Shown piece after piece: positions 1-64,000 of a stretch of DNA of 64,000 nt. The DNA comes from Parasedimentitalea maritima (lineage in GTDB: Bacteria > Pseudomonadota > Alphaproteobacteria > Rhodobacterales > Rhodobacteraceae), in the NCBI RefSeq assembly GCF_005771405.1, contig NZ_VAUA01000004.1, positions 248,001-312,000 on the forward strand. The letters are read 5' to 3'. Both the position numbers and the translations under genes were made by a program. The notes under the pieces are model-generated. The model made no database searches and was not told the origin of the DNA. It was given only the letters and a program-made list of their open reading frames with translations. Positions within the stretch are counted from its first letter, which is position 1, and every line of letters starts with the position of its first letter.

Positions 1-1341
1 CAGGACTTGGCCTCTGGTGGCGACGTCCCACCGTGTCGGTCACGAACGGCTAAGGCATTGTTCCAGCTGGAGAAAAATAAGTGGAACGGCGCCTGCACTG
101 CGATCACCACCAAACGGGCGATGGCGCAGGCAGTTGAAACAGACGCACGGGAGATGAGGGGGGAACCACTTGGGCCACTGGCTGGCTTTCATGTGGTTTG
201 GAAAGACATTTTTGATCAGGCAGGTGAAGTAACCACCTGTGGGTCAGCATTGCGACGGGATGCGCCGCGCTCAAAGCAAGATGCTCGTAGTGTACAGCAG
301 ATTGAGGCCGCAGGTGCGGTGTCACTTGCGCGTACAGGTCTTTCTGAACTTGCCTTTTCGGGGCTGGGCATCAACCCGCATTTTGGCACCCCTCCTTCTG
401 CTCTGTCGACCTCGAAGCCGTTGGTGCCGGGGGGGTCCACGTCGGGCGCAGCTGTGCTTGTCGCCCATGGGCTTGCTGATTTGGGTATGGGGACTGATAC
501 ATCGGGCTCCATACGGATACCTGCAGCGCTGAATGGCATCCTAGGGTTTCGGCCAAGCTCAAGCCGCTATAGTAAAATCGGCGTACACGAGCTTTCACAG
601 ACGCTTGACACTGTTGGCACCCTCTCTCGCTCGTTCGACCTGCTGCTGGCGGCTGACCGGGTATTGGCTAGCCCAGCTCTGGCGACCAAGGTCTACGAGA
701 AGGCTGTGATCTTAGACCTATCGGATACGTTGGGGCCAACGTGGTCACCGGAAGTTTTCCACGCTTATGATGAGGCCCTAAAATGTGCTTCAAATGCTGG
801 ATGGCGCATTCAGATTGGGCGGTTGCAATCTGTCGATGACCTACATGCGCTGCTAAAGGCTGAAGGCCCGCTTGTTGCGATCGAAGCTCGGCGGAAATAC
901 TCAGGTTTGTTGTCTGGATCCGAGTCTGATCGAATTGATCCAATGATCCGCGCACGGTTGTCTCAGGCTCCAGTGCTCACGGATGCCCGGATTGCAAAGT
1001 ACATAGATAAAAGATCACAGCTGGTAGCAAAGTCGCGGTCTGAAATCGGCAACAGGCTTGTCGCCTTTCCCACAGTTCCATCTCTGCGTCACGACCTTGC
1101 CACCTATCAATATGATCTGAAAGCAGCGCAGGCGTTGAATGCTCGGTTGCTGGCCGCAACCATGGTTGGCAGCCTTCTGGATTGGCCCGGGCTAGCGGTA
1201 CCCCTGCGAAATGCAGAGGAGCGCGTCCAAGGGTCGTTCCTGCTTTCTGCAGCATCTGGAAACGATGGACTTTTGCTGGATCAAGCAAAGCACATCATTC
1301 CGCAAATCACACACTTACCCCAATCAAAACGAGGAAAATGA
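1..1341 (+). CDS. Amidase signature family hydrolase (5' partial)
   Basis: Amidase signature enzyme, hydrolysing a carboxamide to acid and ammonia. The Ser-cisSer-Lys triad is visible, numbering from the TTG at base 7: Lys66 in VWKDIF, the GGSTSG loop near 142-147, and nucleophile Ser168 in [11 protein letters not shown]. The frame is open to base 1, and the usual N-terminal helix before the EPLGPLAG segment looks short, so the true start is probably outside the window. The TGA ends one base before the next ATG, so it is co-transcribed with the deacetylase-like gene. Substrate unknown; AtzE/AtzF-like amidases and GatA-like paralogues belong to the same superfamily. Family call is secure, specificity is not. 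Confidence 0.85.
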
Positions 1342-1342
1342 T

Positions 1343-2221
1343 ATGACAAAAGAAATTTTGGTCGCTTATGGCGTTGATGTAGATGCCGTAGCGGGTTGGC
1401 TTGGTTCTTATGGCGGAGAAGACTCTCCTGATGACATCTCACGTGGTATGTTTGCCGGGGAGGTCGGTGCGCCCCGGTTGCTAAAACTCTTTGAGAAATA
1501 CGACCTTAAGACCACCTGGTTCATTCCCGGTCACTCGATGGAGACTTTCCCTGATGAAATGGCCGCAGTTGCAAAGGCCGGACATGAGATCGGTATCCAC
1601 GGTTATTCTCATGAAAATCCTATCGCCATGACAAGAGAACAGGAAATGGCGATCCTTGATAAATCAATTGAGTTGGCCACCAAACTGAGTGGCAAACGCC
1701 CGACTGGTTACGTTGCGCCGTGGTGGGAGTTTTCAAATGTTACCAACGAGCTATTGTTGGAACGTGGTATCAAATATGACCATTCTCTGATGCACAACGA
1801 TTTTCACCCATACCGCGTGCGGGTTGGCGACAGCTGGACCAAAATCGACTACTCGCAGCATCCTGACACGTGGATGAAACCACTCGAGCGTGGCGAGGAA
1901 ACTGACCTGATTGAGATCCCAGCGAATTGGTATCTGGACGATCTGCCACCCATGATGTTCATCAAGAAATCCCCTAACAGCCATGGCTTCGTCAACCCGC
2001 GCGATATCGAACAGATGTGGAAGGATCAGTTCGATTATGTCTACCGCGAGAATGACCATGCCGTCTTTACGATGACGATCCATCCGGATGTATCTGGCCG
2101 TCCGCAGGTCCTGATGATGCACGAACGTCTGATCGAGTACATCAACAGCCACGAAGGTGTGCGCTGGGCCACATTTGACGAAATCGCAGACGACTATAAC
2201 GCACGTGCACCACGCGGCTAA
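1343..2221 (+). CDS. Polysaccharide-deacetylase-fold hydrolase, HP0310/PgdA-like
   Basis: A 292-residue NodB-fold metal hydrolase. The start at 1343 follows an AGGA site and lies one base after the amidase stop; the longer upstream frame only overlaps the amidase. From memory it resembles H. pylori HP0310 (PgdA) over its whole length, including the N-terminal [20 protein letters not shown] segment, the HGYSHENP metal motif, APWWEFSN and TIHPD. HP0310-type proteins are atypical deacetylases whose closest structural relatives include cyclic imidases and allantoinase-like PuuE. With an amidase upstream and a CobW protein downstream, hydrolysis of a small cyclic imide or amide is a better inference than cell-wall modification. 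No signal peptide, so cytoplasmic. Confidence 0.85.
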
Positions 2222-2276
2222 GGGAAGCGAAGGGCAGGATCAGTTTTGGTCCTGCCTATCAGGCAAGGAGAACCAA

Positions 2277-2594
2277 ATGTGCGGCTTATGTGGGATTTTT
2301 GGAAGTGATGACCATTGGAGTGCGGCTAGTCTGACCCTGAGTGCATCCGCTGATCCTGTCGGCAGGCGTCGTGACAGGAATGCACGCATATCTGCTGTAA
2401 ATCAGATGCTGTCCCGGCAGCGCATTCAACTGTCTGATTGGCAAGGGCAAAGCTACGTCTTGCGTGGGCCTACGGGCCAACAGAGCATAGTGAGCAATGT
2501 CACTGAAGTCTGGGCCAGCCTTGAGGATGATTTTGGCAAAAAGTTTGACCCGCTGGATGTGGCTAACTTCCCGTCGGAAGGGCCAAGCACATGA
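2277..2594 (+). CDS. Small MCGLCG-start protein, unknown function
   Basis: A 105-residue protein with a good AAGGAG site 6 bases before ATG 2277. Its first residues, MCGLCGIFG, copy the N-terminus of class II (Ntn) glutamine amidotransferases, where Cys2 becomes the nucleophile. At 105 residues it is far too short for a glutaminase domain (about 200 residues) and I see none of the downstream glutaminase motifs. The rest carries a basic RRRDRN stretch and a segment RIQLSDWQGQSYVLRGPTG that could form a small beta domain. Its TGA overlaps the cobW-like ATG (ATGA), so the two are translationally coupled. It may be an accessory subunit or metal-binding partner; function unknown. Confidence 0.75.
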   Translation: MCGLCGIFGSDDHWSAASLTLSASADPVGRRRDRNARISAVNQMLSRQRIQLSDWQGQSYVLRGPTGQQSIVSNVTEVWASLEDDFGKKFDPLDVANFPSEGPST

Positions 2595-3553
2595 CGCGCC
2601 AAGCGCCAATTCCCATCATTCTGTTGACGGGTTTCTTGGGGGCAGGGAAAACGACATGGCTGTCGCGAGCTTTAAGGCATGAGAGTGCGGGTCGGACGGC
2701 TGTGTTGGTTAATGAATTCGGAGAGGTCGGGATCGACCATCTGTTGGTGGGCACTATTGCGCCCGACACAGTGTTGTTGAACTCCGGATGCATCTGCTGC
2801 CAAATTCGAGGAGAGTTGAAAGACGCAATTTTGGATGTGATCACCCGTGCTAAACGCGGTGAGATTCCAACATTTGAGAAAATCGTTATCGAAACCACCG
2901 GCCTTGCTGACCCTTCTCAAATTCTGTCGACGCTGATGTTTGATCCGGTGCTGCATAACCAAGTGTCCTTACAGCATGTTGTGACAGTTGCTGACGCTCA
3001 AAACGGAGCAACTATTCATTCAGCGCAACCTGAATGGGTCGGCCAAATCGCTGCGGCAAGTGTCCTCTTGCTGACAAAAGCCGATTTGGTGTCTTCGTCC
3101 AAATTGCAAGCTTTGCGGATGCGGTTGGCGCTGGTAAATCCAACTGCTGAACAGCTCGTCGCACAGGATTGCCCCGGTTTTCGCGATATTGATGGCACTG
3201 GGGACAGTCATCTGCCTACAGTCAATTTTGATAGATCTAGTCAACACCAGGACGGCACTGGCGCGCAGACCTTAAGTTTAACATTGGAGAGGCCAATGGA
3301 CTGGGTGAAGTTTATCGTTTGGCTATCTGCGCTTATTCATCGTCACGGTGCAAAGCTTCTGCGCGTTAAGTGCCTGTTGAATACTGAAGAGACAGGCCCA
3401 GTGTTGATTGACGGCGTCGGGCATACGCTTCACCATCCTCGCCACCTTGACAGTGAAGTTGCATCCGACGAGAAGTCACGCCTCGTGTTTATTGCCCGCG
3501 ATCTCGATATGACGCAACTTCGCTTGTCTTTTGAGAAATTTGTAGGAACGTGA
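2591..3553 (+). CDS. CobW/COG0523 family metallochaperone GTPase
   Basis: A 320-residue G3E-family GTPase. The P-loop GFLGAGKTT spans residues 14-22, NEFG 41-44, the metal-binding GCICC motif 66-70 (Cys67, 69, 70), and a TKAD base-recognition motif lies near 160. A C-terminal CobW domain covers roughly 235-318. COG0523 proteins deliver Zn, Fe or Co to partner metalloenzymes using GTP hydrolysis. Coupling to the MCGLCG gene by ATGA and proximity to the NodB-fold hydrolase suggest it metallates the pathway enzyme (inference). No Zur-type operator was recognised. Confidence 0.9.
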   Translation: MTRQAPIPIILLTGFLGAGKTTWLSRALRHESAGRTAVLVNEFGEVGIDHLLVGTIAPDTVLLNSGCICCQIRGELKDAILDVITRAKRGEIPTFEKIVIETTGLADPSQILSTLMFDPVLHNQVSLQHVVTVADAQNGATIHSAQPEWVGQIAAASVLLLTKADLVSSSKLQALRMRLALVNPTAEQLVAQDCPGFRDIDGTGDSHLPTVNFDRSSQHQDGTGAQTLSLTLERPMDWVKFIVWLSALIHRHGAKLLRVKCLLNTEETGPVLIDGVGHTLHHPRHLDSEVASDEKSRLVFIARDLDMTQLRLSFEKFVGT

Positions 3554-3581
3554 AACCTGTTCGACAGGCCTAAGGAATTGA

Positions 3582-4766
3582 ATGCCGGATTCGCTGAAAA
3601 CTCCATCCGTTCACACCAAGACACCCAAATTGCGTGTACTTGGGACTGACGTTACGCTGATTGGTGCGCTCAAAAATGCTGCTGAAGCCGATTTAGGAAT
3701 TCATTTGGAATTTACTGTGTTGGATGGAATTCAAGCACAACGCAGGGGCGTTTTGGCACCTGAAACTTTTGATATCTACGATCAATGGTTCCACGATTTG
3801 GATCAGGTCTGGCCGGCGAGATCACTCAAGCCCATCGATATTGACCGCATCCTCATTTGGGATGAACTGCAGGCTTGGCCCGTTTTGAACGAACAACATG
3901 TGTCTGGAACTCTCAGCGGCACCCCATTTAGCCGTCTCTATGTGCAAGACAGCGGCGAGCTATCGTGTCAGGCCACTGGACAAATCTCGATGCTGCCGAC
4001 CGTATACAATGCAGACAGTTTTGCGGTCATCGGGGACACGTCAGAACCTGAGCCAAATAGCTGGGCCGATTTGCTATCAGATCGCTGGAGTGGACGAGTT
4101 GCCATTCAGGCTGACGCCGCTATTGGGGTTCCTGATCTCTTGATGGCATTGCGCGCGCAAAATGAATATTCCTGTAGCGATCCTGGAAATCTGAGTTTGC
4201 GCGAAATCGAGTCTTTCATTCGGTTGGTTAAACAATATCAACTATCAAATCATTTCCTGGGATTTTGGAATGATAATCCCCCGAGCACCAACGGTACCGC
4301 TACACTGTCCACAATGTGGTGGTCCAATTACCTTTCGCAAAAAGCAAAGGGCACTTCTATCCGAATGTGTACTCCAACAGAGGGGTATCGCGGTTGGTGC
4401 GGCGGAATGGCTTTATCGCAGCACGTGGATCAACGAACGGAAGAGCTGGCCTATGCCTATATGAACTGGTGGTTGACTGGGCCGGCCGGGGCCATCATGG
4501 CACGAAACGGGGCTTACATGGCAGCTGCGAGCGCGACACGCTCACATCTTACAGCAAACGAATGGGACTTTTGGTACGATGGAAAACCCTCTGTTGCGGA
4601 TATTTTGGACCCCTTCGGAAATGTGGTTTACCGTCCAGGTGAACTTCGTGAAGGCGGCAGCTGTGAGAACCGGCAAAAGCAAATCGTGATATGGAATTCA
4701 GTGATGGATGAGCATAATTTTCTCGTCCGACTTTGGAACGTGATCACTGAACGTGCATTGGTCTAA
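3582..4766 (+). CDS. Extracellular-solute-binding-like protein without signal peptide
   Basis: A 394-residue protein with the pattern of a type II periplasmic binding protein (PotD/iron-binding type): an N-terminal KLRVLGTDVTL strand, PTVYNADSFAV, SWADLLSDRWSGRVAI, and a C-terminal ALVYN-like EELAYAYMNWWLTGPAGA segment. The start has an AAGGA site (3572-3576). The N-terminus (MPDSLKTPSVHTKTPK) has no hydrophobic core, no lipobox and no twin arginine, so it would stay in the cytoplasm. No ABC permease or ATPase gene follows; the next gene is convergent and overlaps its stop. It may bind the pathway substrate inside the cell or a transporter may be encoded upstream of the window. Confidence 0.7.
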   Translation: MPDSLKTPSVHTKTPKLRVLGTDVTLIGALKNAAEADLGIHLEFTVLDGIQAQRRGVLAPETFDIYDQWFHDLDQVWPARSLKPIDIDRILIWDELQAWPVLNEQHVSGTLSGTPFSRLYVQDSGELSCQATGQISMLPTVYNADSFAVIGDTSEPEPNSWADLLSDRWSGRVAIQADAAIGVPDLLMALRAQNEYSCSDPGNLSLREIESFIRLVKQYQLSNHFLGFWNDNPPSTNGTATLSTMWWSNYLSQKAKGTSIRMCTPTEGYRGWCGGMALSQHVDQRTEELAYAYMNWWLTGPAGAIMARNGAYMAAASATRSHLTANEWDFWYDGKPSVADILDPFGNVVYRPGELREGGSCENRQKQIVIWNSVMDEHNFLVRLWNVITERALV

Positions 4767-5693
4767 ATCACTAATTTTTGCACCAGAAACATTATGACCA
4801 GCGGTACGGTCACAACCGAAGCAACAGTCCCATACATAACCCCAGTTGCGGCCTGTCTAGCCCCGCGTCCTGCGCCACTGGCTAGCACGTAGACATTCGC
4901 AGCAGGTGGGAGCGATGCAATGAGAATGGCGGTTCCCAGCCAAATCGGCTGATGCGCGAGCAACGGCCATAGTCCCACAGCAACCAAAACTGGATGTAGC
5001 ACCAGCTTCATTAAAATACTCGCTGTGATATCCAGCGAAAAATCCAACCGTCGTTGCCGTGCAAGTGTCACGCCAAGTGAAAACAGGGCACAGGGAGCCG
5101 CCGCATTTTGGAGACCGGTCAAAGTCGCATCAATTGACGTGGCCAAGGATAGATCGGCTGTGACAAAAATCAGTGCAATTACGACAGTCAGGACAAATGG
5201 ATGACAGACTGCTTTGACGATCTCTCTCCCAATGCCCCTAATTGACATAACTCGGCCAGCAGTTGTCACAGTCCACAAAGTCAGCACTACAACAATCTCA
5301 GAACAAAAAGATCATGGCCGCGGGGAGGCCGGCATCATTGCCAAAAATCTGAACCGACAAGATTGGCCCCATGTATCCAATGTTTGAATATGCCCCTACG
5401 AGCCCGGAGACGGCAGGATCGAGTCCTTTTTTCCTTATGCGACTGACGCTTGCTGAAACCAAAAACAGGCTTGCAGTTACTGCAGACGTAGCTGCAAGAA
5501 GTACCAGTATCTCGCCAGTTGGATGGCCCGCCCGAATAATAGTTTGAAACAAAAGCGCAGGCATTGCGATGTAAAAGACAAAGCTATCCATCCATACCTG
5601 CGCCGCCTCGGATTTATCCAAGTATCGCTGAGCAACAAAGCCAATCCCTATGTATGTGAAAAACGGAAATAGAAGTACAATTCCTAACGACAT
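4763..5693 (-). pseudogene. AEC family (auxin efflux carrier/malonate) transporter, frameshifted
   Basis: Two adjacent frames together make one AEC transporter of about 310 residues. The N-terminal part (5693 to 5298) has hydrophobic segments and the conserved SGLVGAYSNIGYMGP; the C-terminal part (5287 to 4763) has five or so more segments including ILIASLPPAANVYVLA. The break lies in a T5 run on the coding strand (A5 at 5304-5308 on +). Removing one T gives continuous AAMIFCSEIVVVLTLWT, which fits the family. It is therefore either a recent one-base insertion or a sequencing error. If intact it would be an inner-membrane exporter or importer of organic acids. Its end overlaps the stop of the convergent gene by 4 bases. 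Confidence 0.8.
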
Positions 5694-5731
5694 GCCGCAC
5701 TCCGGATTTCCGGAATGCGGTGTCTTTTTTT
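5694..5731 (+). terminator. Strong hairpin with T-run beside the AEC start codon
   Basis: Arms 5695-5706 and 5709-5720 pair at 11 of 12 positions, followed on the + strand by a long T run (5724-5732). This has the form of a rho-independent terminator for + strand transcription. On the minus strand the same hairpin directly abuts the AEC ATG (5693) and covers its GGAG ribosome site. Confidence 0.6.
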
Positions 5732-5744
5732 GGTTGTTATCGTT

Positions 5745-6848
5745 CTACGCATTGGCCAGCATAAATGCGTTGGCCGTTTCAAGATTTGCGAGCGGTGAAA
5801 ACATCCCGAAATCAAACTCACGGGGTTGTTGGCCGCTTTTTACCAGGCTTGGCCAATCCGGTGAGGCCAAGGCGTCTTTCCCGATGGCAACAAAGTCACT
5901 GTGTTCTTGAGCGATCATACGATTGGCTACCTGAGGGTCACCAAGGTTACCGTTCGCGATGATTGGCAGCGAAGTAAGCGTTTTGGCCAGGTTAGACAGG
6001 GACGTTCCTTGGCCAAATGCAGGGGCATCGGCTGCGAACTCCGTGGTATGAATGTAGTCAGCGCCACTGGTTTCAACGGCGTTGAAAATTACCTTTGCGT
6101 CGTCATCCTGCCCTCCCCATTTGTGATCAAAGTCGTTGACTTTACCCTGAGAGATGCGCACCCCAATGGTGAAATCTGTTCCGACGGCTTCGCGAACACG
6201 TTCGATAACTTCACAGGTCAGATGAATTCGCCCAAATACGTCCTGACCGTATTTGTCGTTTCGATAGTTGGTATAGTCGGTCAGGAACTGATCTAGTAAA
6301 TATCCATTTGCCCCATGCACTTCGACCCCGTCTGCGCCAGCATCCTGGGCACGTTTCGCAGCTTCAGCAAAACCAGAAATTGCCGCTTCAATCTCAGCAG
6401 GTGTCATTTCGACCGGTACTGGATATGCGCCAAGACCACGGTAAAACTCCATCTGGGTGCCCTTGGGCTGCACTGCCGATGGTGCACCGGTTTCATTTTT
6501 AAACCGATTGAACTGAGATAATGCCCCAGCGTGCATCAATTGCAGGACGACTTTTGCACCGGTGGTGTGTATGCCTTTGATCAAGCCTGCCCAACTGGCA
6601 GTCTGCGCTGCATCCGTAATACCCGGCTGATACTGGTAACCTTGGCTAAATTGGCGGTCGGTATAGACACCTTCGGTAATAATGGCTCCAAACCCACCCC
6701 TGCCAAAGGCTTCGTAGTAAGGTTGCATCAATGAGCTGACCTCACCCGTTGCTTCTGCACTGGTACGTGTCATTGGTGCGACGAGGGTTCTGTTTCGTAA
6801 TTCGATTTTGCCAAGTAGGGCGGATTCAAAAAGGCGAGAGTGGGGCAT
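5745..6848 (-). CDS. Alkene reductase, Old Yellow Enzyme family
   Basis: A 367-residue FMN-dependent ene-reductase that reduces activated C=C bonds with NAD(P)H. It shows the N-terminal RNRTLVAPMTRTSA segment, QLMHAGALSQ, the substrate-binding-type VEVHGANGYLLDQFL with catalytic-site His and Asn, and the C-terminal FVAIGKDALASPDWP phosphate-binding end. Length is normal for the NemA/OYE1 class. It is divergent from a LysR gene 96 bases away, the common arrangement of an OYE with its regulator. Substrate unknown; roles range from nitroester to enone detoxification. Confidence 0.92.
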   Translation of the reverse strand: MPHSRLFESALLGKIELRNRTLVAPMTRTSAEATGEVSSLMQPYYEAFGRGGFGAIITEGVYTDRQFSQGYQYQPGITDAAQTASWAGLIKGIHTTGAKVVLQLMHAGALSQFNRFKNETGAPSAVQPKGTQMEFYRGLGAYPVPVEMTPAEIEAAISGFAEAAKRAQDAGADGVEVHGANGYLLDQFLTDYTNYRNDKYGQDVFGRIHLTCEVIERVREAVGTDFTIGVRISQGKVNDFDHKWGGQDDDAKVIFNAVETSGADYIHTTEFAADAPAFGQGTSLSNLAKTLTSLPIIANGNLGDPQVANRMIAQEHSDFVAIGKDALASPDWPSLVKSGQQPREFDFGMFSPLANLETANAFMLANA

Positions 6849-6944
6849 CTGATCATCCTTGTTACTGTCCCTTCAGCTATACTTGGTTGGAAAAATGTGA
6901 GAATTAGTCAAAATGTTCAGTCATCTTTTCCAAATCGATACGTA

Positions 6945-7838
6945 ATGGGCAGCGAGAAACTCTCTGATCTTTTGTTGATCTTCAGGGCAGTAGTGGATGC
7001 TGACAGTTTTTCCGCTGCCGGGCGTGAGCTAAATATGTCACCTGCTTGGGTGGCAAAGCAGGTGACTAGACTAGAAGCAATTTTGGATTCGGCCCTGTTG
7101 ATCCGGTCCACCCGCTCTCTGCGGCTGACAGATGCCGGGCAAGAGTGTTATCGGACGGCGGGAAATGTGGCCGACGAACTGACGGCTCTCAAGAACAAAA
7201 TTCACAGTGATGCAAAGCTTGTGTCTGGTACGGTTCGCATAAATGTGCCCTCTATCGTGGCAATAGATATACTGGCGCCACATCTTGCAGCGTTTCAGGT
7301 CAAGTACCCAAAACTAAGTCTTGATGTAGTAGTATCTGAGCGATTTGTGGACGTCCTGAACGAGGACGTCGATATTGTTTTTCGAGCTGTACGCTCTCTA
7401 AGTGACAGTACGGCCATTGTCCGGCAGGTTGCCGATCTTCCGCGGATCCTGTGTGCCTCAACTGATTATCTAAGAACAGCGCCGCCAATTGATACACTGG
7501 CGGACGTGCAGGCCCACAAAGCGCTTATGTTCAGTGGGTTGCAAAAACCCATGATGTGGTTTCTGAGGCAGGGTGAAAACGAAGGCTGGGCAGAACCTCA
7601 AATAGCTCTCCAGGCTAACAATAGCTTTGTCTTAAAGCGTGCCGCAGTGGATGGGGCAGGGCTCGCGTTTCTCCCAAAGGTAATTGTGGAGGCTGAATTG
7701 CGAACTGGGCAACTGATCCACCTAAACCAGTTCGAAGATGCAGCCCCATTGACCCTGTTCCTGCTTCGCGCACCCCAAAGGCACCTTCCAATTCGCGTGC
7801 AAACAGCCTGGAACTACTTCGCCAGACTGGGGAAATAG
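6945..7838 (+). CDS. LysR family transcriptional regulator
   Basis: 297 residues from ATG 6945. An N-terminal winged helix-turn-helix covers residues about 5-63 (FSAAGRELNMSPAWVAKQVTRLE then LLIRSTRSLRLTDAG), followed by a LysR substrate-binding domain with the VRINVPSIVAIDILAPHL start. The frame continues upstream to 6840 but that stretch overlaps the divergent OYE start and does not look like a LysR N-terminus. No good ribosome site precedes 6945, so the start is moderately certain. Placement suggests control of the divergent alkene reductase in response to its substrate. Confidence 0.9.
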   Translation: MGSEKLSDLLLIFRAVVDADSFSAAGRELNMSPAWVAKQVTRLEAILDSALLIRSTRSLRLTDAGQECYRTAGNVADELTALKNKIHSDAKLVSGTVRINVPSIVAIDILAPHLAAFQVKYPKLSLDVVVSERFVDVLNEDVDIVFRAVRSLSDSTAIVRQVADLPRILCASTDYLRTAPPIDTLADVQAHKALMFSGLQKPMMWFLRQGENEGWAEPQIALQANNSFVLKRAAVDGAGLAFLPKVIVEAELRTGQLIHLNQFEDAAPLTLFLLRAPQRHLPIRVQTAWNYFARLGK

Positions 7839-7903
7839 GAGAGTCCCCAACTTAGTAAACTTCGACCTGAGCAAACGCTGAATGCAGTTGTGCGAATGGA
7901 GGG

Positions 7904-7930
7904 CTGCGGCGGATCCAAGATCCACCGCAG
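7904..7930. other. Hairpin between convergent genes
   Basis: Arms 7904-7915 and 7919-7930 pair at 11 of 12 positions with a 3-base loop. It lies between the convergent LysR and aldehyde dehydrogenase genes and could stop or protect both transcripts, but neither strand has a U-tract. Confidence 0.55.
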
Positions 7931-7936
7931 GCTGTG

Positions 7937-9448
7937 TTAAAGATCAGCAGGCAGCAGGGCTGCTGGCATGTTCTGATAGCAAACCGGACGCAGGAAGCGG
8001 CGGATCGACAGTGACCCAACCGAGGTTGCGCCGAAGTTTGTTGAGGCCGGGTAAGGGCCGCCGTGTACCATGGTGTCGCTGACCTCGACCCCGGTTGGGA
8101 AACCGTTGGCCAGCACGCGGCCTGCTTTGCGTTCCAGAATTGGCATCATTGCAGCGGCATCATCCGTGTCGGCGTCGTCCATGTGAACGGTGCAGGTCAG
8201 CTGACCTTGCAGGTTTTTGGCGATGTCGCGCATCTCCTCCTGGCTGTCGGCAACAACAACCAGACCTAGCGGGCCAAAGACCTCTTCGGCCAGTATTTCA
8301 TTGTCGAGCCAAGTTTTGGCGCTGGTGACATAGAGATATGGCGTTGCGTCGCGCAGATCACAGGAGGTGGTCAACACGTCCCGCACGCCGCTGGTGGCCG
8401 CGATCCGTTTTTGCCCGTCCTGATAGGCCGATGCAATGCCATCGGTCAGCATGGTCTGGGCCCCCACACCGGCCAGCGCACCCTGTGCAGTCTCGATAAA
8501 CTGGTCGGCCTGTTCACCCGCCAGAACCACGGCGATGCCGGGATTGGTGCAGAACTGACCTGCGCCCATGGTCAGCGACCCGGCCCAGCCCTTGGCGATG
8601 TCATCACCGCGGTTTTTCATTGCAGTGTCAAACAGGAACATCGGGTTGACCGACCCCAGCTCGCCAAAGAATGGGATAGGCTCGGGGCGGGCTGCGCAGA
8701 GATCAAACAGTGCGCGACCACCAGCCAGCGATCCGGTAAAGCCCACCGCCTTAATCAGCGCGTGCTGAACCAGAGCTGAACCGACCTGACGGTCACCACC
8801 CTGGATCAGGCTGAACACGCCCGCGTGCAGGCCACAGGTTTTGATTGCCGCGTGGATGGCTTCGGCGATGATTTCGCCGGTGCCGGGGTGGGCGCTGTGG
8901 CCTTTGACAACAACCGGACAACCGGCAGCCAGTGCTGCAGCGGTGTCACCACCGGCTGTCGAGAATGCCAGCGGGAAGTTTGACGCGCCAAAGACAGCCA
9001 CCGGGCCGATTGGACGTTGGATCATCTGCATGTCGGGACGGGGCAAGGGCGCGCGGTCTGGCAGCGCGGCGTCATGGCGGCGGTCCAGATAGTCGCCCTG
9101 CAGGATGTGCTGGGCAAACATGCGCAACTGGCCAGTTGTGCGACCACGCTCGCCCTGAAGTCGCGCTTCGGGAAGACCAGTTTCCTGGGAGCCGATCTCA
9201 GTGATCGCTTCGCCCCGGGCTTCGATTTCGTCGGCGATGGCGTTTAGAAATGCAGCGCGTTCTTCGCGAGTGGAATAGCCAAAGCTCCAGAATGCGTCTT
9301 CGGCGGCCTGCACAGCGGTGTCGACATCCGCGACGCGGCCGATGGCAAAATTATGTGCCGGCCCCGATGCGGGAGATGAGGCGAACGAGCTGTCTCCGGC
9401 GATCCATTCGCCTGCAATCAGATGTTTACCGTGGGGTTCAAACGTCAT
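7937..9448 (-). CDS. 2,5-dioxopentanoate (alpha-ketoglutarate semialdehyde) dehydrogenase
   Basis: 503 residues from ATG 9448; a longer frame to 9538 would run through the operator. NAD(P)-dependent aldehyde dehydrogenase oxidising alpha-ketoglutarate semialdehyde to alpha-ketoglutarate, the last step of hydroxyproline breakdown. Visible features: cofactor Lys182 in VVKGHSAHPGT, general base Glu263 in FGELGSVNP, and nucleophile Cys300 in GAGQFCTNPG. The FGASNFPLAFSTAGGDTAAALAAG segment is characteristic of the KGSADH subfamily. A perfect TGGATA-ATG-TATCCA operator lies 48 bases upstream, tying it to the hydroxyproline regulon of the neighbouring GntR gene. Confidence 0.9.
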   Translation of the reverse strand: MTFEPHGKHLIAGEWIAGDSSFASSPASGPAHNFAIGRVADVDTAVQAAEDAFWSFGYSTREERAAFLNAIADEIEARGEAITEIGSQETGLPEARLQGERGRTTGQLRMFAQHILQGDYLDRRHDAALPDRAPLPRPDMQMIQRPIGPVAVFGASNFPLAFSTAGGDTAAALAAGCPVVVKGHSAHPGTGEIIAEAIHAAIKTCGLHAGVFSLIQGGDRQVGSALVQHALIKAVGFTGSLAGGRALFDLCAARPEPIPFFGELGSVNPMFLFDTAMKNRGDDIAKGWAGSLTMGAGQFCTNPGIAVVLAGEQADQFIETAQGALAGVGAQTMLTDGIASAYQDGQKRIAATSGVRDVLTTSCDLRDATPYLYVTSAKTWLDNEILAEEVFGPLGLVVVADSQEEMRDIAKNLQGQLTCTVHMDDADTDDAAAMMPILERKAGRVLANGFPTGVEVSDTMVHGGPYPASTNFGATSVGSLSIRRFLRPVCYQNMPAALLPADL

Positions 9449-9495
9449 GGAATCCTCGAGTTCTGCCAGTGGCAATGCGGGTGGTTGGTTATTTG

Positions 9496-9510
9496 TGGAT
9501 AATGTATCCA
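9496..9510. promoter_or_regulatory. GntR/FCD operator upstream of KGSA dehydrogenase
   Basis: Perfect inverted repeat TGGATA-ATG-TATCCA (6-bp arms, 3-base spacer), 48 bases before the dehydrogenase ATG. Related sites occur at 10263-10277, 10354-10366 and 18774-18788. Confidence 0.7.
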
Positions 9511-9554
9511 AAACTCCAAAAACTACAAGGCCACACACTCAAATGATTGAATTG

Positions 9555-10235
9555 TTAGGGGTCTTCGGCTTCCCGCTTAGCGGCAACCATTTGAAGCAAT
9601 TGCTCTTTAGTCCGTTTGATGTGATCAGCCAATAGCGCGCAGGCCTCTTCGGTTCGACCTTGCTGCGCCAAAGTTAGCAATTTGCGGTGCTCTTCTTTGG
9701 CGGGTTCCCGTTGTTTCATAACGCTCAGGTTCATGCGGACATAGCGATCTGTCTGCAGGTTGATCCGTTGCAACAACTCATTTGTTAGGCCACGGCCAGC
9801 TGCGGAATACAGCGCCGAATGGTAGTTGTAGTTCAACGCTCCCCAGCGGCTCACATCGTCAGCGTCATAGGACTCTTCCATCTGGTCAAGGATCTTGGTG
9901 CTGCGTGCAAAGTCGCTCTCTGTCATCAGTGGAATAGCGCGTCGAAATAGGTCAACTTCGAGCAACGTGCGAAGATCAAAGATCTCCCCCATTTCGGCAA
10001 GCGAATGCTTGGTCACCGTCGCCCCTCGGTTTGTGGTCAGGTTGACAAGGCCCTCAGCGTCAAGCCGCTTCAGCGCCTCGCGGATTGGCATGCGAGAAAC
10101 CTCATACTCTTCAGCCAAGTTCTCTTGCCGAATTGTCTCACCTTCTGCGAGATCACCAGACAGAATTCGTTCACGCAGATCATTTGCAATGACTTCGGGT
10201 AGGCTCAGTCTTGGGATCGCACGTTTTCCTGCCAC
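9555..10235 (-). CDS. GntR family regulator, FCD subfamily (hydroxyproline regulon)
   Basis: 226 residues from a GTG at 10235. Winged helix domain at about 8-75 (VIANDLRERILSGDLAEGETIRQENLAEEYEVSRMPIREAL pattern, kept short here) and an all-helical FCD ligand-binding domain at about 85-215 with the metal-ligand type residues of the family (LRTLLEVDLFRRAI, NYNYHSALYSAAG, EEHRKLL). It sits between the KGSA dehydrogenase and the divergent reductase gene, and an operator-like site lies 25 bases upstream, so autoregulation is likely. It probably responds to a hydroxyproline intermediate and usually such regulators repress. Confidence 0.9.
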   Translation of the reverse strand: MAGKRAIPRLSLPEVIANDLRERILSGDLAEGETIRQENLAEEYEVSRMPIREALKRLDAEGLVNLTTNRGATVTKHSLAEMGEIFDLRTLLEVDLFRRAIPLMTESDFARSTKILDQMEESYDADDVSRWGALNYNYHSALYSAAGRGLTNELLQRINLQTDRYVRMNLSVMKQREPAKEEHRKLLTLAQQGRTEEACALLADHIKRTKEQLLQMVAAKREAEDP

Positions 10236-10260
10236 ACTGGGTTCCTTCGACTATATGAAT

Positions 10261-10277
10261 TTTGGATACATTTACCT
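10261..10277. promoter_or_regulatory. Operator-like site before the GntR gene
   Basis: TTTGGATACATT contains one good TGGATA half-site (10263-10268) with a poor second half (TTACCT). About 25 bases before the GTG of the GntR gene, so a probable autoregulatory site. Confidence 0.55.
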
Positions 10278-10350
10278 ATTTCACGCTGTTATTTAAACCA
10301 AAATCTGTCTCTGACTTGCAAGAAATGGACTGTGAATTCTGGGTAAAAAC

Positions 10351-10366
10351 ATGTATCCAATATCCA
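10351..10366. promoter_or_regulatory. Operator-like site before the pyrroline-2-carboxylate reductase gene
   Basis: ATGTATCCAATATCCA carries two TATCCA half-sites in the same orientation (10354-10359 and 10361-10366), about 32 bases before ATG 10398. Same half-site as the perfect operator at 9496-9510. Confidence 0.55.
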
Positions 10367-10397
10367 GCATCGATGGTTTCAGGAAGCAAAATAGAAA

Positions 10398-11414
10398 ATG
10401 GTTGAGTCGGTCCAGGTAGAACTTGATGAATTGTATGCGCTTAGCACTGCTATCTTGACACGATCCGGGTTCAGTGGTGCGCATGCAGCTGCGATTTCTG
10501 AAATGTTATCAACATGTCAGATAGACGATTGCCAATCGCACGGGCTGTTCCGGTTACTGATGTGTTGTCAGACCATGCGGGGTGGTAAGATTGACGGTCA
10601 CATCTTGCCAGTGGTTGAAGCTAGTGATTCTGCCATTGTTCGGGTTGACGCCAGAGGAGGTATGTCACTCTTGGCTGTGGAAGCTGGAATGCCGCTGCTC
10701 ATCGAAAAAACGCGTTCGTACGGCATCGCTGCGATGGCAATCAATCGCTGTTTCCATTTTTCAGCGCTTTGGCCTGAGGTAGAGCAGCTTTCAGCCGCAG
10801 GCCTTGCTGGGCTGGCCATGGTCCCCAGCCATTCCTGGGTTGCCCCAGCGGGCGGTAAGCGTGGTACTCTTGGCACCAACCCTTTGGCGTTCAGTTGGCC
10901 TCGGCAAAACCAGACGCCGTTTACATTCGATTTTGCGACCAGCGGCTTTGCCCGGGGCGAGATCGAACTGTACCTGCGCGCCGGGAAACCCTTGCCCGAG
11001 GGCGTGGCGGTGGATGCGGAGGGTAATCCAACCACAGATCCGCAGGCGGCACTGGATGGCGCGATGCTTACATTTGGCGGCTACAAAGGCTCGGCCCTGT
11101 CCATCATGATCGAACTGATGGCCGGGCCGTTGATTGATGATCTGACCAGCATGGAAAGCATGGCGTTTGCCGAAGGAACCGGTGGTGCGCCCTATCACGG
11201 AGAGATCATTTTGGCCTTTGATCCGGACCATTTCAGCGGTGGTCGTGTCGCGGATAATGATGCTCGCGCGGAACGGCTGTTTGCCGACATTCTGGACCAA
11301 GGCGCGCGGTTGCCTTCCCAACGCCGGTTTGAAGCGCGCGCCCGCAACACAGCACGCGGCTACGTCGAGATGCCAGCGGCGCTGCACGCTGAACTAACGG
11401 CAATGCTGGATTAA
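10398..11414 (+). CDS. Delta1-pyrroline-2-carboxylate reductase, malate/L-lactate dehydrogenase-2 fold
   Basis: 338 residues; ATG 10398 follows AGGAAG. Ldh2/Mdh2-type NAD(P)H oxidoreductase resembling DpkA/LhpD. Recognisable segments are CQSHGLFR near 50, [35 protein letters not shown] and [18 protein letters not shown]. In the trans-3-hydroxy-L-proline pathway this enzyme reduces delta1-pyrroline-2-carboxylate to L-proline. The dehydratase that makes its substrate is the convergent neighbour, with stop codons overlapping by 4 bases. An operator-like site precedes it. A generic malate dehydrogenase is unlikely given these motifs and neighbours. Confidence 0.85.
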
Positions 11415-12436
11415 GCGCCCCAGGTATCGCTTAGGCGGTAGCCACCTGGCCAAGGATCATCCGGGTCTAACATGTGTTGATGTGTCCCGGTGATCCAGCC
11501 ACGCCCACTTATTTCTGGGATAATCGCCGCACGATCGCCCACCTGCGCGGGTTCGATGATCTTACCAGTAAAGCGTGACCCGATGATTGAGGTTGCCTCA
11601 AACGTCTGCCCGACCTGCATTTGACCCTTAGCGGCCATCAACGCCATGCGTGCAGATACAGCGGTTCCTGTGGGGGATCTGTCAATCTTGCCCGGCTGGA
11701 TCGCCACAGCCGACTTACCAGCAAACCCGGTTGCCGTTTCATTGATAGGTCCACAGAACGCACAGAACGAAATGTGTTTCCAATCGGGATTTTCAGGATG
11801 GGTGAAACCCAATTGCTCATTGGCCGCATTGGTGATGACCACCCCTAGGCGAGCCAGCTCTTTGGCCTCCTGCTCGACAATGTCAAACCCCAGTGCTTTG
11901 GCGTCGACCACGACAAAGCTATCGCCCCCATAAGCAGTATCAACCGTAATGGTTCCAAGTCCCGGCACATCTAGCGGCACAGAAATCTGCCCGGCAAAGC
12001 TGGCCACGTTCTGCACAAAAATCCGCTCTGCCTTGCCATTGTGACACTCGGCCCGCACCCGCACCAGACCTCCCGGCGCTTCCAACGTCAGATGCGTTTC
12101 GGGTTCTTGCATCGGGATGATGCCGCCATCCAGCAGCACCGTTGACACACAAATCGAATTGGACCCCGACATCGGTGGCGTATCTTCCGGCTCCATGATG
12201 ATAAAGGCAGCGTCGGCATCGGGGTGTTTTGGCGGAACCAGCAGGTTCACATGGCGAAACACACCGCCACGCGGTTCATTCAGCACAAAATTGCGCAGGA
12301 CCTGATCCTCGGCAATGAACGAGCGTTGCTCCCACAGGGTCTCCCCCGGTGGCGGCAACACACCACCAACGATAACATCCCCCACTTCGCCCTCTGCATG
12401 GGCCGAGATCACATGGATTGTTTTGCAGCTTCGCAT
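11411..12436 (-). CDS. trans-3-hydroxy-L-proline dehydratase (proline racemase superfamily, Ser/Thr type)
   Basis: 341 residues, close in my memory to characterised alphaproteobacterial trans-3-hydroxy-L-proline dehydratases. The two catalytic cysteines of proline racemase are replaced: Ser90 in [11 protein letters not shown] and Thr256 in [12 protein letters not shown]. This pair excludes ordinary two-cysteine epimerisation and fits dehydration to delta1-pyrroline-2-carboxylate, which the convergent reductase would convert to L-proline. The C-terminus [22 protein letters not shown] is typical of the subgroup. A ribosome site (AGAGGA) precedes the ATG. It starts 45 bases after the end of the D-hydroxyproline oxidase gene and is likely the last gene of that operon. 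Confidence 0.88.
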
Positions 12437-12481
12437 GTCTGGTCCTCTATGTCAGCGAATGGCAACGCGCGACACTTGTGC

Positions 12482-13729
12482 TCAAAACCGCGTTGGGGCG
12501 TAGGCTTCAATTGATATGTCGGGCGAGGCAGCATCGGCAAGGGCAGCGATCAATTCAGCTGTCCCGGCAGACTGGGTTAGGCCAAGATGCCCGTGGCCAA
12601 ACGCATACAATACGCCTTTGGCACGAGGTGAGCGACCAATCACTGGTAAGCTGTCTGGCATCGACGGGCGAAAGCCCATCCATTGAGTACCACCCTTGGT
12701 ATCCAGTTCCGGAATGAACCGTGCCGCTTTTTGCAGCAGGTGTTCCGACCGCTTGTAATTTGGGGGAAGCTTCAACCCACCCAGTTCAACCGCACCGCCG
12801 ACCCGCAAACCATCGCCGATTTTGGTGATAACAAACCCGTGCCCGCCAAAGGTCAGCTGAGTGCGCAGGTTAAAATCGCCATTTGGAATCGTCGTGTTAT
12901 AGCCGCGCTCGGTTTCCAGCGGCAGGTGATCACCGATTGTGCGGGCAAGGTGATGCGACCAGGCCCCACAGGCAACCACCACCTGCTGCGCGATGATCGG
13001 CCCATCCGAGGTCTGCAGAGAAACAAGATCACCCTGCTGTTCCATCTTTTGAACATCCGCCGTATCAATCACACCACCGCGGTTGCAAAACACCTTGGCT
13101 AAATGTTCGGTCCATACCTTGGGGTCGGTTGTGCTCATCCATCCTGGGGTGAACACCCCGTGGGTAAAGCGGGAATGAAGCCCGGGTTGCAGTTCGGCGA
13201 TGGCCTCTGCCCCGTCCAGACAAGTATACTCCACACCATGTTTGCGGCGCACCTCCCAATCCGGCAGGCTGGCCTGAAACTCTTTCTCACCTTCATACAG
13301 CTGCAACTGTCCCTCACGCCGGATCAGGTCTTGGCCTTCAACCGCCACGATCTGACGTTCCAGCGCCTCCCGCGAGAACCCCATTAGGCTGGTCTGAGCC
13401 GCGATAGCTGCCACATAGCGATCCGGCCAACTGGCGCGCCAAAACCGCAGCATCCACGGTGCGATTTTCAGCGCATAGGCAAGAGGCACCGAAAGCGGCC
13501 CCATTGGGTCAAGCAACCATTTCGGCGCTTTACGCATAATCCCTGGCGTAGCCAGTGGAATGATATCAGTAAAGGCAAAGGCACCTGCATTACCTTGAGA
13601 GGCCTCGGCGGCCACGCCTTTGCGGTCAAGCACACGCACCGAATACCCCTTTGCCTGTAACGCTAGGGCTGTGCTGATGCCGACAATACCGGCACCAACT
13701 ACAATGATATCATCCCGCTTCATCGACAC
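12482..13729 (-). CDS. FAD-dependent D-amino acid (D-hydroxyproline) dehydrogenase
   Basis: 415 residues with an N-terminal Rossmann FAD motif (VVGAGIVGISTALALQAKGYSVRVLDR, residues 6-32) and the DAO fold end MGFRPSMPDSLPVIGRSPRAKGVLYAFGHGHLGLTQS. In hydroxyproline catabolism it oxidises cis-4-hydroxy-D-proline to delta1-pyrroline-4-hydroxy-2-carboxylate, handing electrons to the respiratory chain or oxygen. It follows the TRAP large subunit by 2 bases, with GAGG before the ATG. DadA-like enzymes for other D-amino acids look similar, and the specificity here rests on context. Confidence 0.85.
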   Translation of the reverse strand: MSMKRDDIIVVGAGIVGISTALALQAKGYSVRVLDRKGVAAEASQGNAGAFAFTDIIPLATPGIMRKAPKWLLDPMGPLSVPLAYALKIAPWMLRFWRASWPDRYVAAIAAQTSLMGFSREALERQIVAVEGQDLIRREGQLQLYEGEKEFQASLPDWEVRRKHGVEYTCLDGAEAIAELQPGLHSRFTHGVFTPGWMSTTDPKVWTEHLAKVFCNRGGVIDTADVQKMEQQGDLVSLQTSDGPIIAQQVVVACGAWSHHLARTIGDHLPLETERGYNTTIPNGDFNLRTQLTFGGHGFVITKIGDGLRVGGAVELGGLKLPPNYKRSEHLLQKAARFIPELDTKGGTQWMGFRPSMPDSLPVIGRSPRAKGVLYAFGHGHLGLTQSAGTAELIAALADAASPDISIEAYAPTRF

Positions 13730-13731
13730 CT

Positions 13732-15042
13732 CTATAATCCAACAAGTATTGACGGCAGCCAGGTTGCAACTGCCGGGAACAATATGATCACCAGCAGCAC
13801 CAGCATTTGCGCACCGACAAAGGGCAACACGCCACGATACATTTGTCCGTAAGTCATGCTGCGGGGGGCAATAGAGCGCAAGTAGAAGATTGAAGGGGCC
13901 ATTGGTGGAGTCAGATAGGATGTTTGGATCACCACTAGAACCATCATCGCAAACCAGATCGGGTCAATGCCTGCGCTTCTGACGATAGGGGCAAAGATCG
14001 GGATAAAGATCAGAACAATCGAAACCCAATCCAGAACAAAGCCCGCGAAGAAGACAACCAACAGGAAGAAAGTGATAATCCCGGCATTGCCATAGCCAAT
14101 GGTGGCCACGGTGTCGCGTACTAGATTGCCACCGCCGGTCACAGCAAAGATGCTGGTGAACATGGTGCCGCCTGCAACGATCAGCATGATCATAGCCGTG
14201 ATGCGCAGGGTCACACCCAGCGAATCCATCAGCAGTTTCAGGTTCAGCTCGCGGAACAGCATGGTCAGCACCAGCGTACCCACAGCCCCTACAGCAGCAG
14301 CCTCGGTTGCCGATGCAGCACCCATCAAAAGTGAACCAAGAACCATGCCAATCAGAGCAAGGGGCGGCACTAGTGCGGTGAATGTAACCTTCAGCTTCTC
14401 GGGCAGCGGCATGCTGCGCTCTTCAGGTGGCAGTGGCGGCGCGTCCGCTGAGCTTTTGATGCTTCGGAATAGAATATAGCCGACAAAGAATAGCACCATC
14501 AGTAGGCCGGGCAGGATCGAAGCGGCAAACAGCTGGCCGATCGAGAGCTGAGCGATCGAGGCGTAGACAACCACAATGACGGAAGGCGGAATGATGGTGC
14601 CCAGCGATCCACCGGCGCAGATTGTACCGGCAATCAGATCGTTTTTATACTTGGCTTTCATCATCGCGGGGATCGCCATCAGGCCAACAACGATTTCCAC
14701 CGCGCCAACAACGCCGGAAGCGGCGGCAAATATGGCGCACATGGCGATGGTCGACAGGGCCAACCCACCAGGCGCGCCGCCAAGCCAGAGCTGAAGGGCA
14801 AAAAACAGACGTTTGGCAATGCCAGACCGTTCAAGCACGGCACCCATAAAGATGAACAGCGGAATGGCAGCCAGAACAAAGTTCGACGCCGTATGTAGCA
14901 AAGGCCCATACAGTTGAAGAAAGATCAGATCCCCAAACACAGTATAGCCAAAGCCAACCGCAATGATGATCAGCGAAAAGGCAACAGGAATGCCTGCAAA
15001 AACCAGCACAAACAGTGCTGCAAACATAAGCAGAGGTGTCAT
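13732..15042 (-). CDS. TRAP transporter large permease, DctM family
   Basis: 436 residues with about twelve hydrophobic segments, including the conserved AGGSLGTIIPPSVIVVVYA loop and a PPMAPSIFYLRSIAP C-terminal motif. It forms the ion-coupled membrane channel of a TRAP transporter with the DctQ subunit encoded 3 bases upstream and the DctP protein before that. Gene context makes hydroxyproline, probably the 4-hydroxy-L form, the likely substrate. Confidence 0.93.
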   Translation of the reverse strand: MTPLLMFAALFVLVFAGIPVAFSLIIIAVGFGYTVFGDLIFLQLYGPLLHTASNFVLAAIPLFIFMGAVLERSGIAKRLFFALQLWLGGAPGGLALSTIAMCAIFAAASGVVGAVEIVVGLMAIPAMMKAKYKNDLIAGTICAGGSLGTIIPPSVIVVVYASIAQLSIGQLFAASILPGLLMVLFFVGYILFRSIKSSADAPPLPPEERSMPLPEKLKVTFTALVPPLALIGMVLGSLLMGAASATEAAAVGAVGTLVLTMLFRELNLKLLMDSLGVTLRITAMIMLIVAGGTMFTSIFAVTGGGNLVRDTVATIGYGNAGIITFFLLVVFFAGFVLDWVSIVLIFIPIFAPIVRSAGIDPIWFAMMVLVVIQTSYLTPPMAPSIFYLRSIAPRSMTYGQMYRGVLPFVGAQMLVLLVIILFPAVATWLPSILVGL

Positions 15043-15045
15043 GGA

Positions 15046-15579
15046 TTAAGACTCCAAGTCTTGCAGTTCGGCATCGGTGCCACCAGGGCACTTTTCACCG
15101 GATAGATATTTGATGGCTTCCAAGGCGAATTGCAGGGCAAAGGCCAACAGTCCGATCGCAATCACCGCATAGAAGGGCCAAACCAAGGGGGCCCAGGGGC
15201 TGACGGCTTCGACTTCGCCGCTAGCAAAGGCCTTGTACGCTTTGGAGCCGGCCACCCATGTAAACGCGCCAAAAATAGGTGCCATCACCAGCAGATAGAT
15301 CAACCCGTTCAAGAGTTGCTGCACCCGCAGTGGGAATTTCTGTGACAGAAAATCAATACGCACATGGGCGTCTTCGCGCAGGGAATAGGCGGCCCCCAGC
15401 AAGAAGATAGACCCGTTCAACATATAGGAAATGTCAAAGGCCCAAAGGGTTGGGGCGCCAAAGGCATAGCGCGCGACAACCTCATATAGCATTGCGGCAA
15501 TCAGACAGAAAATGGTCAGCCTGCCTATAACCCCTAGAAATGCTGATAGCATCTCGGCGCTGTTTCGAAAGAATGTCAT
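15046..15579 (-). CDS. TRAP transporter small permease, DctQ family
   Basis: 177 residues from ATG 15579, which has GGAGG upstream; a longer frame to 15621 lacks that support. Four hydrophobic segments (about 10-30, 45-65, 85-110, 130-150) with ARYAFGAPTLWAFDISYMLNG and DAHVRIDFLSQ between them, as usual in DctQ. It bridges the large permease and the periplasmic binding protein. Preceded by an 8-bp hairpin that may set its level relative to DctP. Confidence 0.9.
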   Translation of the reverse strand: MTFFRNSAEMLSAFLGVIGRLTIFCLIAAMLYEVVARYAFGAPTLWAFDISYMLNGSIFLLGAAYSLREDAHVRIDFLSQKFPLRVQQLLNGLIYLLVMAPIFGAFTWVAGSKAYKAFASGEVEAVSPWAPLVWPFYAVIAIGLLAFALQFALEAIKYLSGEKCPGGTDAELQDLES

Positions 15580-15596
15580 GAAAGCCTCCGTCGTGA

Positions 15597-15622
15597 GATG
15601 GCCGACTCGTGTGCCGGCCATC
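15597..15622 (-). other. Intercistronic hairpin between dctP-like and dctQ-like genes
   Basis: Perfect 8-bp arms GATGGCCG and CGGCCATC with a 10-base loop and no U-tract. Such hairpins after binding-protein genes often protect the upstream mRNA and raise DctP over permease; here that is inferred. Confidence 0.55.
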
Positions 15623-15636
15623 TTTGGTCAGTTAAA

Positions 15637-16701
15637 TTATTCGGCGGAGTCGCGAACAAGGTAACTGGAGTTGGCGGCCCAATCGGCCTGGTAGGCCAGG
15701 TAGCTGTCCAGAACGTCCTGCATGCGGGTGTTGCCACCTTCGGCCAGAGTTGCAGCCTTGGCGCGGGCCCAGTTGCGGCCGGCCTCACGGATAGTTTCAG
15801 ACGCTTCGCGCTCCATCAGAACCACTTCGACCTTGGTGTCGCGGAACTGAGCCATGGCTTTGATGTCGCTGTCGCCAAAACGGGTAAAGCTTTCATAGGT
15901 ACTCAGCTTGGCGGCTGCGGTGATCAGGTTCTGTAGATCTTCGGGCAGCGCATCCCAGGTTTCCTGCTTCACAAACACTTCCCACAGGAACGATGGCTGG
16001 TGAACACCAGGCATGATCATATATGGCGCAACTTCGTGGAAACCTTCGGAGATGTTCGCACCTGGGGTGGACCATTCGATGGCATCAACGCCTTTACGCT
16101 GCAACAGCGTGTAGATTTCGTTGCCCGGAACCACTGTTGGCACGCCGCCGAACTCTTCCTGCAGAACTGCTGCAAAAGCACCGGATGTGCGATACTTTAC
16201 GCCCTTCAGGTCTTCGATGGTTTGGATTTTGACGTTCGAGTGCGCCATGATTTCAGAGGTGCCGATGCCTACAACAAGGCTGTGTAGCCCCATATCTGCG
16301 CGGCGGAAGTCCTGCAACATCTGCTCGCCGCCACCTTCGTACACCCAGTGCATTGTTGCCTCGGGGGACATGCCGCCGGGGAAGCTGGCGAAGATGGCGT
16401 TGGTTGGATCCTGGTTGACCAGATATGATGGTGTCGAGTGGCCGGCTTCAACGATACCATCCTGAACCGCTTCGAAGGCTTTGAATGCAGGCGCCAGAAC
16501 ACCGGCACCAAAGGGCTGAATTTCAACGCGATCCTGGGTGATCATGCCAACGTTCTTGGCGAAGCGCTCCATGAAGTTTTGGTACAGGAAAGACCCTTCG
16601 CCGATGGCTGCTGTCATTTTCCATTCGACTTCAGCAGCAGTAACTGGGCTGGCGATGGCGAGAGCAACGGCACCCGCGGTAAGTGTAGAGATCAGTTTCA
16701 T
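15637..16701 (-). CDS. TRAP transporter substrate-binding protein, DctP family
   Basis: 354 residues from ATG 16701; this ATG has AGAGG at 7 bases, whereas the ATG at 16707 is too close to it. Signal peptide residues 1-22 ending ASPVTAAE. Periplasmic body shows RVEIQPFGAGVL, LKGVKYRTSGAFA (with the ligand-carboxylate Arg of the family) and PGNEIYTLLQRKGVDAIEWSTPG. It captures the substrate and docks to the DctQ/DctM membrane pair. Substrate by context is a hydroxyproline. A small CCCGG/CCGGG hairpin (16759-16773) spans the stop of the gene before it. Confidence 0.93.
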   Translation of the reverse strand: MKLISTLTAGAVALAIASPVTAAEVEWKMTAAIGEGSFLYQNFMERFAKNVGMITQDRVEIQPFGAGVLAPAFKAFEAVQDGIVEAGHSTPSYLVNQDPTNAIFASFPGGMSPEATMHWVYEGGGEQMLQDFRRADMGLHSLVVGIGTSEIMAHSNVKIQTIEDLKGVKYRTSGAFAAVLQEEFGGVPTVVPGNEIYTLLQRKGVDAIEWSTPGANISEGFHEVAPYMIMPGVHQPSFLWEVFVKQETWDALPEDLQNLITAAAKLSTYESFTRFGDSDIKAMAQFRDTKVEVVLMEREASETIREAGRNWARAKAATLAEGGNTRMQDVLDSYLAYQADWAANSSYLVRDSAE

Positions 16702-16763
16702 TTGCATTCCTCTTGTTGAAACTTTTTGGTCTGTCTTGTGAACGGACAGAAAATGTGACCCGG

Positions 16764-17720
16764 TTAATCCGGGCTCTTTGTGTTTGTCCTCAGAGAGATG
16801 CCGTTTTTGAACGGATCCTTCTTTGAGAAGATCAATGTGCTTTCGGACATAACGAATGCCTGGCCGGTGATGGTCGGGATGACCCCGCCATTGGGACCGG
16901 GTTGATACGACAGGCGATATGGGCTGCCGATCACGCTTTCCTGGATGATTTCATCTCCGGGGCTAAGCAGCCCATCAGCGGCAAGGCAGGCCAAGCGCGC
17001 GGAACTGCCAGTGCCACAGGGCGAACGATCATAGGCATCGTCCGGGCAAAGCACAAAATTGCGGCTATGCACCCCTTCTTTAGGCGATGTGTCCTGAAAA
17101 ATGACGTGGTCTACGGGTTCGCCAGCCTCGCCGCAAATGCCTGCGGATATGGTGGCGTCGCGTATGGCGATGGCAGCGTTGGTCAGGTCGCCGATATTGG
17201 CTGGCATGACGCGGATTGGGCTGGGATCGACAATAAAAAACCAATTGCCGCCATAGGCCAAATCACCGGTGACGCGACCCAATACATCAACCTGGACCGC
17301 AACTTGTTTTTGAACGCGGCGGCTTTCAATGTTGGTGACAGTGACGGTATTGGCATCAGACAGTTCAACCTGAACCACGCCCACTGGGGTTTCAATCTTA
17401 TGCGTTCCAACCTTAATCATTCCAAGGTGGGCCAATGTTACAGCCAAACCAATGGTTCCGTGACCGCACATGCCGAGCACCACATCGGCGTCGAAAAATA
17501 TCACCCCTGTTACGCAGCTGGTGTCGACGGGCTCGACAAGCATGGCCGCAACCATTGCCGCCTGACCTCGGGGCTCAAGCATCACAGAGTGGTAGAAATC
17601 TACATAGTCGGTTGCCAACCGTTGCGCTCGTTTGGCCAGTGGCCCCGACCCAAGATCGGGGCCGCCATCAAGGATGACCCGCGTAGGTTCACCTCCGGTA
17701 TGGCTATCGATTACATGCAT
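16764..17720 (-). CDS. 4-hydroxyproline 2-epimerase (proline racemase superfamily)
   Basis: 318 residues from ATG 17720, which overlaps the end of the preceding deaminase gene by 10 bases. Both catalytic cysteines are present: Cys85 in LGMCGHGTIG and Cys235 in DRSPCGTGSSAR. It converts trans-4-hydroxy-L-proline to cis-4-hydroxy-D-proline, the first step before the D-hydroxyproline oxidase. The N-terminal IDSHTGGEPTRV is the family start; the longer frame to 17792 adds residues encoded inside the upstream gene. It is the two-Cys counterpart of the Ser/Thr paralogue at 11411-12436. Confidence 0.92.
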   Translation of the reverse strand: MHVIDSHTGGEPTRVILDGGPDLGSGPLAKRAQRLATDYVDFYHSVMLEPRGQAAMVAAMLVEPVDTSCVTGVIFFDADVVLGMCGHGTIGLAVTLAHLGMIKVGTHKIETPVGVVQVELSDANTVTVTNIESRRVQKQVAVQVDVLGRVTGDLAYGGNWFFIVDPSPIRVMPANIGDLTNAAIAIRDATISAGICGEAGEPVDHVIFQDTSPKEGVHSRNFVLCPDDAYDRSPCGTGSSARLACLAADGLLSPGDEIIQESVIGSPYRLSYQPGPNGGVIPTITGQAFVMSESTLIFSKKDPFKNGISLRTNTKSPD

Positions 17721-18670
17721 TCTGCAATGATTCCGCCCTGAGCGGACCAGTCTGCAAACCATGAGCGAAACAGCGTGTACTGCTGTTCGCAATAGTTCCG
17801 CTGCGCATCGCTCAGCACGTCAGTTTCATTGAAATGCAGGATGTATTCGTCCTCGCCGTTCAAAACGAGAAGATGCTTGTAGTAAAGGACCAGATCAGTG
17901 CCTTCGTCAAAGCTGGCCAGCACGCCAAAGGCTTCTTCAAGCTCCAGCGCCCGTTTGCGTGCCTCGGCATGTCCTTTGGCAGCCTTCTGCGCCAGCGCCG
18001 CCAACAGCAGCGCCTCTTTTGGCAGAGCAGTACCAATGCCGGTGATCGACCCGGTTGCGCCACAGTTGACAAAACCGTGGTAAACTTCGGTATCAACGCC
18101 AACCATCAGTGTGACTTGATCGTCTTGGCTGGTGATGTGTTCAGCCGCCAAACGCAAATCGTCTTTGCCGCCGAATTCTTTGAAGCCAATAAGGTTTTTA
18201 TGCTCAGCGCGCAGGGCAAAGAACAGATCTGCGCGTGTGGCAAAGCCGTAGACCGGGCTGTTGTAAATGATCGCCGGCACATCTGGCGCTGCATCAAGAA
18301 TGGCTTTGAAGTGATGTTTCTGCGCAGTCGCAGATGAGCCGCGCGATAAGACACGGGGAATGACCATCAGGCCTGCCGCGCCGACCTTTTGAGCATGAGC
18401 CGCATGAGCCGCAGCCGACTTGGAATTGATAGCCCCGGTGCCAACAACCACAGGCAGGCCAGCATCTACCAGACGTTCCACGCCTTCCATACGCTCTGCG
18501 TCAGTCAACAGCGGCCAGTCGCCCATGGATCCACAATACACGACGGCCGACATGCCGGCATCGATCATCTCTTTGCCCTTTTTGACCAGCGCATCAAAGT
18601 CAGGGGTTCTGTCTGCTTTGCAGGGGGTCATCAGGGCAGGCATGGTGCCGGAAAAAACATTCTTGGACAT
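17711..18670 (-). CDS. Pyrroline-4-hydroxy-2-carboxylate deaminase, DapA/NAL family
   Basis: 319 residues from ATG 18670. TIM-barrel Schiff-base lyase family: Tyr136 in IIYNSPVYG and Schiff-base Lys164 in IGFKEFGG. In the hydroxyproline pathway it deaminates delta1-pyrroline-4-hydroxy-2-carboxylate to alpha-ketoglutarate semialdehyde, the substrate of the dehydrogenase at 7937-9448. It is the first gene of the operon with epimerase, TRAP genes, oxidase and probably the dehydratase. A regulon operator lies about 104 bases upstream. A true dihydrodipicolinate synthase is unlikely given this setting. Confidence 0.88.
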   Translation of the reverse strand: MSKNVFSGTMPALMTPCKADRTPDFDALVKKGKEMIDAGMSAVVYCGSMGDWPLLTDAERMEGVERLVDAGLPVVVGTGAINSKSAAAHAAHAQKVGAAGLMVIPRVLSRGSSATAQKHHFKAILDAAPDVPAIIYNSPVYGFATRADLFFALRAEHKNLIGFKEFGGKDDLRLAAEHITSQDDQVTLMVGVDTEVYHGFVNCGATGSITGIGTALPKEALLLAALAQKAAKGHAEARKRALELEEAFGVLASFDEGTDLVLYYKHLLVLNGEDEYILHFNETDVLSDAQRNYCEQQYTLFRSWFADWSAQGGIIAECM

Positions 18671-18773
18671 AGGTTTCCCTTTCGGATTCGGATCTCTGTC
18701 AGCCAACGCGCTGGCGGGTTTTGAGATGTATGTTGGGCCCTGAAGTAGGCGTTGGATGTGTGATAAGGGATAA

Positions 18774-18788
18774 TGGATACAAAATCCA
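18774..18788. promoter_or_regulatory. GntR/FCD operator upstream of the hydroxyproline operon
   Basis: TGGATA-CAA-AATCCA, 11 of 12 arm positions symmetric, same spacing as the perfect site at 9496-9510. The rest of the 455-bp gap 18671-19125 holds a small CTGCC/GGCAG hairpin near 18825 and no convincing gene. Confidence 0.65.
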
Positions 18789-19125
18789 TAAAAGAATTTT
18801 GTGAACATGAAATTTGAGCTCCTGCCGTCTGTCGGGCAGAGGAACACGCTCCAAAAAGGAGGCAGAGCCGCACGATAATTTCGACAGCTGCGAGAGATGA
18901 AAACACGTTTATTTTCAGCCCACTACGCTACCGGTGTTCCGATGTGACGCCAGTTGCCGTCGCTGCGGATTTCTCAATCTATAAGTTGGGTGATGTTGTG
19001 CTGCTGCGTGGTGTAATCAGGCCCGAAATGCCTCTGACGATACGGCACATATGCTTGTGCAAGGCCACTTTCATGCTCAATAGTGTGGTTCTCATCCCTG
19101 CTCGAACCAAATCTGACTGTGATCT

Positions 19126-19707
19126 ATGCTACCAACAAAACAAAGTAGTGACCCACAAGCAAAACTTGATGTTGGCGGGGGTATTCGCCGCTCGCGTTTG
19201 GGGCAGGGGCTCTCGCTTTCAAAGTTAGCCACAAAATCGAATGTGTCGAAATCGAATCTGTCAAAAGTTGAGAATAACGTCATTTCTCCGACTTTTGAGA
19301 TGATCGAAAAGATTGCAATGGGGCTTGGCTTGTCCGCCGTTGATCTGTTGTCACAAAGCGGAGAAAGCGGCGATGTGCTTTCGTTTTGCCGGGCGGGCAC
19401 GGGTGTAAAGGCGACCGAGGGGCACTATGAGTTTGAGTTTCTTTTCACCGAACTACAAAACCGCAAGATGGTGCCCTTTGTCACAACAGTGCTGCCAAAA
19501 CAAACTGAAACCTTCAAACGGCCGGCATCGCATGGCGGTGAAGAGTTTTTCTTTGTTTTGTCAGGCGAAGTTGAATTCATCAGCGCAGAAGAAAGCAGCA
19601 GTAAGATGAGCGTTGGGGATTCCGTATATTTTGTCAGCAGTGTGGAGCACCTAGTGGTGAATAAGGGAGACGAGGAAGCCCGTCTCCTTTGGGTTTGGTT
19701 GGCCTAG
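19126..19707 (+). CDS. XRE family regulator with C-terminal cupin
   Basis: 193 residues. Helix-turn-helix domain at about 18-72 (IRRSRLGQGLSLSKLATKSNVSKSNLSKVE pattern) and a cupin sensor domain at about 110-190 with HGGEEFFFVLSGEVEF and a C-terminal beta segment. HTH-cupin proteins commonly control amine or amino-acid breakdown genes. Its stop overlaps that of the convergent aminotransferase by 4 bases, so that cluster is a plausible target. No dedicated ribosome site stands out. Confidence 0.88.
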   Translation: MLPTKQSSDPQAKLDVGGGIRRSRLGQGLSLSKLATKSNVSKSNLSKVENNVISPTFEMIEKIAMGLGLSAVDLLSQSGESGDVLSFCRAGTGVKATEGHYEFEFLFTELQNRKMVPFVTTVLPKQTETFKRPASHGGEEFFFVLSGEVEFISAEESSSKMSVGDSVYFVSSVEHLVVNKGDEEARLLWVWLA

Positions 19708-21029
19708 TCACGCGCCATCTGTTCCAGCGCATTGCCGGCGGCCTCGATCGAAGTGTCGATATCGGCCTGTGTGTGTTCGGTACAGCTGAGGTTGTGCAGG
19801 ATCTTGTTACCAGAGAAGAAGACACCCTGATCCCGCATTTTTTGTGAGAAGTCAGCGTATTTTGCCAAATCCGCAGCCGCACAAAACTCGCGGTAGCCAG
19901 TGATGGCATCCAGATCTGTAAACACCGGATGGAACATGGAACCTACGTTTTGCACCCGCATGTTTTGGCCAGTATCGCGCGCCACCTGGTTCAAACGTTT
20001 GGTCATCTGTTCACCAATAGCTGTGATCTTATGGAACCCCGCAAAGTTATCCCGGCTCATTTCTTCAAGCATGGTTTTGGCAGCATAGAGACCCAAACGT
20101 GGGGCGTTGTGGCTGCCGTAGTGCAGAACTTTGCCGTATTCGATGCTTTCCATAATGTGATCCGGCCCGGCAATTGCTGCAACAGGGAAGCCCTGACCCA
20201 GCGCTTTGCCAAAGGTCACTATGTCGGGCTGCAAATCATACAGCTCAGCCGCACCGCCTGGCGCAACGCGGAACCCGGTTACGGTCTCATCCAGATAGAA
20301 CAATACGTTGTAGGCGCGGCAAAGCTCTTGCGCGCGTTTCAGGTATCCGGGTTTCGGCGGGATCACACCCATATTGGACATCGCACCCTCCATCACCAGG
20401 CAGGCAATCTCGTGGCCGTGGGTTGCCAGCATCCGCTCCAGCGCGACTTCGTCGTTCCAGACACAGACCAAGGTATCTTCGAGCGAACCTGGGGTCAGTC
20501 CGGAGCTGTCGGGGATGCGGATTGGGTCGTTTGGATGACCCAAGGTCGAGATGGGCTGGGGATTAGTACTGACCAACAGGCCATCATACCATCCGTGATA
20601 GTGGCCCTCGAATTTGAGCACTTTGCGTTTCCCGGTGATACCACGCGCCATTCGGACACCTGTCATACAGGCCTCGGTGCCGGTGTTGGCAAAACGAACT
20701 TTGTCCACATGTGGTAACATGTTGACCATCAATTCGGCGGTTTCGACTTCGACTTCAAGCGCGGTGGCAAAATGGGTACCCCCGGCGACTTTTTCCTGGA
20801 CGATTTCAACGATCTTTGGGTGGGAATGCCCCATTGGTAAGCACCCAAACGACAGTTGCCAGTCGATGAATTCGTTGCCATCCACGTCCCAAATGCGAGC
20901 GCCTTTGCCTTCGCGCATGTAGGGCGGGAAAGGTTTATAGTTCATCGGCCCGCGAGAGGCTGAGCTGCACCCTTCGACAAGGACCTCCATCGCGCGATTG
21001 AACAGCTGTTCGGAGTTTTCAGTTTTCAT
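19704..21029 (-). CDS. Class III aminotransferase, glutamate-1-semialdehyde aminomutase-like
   Basis: 441 residues, PLP-dependent. Conserved parts are ANTGTEACMTGVRMARGITGKRK (phosphate cup), HYHGWYDG, the Asp motif FYLDETVTGFR, and Schiff-base Lys in VTFGKALGQGFPVAA. It resembles HemL but lacks a heme-gene context and is part of a catabolic run with a Rossmann protein and a GcvT-type flavoprotein. It probably transaminates an amino group of the cluster's unknown substrate. It lies 37 bases after the Rossmann gene, likely one transcript. Confidence 0.88.
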   Translation of the reverse strand: MKTENSEQLFNRAMEVLVEGCSSASRGPMNYKPFPPYMREGKGARIWDVDGNEFIDWQLSFGCLPMGHSHPKIVEIVQEKVAGGTHFATALEVEVETAELMVNMLPHVDKVRFANTGTEACMTGVRMARGITGKRKVLKFEGHYHGWYDGLLVSTNPQPISTLGHPNDPIRIPDSSGLTPGSLEDTLVCVWNDEVALERMLATHGHEIACLVMEGAMSNMGVIPPKPGYLKRAQELCRAYNVLFYLDETVTGFRVAPGGAAELYDLQPDIVTFGKALGQGFPVAAIAGPDHIMESIEYGKVLHYGSHNAPRLGLYAAKTMLEEMSRDNFAGFHKITAIGEQMTKRLNQVARDTGQNMRVQNVGSMFHPVFTDLDAITGYREFCAAADLAKYADFSQKMRDQGVFFSGNKILHNLSCTEHTQADIDTSIEAAGNALEQMARD

Positions 21030-21066
21030 TGTGAGTTATTCCAATTTGTGGGCTGGTATGGAGGGG

Positions 21067-22134
21067 CTAGAGAGCGGAAAGAAGCGCTTTGGCCTGTGCC
21101 TCAGCTGTTGCGATGCTCAGAGTTTCAATTCTTTGACCCAGCAACTGGTGCAGTGCTTCGCGTGTTTTATGGGAGTAATGAACCGTTCCATCAGGCTCCA
21201 CGGCATCAATTCCGTCCCATTTCAACGATGCTTCGTTTATAGCGATGGCTTGCTCCATGGACCATTCAGGCGGCAGATCGATTTCGATATCTGCCGAACT
21301 GGCCATGACCGGATAGCCACCAATCAGAGGGCCAATACCGGGAAGATGAACAGGGGTTTGGGTCGGCGAAGTCAGGGCGCGCATTGCTGAAACGCCTGCA
21401 GAGGCCGTAACCCGGTTGAAGCTAAGATCATAAGGAAAGGGAAACGGAGTGCGCAGAACATGGTTTGCTAGGTCGGTAACATTTCGATCCCCAACCATAA
21501 CTTTCATTAGATATGGGGGCAGATCATTGTTAGTCGCATCACCAAGTACAAAGTATTCAAAAGCATGTTGGGCAACGAGTTGCACACGCACATCTTGAGG
21601 ATTGCAGCGCAGGGTTTTGCCAATTCCAGATTGTATCTTGGCAACTGGTTCCTGAACGTTGCCGATACCACAATCTGGACCAAACCCAGTCCGATTGAGC
21701 ACCGCGTTGATGACATCTGGAAAAGATGCGCCAATCCAGAAGGCATCGGTTCCAGCAGCCTCTATCTTGTCCCTGAAGATGGCCATCAGCGACAAATGCA
21801 ACGCCATGTAGCCAGCAAAGGGTAATTGAACTTTGCTATCGTCGACTTTCCACCATGGCAAAAGGGACGGCGCGGAGAAAATGTAGTCTGGATTGATCGC
21901 TTTAAGTTTGGTTGCAAAATCCGGACCTGCAACATCAAGGTGTTCGGCGGTAATTTGAGGAAAGTAACCTTCTAGACCAGCACCAATCAGGGCGTTGTTT
22001 GCCCGCTGCTGTGCTTTGGTCAGATCACGGCTTCCGACCACGATGGTTTCAAATATTTCAGTTCTGGCAACAGCTTCCAGAAAGCTGGTCCCAAGTTCTC
22101 CCATTGAAACGATAAGGAGTGTGGGTTTTCCCAT
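21067..22134 (-). CDS. Rossmann-fold oxidoreductase-like protein, function unknown
   Basis: 355 residues with a strong GGAGGTAGG ribosome site. The N-terminus TLLIVSMGELGTSFLEAVARTEIFETIVVGSRD is a nucleotide-binding Rossmann start (GxxGxS variant of GxGxxG), followed by a conserved-looking FSAPSLLPWW and IGASFPDVINAVLNRTGFGPDCGIGNV region. It may be a saccharopine-dehydrogenase-like or homoserine-dehydrogenase-like protein but I cannot assign a reaction. The neighbours suggest it acts on the same unknown substrate as the aminotransferase. A perfect inverted repeat lies 75-100 bases upstream. Confidence 0.75.
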   Translation of the reverse strand: MGKPTLLIVSMGELGTSFLEAVARTEIFETIVVGSRDLTKAQQRANNALIGAGLEGYFPQITAEHLDVAGPDFATKLKAINPDYIFSAPSLLPWWKVDDSKVQLPFAGYMALHLSLMAIFRDKIEAAGTDAFWIGASFPDVINAVLNRTGFGPDCGIGNVQEPVAKIQSGIGKTLRCNPQDVRVQLVAQHAFEYFVLGDATNNDLPPYLMKVMVGDRNVTDLANHVLRTPFPFPYDLSFNRVTASAGVSAMRALTSPTQTPVHLPGIGPLIGGYPVMASSADIEIDLPPEWSMEQAIAINEASLKWDGIDAVEPDGTVHYSHKTREALHQLLGQRIETLSIATAEAQAKALLSAL

Positions 22135-22208
22135 GTTCCTACCTCCGAGGTTTTACTCTTGTGAGGAAGGGCAGGGCCACTTCCCGTGGGGAAGATGGTA
22201 CGTTACTC

Positions 22209-22234
22209 AAATCGTTTCAAATATGAAACGATTT
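22209..22234. promoter_or_regulatory. Perfect 11-bp inverted repeat, probable operator
   Basis: Arms 22209-22219 and 22224-22234 (AAATCGTTTCA and TGAAACGATTT) with a 4-base AATA spacer. It is AT-rich with no U-tract, so it fits a regulator site better than a terminator. It lies 75 bases upstream of the Rossmann gene ATG and 62 bases after the flavoprotein stop, and would control the distal half of the cluster. Confidence 0.65.
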
Positions 22235-22295
22235 CTTTGGGCGCTTTTTAGGGGTGAAGGCAAATGTGAGCGAACATCCCCTCTACATAAGGGGC

Positions 22296-24740
22296 TCAGG
22301 TTTTTACCTTGTTCATGGCTGGGTCGTAGAGTGGCTGCAGGTGAACTTTACACGGCACCCTCTTTGTCGCCACTTCCAGTTCATATTCACCAAAAGCCAC
22401 ATATTCGGCAGAGACACCGCCCTCTGAGCGGATGTAGCCATAGCCAATAGATTTCCCGACTGTATGCCCGTAACCACCACTGGACAGCCAGCCGACCCGT
22501 TCCCCATTCCGAAAAATGGTTTCGCGGCCCAACAGCACGACATCAGTATCAGTAGTGAAGCAGGCCAGCAGTTTTTTCACGCCCTGAGTCTTTTGAGCCT
22601 GAATGGCGTTGCGACCTTTGAAGTCGATGTTGCTACGCAGCTTGACCGCCCAGCCCAGCCCAGCCTCAACTGGTGTGTGATCCGGTCCGATATCGGCACC
22701 CCAGGCGCGATAGCCTTTTTCCAAGCGCAAAGATTCAATTGCACGGTAGCCAGCATTGATCAGCCCGTGTGACTGTCCAGCCTGCATCAGCGCGGTGTAG
22801 ACGGTTGTGGCATATTCTACCGGCAGGTGCAGTTCCCAGCCCAGCTCTCCGACATAGGTGATGCGTAGGGCCTGAACCGGGCAACCAGCGATGCCAATGG
22901 TGTGCAGGGTGCCAAATTGAAACCCTTCGTTTGACACGTCGTCGCGGGTTACAGCCGTCAGAATATCACGCGCCTTTGGTCCCATCAGCGACAACACCGC
23001 ATTGGAGGAGGTAATGTCGAACAGCTGGCAGTTTGAACCGACGGGAATGTTTCGCTTTATCCAGTCAAAATCATGAGTGGCAAATCCGGTTCCTGTGACG
23101 ATGTAAAATTCATCTTCAGCCACGCGACCAACGGTCAAATCGCATTCGATGCCGCCGCGATCATTCAGCATCTGGGTGTAGGTTAGTGTTCCAACTGGCC
23201 GATCTACATTATTGGCTGCAATCCAATTAAGGGCCTCTAACGCATCGGGGCCTTTGAGGGCAAACTTGGCGAAGGATGTTTGGTCGAACAGAACGGCGCT
23301 GTTGCGCGCAGCATGGTGTTCGCGGCCCACAGCGTTGAACCAGTTGGGACGACCAAAACTGTATTGGTCCTGTGGCGTTTCGTTTAGCGCGGCATCCGCG
23401 AACCAGTTGGGGCGCTCCCACCCCAGTTTTTCACCAAAACAGGCGCCTTGATCCTTAAGTATTTCGTACAGAGGTGACTTGCGGCAGGGGCGGCCCGAGC
23501 TGCTTTCTTCATGTGGCCAGTCCATCGTGTAATGTTTGCCGTAGGCCTCGACTGTGCGGGTGCGGATCCAGTCGCTGTCGAAATGCGGGCGTCCAAACCG
23601 TCGAATGTCGGCGGACCATAAATCGAACGGTGGTTCTCCTTTATGTACCCACTCTGCCAGCGCCATGCCAGCGCCGCCACCTGCGGCGATTCCAAAGGCG
23701 TTGAAACCAGCACCGACAAAGAAATTCGCCAGTTCGGGGGCCTCACCGATGATAAAATTGCCATCGGGAGTAAAGCTTTCGGGGCCGTTGGTCAGGGTCT
23801 TGATGCCCGCATGCTCCAACGCAGGCACCCGGCCCAAGGACAGTTCCATCAACTGCTCAAAATGATCAAAGTTGCTGTCGAGCAGAGAGTAGTGGAAGCC
23901 TTTTGGGATGCCCTCGGTGGCCCATGGAATTGGATTGGGCTCATACCCACCCATGACCAACCCCCCGACCTCCTCCTTGTAATAGGTCAACCTGTCAGGG
24001 TCCCGTAGGGTTGGCAGATTGGCGGGCACACCGTCAAAGGGCTCGGTGACCATATACTGGTGTTCCATTGGTACCAAAGGAACGTTGACTCCAAAGCGAG
24101 CGGCGAAATTGCGAGTCCATTGCCCGGCGCAACAGATCACTTTTTCACACTCAATCCGGCCCAGCTCAGTAATCACAGTGCATATTTTTCCATCCTTAAT
24201 CTCAAGATCTGTGACCGTTGTATCCTCATATATCTGTGCGCCAGCCATCCGGGCCCCCTTGGCCAAAGCCTGGGTGATATCAGACGGATTGGCCTGGCCA
24301 TCGGTGGGCATAAATGCGGCACCAATGACATCATCGATATTCATCAACGGCCACAGGTCCAGCGCCTCTTGCGGCGTGAGTAGCTGCATTTCCAGACCAA
24401 AGCTGTGGGCGGTGGTGGCCTGCCGTTTTACTTCGGTCCAGCGATCTTGGTTGCAGGCCAGTCGTAGCCCACCGTTCATTTTCCACCCGGTGCCCAACCC
24501 GGTTTCCTGTTCGATCGAGTTGTATAGATCAACGGAATAGCCCAGCAGCTGGGTAATATTGGCGTTGCTGCGCAGTTGTCCCACCAGCCCAGCAGCATGA
24601 AACGTGGTGCCCGAGGTCAGCTTTTTTCGCTCAAGTAACACACATTCAACGCCCAATTTGGCGAGGTGATAAGCTGTCGAACAGCCGATGATGCCGCCAC
24701 CAATCACGATGGTTTTTGCGCTGGTTGGGAATTCGGTCAT
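22296..24740 (-). CDS. Dimethylglycine/sarcosine dehydrogenase-like flavoprotein with GcvT domain
   Basis: 814 residues. N-terminal FAD domain (VIGGGIIGCSTAYHLAK, residues 12-28) with SGTTFHAAGL, where His48 aligns with the covalent-FAD histidine of dimethylglycine dehydrogenase. An FAO_M linker near 380-430 and a GcvT-type tetrahydrofolate domain from about 440 to the end (GLGWAVKLRSNIDFKGRNAI) complete the architecture. Such enzymes oxidatively demethylate N-methyl amines and pass the one-carbon unit to folate. The exact amine is unknown. It follows the phosphotransferase gene by 9 bases in one operon. Confidence 0.88.
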   Translation of the reverse strand: MTEFPTSAKTIVIGGGIIGCSTAYHLAKLGVECVLLERKKLTSGTTFHAAGLVGQLRSNANITQLLGYSVDLYNSIEQETGLGTGWKMNGGLRLACNQDRWTEVKRQATTAHSFGLEMQLLTPQEALDLWPLMNIDDVIGAAFMPTDGQANPSDITQALAKGARMAGAQIYEDTTVTDLEIKDGKICTVITELGRIECEKVICCAGQWTRNFAARFGVNVPLVPMEHQYMVTEPFDGVPANLPTLRDPDRLTYYKEEVGGLVMGGYEPNPIPWATEGIPKGFHYSLLDSNFDHFEQLMELSLGRVPALEHAGIKTLTNGPESFTPDGNFIIGEAPELANFFVGAGFNAFGIAAGGGAGMALAEWVHKGEPPFDLWSADIRRFGRPHFDSDWIRTRTVEAYGKHYTMDWPHEESSSGRPCRKSPLYEILKDQGACFGEKLGWERPNWFADAALNETPQDQYSFGRPNWFNAVGREHHAARNSAVLFDQTSFAKFALKGPDALEALNWIAANNVDRPVGTLTYTQMLNDRGGIECDLTVGRVAEDEFYIVTGTGFATHDFDWIKRNIPVGSNCQLFDITSSNAVLSLMGPKARDILTAVTRDDVSNEGFQFGTLHTIGIAGCPVQALRITYVGELGWELHLPVEYATTVYTALMQAGQSHGLINAGYRAIESLRLEKGYRAWGADIGPDHTPVEAGLGWAVKLRSNIDFKGRNAIQAQKTQGVKKLLACFTTDTDVVLLGRETIFRNGERVGWLSSGGYGHTVGKSIGYGYIRSEGGVSAEYVAFGEYELEVATKRVPCKVHLQPLYDPAMNKVKT

Positions 24741-24749
24741 GGTGTGGCC

Positions 24750-25664
24750 TTAGATGTTCTGGAAATCGGTATATGCCGCGCGAAAGCGGGCGAGGTTTTC
24801 TGCGGTATAGGCGGTATAGTCAAAATCGAGAGATGAGGTGAGTTCTGAGACCATGCTCCACATGGTTTCGCGCAGCAGTGAGGCACATTTCATCGCCTCG
24901 TAACGGTGAACAAGATCACCGGTGACTGGACATTCGAAATAGCTCTCCAGCATGGCCAGTTCCTGCGCTTTACTCAGACCGTTGTTGCTGGCCAATCCGC
25001 CCAGATCGAAAAGTGGTGTGTTGAACCCGGCATAGTCAAAGTCGATCAGCCATAGCCGAGTGCCATCATCCAGAAGGTTGGCCGCCAATAGATCGTTATG
25101 CCCCATCACCATGTCAAAAGGCCCAGCAGCCCGTTCGAGCGCATCGCCAATATCCACAAGTTCTTGCACCAGAGCACCATGGACGCTGTTTCGCTCATCC
25201 AAGGTAGAGCCATAATCGCGGATTACGTGGAACACCCAGAAGATTAACGCAGGACCGCGCAGATGTTGTGGCGCCTCACGGTGGAAACGTTTCACCAGTT
25301 CCAATACGCGGGGGAGCATGTCGGGACGGGCCACATCCGCAGGGCTGAGCGTTTGACTATGAATGAACTGCAGCACGGTCAGGGCTGGCTGAGAATAGAC
25401 AACGGCTGGCGCTACCCCTGTGGCATGCGCGGCGCGGCTAGCGGCCAATTCGTTGAATCGCATCACATGGTGTTCAGGAATATCCGCGCCCAGCCGAACT
25501 ACATAGGTGCCGGTGTCATCCGTAACCCGGTAATTGACGTTAGTGATGCCGCCGTCCAGCGGATCAACTGTAAGGGTGCCGTGCCAGCAGGGTAGGCCGT
25601 GAATGCGGGTTATGTGGTCTGGCGTAATTATGCTGAAACCTCTGCAACAAAGGGTGGCATCCAT
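24750..25664 (-). CDS. Choline-kinase-like phosphotransferase (APH fold)
   Basis: 304 residues from ATG 25664; an upstream ATG at 25715 would add 17 unconserved residues and put the start inside tandem repeats that look regulatory. Kinase features: VDPLDGGITNVNYRV glycine-rich start, catalytic MGHNDLLAANLL and metal-binding LIDFDYAGFN. It probably phosphorylates a hydroxyl of a small amine alcohol, and resembles LicA/choline kinase more than antibiotic kinases. Divergent from a DeoR regulator and first gene of the operon with the flavoprotein. Confidence 0.83.
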   Translation of the reverse strand: MDATLCCRGFSIITPDHITRIHGLPCWHGTLTVDPLDGGITNVNYRVTDDTGTYVVRLGADIPEHHVMRFNELAASRAAHATGVAPAVVYSQPALTVLQFIHSQTLSPADVARPDMLPRVLELVKRFHREAPQHLRGPALIFWVFHVIRDYGSTLDERNSVHGALVQELVDIGDALERAAGPFDMVMGHNDLLAANLLDDGTRLWLIDFDYAGFNTPLFDLGGLASNNGLSKAQELAMLESYFECPVTGDLVHRYEAMKCASLLRETMWSMVSELTSSLDFDYTAYTAENLARFRAAYTDFQNI

Positions 25665-25709
25665 TATGGTTCTAGCATGCGGTGCGGCTTTGGGTGCGTC
25701 AAGAAGAAA

Positions 25710-25730
25710 CCACATAAAGCCACATATAAG
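25710..25730. promoter_or_regulatory. Tandem direct repeat between the phosphotransferase and DeoR genes
   Basis: CCACATAAAG followed by CCACATATAAG, two direct copies, in the intergenic region shared with the divergent deoR-like gene. DeoR proteins often use direct repeats, so a candidate operator. Confidence 0.4.
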
Positions 25731-25825
25731 CTAAAAAAAACATTTTCCTGATGTGCAGAGAAGGAACCTAAGCTAAGTGTTGCGTAAGACGTCCTAACGT
25801 CGATGCGAATTCAGCGAGAAACCAT

Positions 25826-26602
25826 ATGCAGGCAAGTGGACAAACCACCAATCAGCGGGAAGAGGAAATCCTGCGAGAGATTCGCCTGGTGGGCGGCTCA
25901 TGTCGTATCAGCTTTTTAGCGGGCCAGCTGGGTGTGACGCTTGAAACCATTCGCCGCAATATCCGTACGCTTGAAGACAAGGCTATTGTACGCAAGGTGC
26001 ATGGTGGTGTGCATCTGGTCGAAGATGTGACGGAACCGCCGTTCCACAGCCGTATGGATACCAATGCGGCGGTCAAGACAAGGCTTGCGGCGGCGGTGGC
26101 TGCAACTATCAGCGATGGCGATTCCGTGTTTCTGGATATCGGTTCTACCACGGCCTATGTTGCACTGGCGTTGAAGCAGCACAGCAATTTGTATGTTGTC
26201 ACCAATTCCGCCTTTGTGGCTCAGGCCCTCGCGACACGAAACAACAACCGGGTGTTTATGGCAGGCGGAGAGCTGCGGTCACATGATGGTGGGGCCTTTG
26301 GTACCGAAGCGTTAGAGATGATTGGGCGGCTTAACGTGCAATTTGCAGTGTTTTCCGCTGGTGCGGTGAACGCGGGTCTGGGGTTTATGCTGCATGATCT
26401 AGAAGAGGCCAATATCGCCCGCGCTGCTGCGGCTAATGCCCAGATCAAGATCATTGTGGCTGACAGCGAGAAATACGGTAAACGTGCGCCCGTTGCATTG
26501 GAATGCTCGGGCGACATGGATGTTTTCTATTCAGACGCTCCGCCACCAGACGACATTGCTCAGTATCTGGCGGAGCATGAGATCGAAGTAGTAGTCGCCT
26601 GA
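25826..26602 (+). CDS. DeoR family transcriptional regulator
   Basis: 258 residues. Winged HTH at about 10-62 (EILREIRLVGGSCRISFLAGQLGVTLETIRRNI pattern), then the sugar-phosphate-isomerase-like DeoRC domain from about 80 (FLDIGSTTAYVALAL, VVTNSAFVAQAL, VFMAGGELRSHDGGAFG). DeoRC domains usually bind a phosphorylated metabolite, which fits a kinase as the divergent neighbour. Likely represses the phosphotransferase-flavoprotein operon until its product appears. Confidence 0.9.
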   Translation: MQASGQTTNQREEEILREIRLVGGSCRISFLAGQLGVTLETIRRNIRTLEDKAIVRKVHGGVHLVEDVTEPPFHSRMDTNAAVKTRLAAAVAATISDGDSVFLDIGSTTAYVALALKQHSNLYVVTNSAFVAQALATRNNNRVFMAGGELRSHDGGAFGTEALEMIGRLNVQFAVFSAGAVNAGLGFMLHDLEEANIARAAAANAQIKIIVADSEKYGKRAPVALECSGDMDVFYSDAPPPDDIAQYLAEHEIEVVVA

Positions 26603-26605
26603 TCA

Positions 26606-28153
26606 TTAGGTCAGGATTGCGTGACTTTCGACTGGTTGCGAAACATTGTGAAGGTTTACCGCGCCCAGATGTTTAGACTTCACCGCGTCATTCACAATGT
26701 CGCCACTGACCACAATTGGATGCCCAAGAGCCTTACCATAGTCGCCCAGCCGAGCCGCGATATTGGCGGCCTGCCCGATGACGGTGAAATCCAGCCGCTC
26801 TTGCGAGCCGACGTTGCCATAGGTGACACCGCCATAGGCAATACCAATGGCACATTCGCAGTGATGACCGCCTTCTTCCTTGGCAATTTCTTTGAGCTTG
26901 GCAACGATAGCTTGCGCAGAATTGAGAGCCTGCTTTCGCGCTTCAACCGGAGTATCTCCGGCCGGGAACACCGCCAGCACCGCGTCGCCGATGAACTTGA
27001 GCACTTCGCCGCCGTGGTCATGGATGATGGTCGATGTGGTTTCAAAAAACTGGTTCAGCAGTTTGATATAGGCCACGCGCCCCAGCTCTTCTTCCAGCCG
27101 GGTTGATCCGCGCAGGTCACAGAACATGATGGCGGCGTCGATGTCATCACCGTCGCCGCGATGGATTTCGCCGCCGAGCACCCGCGCGCCAGAGCGTTTG
27201 CCGACATAGGTTTCCAACAATGACTGCGCATTCTCGCGCTGCATGAAAACTTCGTAGTAGCGGCTAATCACCGCTGAACATTCGAAAATCAGGCCGAGGT
27301 TCGCTGTTGAAAACCCGGTGGGATGATCGCTGGTCAGCGTCATCACGTTGATCCGTCCATCGGAAAACCGTAGCGGCATGGCCACATAGTCGGTAGCACC
27401 TTCCTTGCGAAGATCCTCTAGGATGGGGAAGGCATCAGTTGGGTGGTCGCCCCCAATCCTGTGTCGTACCCCGCCCATGCCGTTGGAAACATGCCGTAGC
27501 GGACTTTTCTGATAGGATGGGTGGTCGTGAATTTCATAAGACGGTGCGTAGGTGTTGACCTCGCCGCTGTCCTTTTTCCATACAAAATTCTTACCCGCGA
27601 TCATGGGGTGCAACGACCAGACCATTACTGCCATTCGGGAGAGGAAGACGCCCTGTTCTCGCAGTTTGACGGCCAGCGCTGCGGTGAACTCTTCCGGTGT
27701 TGGAAGATAAGCAGCCTCGCGCAACAGCCAATCAATTACTGGTCCTGAAATATTACCATCGTTGCGCTCCAGGAATTCATTGTCCCCCAGATCCAAGTCA
27801 GTAAAGGCATTGGGCATGAAACCAATATGGCCCTTAATTCCAGCGGCTTCGGGTAGGGCACTATCATAAGCCCAGGTGGCGTTCTTGATGCAGGTGTCCG
27901 GCAACAACAGGTCGCGGTAAATGGCTGTACCCTTGAACGGACAGAAGGTTTGCAACTCAGTGCGTTTGGACAAATCGGCGCTGACATCTTCAGGTGGGAA
28001 GTATATTGTCGGCTTCAGGCGGGTTTCATACATCACCTTGGCGCGATCACTGCGCGCAAGTAACATCCCGTTGTGGCGCAGAGTTACTGTCCCAGTAAGC
28101 GCCTCGATCAGGATCCCGTAGCCATCATGTTCCGGCTTTACATGCACATTCAT
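26606..28153 (-). CDS. Class III nucleotide cyclase with N-terminal DUF427 domain
   Basis: 515 residues from ATG 28153, which has GGAAGG upstream. Residues about 20-112 form a DUF427 (NTP_transf_9, PF04248) domain: RSDRAKVMYE, YFPPEDV, CPFKGTAIY, NATWAYD. Residues about 150-305 are a GAF-like sensor region typical of rhizobial cyclases. The cyclase domain starts near 338 with metal ligands Asp346 (FCDLRGST) and Asp390 (FIGDAVLAVF) and ends with the VIGQAANIAARL Asn/Arg motif. All key cyclase residues are present, so cAMP or cGMP synthesis is likely. No membrane segment. The fusion of DUF427 to a cyclase is unusual. A longer frame to 28180 is possible. Confidence 0.85.
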   Translation of the reverse strand: MNVHVKPEHDGYGILIEALTGTVTLRHNGMLLARSDRAKVMYETRLKPTIYFPPEDVSADLSKRTELQTFCPFKGTAIYRDLLLPDTCIKNATWAYDSALPEAAGIKGHIGFMPNAFTDLDLGDNEFLERNDGNISGPVIDWLLREAAYLPTPEEFTAALAVKLREQGVFLSRMAVMVWSLHPMIAGKNFVWKKDSGEVNTYAPSYEIHDHPSYQKSPLRHVSNGMGGVRHRIGGDHPTDAFPILEDLRKEGATDYVAMPLRFSDGRINVMTLTSDHPTGFSTANLGLIFECSAVISRYYEVFMQRENAQSLLETYVGKRSGARVLGGEIHRGDGDDIDAAIMFCDLRGSTRLEEELGRVAYIKLLNQFFETTSTIIHDHGGEVLKFIGDAVLAVFPAGDTPVEARKQALNSAQAIVAKLKEIAKEEGGHHCECAIGIAYGGVTYGNVGSQERLDFTVIGQAANIAARLGDYGKALGHPIVVSGDIVNDAVKSKHLGAVNLHNVSQPVESHAILT

Positions 28154-28341
28154 TGGCCGGGTCCTTCCGTGTTCGGTCATCAGCTTGTCTGGATTGGCCT
28201 ATATGTGGGGTGCAGTACAGCGATTTCCAGAGCCAGCACCCGATATTGAAGCCACGTGAACATTAGTGTCTCTGGCAGCGTTTCTTTCTGCAAGATACCC
28301 TCATTTGCTACGCTTTGATATTCAACCCTGATGACAGTTTC

Positions 28342-29043
28342 TTACATCATTCGGATCACGTCTTTGCTGATAGCCAGCACATAACCGCGTTTGGCGATGT
28401 TTTTGACCAATAGTTCGCTGATCATTTGGTTGCCCAATGTGTCACGTAAGCGCTTGATGCGGGTGGCGCCTGCAGCCTCTTCGCAATCGGTCGCGTCGCG
28501 ACCTGAAATGACCCCCTCAATTTCCGCGCCTGACATTACGTCGCCATCCAACCGCGCTTCGGCCAGGACTGATAGAGTTTCCATCGCCGCTGGCGTCAGG
28601 CGAAACCCCATATTGTTCAGGTAAACCGTGTTTTCTTCGCGGCTGATCAGCAGCTCAGTCACCTGAATACCGGATCGTTCAATTTGTGCCATGCGTCGGT
28701 TCAGCATCATTAACATGGCCAGCACGACCAAAGCAGCAACCATCATTGCGGTGGCAAAGACCAGCAGGACAAAAATCACCATACGATAGCTGCTGAGTGT
28801 ATCCGCAAATGAGGTTCCGGATTGGGCCAGGATTTCGAGCAGTTTGATTTCAGCCTGGGTGGTCAGATCGTTTTCAATAAACAATTGTTCAACCCGCGCG
28901 TTGAACGCATTGGCATCAGGCAGAGTCAATAACAACAGAGTGCCAGCCACTACCAGTAGACCAACAATTGCAATAATGCCCAATGTGATTACCCGGCTGC
29001 CGGCGCTGCGGGCCTCAGAAACGGAGGTAGTAGGATCCGGCAT
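28342..29043 (-). CDS. Membrane-anchored winged-helix (ToxR/CadC-like) protein
   Basis: 233 residues from ATG 29043 (AAGGAGA upstream). Two membrane segments, about 17-40 and 85-115, flank a roughly 45-residue loop; then a cytoplasmic part with an OmpR-type winged helix from about 135 to the end (FRLTPAAMETLSVLAEARLDG, TRIKRLRDTLG, IAKRGYVLAI). ToxR and CadC have the DNA-binding domain at the N-terminus; here it is at the C-terminus behind a membrane hairpin. Its start lies inside the end of the upstream secreted-protein gene (29 bases of overlap), so they are co-expressed. Confidence 0.8.
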   Translation of the reverse strand: MPDPTTSVSEARSAGSRVITLGIIAIVGLLVVAGTLLLLTLPDANAFNARVEQLFIENDLTTQAEIKLLEILAQSGTSFADTLSSYRMVIFVLLVFATAMMVAALVVLAMLMMLNRRMAQIERSGIQVTELLISREENTVYLNNMGFRLTPAAMETLSVLAEARLDGDVMSGAEIEGVISGRDATDCEEAAGATRIKRLRDTLGNQMISELLVKNIAKRGYVLAISKDVIRMM

Positions 29044-29308
29044 CTGCTCTCCTTTGCTGCAATCCCTCAGGTCCGAAAACGGACAGAACATTTAGTAAGG
29101 TCCAGCCTTGTGATCCAATGCGGCCACCAATCTCGGCCTTAGCGGCACCTTTTTGGCAAGCGCCAGATAGTTGAATTACACCATAGTGTAGTCGCAAGGG
29201 ACTGTCCTGTTTTGCCTTGTAATCGGCATAGCATTCCGCTGCTTGTGCGGGCGCCGCCAGCGCCAGTAAAGCAGCAATCAGAGCGGGTTTGAGAGCCAGA
29301 TGTTTCAT
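29015..29308 (-). CDS. Small secreted protein, unknown function
   Basis: 97 residues from ATG 29308. Signal peptide residues 1-23 (LIAALLALAAPAQA, cut before AECYADY). The mature 74 residues carry two cysteines (CYADY and GACQKG) that could form a disulfide, and a conserved-looking end RIGSQGWTLLNVLSVFG. No family recognised. It overlaps and precedes the membrane winged-helix gene, so it may be a periplasmic partner or target of that regulator. The frame upstream to 29353 adds residues before a good signal peptide and was not used. Confidence 0.7.
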   Translation of the reverse strand: MKHLALKPALIAALLALAAPAQAAECYADYKAKQDSPLRLHYGVIQLSGACQKGAAKAEIGGRIGSQGWTLLNVLSVFGPEGLQQRRADAGSYYLRF

Positions 29309-29476
29309 AAGGCACATCCTGCGCAAAGCTTGGGTGATATTCAATAACCACAAGCATTTGAAGGCGTAGATATTCGATAACAGTGGAGTGTTATTGCCTG
29401 TCTGGACGGGGTTGGACCAGTTTGAGGCATACCGGCCAAGTGCCGACTACCGCACCCAGAATGGAAAGGTCACACC

Positions 29477-29950
29477 ATGCAACCCGCCAAACACGTCAAC
29501 CTGCATCGTAAGTTCATTGCCTTTGTTCTTGCCACCTCGATTGCAATCACCGGGTTCTCTGCCGCACCAGCTCGCGCAGACGAAAATGTCGCCAAAATTC
29601 TTACTGGCCTGGCCGTGTTGGGGATTATAGGCGTTGCGATCAACAAGGACCGCAAACGCAACAGAACAGTAACCCGGACAATTGTTGATCCGGAGCCGGT
29701 TCACCCAAAACCTCGACCCTTACCGCCGCAGGTGTCGCGTTACGACCTGCCAGCTCATTGCCTGCGGTTTTTCCCTGCCTACAAAGATGGCCGTAACTTG
29801 ATGGGTCAAAAATGTCTGCGCAAGAACTACCACCATGCAAAGGCGCTGCCTCAGCAATGTAGAGTTACATTCTGGAACGGCCGCCGTCATAAGAACGCTT
29901 TCAAACCTCGCTGTTTGCGCCGCAATGGATATCGCATCGTTCGTCGCTGA
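29477..29950 (+). CDS. Secreted basic cysteine-containing protein, unknown
   Basis: 157 residues. Signal peptide to about residue 34 (AITGFSAAPARA), then a short hydrophobic stretch ILTGLAVLGIIGVAINKD, a proline-rich linker (PKPRPLPPQ) and a basic C-terminal part with four cysteines in a repeated C-L-R or C-R-V setting (HCLRFF, KCLRKN, QCRVTF, RCLRRN), consistent with two disulfides. Similar short proteins occur in Rhodobacterales but I cannot name a function. A terminator follows at 29983. Confidence 0.7.
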   Translation: MQPAKHVNLHRKFIAFVLATSIAITGFSAAPARADENVAKILTGLAVLGIIGVAINKDRKRNRTVTRTIVDPEPVHPKPRPLPPQVSRYDLPAHCLRFFPAYKDGRNLMGQKCLRKNYHHAKALPQQCRVTFWNGRRHKNAFKPRCLRRNGYRIVRR

Positions 29951-29982
29951 AAATCCCAGCAACAAAAATTGAGCAGTCGGAG

Positions 29983-30006
29983 GAGGGGGCATCTTGCCCT
30001 CTTTTC
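29983..30006 (+). terminator. Rho-independent terminator after the basic secreted protein
   Basis: GAGGGGGCA and TGCCCTC arms with one bulged G and a 3-base loop, followed by TTTTCTG. Confidence 0.7.
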
Positions 30007-30058
30007 TGTATGAAAATTAGCTCTTGAAAGGATGCAGGAAATTGGGTCTGACGGGAGT

Positions 30059-30676
30059 ATGGAACAGCCAGATTATAGTTTTGAAAGTGCCGCGCTTCAG
30101 CGCGGGCATGTGCGAATTGCCGGAGTTGACGAGGTGGGGCGCGGGCCGCTTGCGGGGCCAGTCACTGCTGCGGCGGTGATCCTCGATCCAGACAACATCC
30201 CCACAGGCTTGAACGATTCTAAGAAGCTGAGTGCAAAAAAACGAGACGCGGTAGAACAGGAGATATTTGATGCTGCTGAAGTGGCGATTGCTCACGCCTC
30301 AGTGGAGGAGATCGACGAGATCAACATCCTGCGTGCGTCACATTTGGCGATGGAACGTGCGGTGGCGATGCTAGACCCTGCGCCTGATTACCTGCTGATC
30401 GATGGCAATCTGATCCCCAGAGGACTGACAATTCCATGTGAAGCGGTGATCAAGGGCGACGGAAAATCGGTATCAATTGCAGCCGCATCAATCGTGGCAA
30501 AGCAGTGCCGGGATCGGTTGATGGTGGATTTGGCGCAACAGTATCCGGGATATGGGTGGGAAAAGAACGCCGGTTACCCCTCAAAACAACACAGAGAAGC
30601 CTTGGTCGATCTGGGGGTGACACAACATCATAGGCGTTCGTTCAAGCCGATACACAAGATGTTGTATCAAGATTGA
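30059..30676 (+). CDS. rnhB: Ribonuclease HII
   Basis: 205 residues from ATG 30059; ATG 30032 in the same frame is possible, and neither has a well-spaced ribosome site. Catalytic acidic residues sit in AGVDEVGRGPLAGPV (Asp24, Glu25), LIDGNLIP and an AKQCRDRLM segment; the C-terminus has the family's YPSKQHREAL and HRRSFKP motifs. It cleaves RNA in DNA-RNA hybrids, including single ribonucleotides in DNA. It precedes ccrM, a pairing common in alphaproteobacteria. Confidence 0.93.
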   Translation: MEQPDYSFESAALQRGHVRIAGVDEVGRGPLAGPVTAAAVILDPDNIPTGLNDSKKLSAKKRDAVEQEIFDAAEVAIAHASVEEIDEINILRASHLAMERAVAMLDPAPDYLLIDGNLIPRGLTIPCEAVIKGDGKSVSIAAASIVAKQCRDRLMVDLAQQYPGYGWEKNAGYPSKQHREALVDLGVTQHHRRSFKPIHKMLYQD

Positions 30677-30703
30677 ACCGCAGGTATTTGTTTTAAAAAA
30701 GAA

Positions 30704-31887
<1,184 letters not shown>

Positions 31888-31957
31888 CCTCACAAAATAC
31901 CAAAAAATACTGGAACACCGCCGGTGCTCGCGACTTGTCGCGTGGCACCACACCTTA

Positions 31958-31982
31958 CCCCGCCTATCAGGCGGGGTCTTTT
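31958..31982 (+). terminator. Rho-independent terminator after ccrM
   Basis: CCCCGCC-TATCA-GGCGGGG followed by TCTTTT. Confidence 0.85.
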
Positions 31983-32057
31983 GATTCTAATTGTTGGATC
32001 TTGGGGTTCAATTTGATCTATGGATACTTATCTTGGCGTCGTCCCAGAGGAATAGAT

Positions 32058-33443
32058 ATGACCGATACTACCTTTGCAACGCAGGCAATTGAACGACCTG
32101 AGCGACATGTTGATCTCGCTGACACAGTTGCCGACAACGCCTATGCCGAGGCTGCACTGGAGGCGCACAAGCAGCGAGGGTTGGAGTGGGCCGTCCGAGC
32201 AAGATGGATTGCGATGCCGATTATTGGCATCATGTTGGTTTTCATTAATCCAGCCTGGGACGTAGTATATTATCATGGAATATTGGTGCTGCTGTGCGCC
32301 AATGGCTGGATGATGGGCCGCATGGGGAAGGTGGGCCGATCAAAGGCTGAGTTGTTCCTGATCTTTCTGGATCTGCTGCTTATGACGGTCACGATGGTGG
32401 TGCCTAATCCGTTTGCTCCGCAAGATTTTCCGATCGCGATGCAGTATCGGTTCGACAATTTCATTTATTTTTATGTGATTTTGGCGGCTGGGACACTGGC
32501 TTATTCTTGGCGCACGGTGATTGCTATCGGCTTTTGGAGCGCCGGGATGTGGACCACCGCTTTGATAATTGCCTGGTGGTTTTCGTCAGTTGATACGGCT
32601 TTGCAACAGGCGGCAGTCGAGCTCTTTGGTGACAACGATTTGCTTGCGAGATTTATGGATCCAACCAGCTTTATGTTCCACCTCAGGATACAGGAAGTGG
32701 TTGTTTTTGTTATCGTTGCGGTGACTCTTGGGTTTTCTGTACGCCGGTTCAACGCGCTGCTGATGAACAACGCCAGCCTATCGCGCGAACGAGCAAATCT
32801 TTCCCGGTATTTCTCGCCCAATGTAGTGGACCAGCTTTCGCAGAATGACGACCCGTTGAAGCAGGTGCGGAAGCAGGATGTGGCGGTTCTATTTATCGAT
32901 ATCGTTGGGTTTACCCGTATGGCGGCTAAACTCGATGCCTTAGAGGTAATTGAACTGTTGCGCGGGTTTCATGGACGGATGGAGCGAGAGGTGTTCCGTC
33001 ATCATGGCACTTTGGACAAATATCTTGGTGATGGCCTGATGGCTACGTTTGGAACACCAATGGCAGGTCCGCAGGATGCTACCAATGCATTGGCCTGTGC
33101 CAGAGATATGATGGAGGTTCTGGAACAGTGGAACCTGGAGCGCCGCCGAAAGGGGGACAAAGAAATTCATGTAGGTATCGGTATTCATTACGGTGAAACG
33201 GTTCTGGGCGACATCGGTGCCAACCGGTTGGAATACGCGGTGATTGGTACTGCTGTGAATGTGGCTGCAAGGCTGGAAGAGATGACCCGTGCGCTAAATG
33301 CGAATATAGTGATCAGCGAGCAGCTCCGCTTTCAGGTCGAGGCTGAAGAGGTTGAGGTTAGCCTGTTTGATGATTTGGTGAAGCACTCCGATCAAGAGGT
33401 CAGAGGGTTGGATCAGACCATGACGCTCTGGACGCTAAGTTGA
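32058..33443 (+). CDS. Membrane adenylate/guanylate cyclase, class III
   Basis: 461 residues from ATG 32058 (AGAGG upstream); the frame open from 31935 lies in the terminator region. N-terminal membrane sensor part with about six hydrophobic segments between residues 50 and 255, then a linker with SRYFSPNVVDQLSQ typical of such cyclases, and the catalytic domain from about 285: VLFIDIVGFTRMA (metal Asp), KYLGDGLMATFGTP (second Asp), VIGTAVNVAARLEE (transition-state Asn and Arg). It likely makes cAMP in response to a membrane cue. A short CGCCTT/AAGGCG hairpin follows at 33473. Confidence 0.9.
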   Translation: MTDTTFATQAIERPERHVDLADTVADNAYAEAALEAHKQRGLEWAVRARWIAMPIIGIMLVFINPAWDVVYYHGILVLLCANGWMMGRMGKVGRSKAELFLIFLDLLLMTVTMVVPNPFAPQDFPIAMQYRFDNFIYFYVILAAGTLAYSWRTVIAIGFWSAGMWTTALIIAWWFSSVDTALQQAAVELFGDNDLLARFMDPTSFMFHLRIQEVVVFVIVAVTLGFSVRRFNALLMNNASLSRERANLSRYFSPNVVDQLSQNDDPLKQVRKQDVAVLFIDIVGFTRMAAKLDALEVIELLRGFHGRMEREVFRHHGTLDKYLGDGLMATFGTPMAGPQDATNALACARDMMEVLEQWNLERRRKGDKEIHVGIGIHYGETVLGDIGANRLEYAVIGTAVNVAARLEEMTRALNANIVISEQLRFQVEAEEVEVSLFDDLVKHSDQEVRGLDQTMTLWTLS

Positions 33444-34105
33444 AATTGGCCTCCTTTTGGATGTAATCTTTTCGCCTTTAAGGCGGCTTTGATTTTTCTG
33501 TAATTTTAATAGTCAATTGAACTAAGGGTTTGTGCGTAAATCGCACCTTGAGGACGCTTATGGTAACCAAATTGAAACGCTAGGTTGTAAGAATTGTGTT
33601 GTTAACCAGTGAAGGGCGCAAGCAAGTCAATTGGTGTTCAGGGTCACGTTAAGCGCCTGTTTTGGCCCGGTGAATAAAGACCACTTTCTAAGCGGAAGTG
33701 GGTAAAAATGTTACCTAAGTTTGGATGGACTTCGATTGGGTGGCAGTAGAAGACACAGGCAAAGAAAGGCCGGATTACCGCTTTGACGTTTGGTACCGTC
33801 AAGAAAGGTTGTCCAGAATATGGCCACCGCCAACCCGGTTTCTGTATCCTCCTTACGGGAACCGGGATGGCGGGCTTTATTTCCCCCGAGATTCAAAGAA
33901 TCCCTCAACATGCCCCATTCTGTGTGTGCGACATGGCAGGATCGCTTTTAGTAAGCTGTTGTCAAATACGGCCTAGGATTGCAAAGCCAAGGGCTCAGGC
34001 CCAGCGCTTGGTGAGCAGCAGAGGCTGCAAATTTAAAATGACTGCGAGTGCCGGAAGTGTGGGCTGTGTACAAGCAAATAGGATTTAGATTGATGTGTTC
34101 GGGAT
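33444..34105. other. About 660 bp without a convincing gene
   Basis: Contains the hairpin at 33473-33485 with a short T-run after it, probably ending the cyclase transcript, and short overlapping frames in several phases (largest 33783-34088, 101 codons) with no recognisable family or ribosome site. No tRNA-like cloverleaf was seen. It could be a remnant of a lost gene or a non-coding RNA locus. Confidence 0.4.
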
Positions 34106-35239
34106 CTATTTTGGCATCGGGTTGCTTGACTTGTTGTAAGAGGCCCAATTTGTGATTTCAGGATAGTATTTTTGGCGCCAACCGCGCACTCGTGGGTTCA
34201 TGACACGGCGCCACAACGGTGGGATCATCGCTGCCACAGTCATTACAGGATATCCATAAGGCAGTTGAGGTGCGTCTCCTTCGGCATGGTGCTGCAACAA
34301 GGGAAAGCGGCGGTTAGGTTTGTAATGGTGATCTGAATGCCGTTGCAGGTTGATGAGCAACCAGTTCGACGCCTTTTGAGACGCGTTCCATGAATGGCGC
34401 GGTTGCACATGTTCGTACTTGCCGTCACCCAGATATTTACGGGTCAATCCATAATGTTCGACATAATTCACCAGCTCTAATTGCCAGATGGCCACTCCGG
34501 CTTGCACCAGAAACAGGACTAGCCCGCCCCAACCGCCTAACAACATCGCCAGTAGGAGCATCACGGCCTGAAGCCCCCAATAGCGAAAAAATGGGTTAGA
34601 CAGATCGCTCCATGGTAGGTCTTTTCGGGCCAACATTTCCTGCTCGGCACGAAAAGATGAGTGCCAGCTTTGCTTTAGTACCCTTGGGTAAAACAGGTGA
34701 AAGCCTTCATTATAACGCGCAGTTACCGGATCACGAGGTGTGCCGACAAACCGATGATGCACCAGCAGGTGCTCAGAGCGGAAATGTGAGTAGAGCACCA
34801 TCGACAGCAGAATGTCCGCCAACCAGCGCTCGACCCTGTTTTTTTGGTGCATCAACTCGTGGCTGTAGTTAATGCCGACAGTGCCGGTGAGGACGCCCAT
34901 TCCAAAAAACGCACCGAATTTTTCCAATCCTGTCAAATGGCTGGCGCGGGTGACGTACCAGATCAACCCGTAGAGGGTCACAAATTGCAAAGGCACCCAA
35001 GCTGAAGTCAGGGCGGTGTACCAAATCAGGTCATCTTCATCAGTTAGTGGATCGGCATTGTCTAGGTTTAGGCCAAAAACGCCATCCAGAACGGCGAACA
35101 GATACCAGGTCACCAGTGGGGCCAAAAACACGGTCCAACCGCCATAAACCGCTCCGATCCAGACGAGGGGGAGCAGCGCAAATGACATCCAGAACGGCAG
35201 CGCGCTTTGCCAGCGGGCAAGGGTGTTCGAGGTAGTCAT
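34106..35239 (-). CDS. alkB: Alkane 1-monooxygenase (AlkB family)
   Basis: 377 residues, integral-membrane non-haem diiron hydroxylase that converts n-alkanes to 1-alkanols. Histidine boxes are visible: NYSHELMHQKN, LLVHHRFVGTPRDP, the internal ELVNYVEHYGL and LQRHSDHHYKPNR. About six membrane segments. It needs rubredoxin and its reductase, not encoded here. It overlaps the end of mutY by 4 bases (ATGA), an odd pairing of a repair gene with an alkane hydroxylase. Fatty-acid or other hydrocarbon substrates within the family are possible. Confidence 0.92.
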   Translation of the reverse strand: MTTSNTLARWQSALPFWMSFALLPLVWIGAVYGGWTVFLAPLVTWYLFAVLDGVFGLNLDNADPLTDEDDLIWYTALTSAWVPLQFVTLYGLIWYVTRASHLTGLEKFGAFFGMGVLTGTVGINYSHELMHQKNRVERWLADILLSMVLYSHFRSEHLLVHHRFVGTPRDPVTARYNEGFHLFYPRVLKQSWHSSFRAEQEMLARKDLPWSDLSNPFFRYWGLQAVMLLLAMLLGGWGGLVLFLVQAGVAIWQLELVNYVEHYGLTRKYLGDGKYEHVQPRHSWNASQKASNWLLINLQRHSDHHYKPNRRFPLLQHHAEGDAPQLPYGYPVMTVAAMIPPLWRRVMNPRVRGWRQKYYPEITNWASYNKSSNPMPK

Positions 35240-36354
35240 CGGGCAACTCCGGGTGTGTCAGTGTGGGATCGGGAGATCCTACGCTGGATTGATGAGCTAT
35301 GCCACAGATCAAAGGCCTTGCGCATGACTGTGGGCAGATCCGAGGGACGAAAGTCATCGGCGGCAACGCGAAGATGCCTTTCGGTTGGAGGGTATTGTGT
35401 CGGTAGTTCCGTTACCAGGACCTGCAATATCAGGTGGAAATGGGTGAATGTGTGGCGCACTTCACCCCCAAGGTCCCGCCAGTCCGATGCAAACGGAGGG
35501 TTCGGCGCGGGGTCTTCGGACCACTCAGATCCGGGCCAGCCAAGCATACCGCCCAATAGTCCCTTGTCCGGACGCCTCTCTAACAGCCAGTCGCCGTTAC
35601 TTGCTCGGGCCAGATAGACATGACCCCGCCGGGTGGGTTTTGGTTTTTTCGGGGTCTTTTGGGGCAGCGACTGCGCGGTGCCTGCAGTGCGGGCCAGACA
35701 TGGGTCGCGCCACGGGCAAATACCACAAGCCGGAGATTTCGGAGAGCAAATGGTTGCGCCCAGATCCATTACCGCCTGCGCATAATCGCCGGGGCGGCGG
35801 TTCGGGGTCAATGCCGCGGCCAGTATCTTTAACTGAGGTTTGGACCCCGGCAACGGTGCATCAATGTTGTACAGCCGGGCCATGACACGTTCGACGTTCC
35901 CATCCAGAACAGTCTCCGGTAGGTCATAGGCGATCGAGGATATCGCGGCGGCGGTGTAGGGGCCGATGCCCGGCAGCTTCAGCAAGCTATCATGGGTCGT
36001 TGGAAATACACCGGCGTATTCATCTGTAACCACACGAGCGCATTTCAACAGGTTTCGGGCGCGAGCATAGTAGCCCAACCCGGCCCATTCCCCCATCACG
36101 TCGCCATCTTCTGCTGCGGCTAACTTTTGCACGGTTGGCCAGCGTTGAGTGAAACGGTGAAAGTAGTCTTTTACCGCAGCCACAGTGGTTTGCTGCAACA
36201 TGACCTCAGACAGCCAGATTCGGTAAGGGTCGGGCTGTATTCCCAGGGCACGATCTTTCGGACTGATCCGCCAGGGTAGGGCACGGGCATGGTTGTCGTA
36301 CCAAGTGAGAATCTGATCACTCAGCTCCAATGGATCATCCTTTAGGTCACGCAT
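35236..36354 (-). CDS. mutY: A/G-specific adenine DNA glycosylase
   Basis: 372 residues. HhH-GPD glycosylase removing adenine opposite 8-oxoguanine: LPWR and WLSEVMLQQT with catalytic Glu, LPGIGPYTAAAI hairpin, catalytic Asp in VLDGNVERV, and the 4Fe-4S loop C-x6-C-x2-C-x5-C in CSPKSPACGICPWRDPC. The C-terminal NUDIX-like domain (about 235-370) contacts 8-oxoG. Divergent from the DUF721 gene with 78 bases between. Confidence 0.95.
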   Translation of the reverse strand: MRDLKDDPLELSDQILTWYDNHARALPWRISPKDRALGIQPDPYRIWLSEVMLQQTTVAAVKDYFHRFTQRWPTVQKLAAAEDGDVMGEWAGLGYYARARNLLKCARVVTDEYAGVFPTTHDSLLKLPGIGPYTAAAISSIAYDLPETVLDGNVERVMARLYNIDAPLPGSKPQLKILAAALTPNRRPGDYAQAVMDLGATICSPKSPACGICPWRDPCLARTAGTAQSLPQKTPKKPKPTRRGHVYLARASNGDWLLERRPDKGLLGGMLGWPGSEWSEDPAPNPPFASDWRDLGGEVRHTFTHFHLILQVLVTELPTQYPPTERHLRVAADDFRPSDLPTVMRKAFDLWHSSSIQRRISRSHTDTPGVAR

Positions 36355-36432
36355 TCTTTACCCCTTGTGGTGCGGTTTCACTGGTTCCCGCTTCTGCGGT
36401 CTTTACAATAGGCCCAACAGTCACGCAAAACC

Positions 36433-36963
36433 ATGGTCATGGCATTTAGACGGTCTTCAACGCGCGGTTTCAAACGCACCGCATCGCTGCTCAACGAGCA
36501 GATCCGCAAAGCTGGCGAAAGCCGCGGTTTTGCGGTGTCGCGTCTGTTGACCCATTGGGCAGATATTGCCGGCGAGGACATAGCCTCCATCGCCCGCCCG
36601 GTAAATGTCGGCTATGGGCGCGGCGGTTTTGGCGCCACCCTGACGGTGCTGACCACTGGGGCTCAGGCCCCCATGCTGGAGATGCAAAAAGAGCGGCTGC
36701 GTGAAAAAGTGAACTCAGTCTATGGTTATAACGCCATTTCCAAAGTGCGGATTACCCAAACAGCGCCCACCGGCTTTGCGGATGGTCAGGCGCAGTTTCA
36801 GTATGCACCCAAGGTGCAAGATAAACCCAAACCCGATTCGCAAGATGTGGCTGAGGCTGCCAAGGTAGCGACTGGGGTTGATAATGACGATTTGCGCCAA
36901 GCTCTAGAACGGCTTGGACGGAATGTGTTGAGCAAACAAAAAACTCATGGAAAGGGGACTTAA
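36433..36963 (+). CDS. DUF721 (DciA-like) protein
   Basis: 176 residues; ATG 36439 two codons in is equally possible. The first 110 residues show the DUF721 pattern (SLLNEQIRKAGESRGFAVSRLLTHWADIAGEDIASIARPV). DciA proteins interact with and help load the replicative helicase in bacteria lacking DnaC; many DUF721 members are only distantly related, so this role is tentative. The C-terminus (about 120-176) is low in recognisable structure. Its TAA overlaps the next ATG by one base, so coupled to the DsbA-like gene. Confidence 0.78.
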   Translation: MVMAFRRSSTRGFKRTASLLNEQIRKAGESRGFAVSRLLTHWADIAGEDIASIARPVNVGYGRGGFGATLTVLTTGAQAPMLEMQKERLREKVNSVYGYNAISKVRITQTAPTGFADGQAQFQYAPKVQDKPKPDSQDVAEAAKVATGVDNDDLRQALERLGRNVLSKQKTHGKGT

Positions 36964-37637
36964 TGGCCCGTGTAATGTTTGGTGTTGTTGCTGCGGTTGC
37001 AGTTGTTGCGGGAGGCTATGCCCTGATAGGGCCGAGTGCGACTGGCAGCTTACCTGCCAATCCGTTTGTCGGTGCGGCCACCGCACAAGAGGCGGCTGAG
37101 GTTGACACCTCAACCATTACCGAAATGGTGATGGGAGCCGAAGATGCCCCCGTTACTCTGATCGAATATGCGTCTTACACTTGCCCTCATTGTGCCAATT
37201 TTCATGCTGGCCCGTATAAGCAGCTCAAAGCGGACTATATCGATACCGGTAAAGTCAAATTCATCTATCGCGAGGTCTATTTTGATCGCTACGGGCTGTG
37301 GGCGTCGATGATTGCACGCTGTGCCGGTCCCGAGAAATTCTTTGGCATTTCTGATTTGATCTACAAGGGGCAGTCTGATTGGACACGTGCCGGTGGTGCG
37401 TCTGAGATTGTCGATGAGTTGCGCAAGATTGGTCGCTTGGCCGGCATTGAAAACGAACAGCTAGAGGCCTGTCTGCAAGATGGTGCCAAGGCGCAGACGC
37501 TGGTGAGCTGGTATCAGGAAAATGCTGAAAAAGATGGCATTGAATCCACACCGTCGTTCATCTTGAACGGAACAGCAATTTCAAACCAAGCCTATGATTC
37601 CTTCAAGGCGTTGATCGACGCTGAACTGGAAGGTTAA
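36963..37637 (+). CDS. DsbA-family thiol-disulfide oxidoreductase, membrane or periplasmic
   Basis: 224 residues. N-terminal hydrophobic segment 4-22 acts as signal or anchor; thioredoxin fold with CPHC (Cys74, Cys77) in ASYTCPHCANF and the cis-proline loop ESTPSFIL. Works on periplasmic cysteines, most likely oxidising folding proteins, in the style of ScsC/DsbA_2-like proteins. Coupled to the DUF721 gene. A perfect hairpin follows. Confidence 0.9.
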   Translation: MARVMFGVVAAVAVVAGGYALIGPSATGSLPANPFVGAATAQEAAEVDTSTITEMVMGAEDAPVTLIEYASYTCPHCANFHAGPYKQLKADYIDTGKVKFIYREVYFDRYGLWASMIARCAGPEKFFGISDLIYKGQSDWTRAGGASEIVDELRKIGRLAGIENEQLEACLQDGAKAQTLVSWYQENAEKDGIESTPSFILNGTAISNQAYDSFKALIDAELEG

Positions 37638-37642
37638 AGTCC

Positions 37643-37670
37643 ATGCGCCCGCTGATTGCGGCGGGCGCAT
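37643..37670. other. Hairpin between convergent genes
   Basis: Perfect 10-bp arms ATGCGCCCGC and GCGGGCGCAT, 8-base loop, no U-tract. Lies between the convergent dsbA-like and lpxK genes. Confidence 0.6.
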
Positions 37671-37709
37671 GACAAACGCAAACCGAATTTAATAAGCTGG
37701 CACTTTGGC

Positions 37710-38720
37710 TTAGCCACTAGATGGCGGTGGTGTAGCGGTTTCTAACATTTCGCGCAGAGCCGCATCCCGATTAATTTGTAACCGAACGGGCAGGGTGATC
37801 ACCTTCGAGCGAAAGCTTGCAGGCAATCGCACGGCGTCTTTTTCGGTGGTGACCAACTGTGCGCCCAATAGTTTGGCTTCGGCCTCTAAGCGGGTCATTA
37901 AGGCAGGGGTTAGCGACTGGTGATCCTCTAGTGCTTCACTTCTAAGAATGTCAGCGCCTAGTGCCCGTAGAGTGTCGAAGAATTTTTGAGGATACCCGAT
38001 ACCGGCAAAAGCCATAACTCGGGTCCCTTTCCAGGGCATCCCGGTTTCCAGGGGCTGCAAGGCACCAGTGAAATGAGGTAGCCCATATAACTGCATTCCC
38101 CATTGGGCACTAAAGCTGGCCTGGGTTGCATCCGAACCAAGTGACAACACTATATCCGCGCGTTTGAGGCCAGTGGCCACGGTTTCACGCAGCGGTCCGG
38201 CGGGCAGGCAGCGCCCATTGCCAAAGCCGCGTTGGGCGTCGGCCACAATCAAAGACAGGTCTTTGGTTACGGCTGGATTTTGAAACCCATCGTCCAGAAC
38301 AATAACTGTCGCGCCAGCCTCTGCAGCCGCGCGACAGCCCGCCGCCCGGTCTCGGGCAACCCAGACGTTGGCAAAGGCGGCTAACAATAGTGGTTCGTCT
38401 CCGGTATCTGCAGCTCGGTGTCGTCTGGGATCAACTTCCGTCACGTCCTTGAGTGATCCCCCATAACCCCTGCTAACCACATGCGGCAGGTGGCCCATGT
38501 TCCGTAAAGCTTCGAGAAGCCAGATCACTGTCGGTGTTTTTCCGGTGCCACCAGCGTTCAGATTGCCGACGCATATCACGGGGACGCCAGGATCAACCGG
38601 TGACCCAGACGCAATCCGACGAGCCGTTGCGCGGCCATACAGCCAACCTAAAGGGGAAAGCAGAACTGCGCGCAGGTCAAAGGCCTGAGGGGGTTTGTTC
38701 CAGAATTCAGGAGGCCGCAT
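37710..38720 (-). CDS. lpxK: Tetraacyldisaccharide 4'-kinase
   Basis: 336 residues. Phosphorylates the 4' position of the lipid A precursor DS-1-P at the inner membrane. P-loop [12 protein letters not shown] at 52-63, VVSRGYGG near 97, and the LDDGFQN motif in the middle are diagnostic. An N-terminal hydrophobic segment near 17-28 anchors it. Starts inside the end of the waaA-like gene (14 bases overlap), the usual Kdo-lipid A order in Rhodobacterales. Confidence 0.95.
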
Positions 38721-39942
38721 TTTGTGACTCGCGCAGATCTAGAATGTCCTGAACTCTGTCCAATAGCTGATCGGTCAATTCAGCACTTTCGGTTACAATT
38801 TGCCATCCGGCCAGAGCCATTTCTGCAGCTTTGTCTGGGGCGGAAAGCTGGATGACCTGTACTGCTAACTCGTCTGAGTTGTGTATCATATGCGCAGCCC
38901 CGGCTTCGGCTAGACGCTGATATAGAGGCATGTGACCACCAACACCCGGCCCATGCAAAATGGCTGACCCCAGTGCGGCGGCGTCCAGTGGGTTATGCCC
39001 GCTGGCCTGGGCGTTCAAGGTTCCTGCCAACAGGCTGAGTGGGGCAACCCGGTACCACAGTCCCAGATCTTCGTCACAGGTCAACAGAACCTGCGTATTG
39101 TCGTCTACTTCTTCACCCGCGTCCCAATCCGTGTAACGCAGCCCAAATTCTCTCAGTTCATCGCGCGCCGTGTCCAAATCCGAAAAACGCTCGACCGACA
39201 GAACTAACATTAGCCGATGCAGCAGCCGCAATGCGTTGCGATGGGCGCCAAGGATGGTGGGAATTTCATCGATGCGAGTATGTGCTGACAGCCAGACCTG
39301 ACGGCTTCCTAAATTATCTTGTACACGGCTCAATTCGTCCTCGTGATATCCTGGTGGGGTGGCAGAAATACGAAGGCGCGTGGTTGTTATAATCTTTTCT
39401 GCAGCAATGCCCGCACGACGTAACTTGGTAAGTGCGGCGGTTGATGGGGTGAGAATAGCTGAGAAATTATCTAATAACTTTCGGCTCTTGTCTGGTAACC
39501 AGCGGCTTCTACGAGCGGGGAGCTCGTGGGCTTCAATGTCGATTAAAAGTGCATTGATACCACGGTCACAACAGTTTCGTATCAGCCCCGGGCGCAGTTC
39601 TCCACCTGCCCACAGACAAAGGTCTGGTTGCCAGTGATTAAGAAAGCTGCGGATCTCGGCGACCTGTTCGGTAGGTAATTCCCCAACGATTAGATGAGAG
39701 CCTTCAGGTACCGATAGGGTGCAAAGCTCAGGCTCTCTGGTGATTAGGACTGACAAATCAGGGCGCATCATTTTTAGACGCTGCCCAAGATCACAAAGCG
39801 CAAGGTATCTTTCATCACTGGTGGCATGGGCCCAAATCAACTCTCCGGGTGCGCGTTGGGGAAGGGCTACGCCACCAGTGGTAAAGGATTTGTGCCAAGA
39901 CATGACCCGTGTGGCCACAGTGGGGCGTTGGGCGCGGCTCAT
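38707..39942 (-). CDS. waaA: 3-deoxy-D-manno-octulosonic acid (Kdo) transferase
   Basis: 411 residues with the KdtA/GT30 layout: N-terminal acceptor part ([22 protein letters not shown]) and C-terminal CMP-Kdo part with [23 protein letters not shown], the equivalent of the PLLFGGTN-GHN-LEPAA signature. It is divergent from E. coli WaaA and lacks an evident N-terminal membrane anchor. The start is only moderately certain: no good ribosome site precedes 39942. It adds Kdo to lipid IVA; adjacency to lpxK supports this. Confidence 0.87.
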
Positions 39943-40127
39943 GAGGATCAGCCCAACTCCCGAGGAGAGATCGCTTCGTGCGAAGTACCGTGAAAACGGG
40001 AGGAGTGGGTTATGGAATCGGACATCTTCGCAGTGTCTCCAGTGTCGTTCAATTTCCGGATCAGCGGCAACCTACGCCTTTGACTAAGCAGGTCAAGCGA
40101 CAGACTTCGCGGCGAGTTGATTTCATT

Positions 40128-40931
40128 CTAACGAGCCGAAATACCGGAGCCGGTCGGATCAAGTGCCGAAATCATTGCTTCATGCAGTGCATTATTTGCC
40201 GCCACGACACCATTCAGAAGCGGCTTTGGATTGTTAAATTTCAGCGGTTCCCCTGTTCGATTCGAACATATTCCGCCGGCTTCACGCAGGATCAAGTCGC
40301 CTGCCGCAATGTCCCATTCCCAACTGGGCCGCAGGGTCAGCATCGCGTCAAAGTGACCATCAGCCACCTGTGCCATGCGATAAGCCAGCGATGGGCGTAG
40401 GCTTCGTTTGAACGTCGGCGCTGCGCCGCTGCGCCAATGGCGGCCATCCAGATTGGGGCGGGCCGCCAACACACTAGCTTGATCAAGATCGGCTAAATCC
40501 GCGACGTGGATTGGCGCGCCGTTACACGTGGCCCCCATGCCCTTAGCAGCGCAATATAGCAGTTCACGTTGAGGTAAGTAGATTACAGCAGCCGTGACCT
40601 CCCCTTTGTCAGCTACCGCAAGAGAATGTGCCCAGGTTTGTCCACCTTCGGCAAAGCTGCGGGTGCCATCAATCGGGTCGATGATGAACACGCTGTCGCA
40701 AGAGAGACGGGCGTCGCTATCTTCGCTTTCCTCTGAAAGCCATCCATAGTTGGCGCGCGCGCTGGGCAACATATCTTCGAGCATGGTATTCACTGCCAAA
40801 TCCGCTTCGGTCACCGGTCCAGCTCCGTCGGGTTTGTCCCAGCGCTTAGCCTCGGGTCCGGTGAACTGTGTTGCGATCTGACCGGCCCGTTGAGCGGCGT
40901 CAACTAACAGTGAAAGATCAGTTGCCGGCAA
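40128..40931 (-). CDS. cysQ: 3'(2'),5'-bisphosphate nucleotidase (CysQ/inositol monophosphatase family)
   Basis: 267 residues. FIG superfamily metal-binding motifs: WLSEESED, DPIDGTRSFAEGG and the C-terminal WEWDIAAGDLILREAGG. It hydrolyses 3'-phosphoadenosine 5'-phosphate to AMP, relieving sulfur-assimilation by-product toxicity, though some members act on inositol phosphates. Its start overlaps the end of pmbA by 14 bases. The 186-bp gap to waaA holds no clear gene. Confidence 0.9.
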   Translation of the reverse strand: MPATDLSLLVDAAQRAGQIATQFTGPEAKRWDKPDGAGPVTEADLAVNTMLEDMLPSARANYGWLSEESEDSDARLSCDSVFIIDPIDGTRSFAEGGQTWAHSLAVADKGEVTAAVIYLPQRELLYCAAKGMGATCNGAPIHVADLADLDQASVLAARPNLDGRHWRSGAAPTFKRSLRPSLAYRMAQVADGHFDAMLTLRPSWEWDIAAGDLILREAGGICSNRTGEPLKFNNPKPLLNGVVAANNALHEAMISALDPTGSGISAR

Positions 40932-42264
40932 GGGTCATACCCTCGATCAGAAGTGACGGTACCACACGTGACAGGTAGCTGCGGGCGTCATTGGCTGGGA
41001 TGATGCGCATCAGCATGTCACGCAGATTACCTGCGATTGTACATTCATTCACTGGGTAGGCGATTTCGCCGTTTTCCACCCAAAAACCTGATGCACCGCG
41101 CGAGTAGTCGCCGGTATTGGGGTTGATCGTTGATCCGATCATCGACGTCACCAACAGGCCTGTGCCCATGCCCCGGATCAGATCCTCGCGGGATTGATCC
41201 CCAGGTGTCAGTTCAATATTCCAGTTCGATGGCGAAGGCACCGATCCAATGCCACGCGCAGCATTGCCGCTGCTGTCCAGCCCCAGTTTGCGGGCGGATG
41301 CCAGATCAAGGGTCCAGCCGGTTAGCACCCCATCCTGAACAATTGCGCGCCGCTGAGTGGGCAGACCCTCACCATCAAATGGGCGCGAGCCAGTGATGCG
41401 TGGTCGGAACGGATCTTCGATCACCGACAGATGTGCGGGCAATACTTGCTCGCCCAGACTATCTTTGAGCCAGGAAGACCCACGGGCGATCGAGGCCCCA
41501 TTGACTGCGCCAAGAAGGTGACCAATCAGAGACGAAGAGATCCGTTCGTCAAACAGGACCGGATAGGTTCCGGTCACCGGTTTGCGGGCGTCCAGACGCT
41601 CAACTGCGCGTTCCCCGGCGATGCGGCCGATGTCAGCCGCCGCGCGCAGGTCACTTTGATAAGTACGCGAGTCGCCATCATAATCCCGCTCCATTCCGGT
41701 GCCGGTACCCGCAATGCCAACACAGGACAACGAGCGGCTGGTGCGGCGATACCCACCCGAAAACCCGTTCGACGCGGCCAGATGAACAGAGTGTGAGCCA
41801 TAAGACGCACCAGCTGATTGCACCTGTGTGATGCCCTCGATGGCCTGGCATGCTGCTTCGGCCGCAAGGGCGTCGTCTTTCAACGCCTCAGGAGCAGGTT
41901 CCACTGCAGGATCTTCTAATTCAAACGCAGCCAAATCCCAGTCTTCGATCAATTGTGAGGGATCCGCTAGTCCCGAATAGGGATCTTCAGGAGCTTCTTT
42001 TGCCATTGCGACAGCACGTTCTGCCATGGCCAGCAAGGTCTCTGGGCGCGCGTCCGATGAAGAGACCAGCGCCTGTTGCCTGCCAACAAATACCCGCAAT
42101 CCCAGATCAATACCTTCTGAACGCTCGGCATGTTCCAGCGCGCCTTCGCGGACTTCGATCGATACCGATTGTCCTTTGGCTGCCATTGTATCAACGCCGT
42201 CAGCGCCAGCCTTTCTGGCGGCATCCATCAAGGCGTGGCAGAGATCTTGCGGGGACTGGGTCAT
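40918..42264 (-). CDS. pmbA: TldD/PmbA (TldE) family metallopeptidase subunit
   Basis: 448 residues. It has the PmbA pattern without the zinc HExxxH site of TldD: ISSSLIGHLLGAVNGASIARGSSWLKDSLG, RPFDGEGLPTQRR and NPNTGDYSRGASGFWVENGEIAYPVNECTIAGNL. TldD-TldE complexes process peptides such as microcin B17 and CcdA, and PmbA is the non-catalytic partner. tldD is not in the window. Upstream of and overlapping cysQ. Confidence 0.93.
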   Translation of the reverse strand: MTQSPQDLCHALMDAARKAGADGVDTMAAKGQSVSIEVREGALEHAERSEGIDLGLRVFVGRQQALVSSSDARPETLLAMAERAVAMAKEAPEDPYSGLADPSQLIEDWDLAAFELEDPAVEPAPEALKDDALAAEAACQAIEGITQVQSAGASYGSHSVHLAASNGFSGGYRRTSRSLSCVGIAGTGTGMERDYDGDSRTYQSDLRAAADIGRIAGERAVERLDARKPVTGTYPVLFDERISSSLIGHLLGAVNGASIARGSSWLKDSLGEQVLPAHLSVIEDPFRPRITGSRPFDGEGLPTQRRAIVQDGVLTGWTLDLASARKLGLDSSGNAARGIGSVPSPSNWNIELTPGDQSREDLIRGMGTGLLVTSMIGSTINPNTGDYSRGASGFWVENGEIAYPVNECTIAGNLRDMLMRIIPANDARSYLSRVVPSLLIEGMTLAGN

Positions 42265-42332
42265 GGGGGACCTCCTGAGATGAATTGCGCTGACCCTACC
42301 AGTGCACAGGGCTACCGCAAGGGCAGCAATAG

Positions 42333-42358
42333 AAAAAGGGGCCGCATATGGCAGCCCC
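42333..42358 (-). terminator. Terminator after the DUF2125 gene
   Basis: Arms 42338-42345 (GGGGCCGC) and 42351-42358 (GCAGCCCC), one mismatch; the A5 on + gives a U-run on the minus transcript. Confidence 0.7.
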
Positions 42359-42382
42359 TCCTGTGATATTTTGACGGTGCAG

Positions 42383-43927
42383 TTACTTAATGCGCTGACC
42401 GTTGGCTAGAATTTGACCATCCTCTGTGATCTCCAGATTGGACTTCAGGCTGTCTTCTCCTTCGCCCGGAACCGTCAGTATTCCCATCATCATCCGTGCA
42501 CCCATGGCGTCAGATTCTGCAATCAGGCCCATTTCGATCAGCTTGTCGATCAACCCATTGGCACCAGAGATTTGAACCTCTGCGCTGCCCGAGGGAGCAG
42601 GGATGCCGTCAAAGCTGGTCAAGTCATCGTTGTTGAAGGCAAAGTCGCCGGTGGCAGACAGGCTTGCGCCAGCGGCTGAGATCAGGAAGTTTTTGATGGT
42701 GAGGGCGTTTAGCTCAAGGGGCACATCGTTGTCGGATAGTTCCATCATTTTGGCGAAGTTCATGAAGTCCTGGAACACAGTTGTTTGGCCGGTCAGATCG
42801 ACGTCAATAGTTGCTGGTTCACGAGGCAGAACAGCGGCCGGGTCGAACAGCGACCAGAGCTCCTCGTTTACAGTCAGGTCACCAAGGCTCAAGGCCACTG
42901 TGTAGTCCTGCGGGGCCTCAGAAGCCGTCACCGGCATTTTGATATCCATGCCGAGTTGAGCCAGCTTAGCAGACAAATCAAATGGGAATCCGGCTCCGGC
43001 TGCCACGTCTATGGAAACATCAGCGACTTTTCCGGTCATTTGGATGGCGTCTTTATTTGCTGAGACACGACCAGTTGACGCTCCGCCCGTCATCGACTGC
43101 GACATGACTTCTTCACCATCCAACTGAGCGCTCGTCTGCGTACTGCTTGCACCGTACGTACCGGAATAATCCAGAGAGAGACCCTGCTTCAGCGCGGCCG
43201 CCAGATTTGTGATGGACATCCCACCAGTTGGCAGAGCGACCGACACATCGCTTGCCATGTCAGTATATGTAGCTGAGGTGACGGTCTCGATGCCCGATTG
43301 ATCTTTCATTTGTGCATTATAGTTTAGGCTCGACACTTTGGCTCGATCGGTGATGGTCACCAGATCACCCAAGGTGATCCGGCTGGATCCATTGAGGCCC
43401 GATCCCTCACCAGTGAAGGAAAACGCAAAGTCTTCTAGCTCAGGAATATTGTTGGCAGTTAAATTCTGCAGCCCAAACCTGTACGCGTCCATTGCATAAG
43501 TGAACGTGATTTCGTCTGGGCTACCAGATGCGATTAGCTCCGCATCGCTATAGTTCAAGACAAACTCAGCGGACATCGTGTCGGTGTCTGGGTTTAACCC
43601 GGTGATCACAACTTTGTAGAGGTGATCGCCGTCCATATCCATCGCGACAGTGCCATCTGCGTTGTCGGTATATGACAAGGTCGGATAAAACAGGGCAACG
43701 GAAGCGGACCCTTCAGGGAAATCCAGCGAGAAGTTTAGTTTAGCGTCGCTAAACGTGACCTTATTGCCGTCCCGGGTGGTTGTCGCAGTCAGCTCACCAC
43801 CAACAGTTTCGGCGATCGCTTGATAGCTGTTCCAAAGGTCGTCAGCCGTAATATCAGCTAGAGCAGGTGCGGCGATCAGGGCTGCAAAGCTAACAGACAG
43901 CAGGGCCGTAGAAGTCTTGAACGTCAT
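42383..43927 (-). CDS. DUF2125 protein, secreted (paralogue 1)
   Basis: 514 residues with a signal peptide 1-24 (FAALIAAPALA). The rest is rich in small residues with many beta-strand-like segments and matches the DUF2125 pattern common in alphaproteobacteria. The C-terminus ESDAMGARMMMGILTVPG through DGQILANGQRIK is nearly identical to the upstream paralogue. Predicted periplasmic or outer-membrane associated; function unknown. It has its own terminator, and 135 bases with another terminator separate it from the paralogue. Confidence 0.82.
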   Translation of the reverse strand: MTFKTSTALLSVSFAALIAAPALADITADDLWNSYQAIAETVGGELTATTTRDGNKVTFSDAKLNFSLDFPEGSASVALFYPTLSYTDNADGTVAMDMDGDHLYKVVITGLNPDTDTMSAEFVLNYSDAELIASGSPDEITFTYAMDAYRFGLQNLTANNIPELEDFAFSFTGEGSGLNGSSRITLGDLVTITDRAKVSSLNYNAQMKDQSGIETVTSATYTDMASDVSVALPTGGMSITNLAAALKQGLSLDYSGTYGASSTQTSAQLDGEEVMSQSMTGGASTGRVSANKDAIQMTGKVADVSIDVAAGAGFPFDLSAKLAQLGMDIKMPVTASEAPQDYTVALSLGDLTVNEELWSLFDPAAVLPREPATIDVDLTGQTTVFQDFMNFAKMMELSDNDVPLELNALTIKNFLISAAGASLSATGDFAFNNDDLTSFDGIPAPSGSAEVQISGANGLIDKLIEMGLIAESDAMGARMMMGILTVPGEGEDSLKSNLEITEDGQILANGQRIK

Positions 43928-44008
43928 GAAAAACCTTTCAATTCACTTGGTTTGAATGTGTTGGGGGCAATTAAGCTGCTCTGCCGTACAGTTTCAACCA
44001 TAAGGCGC

Positions 44009-44039
44009 AAAAAAGGCCGCTACCCAAGGGGAAGCGGCC
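44009..44039 (-). terminator. Terminator between the DUF2125 paralogues
   Basis: Perfect 7-bp arms 44015-44021 (GGCCGCT) and 44033-44039 (AGCGGCC); A6 on + gives a U-run on the minus transcript. Confidence 0.8.
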
Positions 44040-44062
44040 CAATGTTGTCGATTGAAAAGCGC

Positions 44063-45586
44063 TTATTTGATGCGCTGACCATTGGCCAGAATTTGGCCAT
44101 CATCGGTGATTTCCAGCTTGGATTTCAGGGTATCTTCGCCGTCACCTGGTACGGCCAGCATCCCCATCATCATCCGTGCGCCCATGGCGTCGCTGTCGGA
44201 CATAAGGCCCATTGAAATCAGCTTGTCCATCAGCACATTGGCACCAACAAGTGTCAGGTTGGCGCTGCCAGTTGGGGCAGGCATCCCGTCAAAGCTAGCC
44301 AGATCATCGTTGTTAAAGGTAAAATCACCGGTGCCAGACAGTTTGGCGCCAGCAGCCGAGACCAGCAGGTTGTTGACGCTCAGCGCGTTCAACTCGCCAG
44401 GTTCTTGGTTGCCACGATCGACGGCTTCCATTGCTGCGGGATCGAACAGATCAAACAGCAGTTTACCCTTGCCGGACAGGTCCAGTTCAACGGTGGCAGG
44501 TTCATGCGACAGAACGCCGGTTGGATCCACCATGCCCCACAACATGTCAGGTACGGCAAAATCACGCAGGGTCAGGCCCAGTGCAAAGTCCTGCTCACTA
44601 TCGGACTTGGCGATTGGCATTGCGAGTTTTGCACCATATTCCGCTAGGCTCAGCGAAACCGGGAAGGGCAGGTCGCTGCTGGTCACGTTGATTGCAGTTG
44701 CGAGTTGGGACAGGTCATATGACAGCTGCCCGTTACCCATTGCAACGGCCAGTTTCCCACCATCTGACGAGGTCTCAAGACCGAAGGTATCGCCACCATC
44801 AACGCCGGACATAGAGGCGCTGCCGCCGGTATAGGAAAAGGCCCCGTCAAAGGCGAAACCAGAGGCCAGCATCGCAGTGATGTCAGCAAAATCCAATCCC
44901 ATTGGAATTGAACTTGTTCCCCCAAAACTAACCCCCTGAAGGCTGCCTTTGGCAGATCCGCCATCACTTCCGCCGGGCTCTTTAGCGCCAAAATCATAGT
45001 TCAACGACGCGGCCGTCATATTTTGGTCGTAGCTGCGGATATCGCCGATTTTCATATTGGTTTTGGTGACCACATCGGTCAGGGAAATCGTTGCTTTGAC
45101 CATCCCTTCGGGCATGGCTTCGCCGTCGGCCATCACTTTACCCAGCGCGATCTCAACCAGCGGCGATGCGTAGTCATAGCTCATGTTCTGTGCATCGCCG
45201 GACACCAGCATCGGGCTACCGTCATGTGTATAGATCAGTTCACCTGATCCTTCATCTCCGCCACCTTTGAAACTAATGGTGAGTGGGAACTCTTTTGGGA
45301 AGAGCACATTGACTGTGCCATCGCCATTTTCGACAAACTGAATTTCGGGCAGGGACATCCCAACCGTTGCGTCTTTATCAGGGATTGGCATGGCCATTGT
45401 CACATCAGTGACGGTGAGGGTCCCCCCCGACAGAGATTCTGAACCTCCGACATCATAACCTGTGCCCGAAAGATAGGTTTTCCAATCGTCCCAGACCTCT
45501 TGGGCATTTACATCGGCAAATGCTCCCTGAGCGGAAATGACCAAAACAAACGCTGCACCGTAACCACGTGCGAGGAAAACTGACAT
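44063..45586 (-). CDS. DUF2125 protein, secreted (paralogue 2)
   Basis: 507 residues from ATG 45586, where a signal peptide starts (GAAFVLVISAQGAFA); the frame open to 45811 would place 75 atypical residues before it. Same architecture as the 42383 gene: NAQEVWDDW start matching TADDLWNSY, long beta-rich body, and near-identical last 40 residues. Predicted periplasmic, function unknown. Tandem duplication likely, with the C-termini kept alike by selection or gene conversion. Confidence 0.82.
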   Translation of the reverse strand: MSVFLARGYGAAFVLVISAQGAFADVNAQEVWDDWKTYLSGTGYDVGGSESLSGGTLTVTDVTMAMPIPDKDATVGMSLPEIQFVENGDGTVNVLFPKEFPLTISFKGGGDEGSGELIYTHDGSPMLVSGDAQNMSYDYASPLVEIALGKVMADGEAMPEGMVKATISLTDVVTKTNMKIGDIRSYDQNMTAASLNYDFGAKEPGGSDGGSAKGSLQGVSFGGTSSIPMGLDFADITAMLASGFAFDGAFSYTGGSASMSGVDGGDTFGLETSSDGGKLAVAMGNGQLSYDLSQLATAINVTSSDLPFPVSLSLAEYGAKLAMPIAKSDSEQDFALGLTLRDFAVPDMLWGMVDPTGVLSHEPATVELDLSGKGKLLFDLFDPAAMEAVDRGNQEPGELNALSVNNLLVSAAGAKLSGTGDFTFNNDDLASFDGMPAPTGSANLTLVGANVLMDKLISMGLMSDSDAMGARMMMGMLAVPGDGEDTLKSKLEITDDGQILANGQRIK

Positions 45587-45719
45587 AAGAGAACCTTTCT
45601 TTTTAATCGGTGGGACTATGGTCGGCAGTTGAGTATCCTGCGTCAAGGGGCCAGACATTGGACTGTTCCCCCCTATACATATTACCACGAAATGAAGATG
45701 TGATTTGGAGATAAAATTT

Positions 45720-46469
45720 ATGGAATTCAAGGGCAAGACGGTTCTCATTACCGGGGCTAGCCGGGGAATCGGTGCAGAAACCGCACGGATCTTTGCTGCG
45801 GCAGGTGCCAATGTGGCCTTGCTGGCAAGGAGCGCGGACAGTCTGAATACGCTTGCGGAAGAGATCGGCGGGAACGCGCTGGCACTGGCCTGTGATGCTG
45901 CCGACTACGCAGCGGTCGAGGCGGCGGTGCAGCAGACTGTCGAACATTTTGGCTCGTTAGATGTGCTGATCAACAATGCCGGGGTCCTGAAACCAATGGC
46001 TCCACTGGTTGAAGCTGACCCGGACGAATGGGGTTTGGTCTCGGACATCAACATCAAAGGTGTGTTCAACGGCATGCGCGCAGCTGTTCCGCTGATGAAG
46101 GCTGCTGGTGGCGGCACGGTTCTGACGGTGAGCTCAGGTGCGGCTCATAACCCGCTTGAAGGCTGGAGTGCCTATTGTACCTCCAAGGCTGGAGCGGCGA
46201 TGTTGAACAGGGCGCTGGACCTGGAAGAGCGCGGCAATGGCATCCGTGCCATCGGCCTGTCTCCCGGCACGGTTGCCACCGAAATGCAGCGCGAAATCAA
46301 GGCGAGTGGCATTAACCGGGTGAGCGAGCTGAACTGGGAAGATCACGCCCCTGTAGAATGGCCGGCCAGGGTGTTGTTATGGATGTGTACGCCGGACGCA
46401 GACGAATTCGTTGGCAGCGAAATCTCTTTGCGAGATGATGAGATCCGTAAACGGGTTGGTTTAGAGTGA
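45720..46469 (+). CDS. Short-chain dehydrogenase/reductase
   Basis: 249 residues from ATG 45720 with GGAG at 45707. Classical SDR: cofactor motif VLITGASRGIGAETA (residues 8-22), NNAG, catalytic Ser in TVSSGAAH and YCTSK (Tyr/Lys). The C-terminal DEFVGSEISLRDDEIRKRVGL is typical. Overlaps the enoyl-CoA hydratase-like gene (GTG inside its TGA), so the pair may act on acyl or CoA intermediates. Substrate unknown. Confidence 0.9.
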   Translation: MEFKGKTVLITGASRGIGAETARIFAAAGANVALLARSADSLNTLAEEIGGNALALACDAADYAAVEAAVQQTVEHFGSLDVLINNAGVLKPMAPLVEADPDEWGLVSDINIKGVFNGMRAAVPLMKAAGGGTVLTVSSGAAHNPLEGWSAYCTSKAGAAMLNRALDLEERGNGIRAIGLSPGTVATEMQREIKASGINRVSELNWEDHAPVEWPARVLLWMCTPDADEFVGSEISLRDDEIRKRVGLE

Positions 46470-47083
46470 TTGATCTAACGGTCGAAAAATCCGGGCTGTG
46501 GATTGTAACGATCAACCGCCCGGACAAGGTCAATGCGCTGACGACGGTGATGCTCGAGCAGTTGTTGGAAATTGCTCACCGCGCCACCGAGGCACGCGGG
46601 ATGATTTTGACAGGCACAGGCAGGGTGTTTAGTGCTGGTGCCGATCTGGACGAAGCTGCAGCTGGATTGGCCCTGTCCCCCCTATGGGAACAGCTTTCTG
46701 CTGCTATTTTAGCACTTCCTTGCCTGACGGTAGCTGCGCTGAACGGGACCCTAGCAGGAGGGGCTAACGGTATGGCATTGGCTTGCGATCTGCGCATTTC
46801 GGTGCCCGGTGCCAAGGTGTTCTATCCGGTGATGAAGCTCGGTTACTTGCCGCAACCCTCGGACGTTAAACGGATGGCGGCGCTAATCGGACCATCCCGC
46901 ACCAAAATGGTATTGGTGGCTGGCCAGAAGATCACTGCGCAAACGGCTTATGAATATGGGCTGATCGATAAAATCGTAGAGCCTGCAATGTTGATGCAAA
47001 CTGCACGCGATTTGCTGGCAGACAGTTTAGCGGCGAAGCCTGAAATTGCCGAGAAAATTCTGTCGATGTGCAGTGATGCCTAA
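46466..47083 (+). CDS. Enoyl-CoA hydratase/isomerase family protein, short
   Basis: 205 residues from a GTG that overlaps the SDR stop by 4 bases. Crotonase fold: ATEARGMILTGTGRVFSAGADLDE and LNGTLAGGANGMALACDLRIS give the two oxyanion-hole segments. Length is about 50 residues less than usual; the C-terminal helices that help trimer formation look shortened. Glu residues that act in true hydratases are not both evident, so isomerase, hydrolase or other crotonase activity is possible. Confidence 0.83.
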   Translation: MIDLTVEKSGLWIVTINRPDKVNALTTVMLEQLLEIAHRATEARGMILTGTGRVFSAGADLDEAAAGLALSPLWEQLSAAILALPCLTVAALNGTLAGGANGMALACDLRISVPGAKVFYPVMKLGYLPQPSDVKRMAALIGPSRTKMVLVAGQKITAQTAYEYGLIDKIVEPAMLMQTARDLLADSLAAKPEIAEKILSMCSDA

Positions 47084-47170
47084 GTTACTCGTCCGGGTGG
47101 GCATAGGTGTGCCTCTTGGCTCACTTCTAACGAAAAATGCGCCGGGCTACGCTTTGGCAAGGAGACGGTG

Positions 47171-48361
47171 ATGGCAGAGCAATTTGATGCAGTGGTGATC
47201 GGGACCGGGCCGGCAGGGCTGATGGCTGCCGATGAGTTGGCGCAGGCAGGCCATTCGGTGTTGCTGTGTGAGGCTAAGCCGTCGGTTGCGCGTAAGCTGC
47301 TGATGGCTGGTAAATCTGGCTTGAACCTTACCAAAGATGAAGAATTTGACGAGTTGATTCACAATTTCGGTGCGGCTGCAGAGTGGCTGACGCCAATGTT
47401 GCGCGAGTTTGACGGTGCAGCTGTGCAGACTTGGGCGCGCAGCCTGGGAATTGAGATATTCACCGGCAGTACAGGGCGTGTATTTCCCAAAGTGATGAAG
47501 TCTTCGCCTCTGTTGCGTGCGTGGTTGCTCGAGCTGGATCAGAAAGGTGTGCAACGCCGCACGCGTTGGCGTTGGTCAGGCTGGGATGGTGGAGCCTTAA
47601 AGTTTGAGACCCCAGGTGGGTCACAGAATGTCGATGCCAGTGTCACTGTGTTGGCCCTGGGGGGGGCAAGCTGGTCACGGTTGGGTTCGGATGGAGCTTG
47701 GACATCGCTTTTGTCGGGCAAGGGTGTTGAATTGGCACCGTTTCAGCCCGCAAATGCGGGACTTCTGGTCAACTGGTCAGATCATATGGCAGCCAGGTTC
47801 GGCGCACCGATCAAAGGGGTTTCACTGCAAGCTGGCGTACTCGTCTCGCGGGGAGAAGCGGTGATTTCGCAACGTGGTCTCGAAGGCGGCGGTATCTATT
47901 CCATCAGTGCTGGCGTGCGGGAGGGAGCGCCACTGGTGCTGGATCTGCTGCCCGATTTGGAAGAGGACGAGGTCGCGCAGCGGTTGGCGCGACCGCGTGG
48001 TAAGGCAAGCTTAGCCAACCATTTGCGCAAAATGTTGAAACTTGATCCAGCCCGCATCGCGCTGTTGCAGGAATTCGGCCGCCCATTACCGCAAGCTCCA
48101 CAAGAACTGGCCCAGCTGATCAAAGCACTGACCGTGAAACATTCCGGACTGCGCCCTATCGACGAAGCGATTTCAACAGCTGGGGGAGTCGCGCAGACGG
48201 CTCTGGACGACGGGTTAATGTTGAAAAAGATCCCCGGAGTATTCTGCGCAGGAGAAATGTTGGACTGGGAAGCCCCAACCGGCGGTTATCTGTTGACGGG
48301 ATGTTTGGCCACCGGGCGTTGGGCCGGACGCGCTGCGGCCCAATATCTGAGCGAGCCATAG
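47171..48361 (+). CDS. YhiN/HI0933-type NAD(P)/FAD-dependent flavoprotein
   Basis: 396 residues from ATG 47171 (GGAG at 47161). FAD motif VVIGTGPAGLMAADELAQAGHSVLLCE near 8-34, then KLLMAGKSGLNLTKDEE with the Asn-Leu-Thr family signature, and a C-terminal VFCAGEMLDWEAPTGGYLLTGCLATGRWAGRAAA. Family members are flavoproteins of uncertain reaction, sometimes annotated as aminoacetone or glutathione oxidoreductases. Independent of the upstream pair by 87 bases. Confidence 0.88.
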   Translation: MAEQFDAVVIGTGPAGLMAADELAQAGHSVLLCEAKPSVARKLLMAGKSGLNLTKDEEFDELIHNFGAAAEWLTPMLREFDGAAVQTWARSLGIEIFTGSTGRVFPKVMKSSPLLRAWLLELDQKGVQRRTRWRWSGWDGGALKFETPGGSQNVDASVTVLALGGASWSRLGSDGAWTSLLSGKGVELAPFQPANAGLLVNWSDHMAARFGAPIKGVSLQAGVLVSRGEAVISQRGLEGGGIYSISAGVREGAPLVLDLLPDLEEDEVAQRLARPRGKASLANHLRKMLKLDPARIALLQEFGRPLPQAPQELAQLIKALTVKHSGLRPIDEAISTAGGVAQTALDDGLMLKKIPGVFCAGEMLDWEAPTGGYLLTGCLATGRWAGRAAAQYLSEP

Positions 48362-48394
48362 ACCCTGACCTGAACCCAACACCTCAAAAGTTAG

Positions 48395-48419
48395 CCAGTC
48401 TGGTGCGCGCCCAGACTGG
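48395..48419. other. Hairpin between convergent genes
   Basis: Perfect 9-bp arms CCAGTCTGG and CCAGACTGG with a 7-base loop, no U-tract. Lies between the flavoprotein and GST genes. Confidence 0.6.
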
Positions 48420-48435
48420 TTCAGATTAAGCTAAG

Positions 48436-49032
48436 TTAATCCTTCAGGTGAGCAAAGGCTCGCTTGAAACCCTCACGCTCGCGCATTTCTTTGGCATAGC
48501 TGCGCAGGGTTTTGTCGCTGACCGGAAAGTCGGCAACCAGCGCCCAATTCAGGCAATGGGTGGCCACAATATCGGCAATGGTAAAGCTGTCACCCTGCAG
48601 GAATGGCCCGGAAAAACGGTCTGCCAGACGGCCAAGATTGCGCTCAAATTCCCATTTTGAACTTGCCGCGATTTCAGGCATCTGATGCTCTTTTGGCAGA
48701 TACTTCATGTTGTGGCGGGCTGCGGTCCACAGGATCGAGTCGAATTCGTCCAGCAATGTGTGGGTCAAGGCATCCTGATGCGCACGATCAACGGTGCCAG
48801 CCGGAGAGGTCAGCTTGCCATGTTTGTCAGCCAGATAGGTGAGCATGGCCGAGGAGTCAGTGATCACTGCGTCACCGTCTACCAGAACTGGGATCTTGCC
48901 GGAAGTATTCAGCGCCAGAACCTCGGGGTGGTGTGGCCCAGCCTCGATTAGCTCATAAGGCTCACCAAGTTCTTCCAGCATCCAAAGAACGCGAAAGGCG
49001 CGGCTTCTGACTGTTCCGTAGAGTTTGTACAT
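48436..49032 (-). CDS. Glutathione S-transferase family protein
   Basis: 198 residues from ATG 49032, the standard GST start MYKLYGTVRSRAFRVLWMLEELG. N-terminal thioredoxin-like glutathione domain (GKIPVLVDGDAVITDSSAML) and C-terminal helical domain to the end (FTIADIVATHCLNWAL). Cytoplasmic conjugation or isomerisation of electrophiles; substrate unknown. The frame upstream to 49086 is not needed. Confidence 0.92.
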   Translation of the reverse strand: MYKLYGTVRSRAFRVLWMLEELGEPYELIEAGPHHPEVLALNTSGKIPVLVDGDAVITDSSAMLTYLADKHGKLTSPAGTVDRAHQDALTHTLLDEFDSILWTAARHNMKYLPKEHQMPEIAASSKWEFERNLGRLADRFSGPFLQGDSFTIADIVATHCLNWALVADFPVSDKTLRSYAKEMREREGFKRAFAHLKD

Positions 49033-49092
49033 TCTGATCCCCTGATATGTAGAGCGCCACAATGCGAGGTGACGCGCCAAGGTCAAGAGGGA

Positions 49093-50121
49093 TCAACGTA
49101 CGCGGCCCAGCATAGCCAGCCGAATCAAGGCCCGCTCCATCAACGCCAGTGCCGGGGCTGTTTGTCCGGCTGATCTTAGTTGCAAGTCAGTGTCGGTTAA
49201 GAGAGTCAGTGCAGTTTCCAACCGGTCTACGCCCCAGTTTTGGGCCTGGCGCAACACCCGGTCGCGGCGTTTTCCATACAGGGGCGGGCGCAGTCGGCCG
49301 ATACCCTGCGCAGCTCCACCCGGATGTGAAGCACAGGTATATAGCGTGCGGAAATGCCGTGTGGCGCCGATGCACAGCGTTACCGCATTGGTGCCTTGCG
49401 ATTGTAGGCGGCGAATCAGAGGACCGATTTCACCACTATGGCCTTCGGCGACGACATTCAGCACATCATCCAATGCAGCTTCGGTGGATTGCGGCGCGAC
49501 GGCATCGATGTCGTCCAGCGACAGCGGGCTGGTATCTCCATGTTTATAGAGGGATAGTTTTTCTATCATCCGTGAGAAATCACCGGGGCCGATGTCATTG
49601 GCAATATCGGTCAGCGCCGACATGCTGTCGCCGGGGACGTCACGAATAGAGGCTGCGCCCAGAATGCGCTCGATTTCGGCACGGGAGGGCGGGTCATCAT
49701 AGATACCAACTGCGTAGGCGTTGCGGTGACCCTCAAACCCTTTGCGCAGTTTTGACGTCGCTTTTAGCTGGCCGCCAGTAACAATGATTTGTGCATCGCC
49801 GGGCTGCCATTCGTCCAGCGCGGCCAGAATGGCGGGGGCAGCCTGATCGTTGGCTTCTTCGACGAACACCGCGCGGATGCCGGGAAAGAAACCTACTGCC
49901 TTCACGGCGTCCAACAATTGCGCGGGATCTTTGCGTAAACTCCCTCCTGCCATCCGGGTCAGCCGCATTTCTTCTTCAGCACTGGGGCCAAGTAAGGCCG
50001 CCAGCACCTGCTGCCGCTTCAATGCAACTCGCATCGCATCGCCACCGTAGATCAGTACCCCGGTTTTATCCGGGTCAGGTCGGGCAAAGTAGCCCTCGGC
50101 GTCACGCGGGCTTAGTTTCAT
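49093..50121 (-). CDS. holA: DNA polymerase III subunit delta
   Basis: 342 residues with the clamp-loader delta pattern: LIYGGDAMRVALKRQQVL at the N-terminus, a DPAQLLDAVKAVGFFPGIRAVFVEEAN segment, and helical C-terminal part with VTLCIGATRHFRTLY. It opens the beta clamp during loading. Its ATG overlaps the lptE stop by 4 bases, the standard alphaproteobacterial leuS-lptE-holA arrangement. Confidence 0.93.
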   Translation of the reverse strand: MKLSPRDAEGYFARPDPDKTGVLIYGGDAMRVALKRQQVLAALLGPSAEEEMRLTRMAGGSLRKDPAQLLDAVKAVGFFPGIRAVFVEEANDQAAPAILAALDEWQPGDAQIIVTGGQLKATSKLRKGFEGHRNAYAVGIYDDPPSRAEIERILGAASIRDVPGDSMSALTDIANDIGPGDFSRMIEKLSLYKHGDTSPLSLDDIDAVAPQSTEAALDDVLNVVAEGHSGEIGPLIRRLQSQGTNAVTLCIGATRHFRTLYTCASHPGGAAQGIGRLRPPLYGKRRDRVLRQAQNWGVDRLETALTLLTDTDLQLRSAGQTAPALALMERALIRLAMLGRVR

Positions 50122-50651
50122 GCGGGTGGGGGCGCAGCCACGGCTGCTGAAAGATCGGCGGTGGAGAGAATGCGGGTGTTGATCTGATCCGCTAAGATCA
50201 CCATCAGACGCTGATGCGCATCTCTTTCCCCAGCTAAGGTTTCGACCGTCGAACCTGTGGCAGAATAGCCGGTAAAGGCTTCTTCGTCACCGCTGGCAAC
50301 AACTTTACCATCGGATAGGCGGGTCAGGGTATAGCTGGCCCGTCCAACAATTGAATAGCGCGTGGTCTGGCTGTCTTCGGTAATTGCTTGACCTTCGTCA
50401 CGGGTGCGCAGGGTCAGATCCAGCTGATAGGCGCCAACATCTGCACGGCCCAGTCGTTGTTCCAGGTTCTGCACCAGCAAGTAGGAATCAACCTCGCTGG
50501 TTGAGGGGATGTCTTCTGGCGCCTGGACCGTGATCTGGCCGTATAGCGCATCGCCGGTTCCACCGGGGGCGTGAACCGGGGTGAAACCGCAGGCCGCCAG
50601 CGCCAGAGGCGCCAGCAGCGTTAGCAGAGCTCTGCGATCAAGCAACGACAT
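50118..50651 (-). CDS. lptE: LPS assembly lipoprotein LptE
   Basis: 177 residues. Lipoprotein signal with lipobox LALAAC (Cys21), then [10 protein letters not shown], the conserved start of alphaproteobacterial LptE, and a [35 protein letters not shown] core (shown in part). With LptD it inserts lipopolysaccharide into the outer membrane. Starts 14 bases inside the end of leuS and overlaps holA by 4. Confidence 0.93.
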
Positions 50652-53187
50652 TTACGATACGTCCGGGCACCACAATCACCTTCTTTGGGGCGGCGCCATT
50701 CAACGCCTTTTGTACAGCTTCTGTTGCTAGAGCGACTTTTTCAACCTCAGCCTTGTCCATGTCCTTGGGTACGCTGATTTCTGCGCGCCGCTTGCCATTG
50801 ATCTGGATTGGCATCGTGACGGTGTCGTCAATCAACATTGCCGGATCGGCCACAGGCCATGGTGCGACGGTGATCAAACCTTCGCCGCCCTGATGGGCCC
50901 AGATATCTTCAGAAAGGTGCGGTGTCATAGGTGACATCAGCTGGGCTAGCGTCATGATCGCTTGCTTTTGCGCTGCAGCGCCGGCCTTGGATTTGGCCAA
51001 CAAGTTAGTGAAGCCATAAAGCTTGGCAATAGCGGCGTTGAAGCCAAAACTATCGATGCCGTTGGTTACATCGTCGACTGCTTTGTGCGTTGCCCGCAAC
51101 AAGGCTTCGTCGCCATCACCCTTAGCTGCAGGATCCATTTCGCCGATTTTGTCGCACAGATTCCAGACCCGGTTCAGGTGTTTGAACGAGGCTTCGGCGC
51201 CCGAGGCAGTCCATTCCACATCACGCTCCGGAGGAGAATCGGACAACATGAACCAACGAGCAGTATCTGCGCCGTAAGATGAGATGATCGACAGTGGGTC
51301 GACGACGTTGTTCTTGGACTTCGACATCTTGGCTGAAGGAATCACCTGAGCTTCGGTGCCAGTATCCTTCAGGAAGGCTTTGCCTTCGCGCAGGTCAATG
51401 TTTTCGGGATAGTGGTACTTGGGCCGACCATTGTCGCCTTCTGTCTGATAAATCGCGTGGGTCACCATACCTTGTGTAAACAAAGCATCAAACGGTTCCT
51501 TGGCGCTTTCGGGCAGGTGGCCTGTGATCTGCATCGCGCGGGCAAAGAATCGTGAATACAATAGGTGCAGAATCGCGTGCTCAATCCCGCCAATGTACTG
51601 ATCGACGTTCATCCAGTACTCGGCTTCGGCCAAATCGGTCGGCGTTTCAGCATTAGGGGCGGTGAAACGCGCGAAATACCAGGACGAATCAACAAAGGTA
51701 TCCATGGTGTCGGTTTCGCGCTTGGCAGGTTCACCACAGGACGGGCAGGCGCAGTCACGCCAGGTTGGGTGCCAGTTCAGCGGGTTGCCGGGCTTGTCAA
51801 AGGTGACATCATCGGGCAGCTCAATCGGCAGATTATCTTTCTTTTCTGGAACGACGCCGCAGGCCTCGCAATGGACCACGGGAATCGGGCAGCCCCAGAA
51901 CCGCTGCCGGGACAGGCCCCAGTCACGTAGCCGGTATTTGGTAACGCCTGTGCCCCAGCCAGCCTTTTCGGCAAAATCGACGGTGGTATTAACCGCATCC
52001 TCGCCTGTGGCCTCGGTCAGTCCGGCAAAGTGATCAACCCAGCGTACCTTTTCAGATTTGGCAGGCACAAAAGCTTCGGTTCCGACCGGTGTGTCGTTGT
52101 CGAGGGCAAAGAAGGTGTCGATTACTGGCAAGTCGTATTTGCGACAGAAATCAAGGTCGCGTTGATCATGGGCTGGGCAGGCAAAGATCGCGCCGGTGCC
52201 ATATTCCATCAGGATAAAGTTGGCGATCCAAACTGGCAGCTCGGCACCGGTCAATGGGTGCTTGACCTTGATGCCGGTATCATACCCTAGCTTAGGTGCA
52301 GTCTCGATGGCTTCCTCAGTGGTGCCGCCTTTGCGGCACTCAGCTAGGAAATCAGCCATTTCTGGCCTGTCAGCCTCTAGCTGCTTGGCAATTGTGTGGT
52401 CTGGGGAGATGCCTACAAAGGACGCTCCGTTCAGTGTGTCTGGGCGGGTCGTATAAACCTCGATCGGCTCGCCGCCGTCTGTGCGCTCGAATGAGAACTG
52501 CAAACCGCGAGATTTGCCGATCCAGTTTTCCTGCATCAATCGCACCTTGGCAGGCCAGTTGTCCAAACCGTCCAGCGCAGTTAGCAACTCGTCTGAAAAA
52601 TCTGAGATCTTAAAGAACCACTGGGTCAGCTCGCGCCGCTCTACCAGTGCGCCCGAACGCCAGCCGCGGCCAGCCTCGACCTGTTCGTTGGCTAGAACGG
52701 TCAAATCAACCGGATCCCAGTTCACTACGGCGTTTTTGCGGTAGACCAGACCTTTTTCAAGGAAATCAAGGAATAAGGCCTGCTGCTGGCCGTAATATTC
52801 CGGGTCGCAGGTGGCAAATTCGCGGGACCAGTCAATTGAAAGGCCCAGTGGCTTCATCTGGCCACGCATGTCGGCAATGTTGTTATAAGTCCACTCTTTC
52901 GGATGGCCGCCAATTGCGATGGCAGCGTTTTCCGCAGGCAATCCAAAAGCATCCCAACCCATCGGATGCAGCACGTTATGGCCGGTCGCCATTTTGTATC
53001 GCGCCACCACATCGCCCATTGTGTAGTTGCGCACATGGCCCATGTGAATGCGGCCAGACGGGTAGGGGAACATCTCCAGCACATAGTACTTCGGCTTATC
53101 AGCCGTGCGCATGGCCTGAAAGATTCCGGCCTTTTCCCAGGCCGCTTGCCATTTTGCTTCGATTTCGGAGGCTTCGTAACGCGACAT
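50638..53187 (-). CDS. leuS: Leucyl-tRNA synthetase
   Basis: 849 residues from ATG 53187 (AAGGA upstream); the longer frame to 53256 is not typical. Class I motifs HMGH at 48-51 and KMSKSKNN near 620, with the editing domain between, including the Thr-rich and [13 protein letters not shown] region, and the C-terminal domain. Charges tRNA-Leu. First gene of a leuS-lptE-holA run, with the DUF3576 gene just upstream. Confidence 0.97.
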
Positions 53188-53274
53188 CAGTGCGGTCCTT
53201 TGAATAAAAACGCCGGGTGCAAGACCCGGCGCTGTAATACTGAGATTTCTGGTCATATTCCAGAGCGCAGCGGA

Positions 53275-53763
53275 TCAGAACTTCTTGTCTGCAATCCGCA
53301 GCTGACGCGCCCGCGACAATATGGCATCCTCCACCGCACGGGTTGTGCTGGCGCTAACGGGGCCGCCCTTGCTGTGCAGTGAAACATTTAAGGACCGCGC
53401 ATCCAGTGCAGGATCTTTAATATGGACCGTTGCACGGTAGGATCGGCCGCCACCCGGAGGAGTGCCAAACCCTGTGATGATCACCCCGGTAAAGGGATCG
53501 ACTGACTGCACCGGCAAGAAGTCCAGTACGTCTAGCGACGCGTTCCAGAGATAGCGATTCACCTGTACGGTTTGTTCAGAGTCGTTTGGCCCAAGGATGT
53601 CCCAAAGGGTGGAACCTTCGTGATATTCCGGATCTTGTGGATTGCCGCCAACGACATTGTCACTATAGGTCGAGGCATCATCCTTGCCTTTACCGTTGAA
53701 CATGCCACAGCTGCTGATCGCAGTCAGTAGTGAGAATAGTCCAATAACCTTGAGCCAGCGCAT
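53275..53763 (-). CDS. DUF3576 lipoprotein
   Basis: 162 residues with a lipoprotein signal (LLTAISSC, Cys19). The DUF3576 body contains VGGNPQDPEYHEGSTLWDILGPND, FLPVQSVDPFTGVIITGFGTPPGGGRSYRATVHI. Members sit before leuS in many alphaproteobacteria. Probably outer-membrane associated; function unknown. It starts on its own promoter about 90 bases upstream of leuS. Confidence 0.88.
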   Translation of the reverse strand: MRWLKVIGLFSLLTAISSCGMFNGKGKDDASTYSDNVVGGNPQDPEYHEGSTLWDILGPNDSEQTVQVNRYLWNASLDVLDFLPVQSVDPFTGVIITGFGTPPGGGRSYRATVHIKDPALDARSLNVSLHSKGGPVSASTTRAVEDAILSRARQLRIADKKF

Positions 53764-54044
53764 ATTAGGCAGTTCCGTTTCTAGATTGGTTGCGCAGTAG
53801 TCCTAGCCAAGGCGTGGCGCTGCAACAAGCCTATTCTTTCAAGAGCCTCACATATGTATAGGGCGCAAACCCGTCGAAGCGTTAACATACTGTGACATCC
53901 TTGCACCAACTCTAGCGTGATTAGAATGGCAGATTAGCAGACCCTTGCACCGAGACCCCAAAAAGAGCGAAACGAGGACCGTACTCAGACTTGTTCCGTT
54001 TGGTTCTTGTTTGAATAGAAATCTAAACCCGAGGGAAAAAGATT

Positions 54045-55025
54045 ATGAAAAAGATTCTCTTCGCATCAACTGCGCTGATCGCAACCGCAGGCATGGCTGC
54101 TGCAGACATCAACTTCAGCGGTTACGGCCGTTTTGGTATTGGCTATCTTGAAAACCGTGGCGCTGCTGCAACTGCAACTACTAACGGTGTTTCCGACACA
54201 GTTATCGTAAGCCGTTTCCGCGTCAGCATCGATGGCGATGCAACCACTGACGGCGGCGTACGCTTCTCGGCTCGTGTTCGTATCCAGGCTGACGAAACTG
54301 CTGCCAATGGTAACGCCGGCGCAGCTGGTCTGAACGCTGCTCGTTTCTCGGTTGAGTACGAAGGTCTGCGCGTTGACGTAGGTAACGTTGCTGGCGCGAT
54401 CGACAACCTGCCAGGCTACTACGGCTACGAAACTGGTCTGGAAGGCATGCAGACTCAGTACTCCGGTGCTGACTATGGCTTCACTGGTTATTCCTCAACT
54501 GGCGGCACACATAACGGCGTTTACGCTCGTTACGCAGTTGGTGACTTTGCGGTTGCTGCGTCCTACGACCAAGCGACTGGTGGCTCGGCTACAGCTACCA
54601 ATGGCGACCGTTGGGACATCCACGGTGCTTACACATTTGGCAACATCACAGCTGCTCTGGCCTATGGTGAAACAGATACAACTGTTTCGCAGGACATGAC
54701 TGTCTTCACTCTGGGCGGTACTTGGGGCGCATTCGGCGGTACACTGTTCGTCGGTGACGAAACTGTGAACAACGCTGCTGGTGCATATGACGCAAGTGTT
54801 TCCGACACTTTCTACGGTCTGTCGGCTACTTATGACATCTCCTCGGCAACAACCATTGGCTTCGCCTACGGTGACGGTTCGGGTACAGGCGACACACAGA
54901 ACGTTGGTATCGGTGTTAAGCACGACCTGGGCGGCGGCGTATCCCTGCGCGGCGGTGTTGGTAACGCTAAGACTTCTGGCGTTTCGACAACACGTGCCGA
55001 CTTCGGTGCTCAGTTCAACTTCTAA
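54045..55025 (+). CDS. Gram-negative porin, Rhodobacter type
   Basis: 326 residues with a signal peptide 1-20 (FASTALIATAGMAAA). Sixteen-stranded-type beta barrel: start DINFSGYGRFGIGYLENRG, alternating polar/hydrophobic strands, tyrosine-rich loops and a terminal Phe (DFGAQFNF) for BAM recognition. General diffusion pore of the outer membrane. GAGGGAAAA ribosome site precedes it; codon use is strongly biased (CTG, GGT, GCT), as in highly expressed genes. Terminator follows. Confidence 0.95.
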   Translation: MKKILFASTALIATAGMAAADINFSGYGRFGIGYLENRGAAATATTNGVSDTVIVSRFRVSIDGDATTDGGVRFSARVRIQADETAANGNAGAAGLNAARFSVEYEGLRVDVGNVAGAIDNLPGYYGYETGLEGMQTQYSGADYGFTGYSSTGGTHNGVYARYAVGDFAVAASYDQATGGSATATNGDRWDIHGAYTFGNITAALAYGETDTTVSQDMTVFTLGGTWGAFGGTLFVGDETVNNAAGAYDASVSDTFYGLSATYDISSATTIGFAYGDGSGTGDTQNVGIGVKHDLGGGVSLRGGVGNAKTSGVSTTRADFGAQFNF

Positions 55026-55050
55026 GTTGACCTGAACCACTCGGTTCTTA

Positions 55051-55083
55051 GGGCGGTCTCATCAGAGGCCGCCCTTTTCTTTT
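55051..55083 (+). terminator. Terminator after the porin gene
   Basis: GGGCGG and CCGCCC arms (stem with a 12-base loop), followed by TTTTCTTTT. Confidence 0.85.
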
Positions 55084-55129
55084 GCCTTGAAACAGTGTTT
55101 CTCTGCCTCAAACAGATATGAGGGCCGAA

Positions 55130-55777
55130 ATGTCACTGGAAGAAATCAAAACCCGCATCGCCAAAGCTGAAATTGCCGCTGGACGTGAACCGGGTGCGGT
55201 GACGCTGATTGCGGTTTCTAAAGTGCAGCCAAATGAGCGGGTTGCGGTAGTGCTTGAACAGGGTCAACGTTGTTTTGGCGAAAATCGAGTGCAAGAGGCG
55301 TCGGGGAAATGGCCTGACTTCATGCAGCAATATGATGGTGTTGATTTGCATCTGATCGGCCCGCTTCAAACCAACAAGGCCCGTCAGGCGATGGAGCTAT
55401 GCCACGCCATACATTCCGTCGACCGTCCAAAACTTGCTAAAACGCTGGCGCGGTTGGCACAGGAGCTGGGTCAGTGTCCGGATTTGTTCATTCAGGTGAA
55501 TACTGGTGAAGAAGAGCAGAAGGCAGGAGTGATGCCCGGGCAAGCGGATGATTTTATTGCGGAATGCCGTGCACTGGACCTTCCGGTGAAAGGTCTGATG
55601 TGTATTCCGCCAGCCGAGGAAGAGCCGTCCCTGCATTTTGCCCTGCTTGCCAAAATTGCTGCGCGAAATGGTCTGAAGGGCTTGTCGATGGGGATGAGCA
55701 GCGACTTTGAGACAGCGATTGCTCAAGGGGCGACTCATGTTCGGGTTGGATCTGCCATTTTTGGGACCCGCGGCTAG
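55130..55777 (+). CDS. YggS/PROSC family PLP homeostasis protein
   Basis: 215 residues from ATG 55130 (GAGGG upstream). Fold-type III PLP-binding protein: Lys31 in IAVSKVQP holds the cofactor; FGENRVQEA, HLIGPLQTNK, IQVNTGEEEQKAG and SMGMSSDFETAI are hallmarks. It buffers pyridoxal phosphate rather than catalysing a reaction. Convergent with the L,D-transpeptidase-like gene. Confidence 0.95.
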   Translation: MSLEEIKTRIAKAEIAAGREPGAVTLIAVSKVQPNERVAVVLEQGQRCFGENRVQEASGKWPDFMQQYDGVDLHLIGPLQTNKARQAMELCHAIHSVDRPKLAKTLARLAQELGQCPDLFIQVNTGEEEQKAGVMPGQADDFIAECRALDLPVKGLMCIPPAEEEPSLHFALLAKIAARNGLKGLSMGMSSDFETAIAQGATHVRVGSAIFGTRG

Positions 55778-55780
55778 GCG

Positions 55781-56284
55781 TTAAGCGAGGGACGGCACTA
55801 TCACACGTGTGCCGGGCTGGATCCGTGCGGCTAACCAGTGCAAATCAGTTCGGCTAAATGCGATGCAGCCTTCCGTCGGATACCCCGGGCGGCGCCACTG
55901 GTGGATGAAGATTGCCGAGCCAAGGCCGGGTTGTGCATTTGGCCAATTCCAATCCATGATCAATACCAGATCATAGAGTGGATCACTGCGTCGCAGAGTT
56001 TCGTGGCTGAAGGCATAGGGGGCACGAACCTGCGTGTTGTAGGCGCTGTCACCCTGATCATCAGACCATAGATCGTTTGGGCCAATTGGTTTTGCCCAGT
56101 GCGCGGGGCGGGGGATGCGATCAGGTCGATACAGCATTCCAACGATCTGATGTTGCCCAACAGGTGTGGCACCGTCGCCTTCGCGTTTGGTAGACGTTAT
56201 TCCACCTTTGCCGATAGAACACGGCAACACGCGTCCCGAAAATCGTACGCCACGTGGGGTCAAAATCAGATCAAAAGGCGTCAC
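55781..56284 (-). CDS. L,D-transpeptidase-like (YkuD) protein
   Basis: 167 residues. The YkuD signature His and Cys are in IFIHQWRRPGYPTEGCIAFS. Unlike classical enzymes it shows no signal peptide or LysM domain, so it may act in the cytoplasm or be a non-exported member. Its 5' end overlaps the ribA stop by 4 bases. Cell-wall cross-linking is known for the family; here it is unproven. Confidence 0.83.
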   Translation of the reverse strand: MTPFDLILTPRGVRFSGRVLPCSIGKGGITSTKREGDGATPVGQHQIVGMLYRPDRIPRPAHWAKPIGPNDLWSDDQGDSAYNTQVRAPYAFSHETLRRSDPLYDLVLIMDWNWPNAQPGLGSAIFIHQWRRPGYPTEGCIAFSRTDLHWLAARIQPGTRVIVPSLA

Positions 56285-57369
56285 AGCATGTGCCCGGATT
56301 TTGCCGCTTTGGTCGCCAGATAGTCGCGATTAAATGTGTTCTCACCGACTTGCAGCGGCACTCGTTGGGTCACTTTGATGCCTGTATGCTCCATCATGGC
56401 GATCTTTTTGGGATTGTTGGTCAGCAACCGCACCTGATCAAATCCCAGTTTCCGCAGGATCGCCGAACCAAGCCGAAAGTCACGTTCATCATCTTCAAAA
56501 CCCAGCCGGTGATTGGCCTCAACTGTGTCAAAGCCCTGATCTTGCAAGGAATAAGCGCGCATCTTGTTGGCAAGGCCAATACCACGGCCTTCCTGGTTCA
56601 GGTACAACAGAACGCCAGAACCCTCGGCTCCCATCTGCATGAGCGCAGCCTGAAGTTGCGGGCCGCAATCACATTTCAGCGACCCAAGTACATCGCCGGT
56701 AAAGCAGGCAGAATGCAATCGTGCCAGCACAGGTTGGCTCCGGTCTGGTCGGCCAATTTCGATAGCGTAATGCTCTTCTCCGCCATCTTCGGGACGGAAA
56801 ACATGCAACCTCCCGGCTCCAGCGGCTTGGACTGGCAGGCGCGCGGCGGCAACTGGATGGAGTGGTGAGCTTTCACTGAGCAACGGTTCAGCCGCGGAAT
56901 GGTTGATCAGGGTCAGTCCATTCTGGCCGGCGAAGTCCTTGGCGTTTTCCAGTGGCACCAGCAGTGCAGAGGGCAGTAACCGGGCGGATTTAACCAAAGC
57001 AATTGCCAGCCGGTGCAGCTCGGCGTTACCCGTTCGCAGACTATTGAAGGGGCCTTTCATCGGGGTGCTCAGGTCATCTGCCGGATCCGCAAGCGCTTGA
57101 ACCCAGGCACGGTCCGCACTGTCAGGCAGTGTGATCCGGGTGATATCTCCATCGTAGACTTGGGCTTTCAGTGTTTCGGCACGGCGCGCAGTCAGCGCCA
57201 GAGAAACTGTTCCCATAGCGCGCAGATCTGTCAGCCGCTCAGCCGTTAGGCTTTCCGCTGCGATGGCTAGCGCGGCTATGCCGTCACCTGACAACACCAC
57301 TGGCAACCCCATGCGAAGATCTACCCGAGCCCGGGCAAGCAACTCGATCAAAGTGGGCATTAAACTCAT
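56281..57369 (-). CDS. ribA: GTP cyclohydrolase II with degenerate N-terminal domain
   Basis: 362 residues. The C-terminal half is GTP cyclohydrolase II with the zinc cysteines SACFTGDVLGSLKCDCG and the LNQEGRGIGLANKMRAY active-site loop, giving the first step of riboflavin synthesis. The N-terminal 150 residues align loosely with a 3,4-dihydroxy-2-butanone-4-phosphate synthase domain but lack its DDE-type acidic signature, so they look inactive. Alphaproteobacteria often carry this form. Confidence 0.9.
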   Translation of the reverse strand: MSLMPTLIELLARARVDLRMGLPVVLSGDGIAALAIAAESLTAERLTDLRAMGTVSLALTARRAETLKAQVYDGDITRITLPDSADRAWVQALADPADDLSTPMKGPFNSLRTGNAELHRLAIALVKSARLLPSALLVPLENAKDFAGQNGLTLINHSAAEPLLSESSPLHPVAAARLPVQAAGAGRLHVFRPEDGGEEHYAIEIGRPDRSQPVLARLHSACFTGDVLGSLKCDCGPQLQAALMQMGAEGSGVLLYLNQEGRGIGLANKMRAYSLQDQGFDTVEANHRLGFEDDERDFRLGSAILRKLGFDQVRLLTNNPKKIAMMEHTGIKVTQRVPLQVGENTFNRDYLATKAAKSGHML

Positions 57370-57541
57370 CAGCGGTGTCTCGGTCTGTCGTGAAATATAA
57401 ACATGCTTTACCTATGCTCAATGACAAGGAAAGTGAAACAATTCCCGCGCAGGGGACACGTGCGCGTGAGAGGGTTGCAGCAAATCTTGTCGTTTGGGCA
57501 GGCTGTGATCATGTGTGGTCAACAGGACAGGAGGGTTCCCC

Positions 57542-58228
57542 ATGGCACAACTCAAAAAGATATTGCTGGTTGATGATGATGAAGATCTGCGCGAGGCGCT
57601 GAGCGAACAGCTGGTGATGACAGAAGATTTCGACGTGTTCGAGGCGGACAATGGGCAGAGTGCGATGGAGCGCGCCAAGGAGGCCCTCTATGATCTGATC
57701 ATTCTAGACGTTGGCTTGCCGGATACCGATGGCCGCGAACTGTGTCGCCTTATGCGTAAGCAGGGCGTCAAAGCTCCAATCTTGATGCTGACTGGTCATG
57801 ATAGCGATGCTGACACCATTCTGGGTCTGGATGCCGGTGCCAATGATTATGTGTCGAAACCCTTCAAATTCCCGGTTCTACTGGCCCGTATCCGGGCGCA
57901 GTTGCGCCAACACGAGCAGTCGGAAGACGCTGTTTTCACCTTGGGCCCCTATACGTTCAAGCCTTCGATGAAGTTGTTGATGACTGACGATGACCGTAAA
58001 ATCCGGTTGACTGAAAAAGAGACTAATATCCTCAAATTCCTGTATCGCTCGAACGAAGGCGTGGTCGCCCGCGAGGTGCTGTTGCACGAAGTCTGGGGCT
58101 ATAACGCCGGCGTTACCACCCATACGCTGGAAACCCATATTTACCGGTTGCGCCAGAAAATTGAGCCGGACCCGTCAAATGCGCGGTTGTTGGTGACAGA
58201 ATCAGGCGGATATCGGCTGGTTGCCTGA
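57542..58228 (+). CDS. cenR: CenR-type OmpR family response regulator
   Basis: 228 residues from ATG 57542 with AGGAGG upstream. Receiver domain: acidic DDD 11-13, phospho-Asp56 in LILDVGLPD, K in YVSKPF. Effector winged helix from about 130 with WGYNAGVTTHTLETHIYRLRQKIEPDPSNA. Very like Caulobacter CenR from memory, a cell-envelope regulator needed for growth. No histidine kinase adjacent, as usual for CenK-CenR. A structured segment and terminator follow. Confidence 0.88.
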   Translation: MAQLKKILLVDDDEDLREALSEQLVMTEDFDVFEADNGQSAMERAKEALYDLIILDVGLPDTDGRELCRLMRKQGVKAPILMLTGHDSDADTILGLDAGANDYVSKPFKFPVLLARIRAQLRQHEQSEDAVFTLGPYTFKPSMKLLMTDDDRKIRLTEKETNILKFLYRSNEGVVAREVLLHEVWGYNAGVTTHTLETHIYRLRQKIEPDPSNARLLVTESGGYRLVA

Positions 58229-58279
58229 CAAAAATTGGGCCCGGGTGTTTAAAAAGGCAAATGTAGACATACTTATTAA

Positions 58280-58328
58280 CCAACAGACCCCGCGCATATC
58301 CGGGTTATGATATGCACCTCCCTGTTGG
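58280..58328 (+). ncRNA. Structured segment before a terminator, possible small RNA
   Basis: Nested stems: outer CCAACAG (58280-58286) with CTGTTGG (58322-58328), inner GCATAT (58294-58299) with ATATGC (58310-58315). A CCTCCC motif in the descending part could pair with ribosome sites. It precedes a perfect terminator. Could be a 3' untranslated structure of cenR or a separate small RNA. Confidence 0.35.
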
Positions 58329-58332
58329 ACTT

Positions 58333-58361
58333 GGCCGGGCTTCGCGCCCGGCCTTTTTTTG
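58333..58361 (+). terminator. Terminator after cenR and the structured segment
   Basis: GGCCGGGC-TTCGC-GCCCGGCC (perfect 8 bp) followed by T7 or more. Confidence 0.88.
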
Positions 58362-58369
58362 TTTTCGCC

Positions 58370-59479
58370 TCAGCGCTGTAGAACGCGCAGGCGACTTTCA
58401 AATTCGCCTCGATCTACATAGCAGCCGTGTAGGTGGCGAAATCCGGTTTGAGGGTCAAAGGCTTCACGACCGTGCAGCATGCGACGGTTGTCAAATACCA
58501 CCATTTCACCTGCTTTCAGTTTGAGTGTGACAAGATAGGCGGGGTCCCGCGTCATGATCATGAATTGACGATAGGCGCGATAAAACCGAACCATCAATGT
58601 GGGATCTAAGTCTAACACATCTGCGATATGTGCATTAAAGCAGATTTCGATTACCTGACCGCCTTCATCCAGATTGATAACTTTTTTACGGCTTCGAATG
58701 TCAGTATTTTCATCGTGAAACCGAAACGGGATCGAAATGGTTGAAAGTAAGTCAAAAGCCTCGGGGTCGGACAGACGCAGGTCTTCAGCGATGGCGTACC
58801 CGTCACAAAACAGCGAACCACCGCCCTCGGCCTCATTGGCCATGCAGTGCAAAAACTGAAAACCTGGCGGCAGCTCCTGGTTGGTTAGATCAGTGTGCAG
58901 CGGCAGTGCAACAGATGTGTAGGCAAGATTGTTGGGATTGGGCTTGGATTGCACCTCAAATGTGCGACCAAAGTTGGTTTCCCGTAAGAATCCGATGCGC
59001 CGCGCGACGTCCATGCCTGCTTGGGTATTGTTGGCTAGGCCTTCGACAATTGAAAACCCAAACGTCTGGGTGCTGACCAACCAGTTTTTTAGGGCTAGGT
59101 CAGAATTGAGAACATCATCGGAGACAACGCGTGGAACTCCAGCAGCGCCAAGTTCCTGCCGCCAATAAGTAAAGCCTGTATGCGCGGGGTCTACCGCACG
59201 CTGGCCCGGACTACGGCTACGCAACCAGTCACAATCAAAAGTGCTGATTGTGTCATCGCCAGACCACCAGATCGTCAGAATTTTTCCGTCAGTTTCAATT
59301 TTGGTGGCGAGGACATCAAGCGAAAGGGAGGTCAAATCACCAGTGCGCTCTTTGGTTTGTGGGTGGAATGCTGCCGGGTCATTGTCCCGCAACCAGATAT
59401 ACGGGAAATCGGAGCTGGTGCCGTCCTGCCAGTCAACGTGGACCATAGCGGTATCGTGACGCAAAGATGCGTTGTTCAT
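58370..59479 (-). CDS. Gamma-butyrobetaine hydroxylase-like 2OG-Fe(II) dioxygenase
   Basis: 369 residues. N-terminal DUF971-type domain (DWQDGTSSDFPYIWLRDND) and C-terminal TauD fold with the Fe ligands His/Asp in LPLHTDLTNQ and distal His in LHGCYVD, plus the 2-oxoglutarate Arg downstream. Uses 2-oxoglutarate and O2 to hydroxylate gamma-butyrobetaine to carnitine or a similar quaternary amine. Relatives of trimethyllysine hydroxylase are possible. Divergent from the LRR gene; no carnitine genes adjacent. Confidence 0.88.
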   Translation of the reverse strand: MNNASLRHDTAMVHVDWQDGTSSDFPYIWLRDNDPAAFHPQTKERTGDLTSLSLDVLATKIETDGKILTIWWSGDDTISTFDCDWLRSRSPGQRAVDPAHTGFTYWRQELGAAGVPRVVSDDVLNSDLALKNWLVSTQTFGFSIVEGLANNTQAGMDVARRIGFLRETNFGRTFEVQSKPNPNNLAYTSVALPLHTDLTNQELPPGFQFLHCMANEAEGGGSLFCDGYAIAEDLRLSDPEAFDLLSTISIPFRFHDENTDIRSRKKVINLDEGGQVIEICFNAHIADVLDLDPTLMVRFYRAYRQFMIMTRDPAYLVTLKLKAGEMVVFDNRRMLHGREAFDPQTGFRHLHGCYVDRGEFESRLRVLQR

Positions 59480-59782
59480 TTGGATATCTCCAAAGGGAAT
59501 GTGTTTAGGGAATCAGGATTAGGGCCTCAGCCCTGCTGTGCAGGCTGTGGCGGCGGCCACCAATCAAAGGCCTTTTTATAAGGGTGTCCGGGGCGGCGCC
59601 CCAACACAGCAGGCACGTGTGAATTCCGATTCAACTCATTCAGAGACAAATCCACTTGAACAGGAAATTGAAAAATCGCAAGGAAATTTCACGAGAGTCG
59701 CAAAATACGTTAAGGGGTAAATTGAGGCTGGTATCGCGCTGTCTGAGTGGGCAGGGTGCGCTTGGCAACAAAAGGAAGCGCG
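59480..59782. other. Intergenic region with short palindrome
   Basis: About 300 bp between divergent genes. Contains GGGGC-GGC-GCCCC at 59590-59602 and no convincing gene; presumably holds both promoters. Confidence 0.4.
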
Positions 59783-60791
59783 ATGCTACAGAAATTCTGT
59801 CAGGTGATTTGGTCCGGTTTGTTGAGCTTCGGGCTGGTTTCGACAGCGACGGCCCAATCCCAAGCTGAGATGGCTGCATACCAGATGGCAGAGCAGAAAA
59901 TTGCAGAGAATGCCGCTTCGGGTTACCCAAAACTGGAACTGTGGGACGTAAAAGACCTGCAGTATTTGCCACCGTCGCTGGCTAACTCAAAACACCTGCG
60001 GGAAATTGTTTTGGGGTCGCAATATTGTACACCCGGTAGAATTTCTTGTGATCGTGAAGGGCCTGCGCTCAACGATATTTCTGTTCTGGCTCAGCTGCCA
60101 AACCTGAAGGTGCTGGGCCTGGGTTCTGTTGCCGTTCTGGACAAAGATCTGATTGCAAGCCTGACGGGGCTGCGCGTTCTGTCCTTGGCCAATACCTCGG
60201 TCAAAGACTTGTCCTTTTTGTCAGAAATGACGCAACTACAAGAGCTGAACCTGCGGTTTAATCCGGTTTCGGACCTGTCGCCACCTGCCGGGCTGACGGG
60301 CCTAAGCAAGCTTGGGCTCAACAATACTCAAGTCTCTGATATATCACCGCTTTCGGAAATGAAGGGCTAATTAAAATCAGCTTTGATGAAACCATGGTAT
60401 CTGACTTGTCACCGCTGGCCGATATGGCAGAGCTGCAAATCCTTACTCTGGGCAACACGGCGATCGATTCGATCATTCCCTTCAAAAAAACACCTCGCTT
60501 GAGTACCTGGGACTGCAAAATACCAACGTTGTCTGGTTGAAGCCGATTGCGAATTTGACCGCTCTTACCCGGTTGGATATCTCCAATACCCGAGTGTCTG
60601 AGATCCCGTGGTTAAGTTCTCTGGTGAATTTGAAGCGTTTGAATATGCAGGGAACAGCGGTTTCAGATCTCACACCGCTTGTAGGGCTACCCGCATTGGC
60701 AATTGTAGGTGCCAACAACGGCATCAAGCCCTTACAACCCGGTCCAGTGGCCAAATTGCGTGAGCAAGGCGGGCGAGTCATAGATGACTAG
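59783..60791 (+). pseudogene. Secreted leucine-rich-repeat protein, two frameshifts
   Basis: Coding from ATG 59783 (AAGGA upstream) with a signal peptide to about residue 25 (FGLVSTATAQS). Internalin-like repeats of about 22 residues run through three consecutive frames: to 60370, then a middle frame from about 60366 to 60490, then to the TAG/TAG end at 60791. Joins are at a G3 run (60364-60366, one G short) and an A7 run (60484-60490, one A short). Repaired, it gives about 335 residues with some eight repeats (L-x-N-T-x-V-S-D-L-S-P-L). Probably periplasmic protein-binding; broken gene or sequencing error. Confidence 0.8.
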
Positions 60792-60934
60792 TTGCAGTTG
60801 GGCTGGTTAGCCTCGGTGCCAATCACCTGATAATCAATGTTGGGTGTTCCTGTTTTGTGCAAATTGGGATAGGAACAAAGTCAGCATCATCACGCAGCCC
60901 GGCTGCTTAAGAATTTAGAACAGGAAAGACGTAT

Positions 60935-61723
60935 ATGTCCTTTACCCTTGCCACTTGGAATATCAACTCGGTCCGCTTGCGTGAGCCATTGGTGCTGAAA
61001 TTCTTGGCCGAACAGGGCCCGGATGTGCTGTGTCTGCAGGAATGTAAAAGCCCGGTCGACAAAATTCCGACCGAAGGTTTTGCCGAGCTGGGCTACACCC
61101 AAATGGTTGCGCGCGGTCAAAAGGGGTACAATGGCGTTGCAATCTTGTCGCGACTGCCAATCGAAGACACCGGAAGCCAGCAGTTTGCTGGCTTGGACCA
61201 TGCGCGTCACGTCGCCGGACGTCTGGAGAACGGCGTAACCATCCATAATTTCTATGTCCCAGCGGGTGGCGACAAACCGAACCGCGAGATCAACGAGAAA
61301 TTTGGCCAGAAGCTTGATTACCTGACCGACATGCGGGACTGGTTTGCCAATGAGACCCCGGAAAAAGCCATTCTTGTAGGGGATCTGAACATCGCTCCGC
61401 GTGAAGATGATGTTTGGGACCACAAGAAAATGCTGAAAATCGTCAGTCATACACCAATTGAAATCGAACATCTGGCGGAAGTTCAGGAAGCCGGAAACTG
61501 GGTTGATGTCACGCGTCAGGATATCCCTGAGGGCCTGTTGTACAGTTGGTGGTCCTACCGTGCCAAAGATTGGGATGCGGCGGACAAGGGGCGGCGCCTG
61601 GATCATGTCTGGGCCACGTCTGACATCTCGGCATCGGCACATTCCAGCCGCGTCCTGCGTGAGGCAAGAGGTTGGGAAAAGCCCAGCGACCATGCCCCAG
61701 TTTTTGCGACCTTTGACCTCTAG
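60935..61723 (+). CDS. xthA: Exodeoxyribonuclease III
   Basis: 262 residues. Endonuclease/exonuclease/phosphatase fold AP endonuclease: ATWNINSVRLR start, catalytic Glu in LQECK, Tyr near 105-110 (YVPAGG), GDLNIAPREDDVW, RLDHVWAT and the C-terminal SDHAPV with catalytic His. Repairs abasic sites and 3' blocks. A large frame on the opposite strand is a shadow. Confidence 0.95.
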   Translation: MSFTLATWNINSVRLREPLVLKFLAEQGPDVLCLQECKSPVDKIPTEGFAELGYTQMVARGQKGYNGVAILSRLPIEDTGSQQFAGLDHARHVAGRLENGVTIHNFYVPAGGDKPNREINEKFGQKLDYLTDMRDWFANETPEKAILVGDLNIAPREDDVWDHKKMLKIVSHTPIEIEHLAEVQEAGNWVDVTRQDIPEGLLYSWWSYRAKDWDAADKGRRLDHVWATSDISASAHSSRVLREARGWEKPSDHAPVFATFDL

Positions 61724-61790
61724 CGCAGTCAGGCTGAATTGACGCCTTTTGTGGCCTGATACAGGCAACCCATCCGATCAACATACCACA

Positions 61791-61864
61791 GCTTGCCCTC
61801 AATCATGGGGGCAAGCCTAAAGCATCATCCCATAGTCCAGCGTCGGCAAGTCAATGGAGCCGAC
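61791..61864. other. Two hairpins in the xthA-cnoX intergenic region
   Basis: GCTTGCCC/GGGCAAGC (61791-61798, 61809-61816) and GTCGGC/GCCGAC (61842-61847, 61859-61864), no U-tracts. The 334-bp gap 61724-62057 has nothing else that I can support. Confidence 0.4.
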
Positions 61865-62057
61865 ATATCATGCTGGCCACGGCAATAGACACTCAGTGGG
61901 TTGCCATGTTTGGCCCACGTTGTTCGCCTATTGTCGCTATTCTCTAGGAAAACGAAACAATATCCATTCGACTACACGCTAATCCGCCAACTCCTCTCTT
62001 GGTTTCTTGGTCGTCAGCTTTCATATAGGGGGCAAGTCCGATGTGGAGAACAAGGTT

Positions 62058-62972
62058 ATGATGGATATTATTGGTGGGGCCGAAGCGTCGGCAGCAGATT
62101 TGATCAAGGACGTCTCTGAGGCGACCTTTATGCAGGATGTGGTCGAGGCGTCGCAAAATGCGCCGGTGATCGTTGATTTCTGGGCTCCTTGGTGTGGCCC
62201 CTGCAAGACATTGGGCCCGGCGCTAGAGGCCGCAGTGACCCGTGCCAAAGGCGCGGTGACCATGGCGAAGGTCAACGTTGACGAAAACCAAATGATTGCC
62301 CAGCAGATGCGGGTCCAGTCGATCCCAGCAGTGTTTGCCTTTTACAAAGGTCAGCCGATTGACGGGTTTCAGGGCGCATTGCCCCCTTCCGAGATTGATA
62401 CTTTTGTTGCCAAAGTGGTCGAGGCCGGAGGTGGATCTGCTGACGGTGGACTAGGCGAAGCGCTGGAAGCAGCAGAAACCATGTTGGCCGAAGGCGAAGC
62501 TGAAGATGCGGCGCAGATTTTTGCAGCAGTGATTGGTGAAGATGACAAAAACGCCGCTGCCTATGCTGGCTTGGCACGCTCACATCTGGCCCAGGACGAT
62601 GCCGATCAGGCCGAGGCGGTGCTGAACGGTGCCCCAGCTGATATCGCTGAAGCGCCTGAAATCGAAGCGGCGCGTGCCCAAATAGAGCTCGCTCGTCAGG
62701 CCGCAAATGCCGGTCCCGTGGCTGATTTGCGGGCCCAGGTGGATGCTGATCCCAATAATCATCAGGCGCGTTTTGATCTGGCGCAGGCCCTGCATGCAAC
62801 AGATGATGCCGAGGCCGCAGTGGCTGAGTTGCTGGAATTGTTCCGTCGTGACCGTGAATGGAATGATGGAGCAGCCAAGTCTCAGCTGTTCACGATATTT
62901 GATGCGTTAAAGCCAGAAGATACGGTTGTTCTTAACGGTCGCCGTAAATTGAGCTCAATGATATTTGCTTAA
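62058..62972 (+). CDS. CnoX/YbbN-like thioredoxin with TPR-like repeats
   Basis: 304 residues from ATG 62058 (AAGG upstream); frames from 62007 add unconserved residues. Thioredoxin domain with active CGPC (Cys46, Cys49) in FWAPWCGPCKTLGPAL, cis-Pro in SIPAVFAFYKG, then an alanine-rich tetratricopeptide-like tail from about 130 ending RDREWNDGAAKSQLFTIFDAL. E. coli CnoX lost the CGPC but alphaproteobacterial relatives keep it and combine chaperone holdase with redox activity. Followed by the Lon-N gene 27 bases on. Confidence 0.9.
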   Translation: MMDIIGGAEASAADLIKDVSEATFMQDVVEASQNAPVIVDFWAPWCGPCKTLGPALEAAVTRAKGAVTMAKVNVDENQMIAQQMRVQSIPAVFAFYKGQPIDGFQGALPPSEIDTFVAKVVEAGGGSADGGLGEALEAAETMLAEGEAEDAAQIFAAVIGEDDKNAAAYAGLARSHLAQDDADQAEAVLNGAPADIAEAPEIEAARAQIELARQAANAGPVADLRAQVDADPNNHQARFDLAQALHATDDAEAAVAELLELFRRDREWNDGAAKSQLFTIFDALKPEDTVVLNGRRKLSSMIFA

Positions 62973-62999
62973 TTACGGGGCAGGGCTAGTCTCAACTCA

Positions 63000-63641
63000 A
63001 TGATCCAAGCCGCTGACCTACCGGACACGGTTCCCGTGTTTCCTCTTCCCGGGGCGCTGTTGCTGCCCCGGTCACGCCTGCCGCTGCATATATTCGAGCC
63101 GCGGTATTTGCAGATGCTTGAGGATACCCTGAAAACGCCACAGCGATTGATTGGCATGGTGCAGCCTTGTTCAAGGCAACTCCAGGAAGATGCCCTGCAT
63201 GAGATCGGTTGCGCTGGCCGGGTGACACAGTTTTCAGAGACTGAAGACGGCCGCTATTTGATCACCCTGTCCGGGGTTTCACGATTCCGGATTGAACATG
63301 AAACCGATGGCTTTACGCCATACCGACGTTGCCAAATCGACTGGGACGGCTTTAGCCGTGATTTGGGTAGAGTTGAGGCGGATGCAAAATTTGACCGGTT
63401 GGAATTTCTGGACTTGCTCGAACGGTTTTTTTTGTCACGTAATCTGTCGACGGACTGGGAAGCCCTGAAAGATGCGGATGATGAGCTATTGATCAATTCG
63501 CTATCGATGATGCTGGACTTTGATCCGGAGGATAAACAAGCCTTGCTCGAGGCGCCCGGCCTTGCGACAAGACGTGAAACTTTGACAACCCTGATAGAAT
63601 TTGCCCTGCTTGGCGGTTCCAACGAGGAAGTACTTCAATGA
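63000..63641 (+). CDS. Lon N-terminal (LonB-like, PUA) domain protein
   Basis: 213 residues consisting only of a Lon substrate-binding domain: [60 protein letters not shown]. No ATPase or protease domain. Such stand-alone proteins follow cnoX-like genes in Rhodobacterales and may help protein quality control. Its stop overlaps the next ATG (ATGA). Confidence 0.92.
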
Positions 63642-63826
63642 ACGAGACCAAAACGCCAGCTTTTGACCGCCATATGCTTGAGGCACTGGTTTGTCCGCAG
63701 ACGCAGGCCGTGCTGGAATATCACGCCGATTCTCAGGAGCTGATATCCAAGGCCGCAGGTTTGGCGTTTCCGATCCGCAACGGCATTCCTGTAATGCTGG
63801 TAGATGAGGCGCGCGTACTGGATTGA
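63638..63826 (+). CDS. Trm112/UPF0434 family protein
   Basis: 62 residues. Trm112-like pattern: [42 protein letters not shown] (partial motif CPQT; the second zinc cysteine pair of eukaryotic Trm112 is absent). Bacterial members are thought to be small partners of methyltransferases or other enzymes. Overlaps the Lon-N gene by 4 bases. Confidence 0.9.
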
Positions 63827-63892
63827 TGGAATGTCGCGGCTGAAAGGTCGCGCCACACACGCGTTGTTCTGAGTGAACTGTCCTAGACGCGC

Positions 63893-64000
63893 CTAGATTG
63901 CTTTCCCCACCAGTAGGTTTGGCAGATCTCCGGTCAGGCCTGCTGCCTCGCGCACAAAGCTGCGGCGCAAACCTGGCAGCGAGCCAACAACACCCATACC
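63893..64000 (-). CDS. Ubiquinone-type FAD hydroxylase, C-terminal end (partial)
   Basis: Last 35 codons of a gene that continues beyond the window; stop at 63893-63895. The end GVVGSLPGLRRSFVREAAG followed by GDLPNLLVG matches the C-terminus of the UbiH/UbiF/Coq6 family. 5' portion not seen. Confidence 0.7.
   Translation of the reverse strand, partial: GMGVVGSLPGLRRSFVREAAGLTGDLPNLLVGKAI

What the first reader, a model, noticed from the sequence alone, without database searches (positions are those of the whole stretch)
2277..2594. Miniature protein copying the MCG start of class II amidotransferases, coupled to a CobW GTPase
The sequence begins MCGLCGIFG, which in glutamine amidotransferases exposes a catalytic N-terminal cysteine, yet the protein is only 105 residues and has no further glutaminase motif. 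It is translationally coupled (ATGA) to a COG0523 metallochaperone and lies after an amidase and a NodB-fold hydrolase. It could be an unrecognised metal-delivery partner, with Cys2 and Cys5 as ligands, or a small N-terminal-nucleophile enzyme.
Basis: partly seen in the sequence, partly recalled or inferred. Interest (0 to 1): 0.7.

Follow-up and report, generated by a model that had tools for sequence, protein, structure and literature searches.

The report
Small N-terminal-cysteine partner of CobW GTPase
A small bacterial protein that begins Met-Cys-x-x-Cys is encoded, with few exceptions, next to a metal-handling GTPase and a metal-dependent ring-opening hydrolase, so it may be an unrecognised helper that loads metal into that hydrolase.

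Summary
The 105-residue ORF (2277-2594, ATGA overlap with the CobW gene) is a real, widespread, unnamed family. No Pfam or NCBIfam model fits and no glutaminase domain is present. In 121 distinct homologues Cys2, Cys5 and Trp14 are invariant, and a start codon always stands directly before Cys2. The gene lies in a cassette: NodB-fold hydrolase, small protein, COG0523 GTPase. CobW follows in 79 of 80 loci (the 80th contig ends) and NodB precedes in 77 of 80. In a class sample all 21 genomes with this NodB clade (>=59% identity) have the small protein. NodB is 77% identical to H. pylori HP0310 ('PgdA'), whose metal site is buried; a fungal relative of that enzyme is a published cyclic imide hydrolase working before an amidase, as the window's gene order suggests. 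Best reading: the small protein is an accessory metal-transfer adaptor with an N-terminal CxxC arm that helps the GTPase metallate the imide hydrolase. Main rival: a NodB subunit. The Ntn-enzyme idea is not supported. Linkage and conservation are shown; metal binding, contacts and substrate are inferred, and relatives that work without known helpers speak against strict need.

The parts
1..1341 (+). Amidase-signature enzyme; its ORF starts 57 bases upstream of the window (GTG at L039:9944)
   Evidence: PF01425 2.7e-48; ORF
1343..2221 (+). NodB-fold metal hydrolase, 77% identical to H. pylori HP0310; D12, D14, H86, H90, W127, H247 present; probable cyclic imide hydrolase
2265..2270 (+). AAGGAG ribosome-binding site of the small gene
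   Evidence: read directly
2277..2594 (+). Small MCxxC protein, 105 aa: N-terminal CxxC arm plus predicted helix-three strands-helix core and D91-P92-L93 motif
2277..2291 (+). Met1-Cys2-Gly-Leu-Cys5: proposed metal hook, exposed after removal of Met1 (inferred)
   Evidence: C2 and C5 121 of 121; start codon directly before C2 121 of 121
2591..3553 (+). COG0523/CobW GTPase (Walker A GFLGAGKT, GCICC metal motif), ATGA overlap with the small gene
   Evidence: PF02492 4e-41, PF07683 5.8e-16; CxCC in 183 of 183 linked CobW segments, duplicates included
3582..4766 (+). Solute-binding-protein-fold protein with no signal peptide seen (probably cytoplasmic), next gene downstream of CobW
   Evidence: PF13343 5.7e-07; leader judged by eye

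Best explanation
The small protein is the third component of a cassette NodB-small-CobW and serves metallation of the NodB-type cyclic imide hydrolase. Shown: its gene is almost inseparable from the COG0523 GTPase gene and from one clade of NodB-fold hydrolases, and its only strictly fixed cysteines stand at residues 2 and 5, right behind the start. Inferred: methionine aminopeptidase removes Met1 (Cys is a permitted second residue; general knowledge), leaving an N-terminal Cys-x-x-Cys arm whose two thiolates, perhaps with the alpha-amine and the nearly invariant His13, hold a divalent metal (most likely Zn2+). The folded core docks the GTPase and/or the hydrolase. On GTP hydrolysis the metal passes from the CxCC loop of the GTPase, through or with the help of this arm, into the buried Asp14/His86/His90 site of NodB, which lies behind Trp127 and a tetramer arm. 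NodB then opens a cyclic imide (imported in this operon by the Mhp1-like NCS1 permease) to a half-amide, and the amidase hydrolyses that. The helper may matter mainly when metal is scarce.
For: CobW directly follows small in 79 of 80 genome-contig loci (contig ends in the 80th); NodB directly precedes in 77 of 80. All 9 of the 101 genomes (own included) with this NodB at E<=1e-60 have small beside it. In the class sample all 21 genomes with NodB >=59% identity have small, against 1 of 9 with only ~40% NodB. In Klebsiella variicola, Pantoea and Mesorhizobium the NodB (84, 84 and 72% identical to the window's) is several genes away while small-CobW stay adjacent. C2, C5, W14 121 of 121; start codon at residue 1 in 121 of 121; in 71 no other in-frame start precedes it. 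Metal ligands kept in 103 linked NodBs (D14 102 and one gap, H86 and H90 103). HP0310 Discussion: ion possibly zinc, access blocked by Trp127 and a neighbouring subunit. Function: Aspergillus HxnM, published cyclic imide hydrolase, has HP0310 as closest structural homologue, is 64.2% identical to a P. putida cyclic imide hydrolase homologue, and precedes the amide hydrolase HxnN (PMC9304392, section 12 read, passages). The window operon's permease has Mhp1 hydantoin permease as best solved relative (1.6e-58); G017 has a D-hydantoinase/dihydropyrimidinase next to the cassette (575.6 bits over cut-off 393.25), Sulfitobacter and Skermanella annotated ones. Precedent: ZNG1 passes Zn to MetAP1 from its CxCC loop (passages of PMC10642216).
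Against: No metal binding or contact was tested. His13 is not strict (112 of 121), so further ligands are open. Clade members seem able to work without the helper: recombinant HP0310, made in E. coli, held an ion, and HxnM acts in a fungus, where the text names no such partner and does not mention metal (fungal genomes not searched). HP0310 was, however, inactive on every compound tried, allantoin included (section 9), and a crude-extract peptidoglycan deacetylase activity is on record for it, against the small-ring reading. L047 and L053 have small and NodB but no CobW found; L049/L124 have small and CobW with an amidase where NodB would be; a Rhizobium plasmid has the NodB without small or CobW annotated nearby, though another plasmid of that strain has a small gene. 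A tight operon is also what a subunit of NodB would show.
Confidence: 0.46

Rival explanations
1. The small protein is a stable subunit of the NodB hydrolase (a lid, specificity or assembly subunit), and the GTPase serves the complex; the N-terminal cysteines form a structural or catalytic site in the holoenzyme.
For: NodB directly precedes it in 77 of 80 loci and the NodB clade is co-inherited with it in 21 of 21 genomes; two second-copy loci keep NodB and small but no CobW was found (L047, L053). HP0310 alone was inactive on all compounds tried, as if something were missing.
Against: Small stays adjacent to CobW, not to NodB, where the operon is broken up; small evolves faster than NodB (74% against 95.5% identity, window against Leisingera); HP0310 is a tetramer alone; HxnM works in a fungus without a named partner.
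Confidence: 0.25
2. The small protein is itself the client of the GTPase: a metalloprotein (redox or sensing) of the pathway, not needed to metallate NodB.
For: Tightest pairing is small-CobW (79 of 79 informative loci); NodB-clade enzymes appear to hold metal or work without it elsewhere; CxxC at a free N-terminus is a typical metal or redox motif (general knowledge).
Against: Near-obligate co-inheritance with one NodB clade would need another explanation; no confident fold match.
Confidence: 0.16
3. Miniature N-terminal-nucleophile amidohydrolase related to class II glutamine amidotransferases.
For: The start MCGLCGIFG resembles that of GATases; one of 28 members gives an asparagine-synthase hint at E 0.25.
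Against: Gly3 varies to Ser/Ala/Asn/Val, Cys5 is invariant, no GATase family match, whole proteins only 90-124 aa, predicted helix-three strands-helix core.
Confidence: 0.03
4. Partner of the leaderless solute-binding-fold protein or of the amidase rather than of NodB or CobW.
For: Both are in the same operon in the window, Leisingera and rhizobia; in L049/L124 an amidase takes NodB's place.
Against: 44 of 80 genome-contig loci show neither an amidase nor a solute-binding hit (E<=1e-5) on the stretch held; the annotated cassettes L149 and L152 show neither.
Confidence: 0.05

Closest known systems
COG0523 GTPase-client pairs: Fe-type nitrile hydratase activator (Nha3/P47K), ZNG1-MetAP1, CobW
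   Same: COG0523 GTPase with CxCC motif paired with one metalloenzyme
   Different: A third, small N-terminal-CxxC protein stands between client and GTPase genes; none is described in what I saw of PMC2770081 (passages, section 5 part 1) and PMC10642216 (passages)
G3E maturation sets with separate metal carriers (HypA or SlyD with HypB; UreE with UreG)
   Same: GTPase plus an accessory protein serving one enzyme (UreE and SlyD roles in PMC2770081)
   Different: No sequence or fold relation was found; the metal is unknown; the HypA comparison is recalled
H. pylori HP0310 (HpPgdA; PDB 3qbu, 4ly4) with HP0309, HP0311, HP0312
   Same: HP0310 is identical to the window NodB at 223 of 291 residues, W127, E129, W165 and W177 included; HP0312 is a COG0523 protein; HP0311 is 'hypothetical' and HP0309 an N-carbamoyl-D-amino-acid amidohydrolase
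Cyclic imide hydrolases: Aspergillus HxnM, P. putida imidase (AAY98498)
   Same: Same HP0310-like enzyme type, followed by an amide hydrolase (HxnN) as the window's NodB is accompanied by an amidase (PMC9304392)
   Different: No partner protein or GTPase is named there; I could not compare their sequences with the window directly; substrate of the window enzyme unknown
PuuE allantoinase
   Same: Same superfamily, tetramer, small cyclic substrate
   Different: The HP0310 paper contrasts PuuE with metal-binding HP0310; window NodB scores far below the PuuE model cut-off (85.8 against 424.6 bits)

Membership tests
Class II glutamine amidotransferase (Ntn) | Match to a GATase/Ntn family model | tested here: not met
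   No GATase family in Pfam for 28 members; NCBIfam asparagine synthase B, one member, E 0.25
Class II glutamine amidotransferase (Ntn) | N-terminal Cys after Met removal | not testable with these tools
   Cys2 invariant; processing needs mass spectrometry
Class II glutamine amidotransferase (Ntn) | Four-layer alpha-beta-beta-alpha domain of ~200 residues (recalled) | tested here: not met
   105 aa; both AF2 models give one long helix, three strands and a second helix, moderate confidence
COG0523 GTPase (neighbour CobW) | CobW GTPase and C-terminal domains, Walker A, CxCC | tested here: met
   PF02492 141 bits, PF07683 58.6 bits; CxCC in 183 of 183 linked segments, duplicates included
COG0523 subfamilies with NCBIfam models (YjiA-type PRK11537, CobW, ZigA) | Score over the equivalog cut-off | tested here: not met
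   145.7 of 361, 101.5 of 332.1, 90.9 of 600 bits
Polysaccharide deacetylase / NodB superfamily | PF01522 match and Asp-His-His metal triad | tested here: met
   63.2 bits over 23.1; D14, H86, H90
PuuE allantoinase | TIGR03212 over cut-off | tested here: not met
   85.8 bits, cut-off 424.6
HP0310-type NodB clade | High identity and clade residues W127 and W177 (E129 and W165 less strictly) | tested here: met
   223 of 291 identical; W127 and W177 in 103 of 103 linked and in none of the nine ~40% unlinked sequences; E129 and W165 each in one of those nine
Cyclic imide hydrolase | Hydrolysis of cyclic imides | not testable with these tools
   Published for the relative HxnM; here only relationship and operon context
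Zinc-binding accessory protein | Metal binding by CxxC | not testable with these tools
   Conserved CxxC; three of 28 members give a weak zinc-finger hint, HVO_0649, best E 0.019

The most novel reading that the evidence does not exclude
A new kind of metal-transfer protein: an 'N-terminal hook' (free Cys1 amine and thiolate plus Cys4 thiolate after Met excision) that exists to receive metal from a COG0523 GTPase and thread it into an enzyme whose metal site is sealed by a Trp lid and a tetramer arm; the same trio would operate in H. pylori (HP0310-HP0311-HP0312), making 'PgdA' a GTPase-matured cyclic imide hydrolase rather than an ordinary peptidoglycan deacetylase.
Probability: 0.26. Interest if true: 0.82.

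Novelty: new variant of a known kind. Interest (0 to 1): 0.62.

Why it matters
Many COG0523 GTPases have no known client (general knowledge). This cassette points to a likely client, one NodB clade, and to a dedicated helper for which no family model exists, with clear residues to test. It also suggests one reading for a gene set shared by rhizobia, roseobacters, Klebsiella and Pantoea plasmids, Rubrobacter and, by published gene order, H. pylori, where the enzyme was inactive on every compound its structural paper tried.

Tried and rejected
Tried and rejected. (1) GATase relationship by Pfam, NCBIfam and a PDB profile search: nothing significant. (2) Fold search of two AF2 models against PDB: no match at E<=0.001 for either; weak small helix-strands-helix look-alikes such as a chain of a HicAB complex (6g26_F), 1whz and 5yrz_B (TMt 0.43-0.51) are noted only. 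(3) Natural fusions of small with NodB or CobW: none seen among the ORF hits; not searched further. (4) CobW tree: the first two tries mislabelled the CobW of L198, which is linked but separated by an extra ORF; with L198 left out of the paralogues, three own-genome paralogues (L201, L202, L205) fall together with no linked CobW among them, support 0.92. Two other own-genome matches were not in the tree (L204 gave no hit to my motif; L206 was not tried), so this is weak. (5) Prior description: ten searches showed no account of the small protein in what I opened. HP0311 is only a 'hypothetical protein' in lists: absent from H. cetorum, variably present on an array, and among ANN/SVM predictions of type III secretion signals. 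Papers listed but not opened: those, PMC9863593, PMC11165448, PMC6801745 and all but one. PMC3084791 used HP0310 and HP0312 as anchors for a gene-context figure that I could not see. (6) HP0311 sequence: none of the collections I could still search was a route to an H. pylori chromosome; no direct search for it was made.

Limits. The genome-contig scan used the pattern MC[GSA]LCGVLG, so 80 loci (of 119 matches) were selected for that start; 37 of the 121 distinct proteins do not fit the pattern and all 37 begin MCxxC (L024 and L180 are a whole and a cut copy of one gene). Several genome-contig loci appear to be the same contigs as G-handle loci, so the surveys overlap. One search scored at most 12 candidates per genome, so its 10 of 398 (own included) is a lower bound. 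Absence of small was judged at E<=1e-3 by one protein query, which missed G017 until its locus was read.

Full report
What is there. The ORF at 2277-2594 (+) encodes 105 residues beginning MCGLCGIFG. AAGGAG stands six bases before the ATG, and the stop overlaps the ATG of the next gene as ATGA. The next gene is a COG0523/CobW GTPase (PF02492, PF07683; GCICC motif), followed by a solute-binding-protein-fold gene (PF13343). Upstream lie a NodB-fold hydrolase (PF01522) and an amidase (PF01425). Beyond the window's left edge are an NCS1 permease and a divergent GntR-FCD regulator. The best solved relative of the permease is the hydantoin permease Mhp1 (E 1.6e-58); in NCBIfam it matches NCS1 and then allantoin permease models, all below their cut-offs. 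Leisingera methylohalidivorans has the same seven-gene order (GntR, NCS1, amidase, NodB, small, CobW, solute-binding protein), with identities 63% (amidase), 95.5% (NodB), 74% (small), 69% (CobW) and 71% (solute-binding protein). The small gene is under purifying selection there (pN/pS 0.24, synonymous sites saturated).

How far it goes. Homologues were found in 8 of 101 genomes, own included, with one more (G017) recovered from its locus; in 24 of 385 class genomes, own included, of which G140 is probably chance; in at least 10 of 398 phylum genomes, own included; and in 65 plasmid records at E<=1e-3, among them Klebsiella, Halomonas, Paraburkholderia and the actinomycete Rubrobacter. A genome-contig scan gave 119 matching stretches, of which 80 loci were kept.

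What is conserved. Among 121 distinct homologues (37 of them not fitting the scan pattern), Cys2, Cys5 and Trp14 are present in 121, Arg34 in 120, His13 in 112, and Gly67, Trp79, Asp91 and Pro92 in 120, the one gap being a locus-edge fragment. The codon at residue 1 is a start codon in 121 of 121 (116 ATG, 5 GTG), and in 71 of 121 there is no other in-frame ATG, GTG or TTG after the upstream stop. So Cys2 really is the second residue in those, and an N-terminal extension seems not to be tolerated. Further cysteines are not conserved (28 proteins have none). AF2 models of the window protein (pLDDT 70, pTM 0.56) and of relative L063 (pLDDT 78, pTM 0.68) agree on a long helix, three strands and a second helix; residues 1-4 and 6-22 of the window model and 1-3 of the other lie below pLDDT 50. 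No PDB fold matches at E<=0.001. The picture is a compact core with an N-terminal CxxC arm of uncertain structure.

The cassette. In the 80 genome-contig loci CobW starts right after small in 79 (the contig of the 80th, L105, ends there), and NodB ends right before it in 77; the exceptions are L119, L120 and L124. L047 and L053 (second copies in genomes that also have a full cassette) show no CobW and have NodB on the other strand, L054 has NodB on the other strand, L049 has an amidase where NodB would be, and L059 (G140) shows none of the genes. This NodB at E<=1e-60 occurs in 9 of 101 genomes, and all 9 have small beside it. In the class sample 30 of 385 genomes have a NodB match at E<=1e-50: all 21 with >=59% identity have small, and of the 9 with only ~40% NodB one (G373) does. 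In Klebsiella variicola, Pantoea At-9b and Mesorhizobium B2-1-1 the NodB (84, 84 and 72% identical to the window's) is several genes away, yet small and CobW remain neighbours. The other catabolic genes change: amidase (window, rhizobia), asparaginase (Thioclava, Skermanella, Rubrobacter), dihydropyrimidinase, N-carbamoyl-D-amino-acid hydrolase and hydantoinase A/B (Sulfitobacter), D-hydantoinase (G017). NodB is the catalytic gene that mostly stays, which makes it the likeliest client.

The NodB enzyme. It is identical to H. pylori HP0310 at 223 of 291 residues. Metal and catalytic residues D12, D14, H86, H90 and H247 are kept in 103 linked sequences except for three His and one gap at 12 and one gap at 14. 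W127 and W177 mark the linked clade: 103 of 103, and none of nine unlinked ~40% relatives; the tenth unlinked sequence, L208 at 81% identity, belongs to the clade. The HP0310 paper (section 9, Discussion and passages) describes an ion, possibly zinc, shut off by Trp127 and a neighbouring subunit's arm, no signal peptide, no activity on N-acetyl sugars, acetylated polyamines, dipeptides or allantoin, and PuuE allantoinase as a close relative; it also recalls a deacetylase activity on crude peptidoglycan. PMC9304392 (section 12 and passages) concludes from gene deletion and metabolites that the Aspergillus enzyme HxnM opens a cyclic imide (3-hydroxypiperidine-2,6-dione), and states that its closest structural homologue is HP0310, that it is 64.2% identical to a P. 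putida cyclic imide hydrolase homologue, and that the amide hydrolase HxnN acts next. NodB plus amidase in the window looks like the same pair.

H. pylori. HP0312 is a COG0523 protein (passage and section 5 of PMC2770081). HP0309, HP0311 and HP0312 are listed together as absent from H. cetorum, as N-carbamoyl-D-amino-acid amidohydrolase, hypothetical and ATP-binding protein (table passage of PMC3866246); HP0310 is not named in that paper's main text, so co-loss of all four is not shown. HP0311 as a member of the family is a prediction from gene order; I did not obtain its sequence.

How it most likely works. A sealed metal site may need help to be filled. COG0523 GTPases do this for other enzymes; ZNG1 offers its CxCC loop to MetAP1 (passages of PMC10642216). 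Here a small protein with a fixed N-terminal CxxC is encoded between GTPase and enzyme. I infer that it carries or guides the metal, with Met1 removed. Carrier, adaptor or NodB subunit cannot be told apart by sequence; the small-CobW pairing in broken-up operons and the faster evolution of small beside a nearly frozen NodB favour an accessory over a subunit.

Against. No binding was measured; His13 is not strict; HP0310 made in E. coli held an ion; HxnM acts in a fungus with no partner named, so the helper is perhaps needed only under metal limitation or not for NodB at all; a Rhizobium plasmid keeps the NodB with an asparaginase and no cassette annotated nearby, though another plasmid of that strain carries a small gene (CP021372).

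Novelty. No Pfam or NCBIfam family covers the small protein, and the papers opened from ten searches gave no account of it. The gene context of HP0310 and HP0312 was at least looked at in 2011 (legend of Figure S1 in PMC3084791). I rate it a new variant of a known kind, interest 0.62.

Noticed in passing
window 3582-4766: Solute-binding-protein-fold protein without a visible signal peptide after CobW; 23 of 24 post-CobW relatives also look leaderless by eye (L119 only a 73-aa remnant; L125 has a Tat-like leader), while other binding proteins in the same loci mostly have one. No predictor was run.
   Followed up: partly
window 2233-2256: Seven-base perfect inverted repeat (GGCAGGA...TCCTGCC) between NodB stop and small start, no T run; may set the ratio of NodB to small/CobW mRNA. 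Read by eye.
   Followed up: no
L208 (Rhizobium sp. ACO-34A plasmid CP021373): Cassette-type NodB next to an asparaginase without small or CobW annotated nearby, though another plasmid of the strain has a small gene; action in trans is possible.
   Followed up: partly
L047 and L053: Second, divergent small genes (MCAFC start) beside a NodB on the other strand, with no CobW found on the fetched stretch.
   Followed up: no
   Followed up: no
L144 18486-21348: Second Leisingera cluster: urea-carboxylase-associated protein, distant NodB-fold protein (27% to window NodB) and amidase with an ABC transporter annotated for polyamines, without small or CobW annotated.
   Followed up: partly
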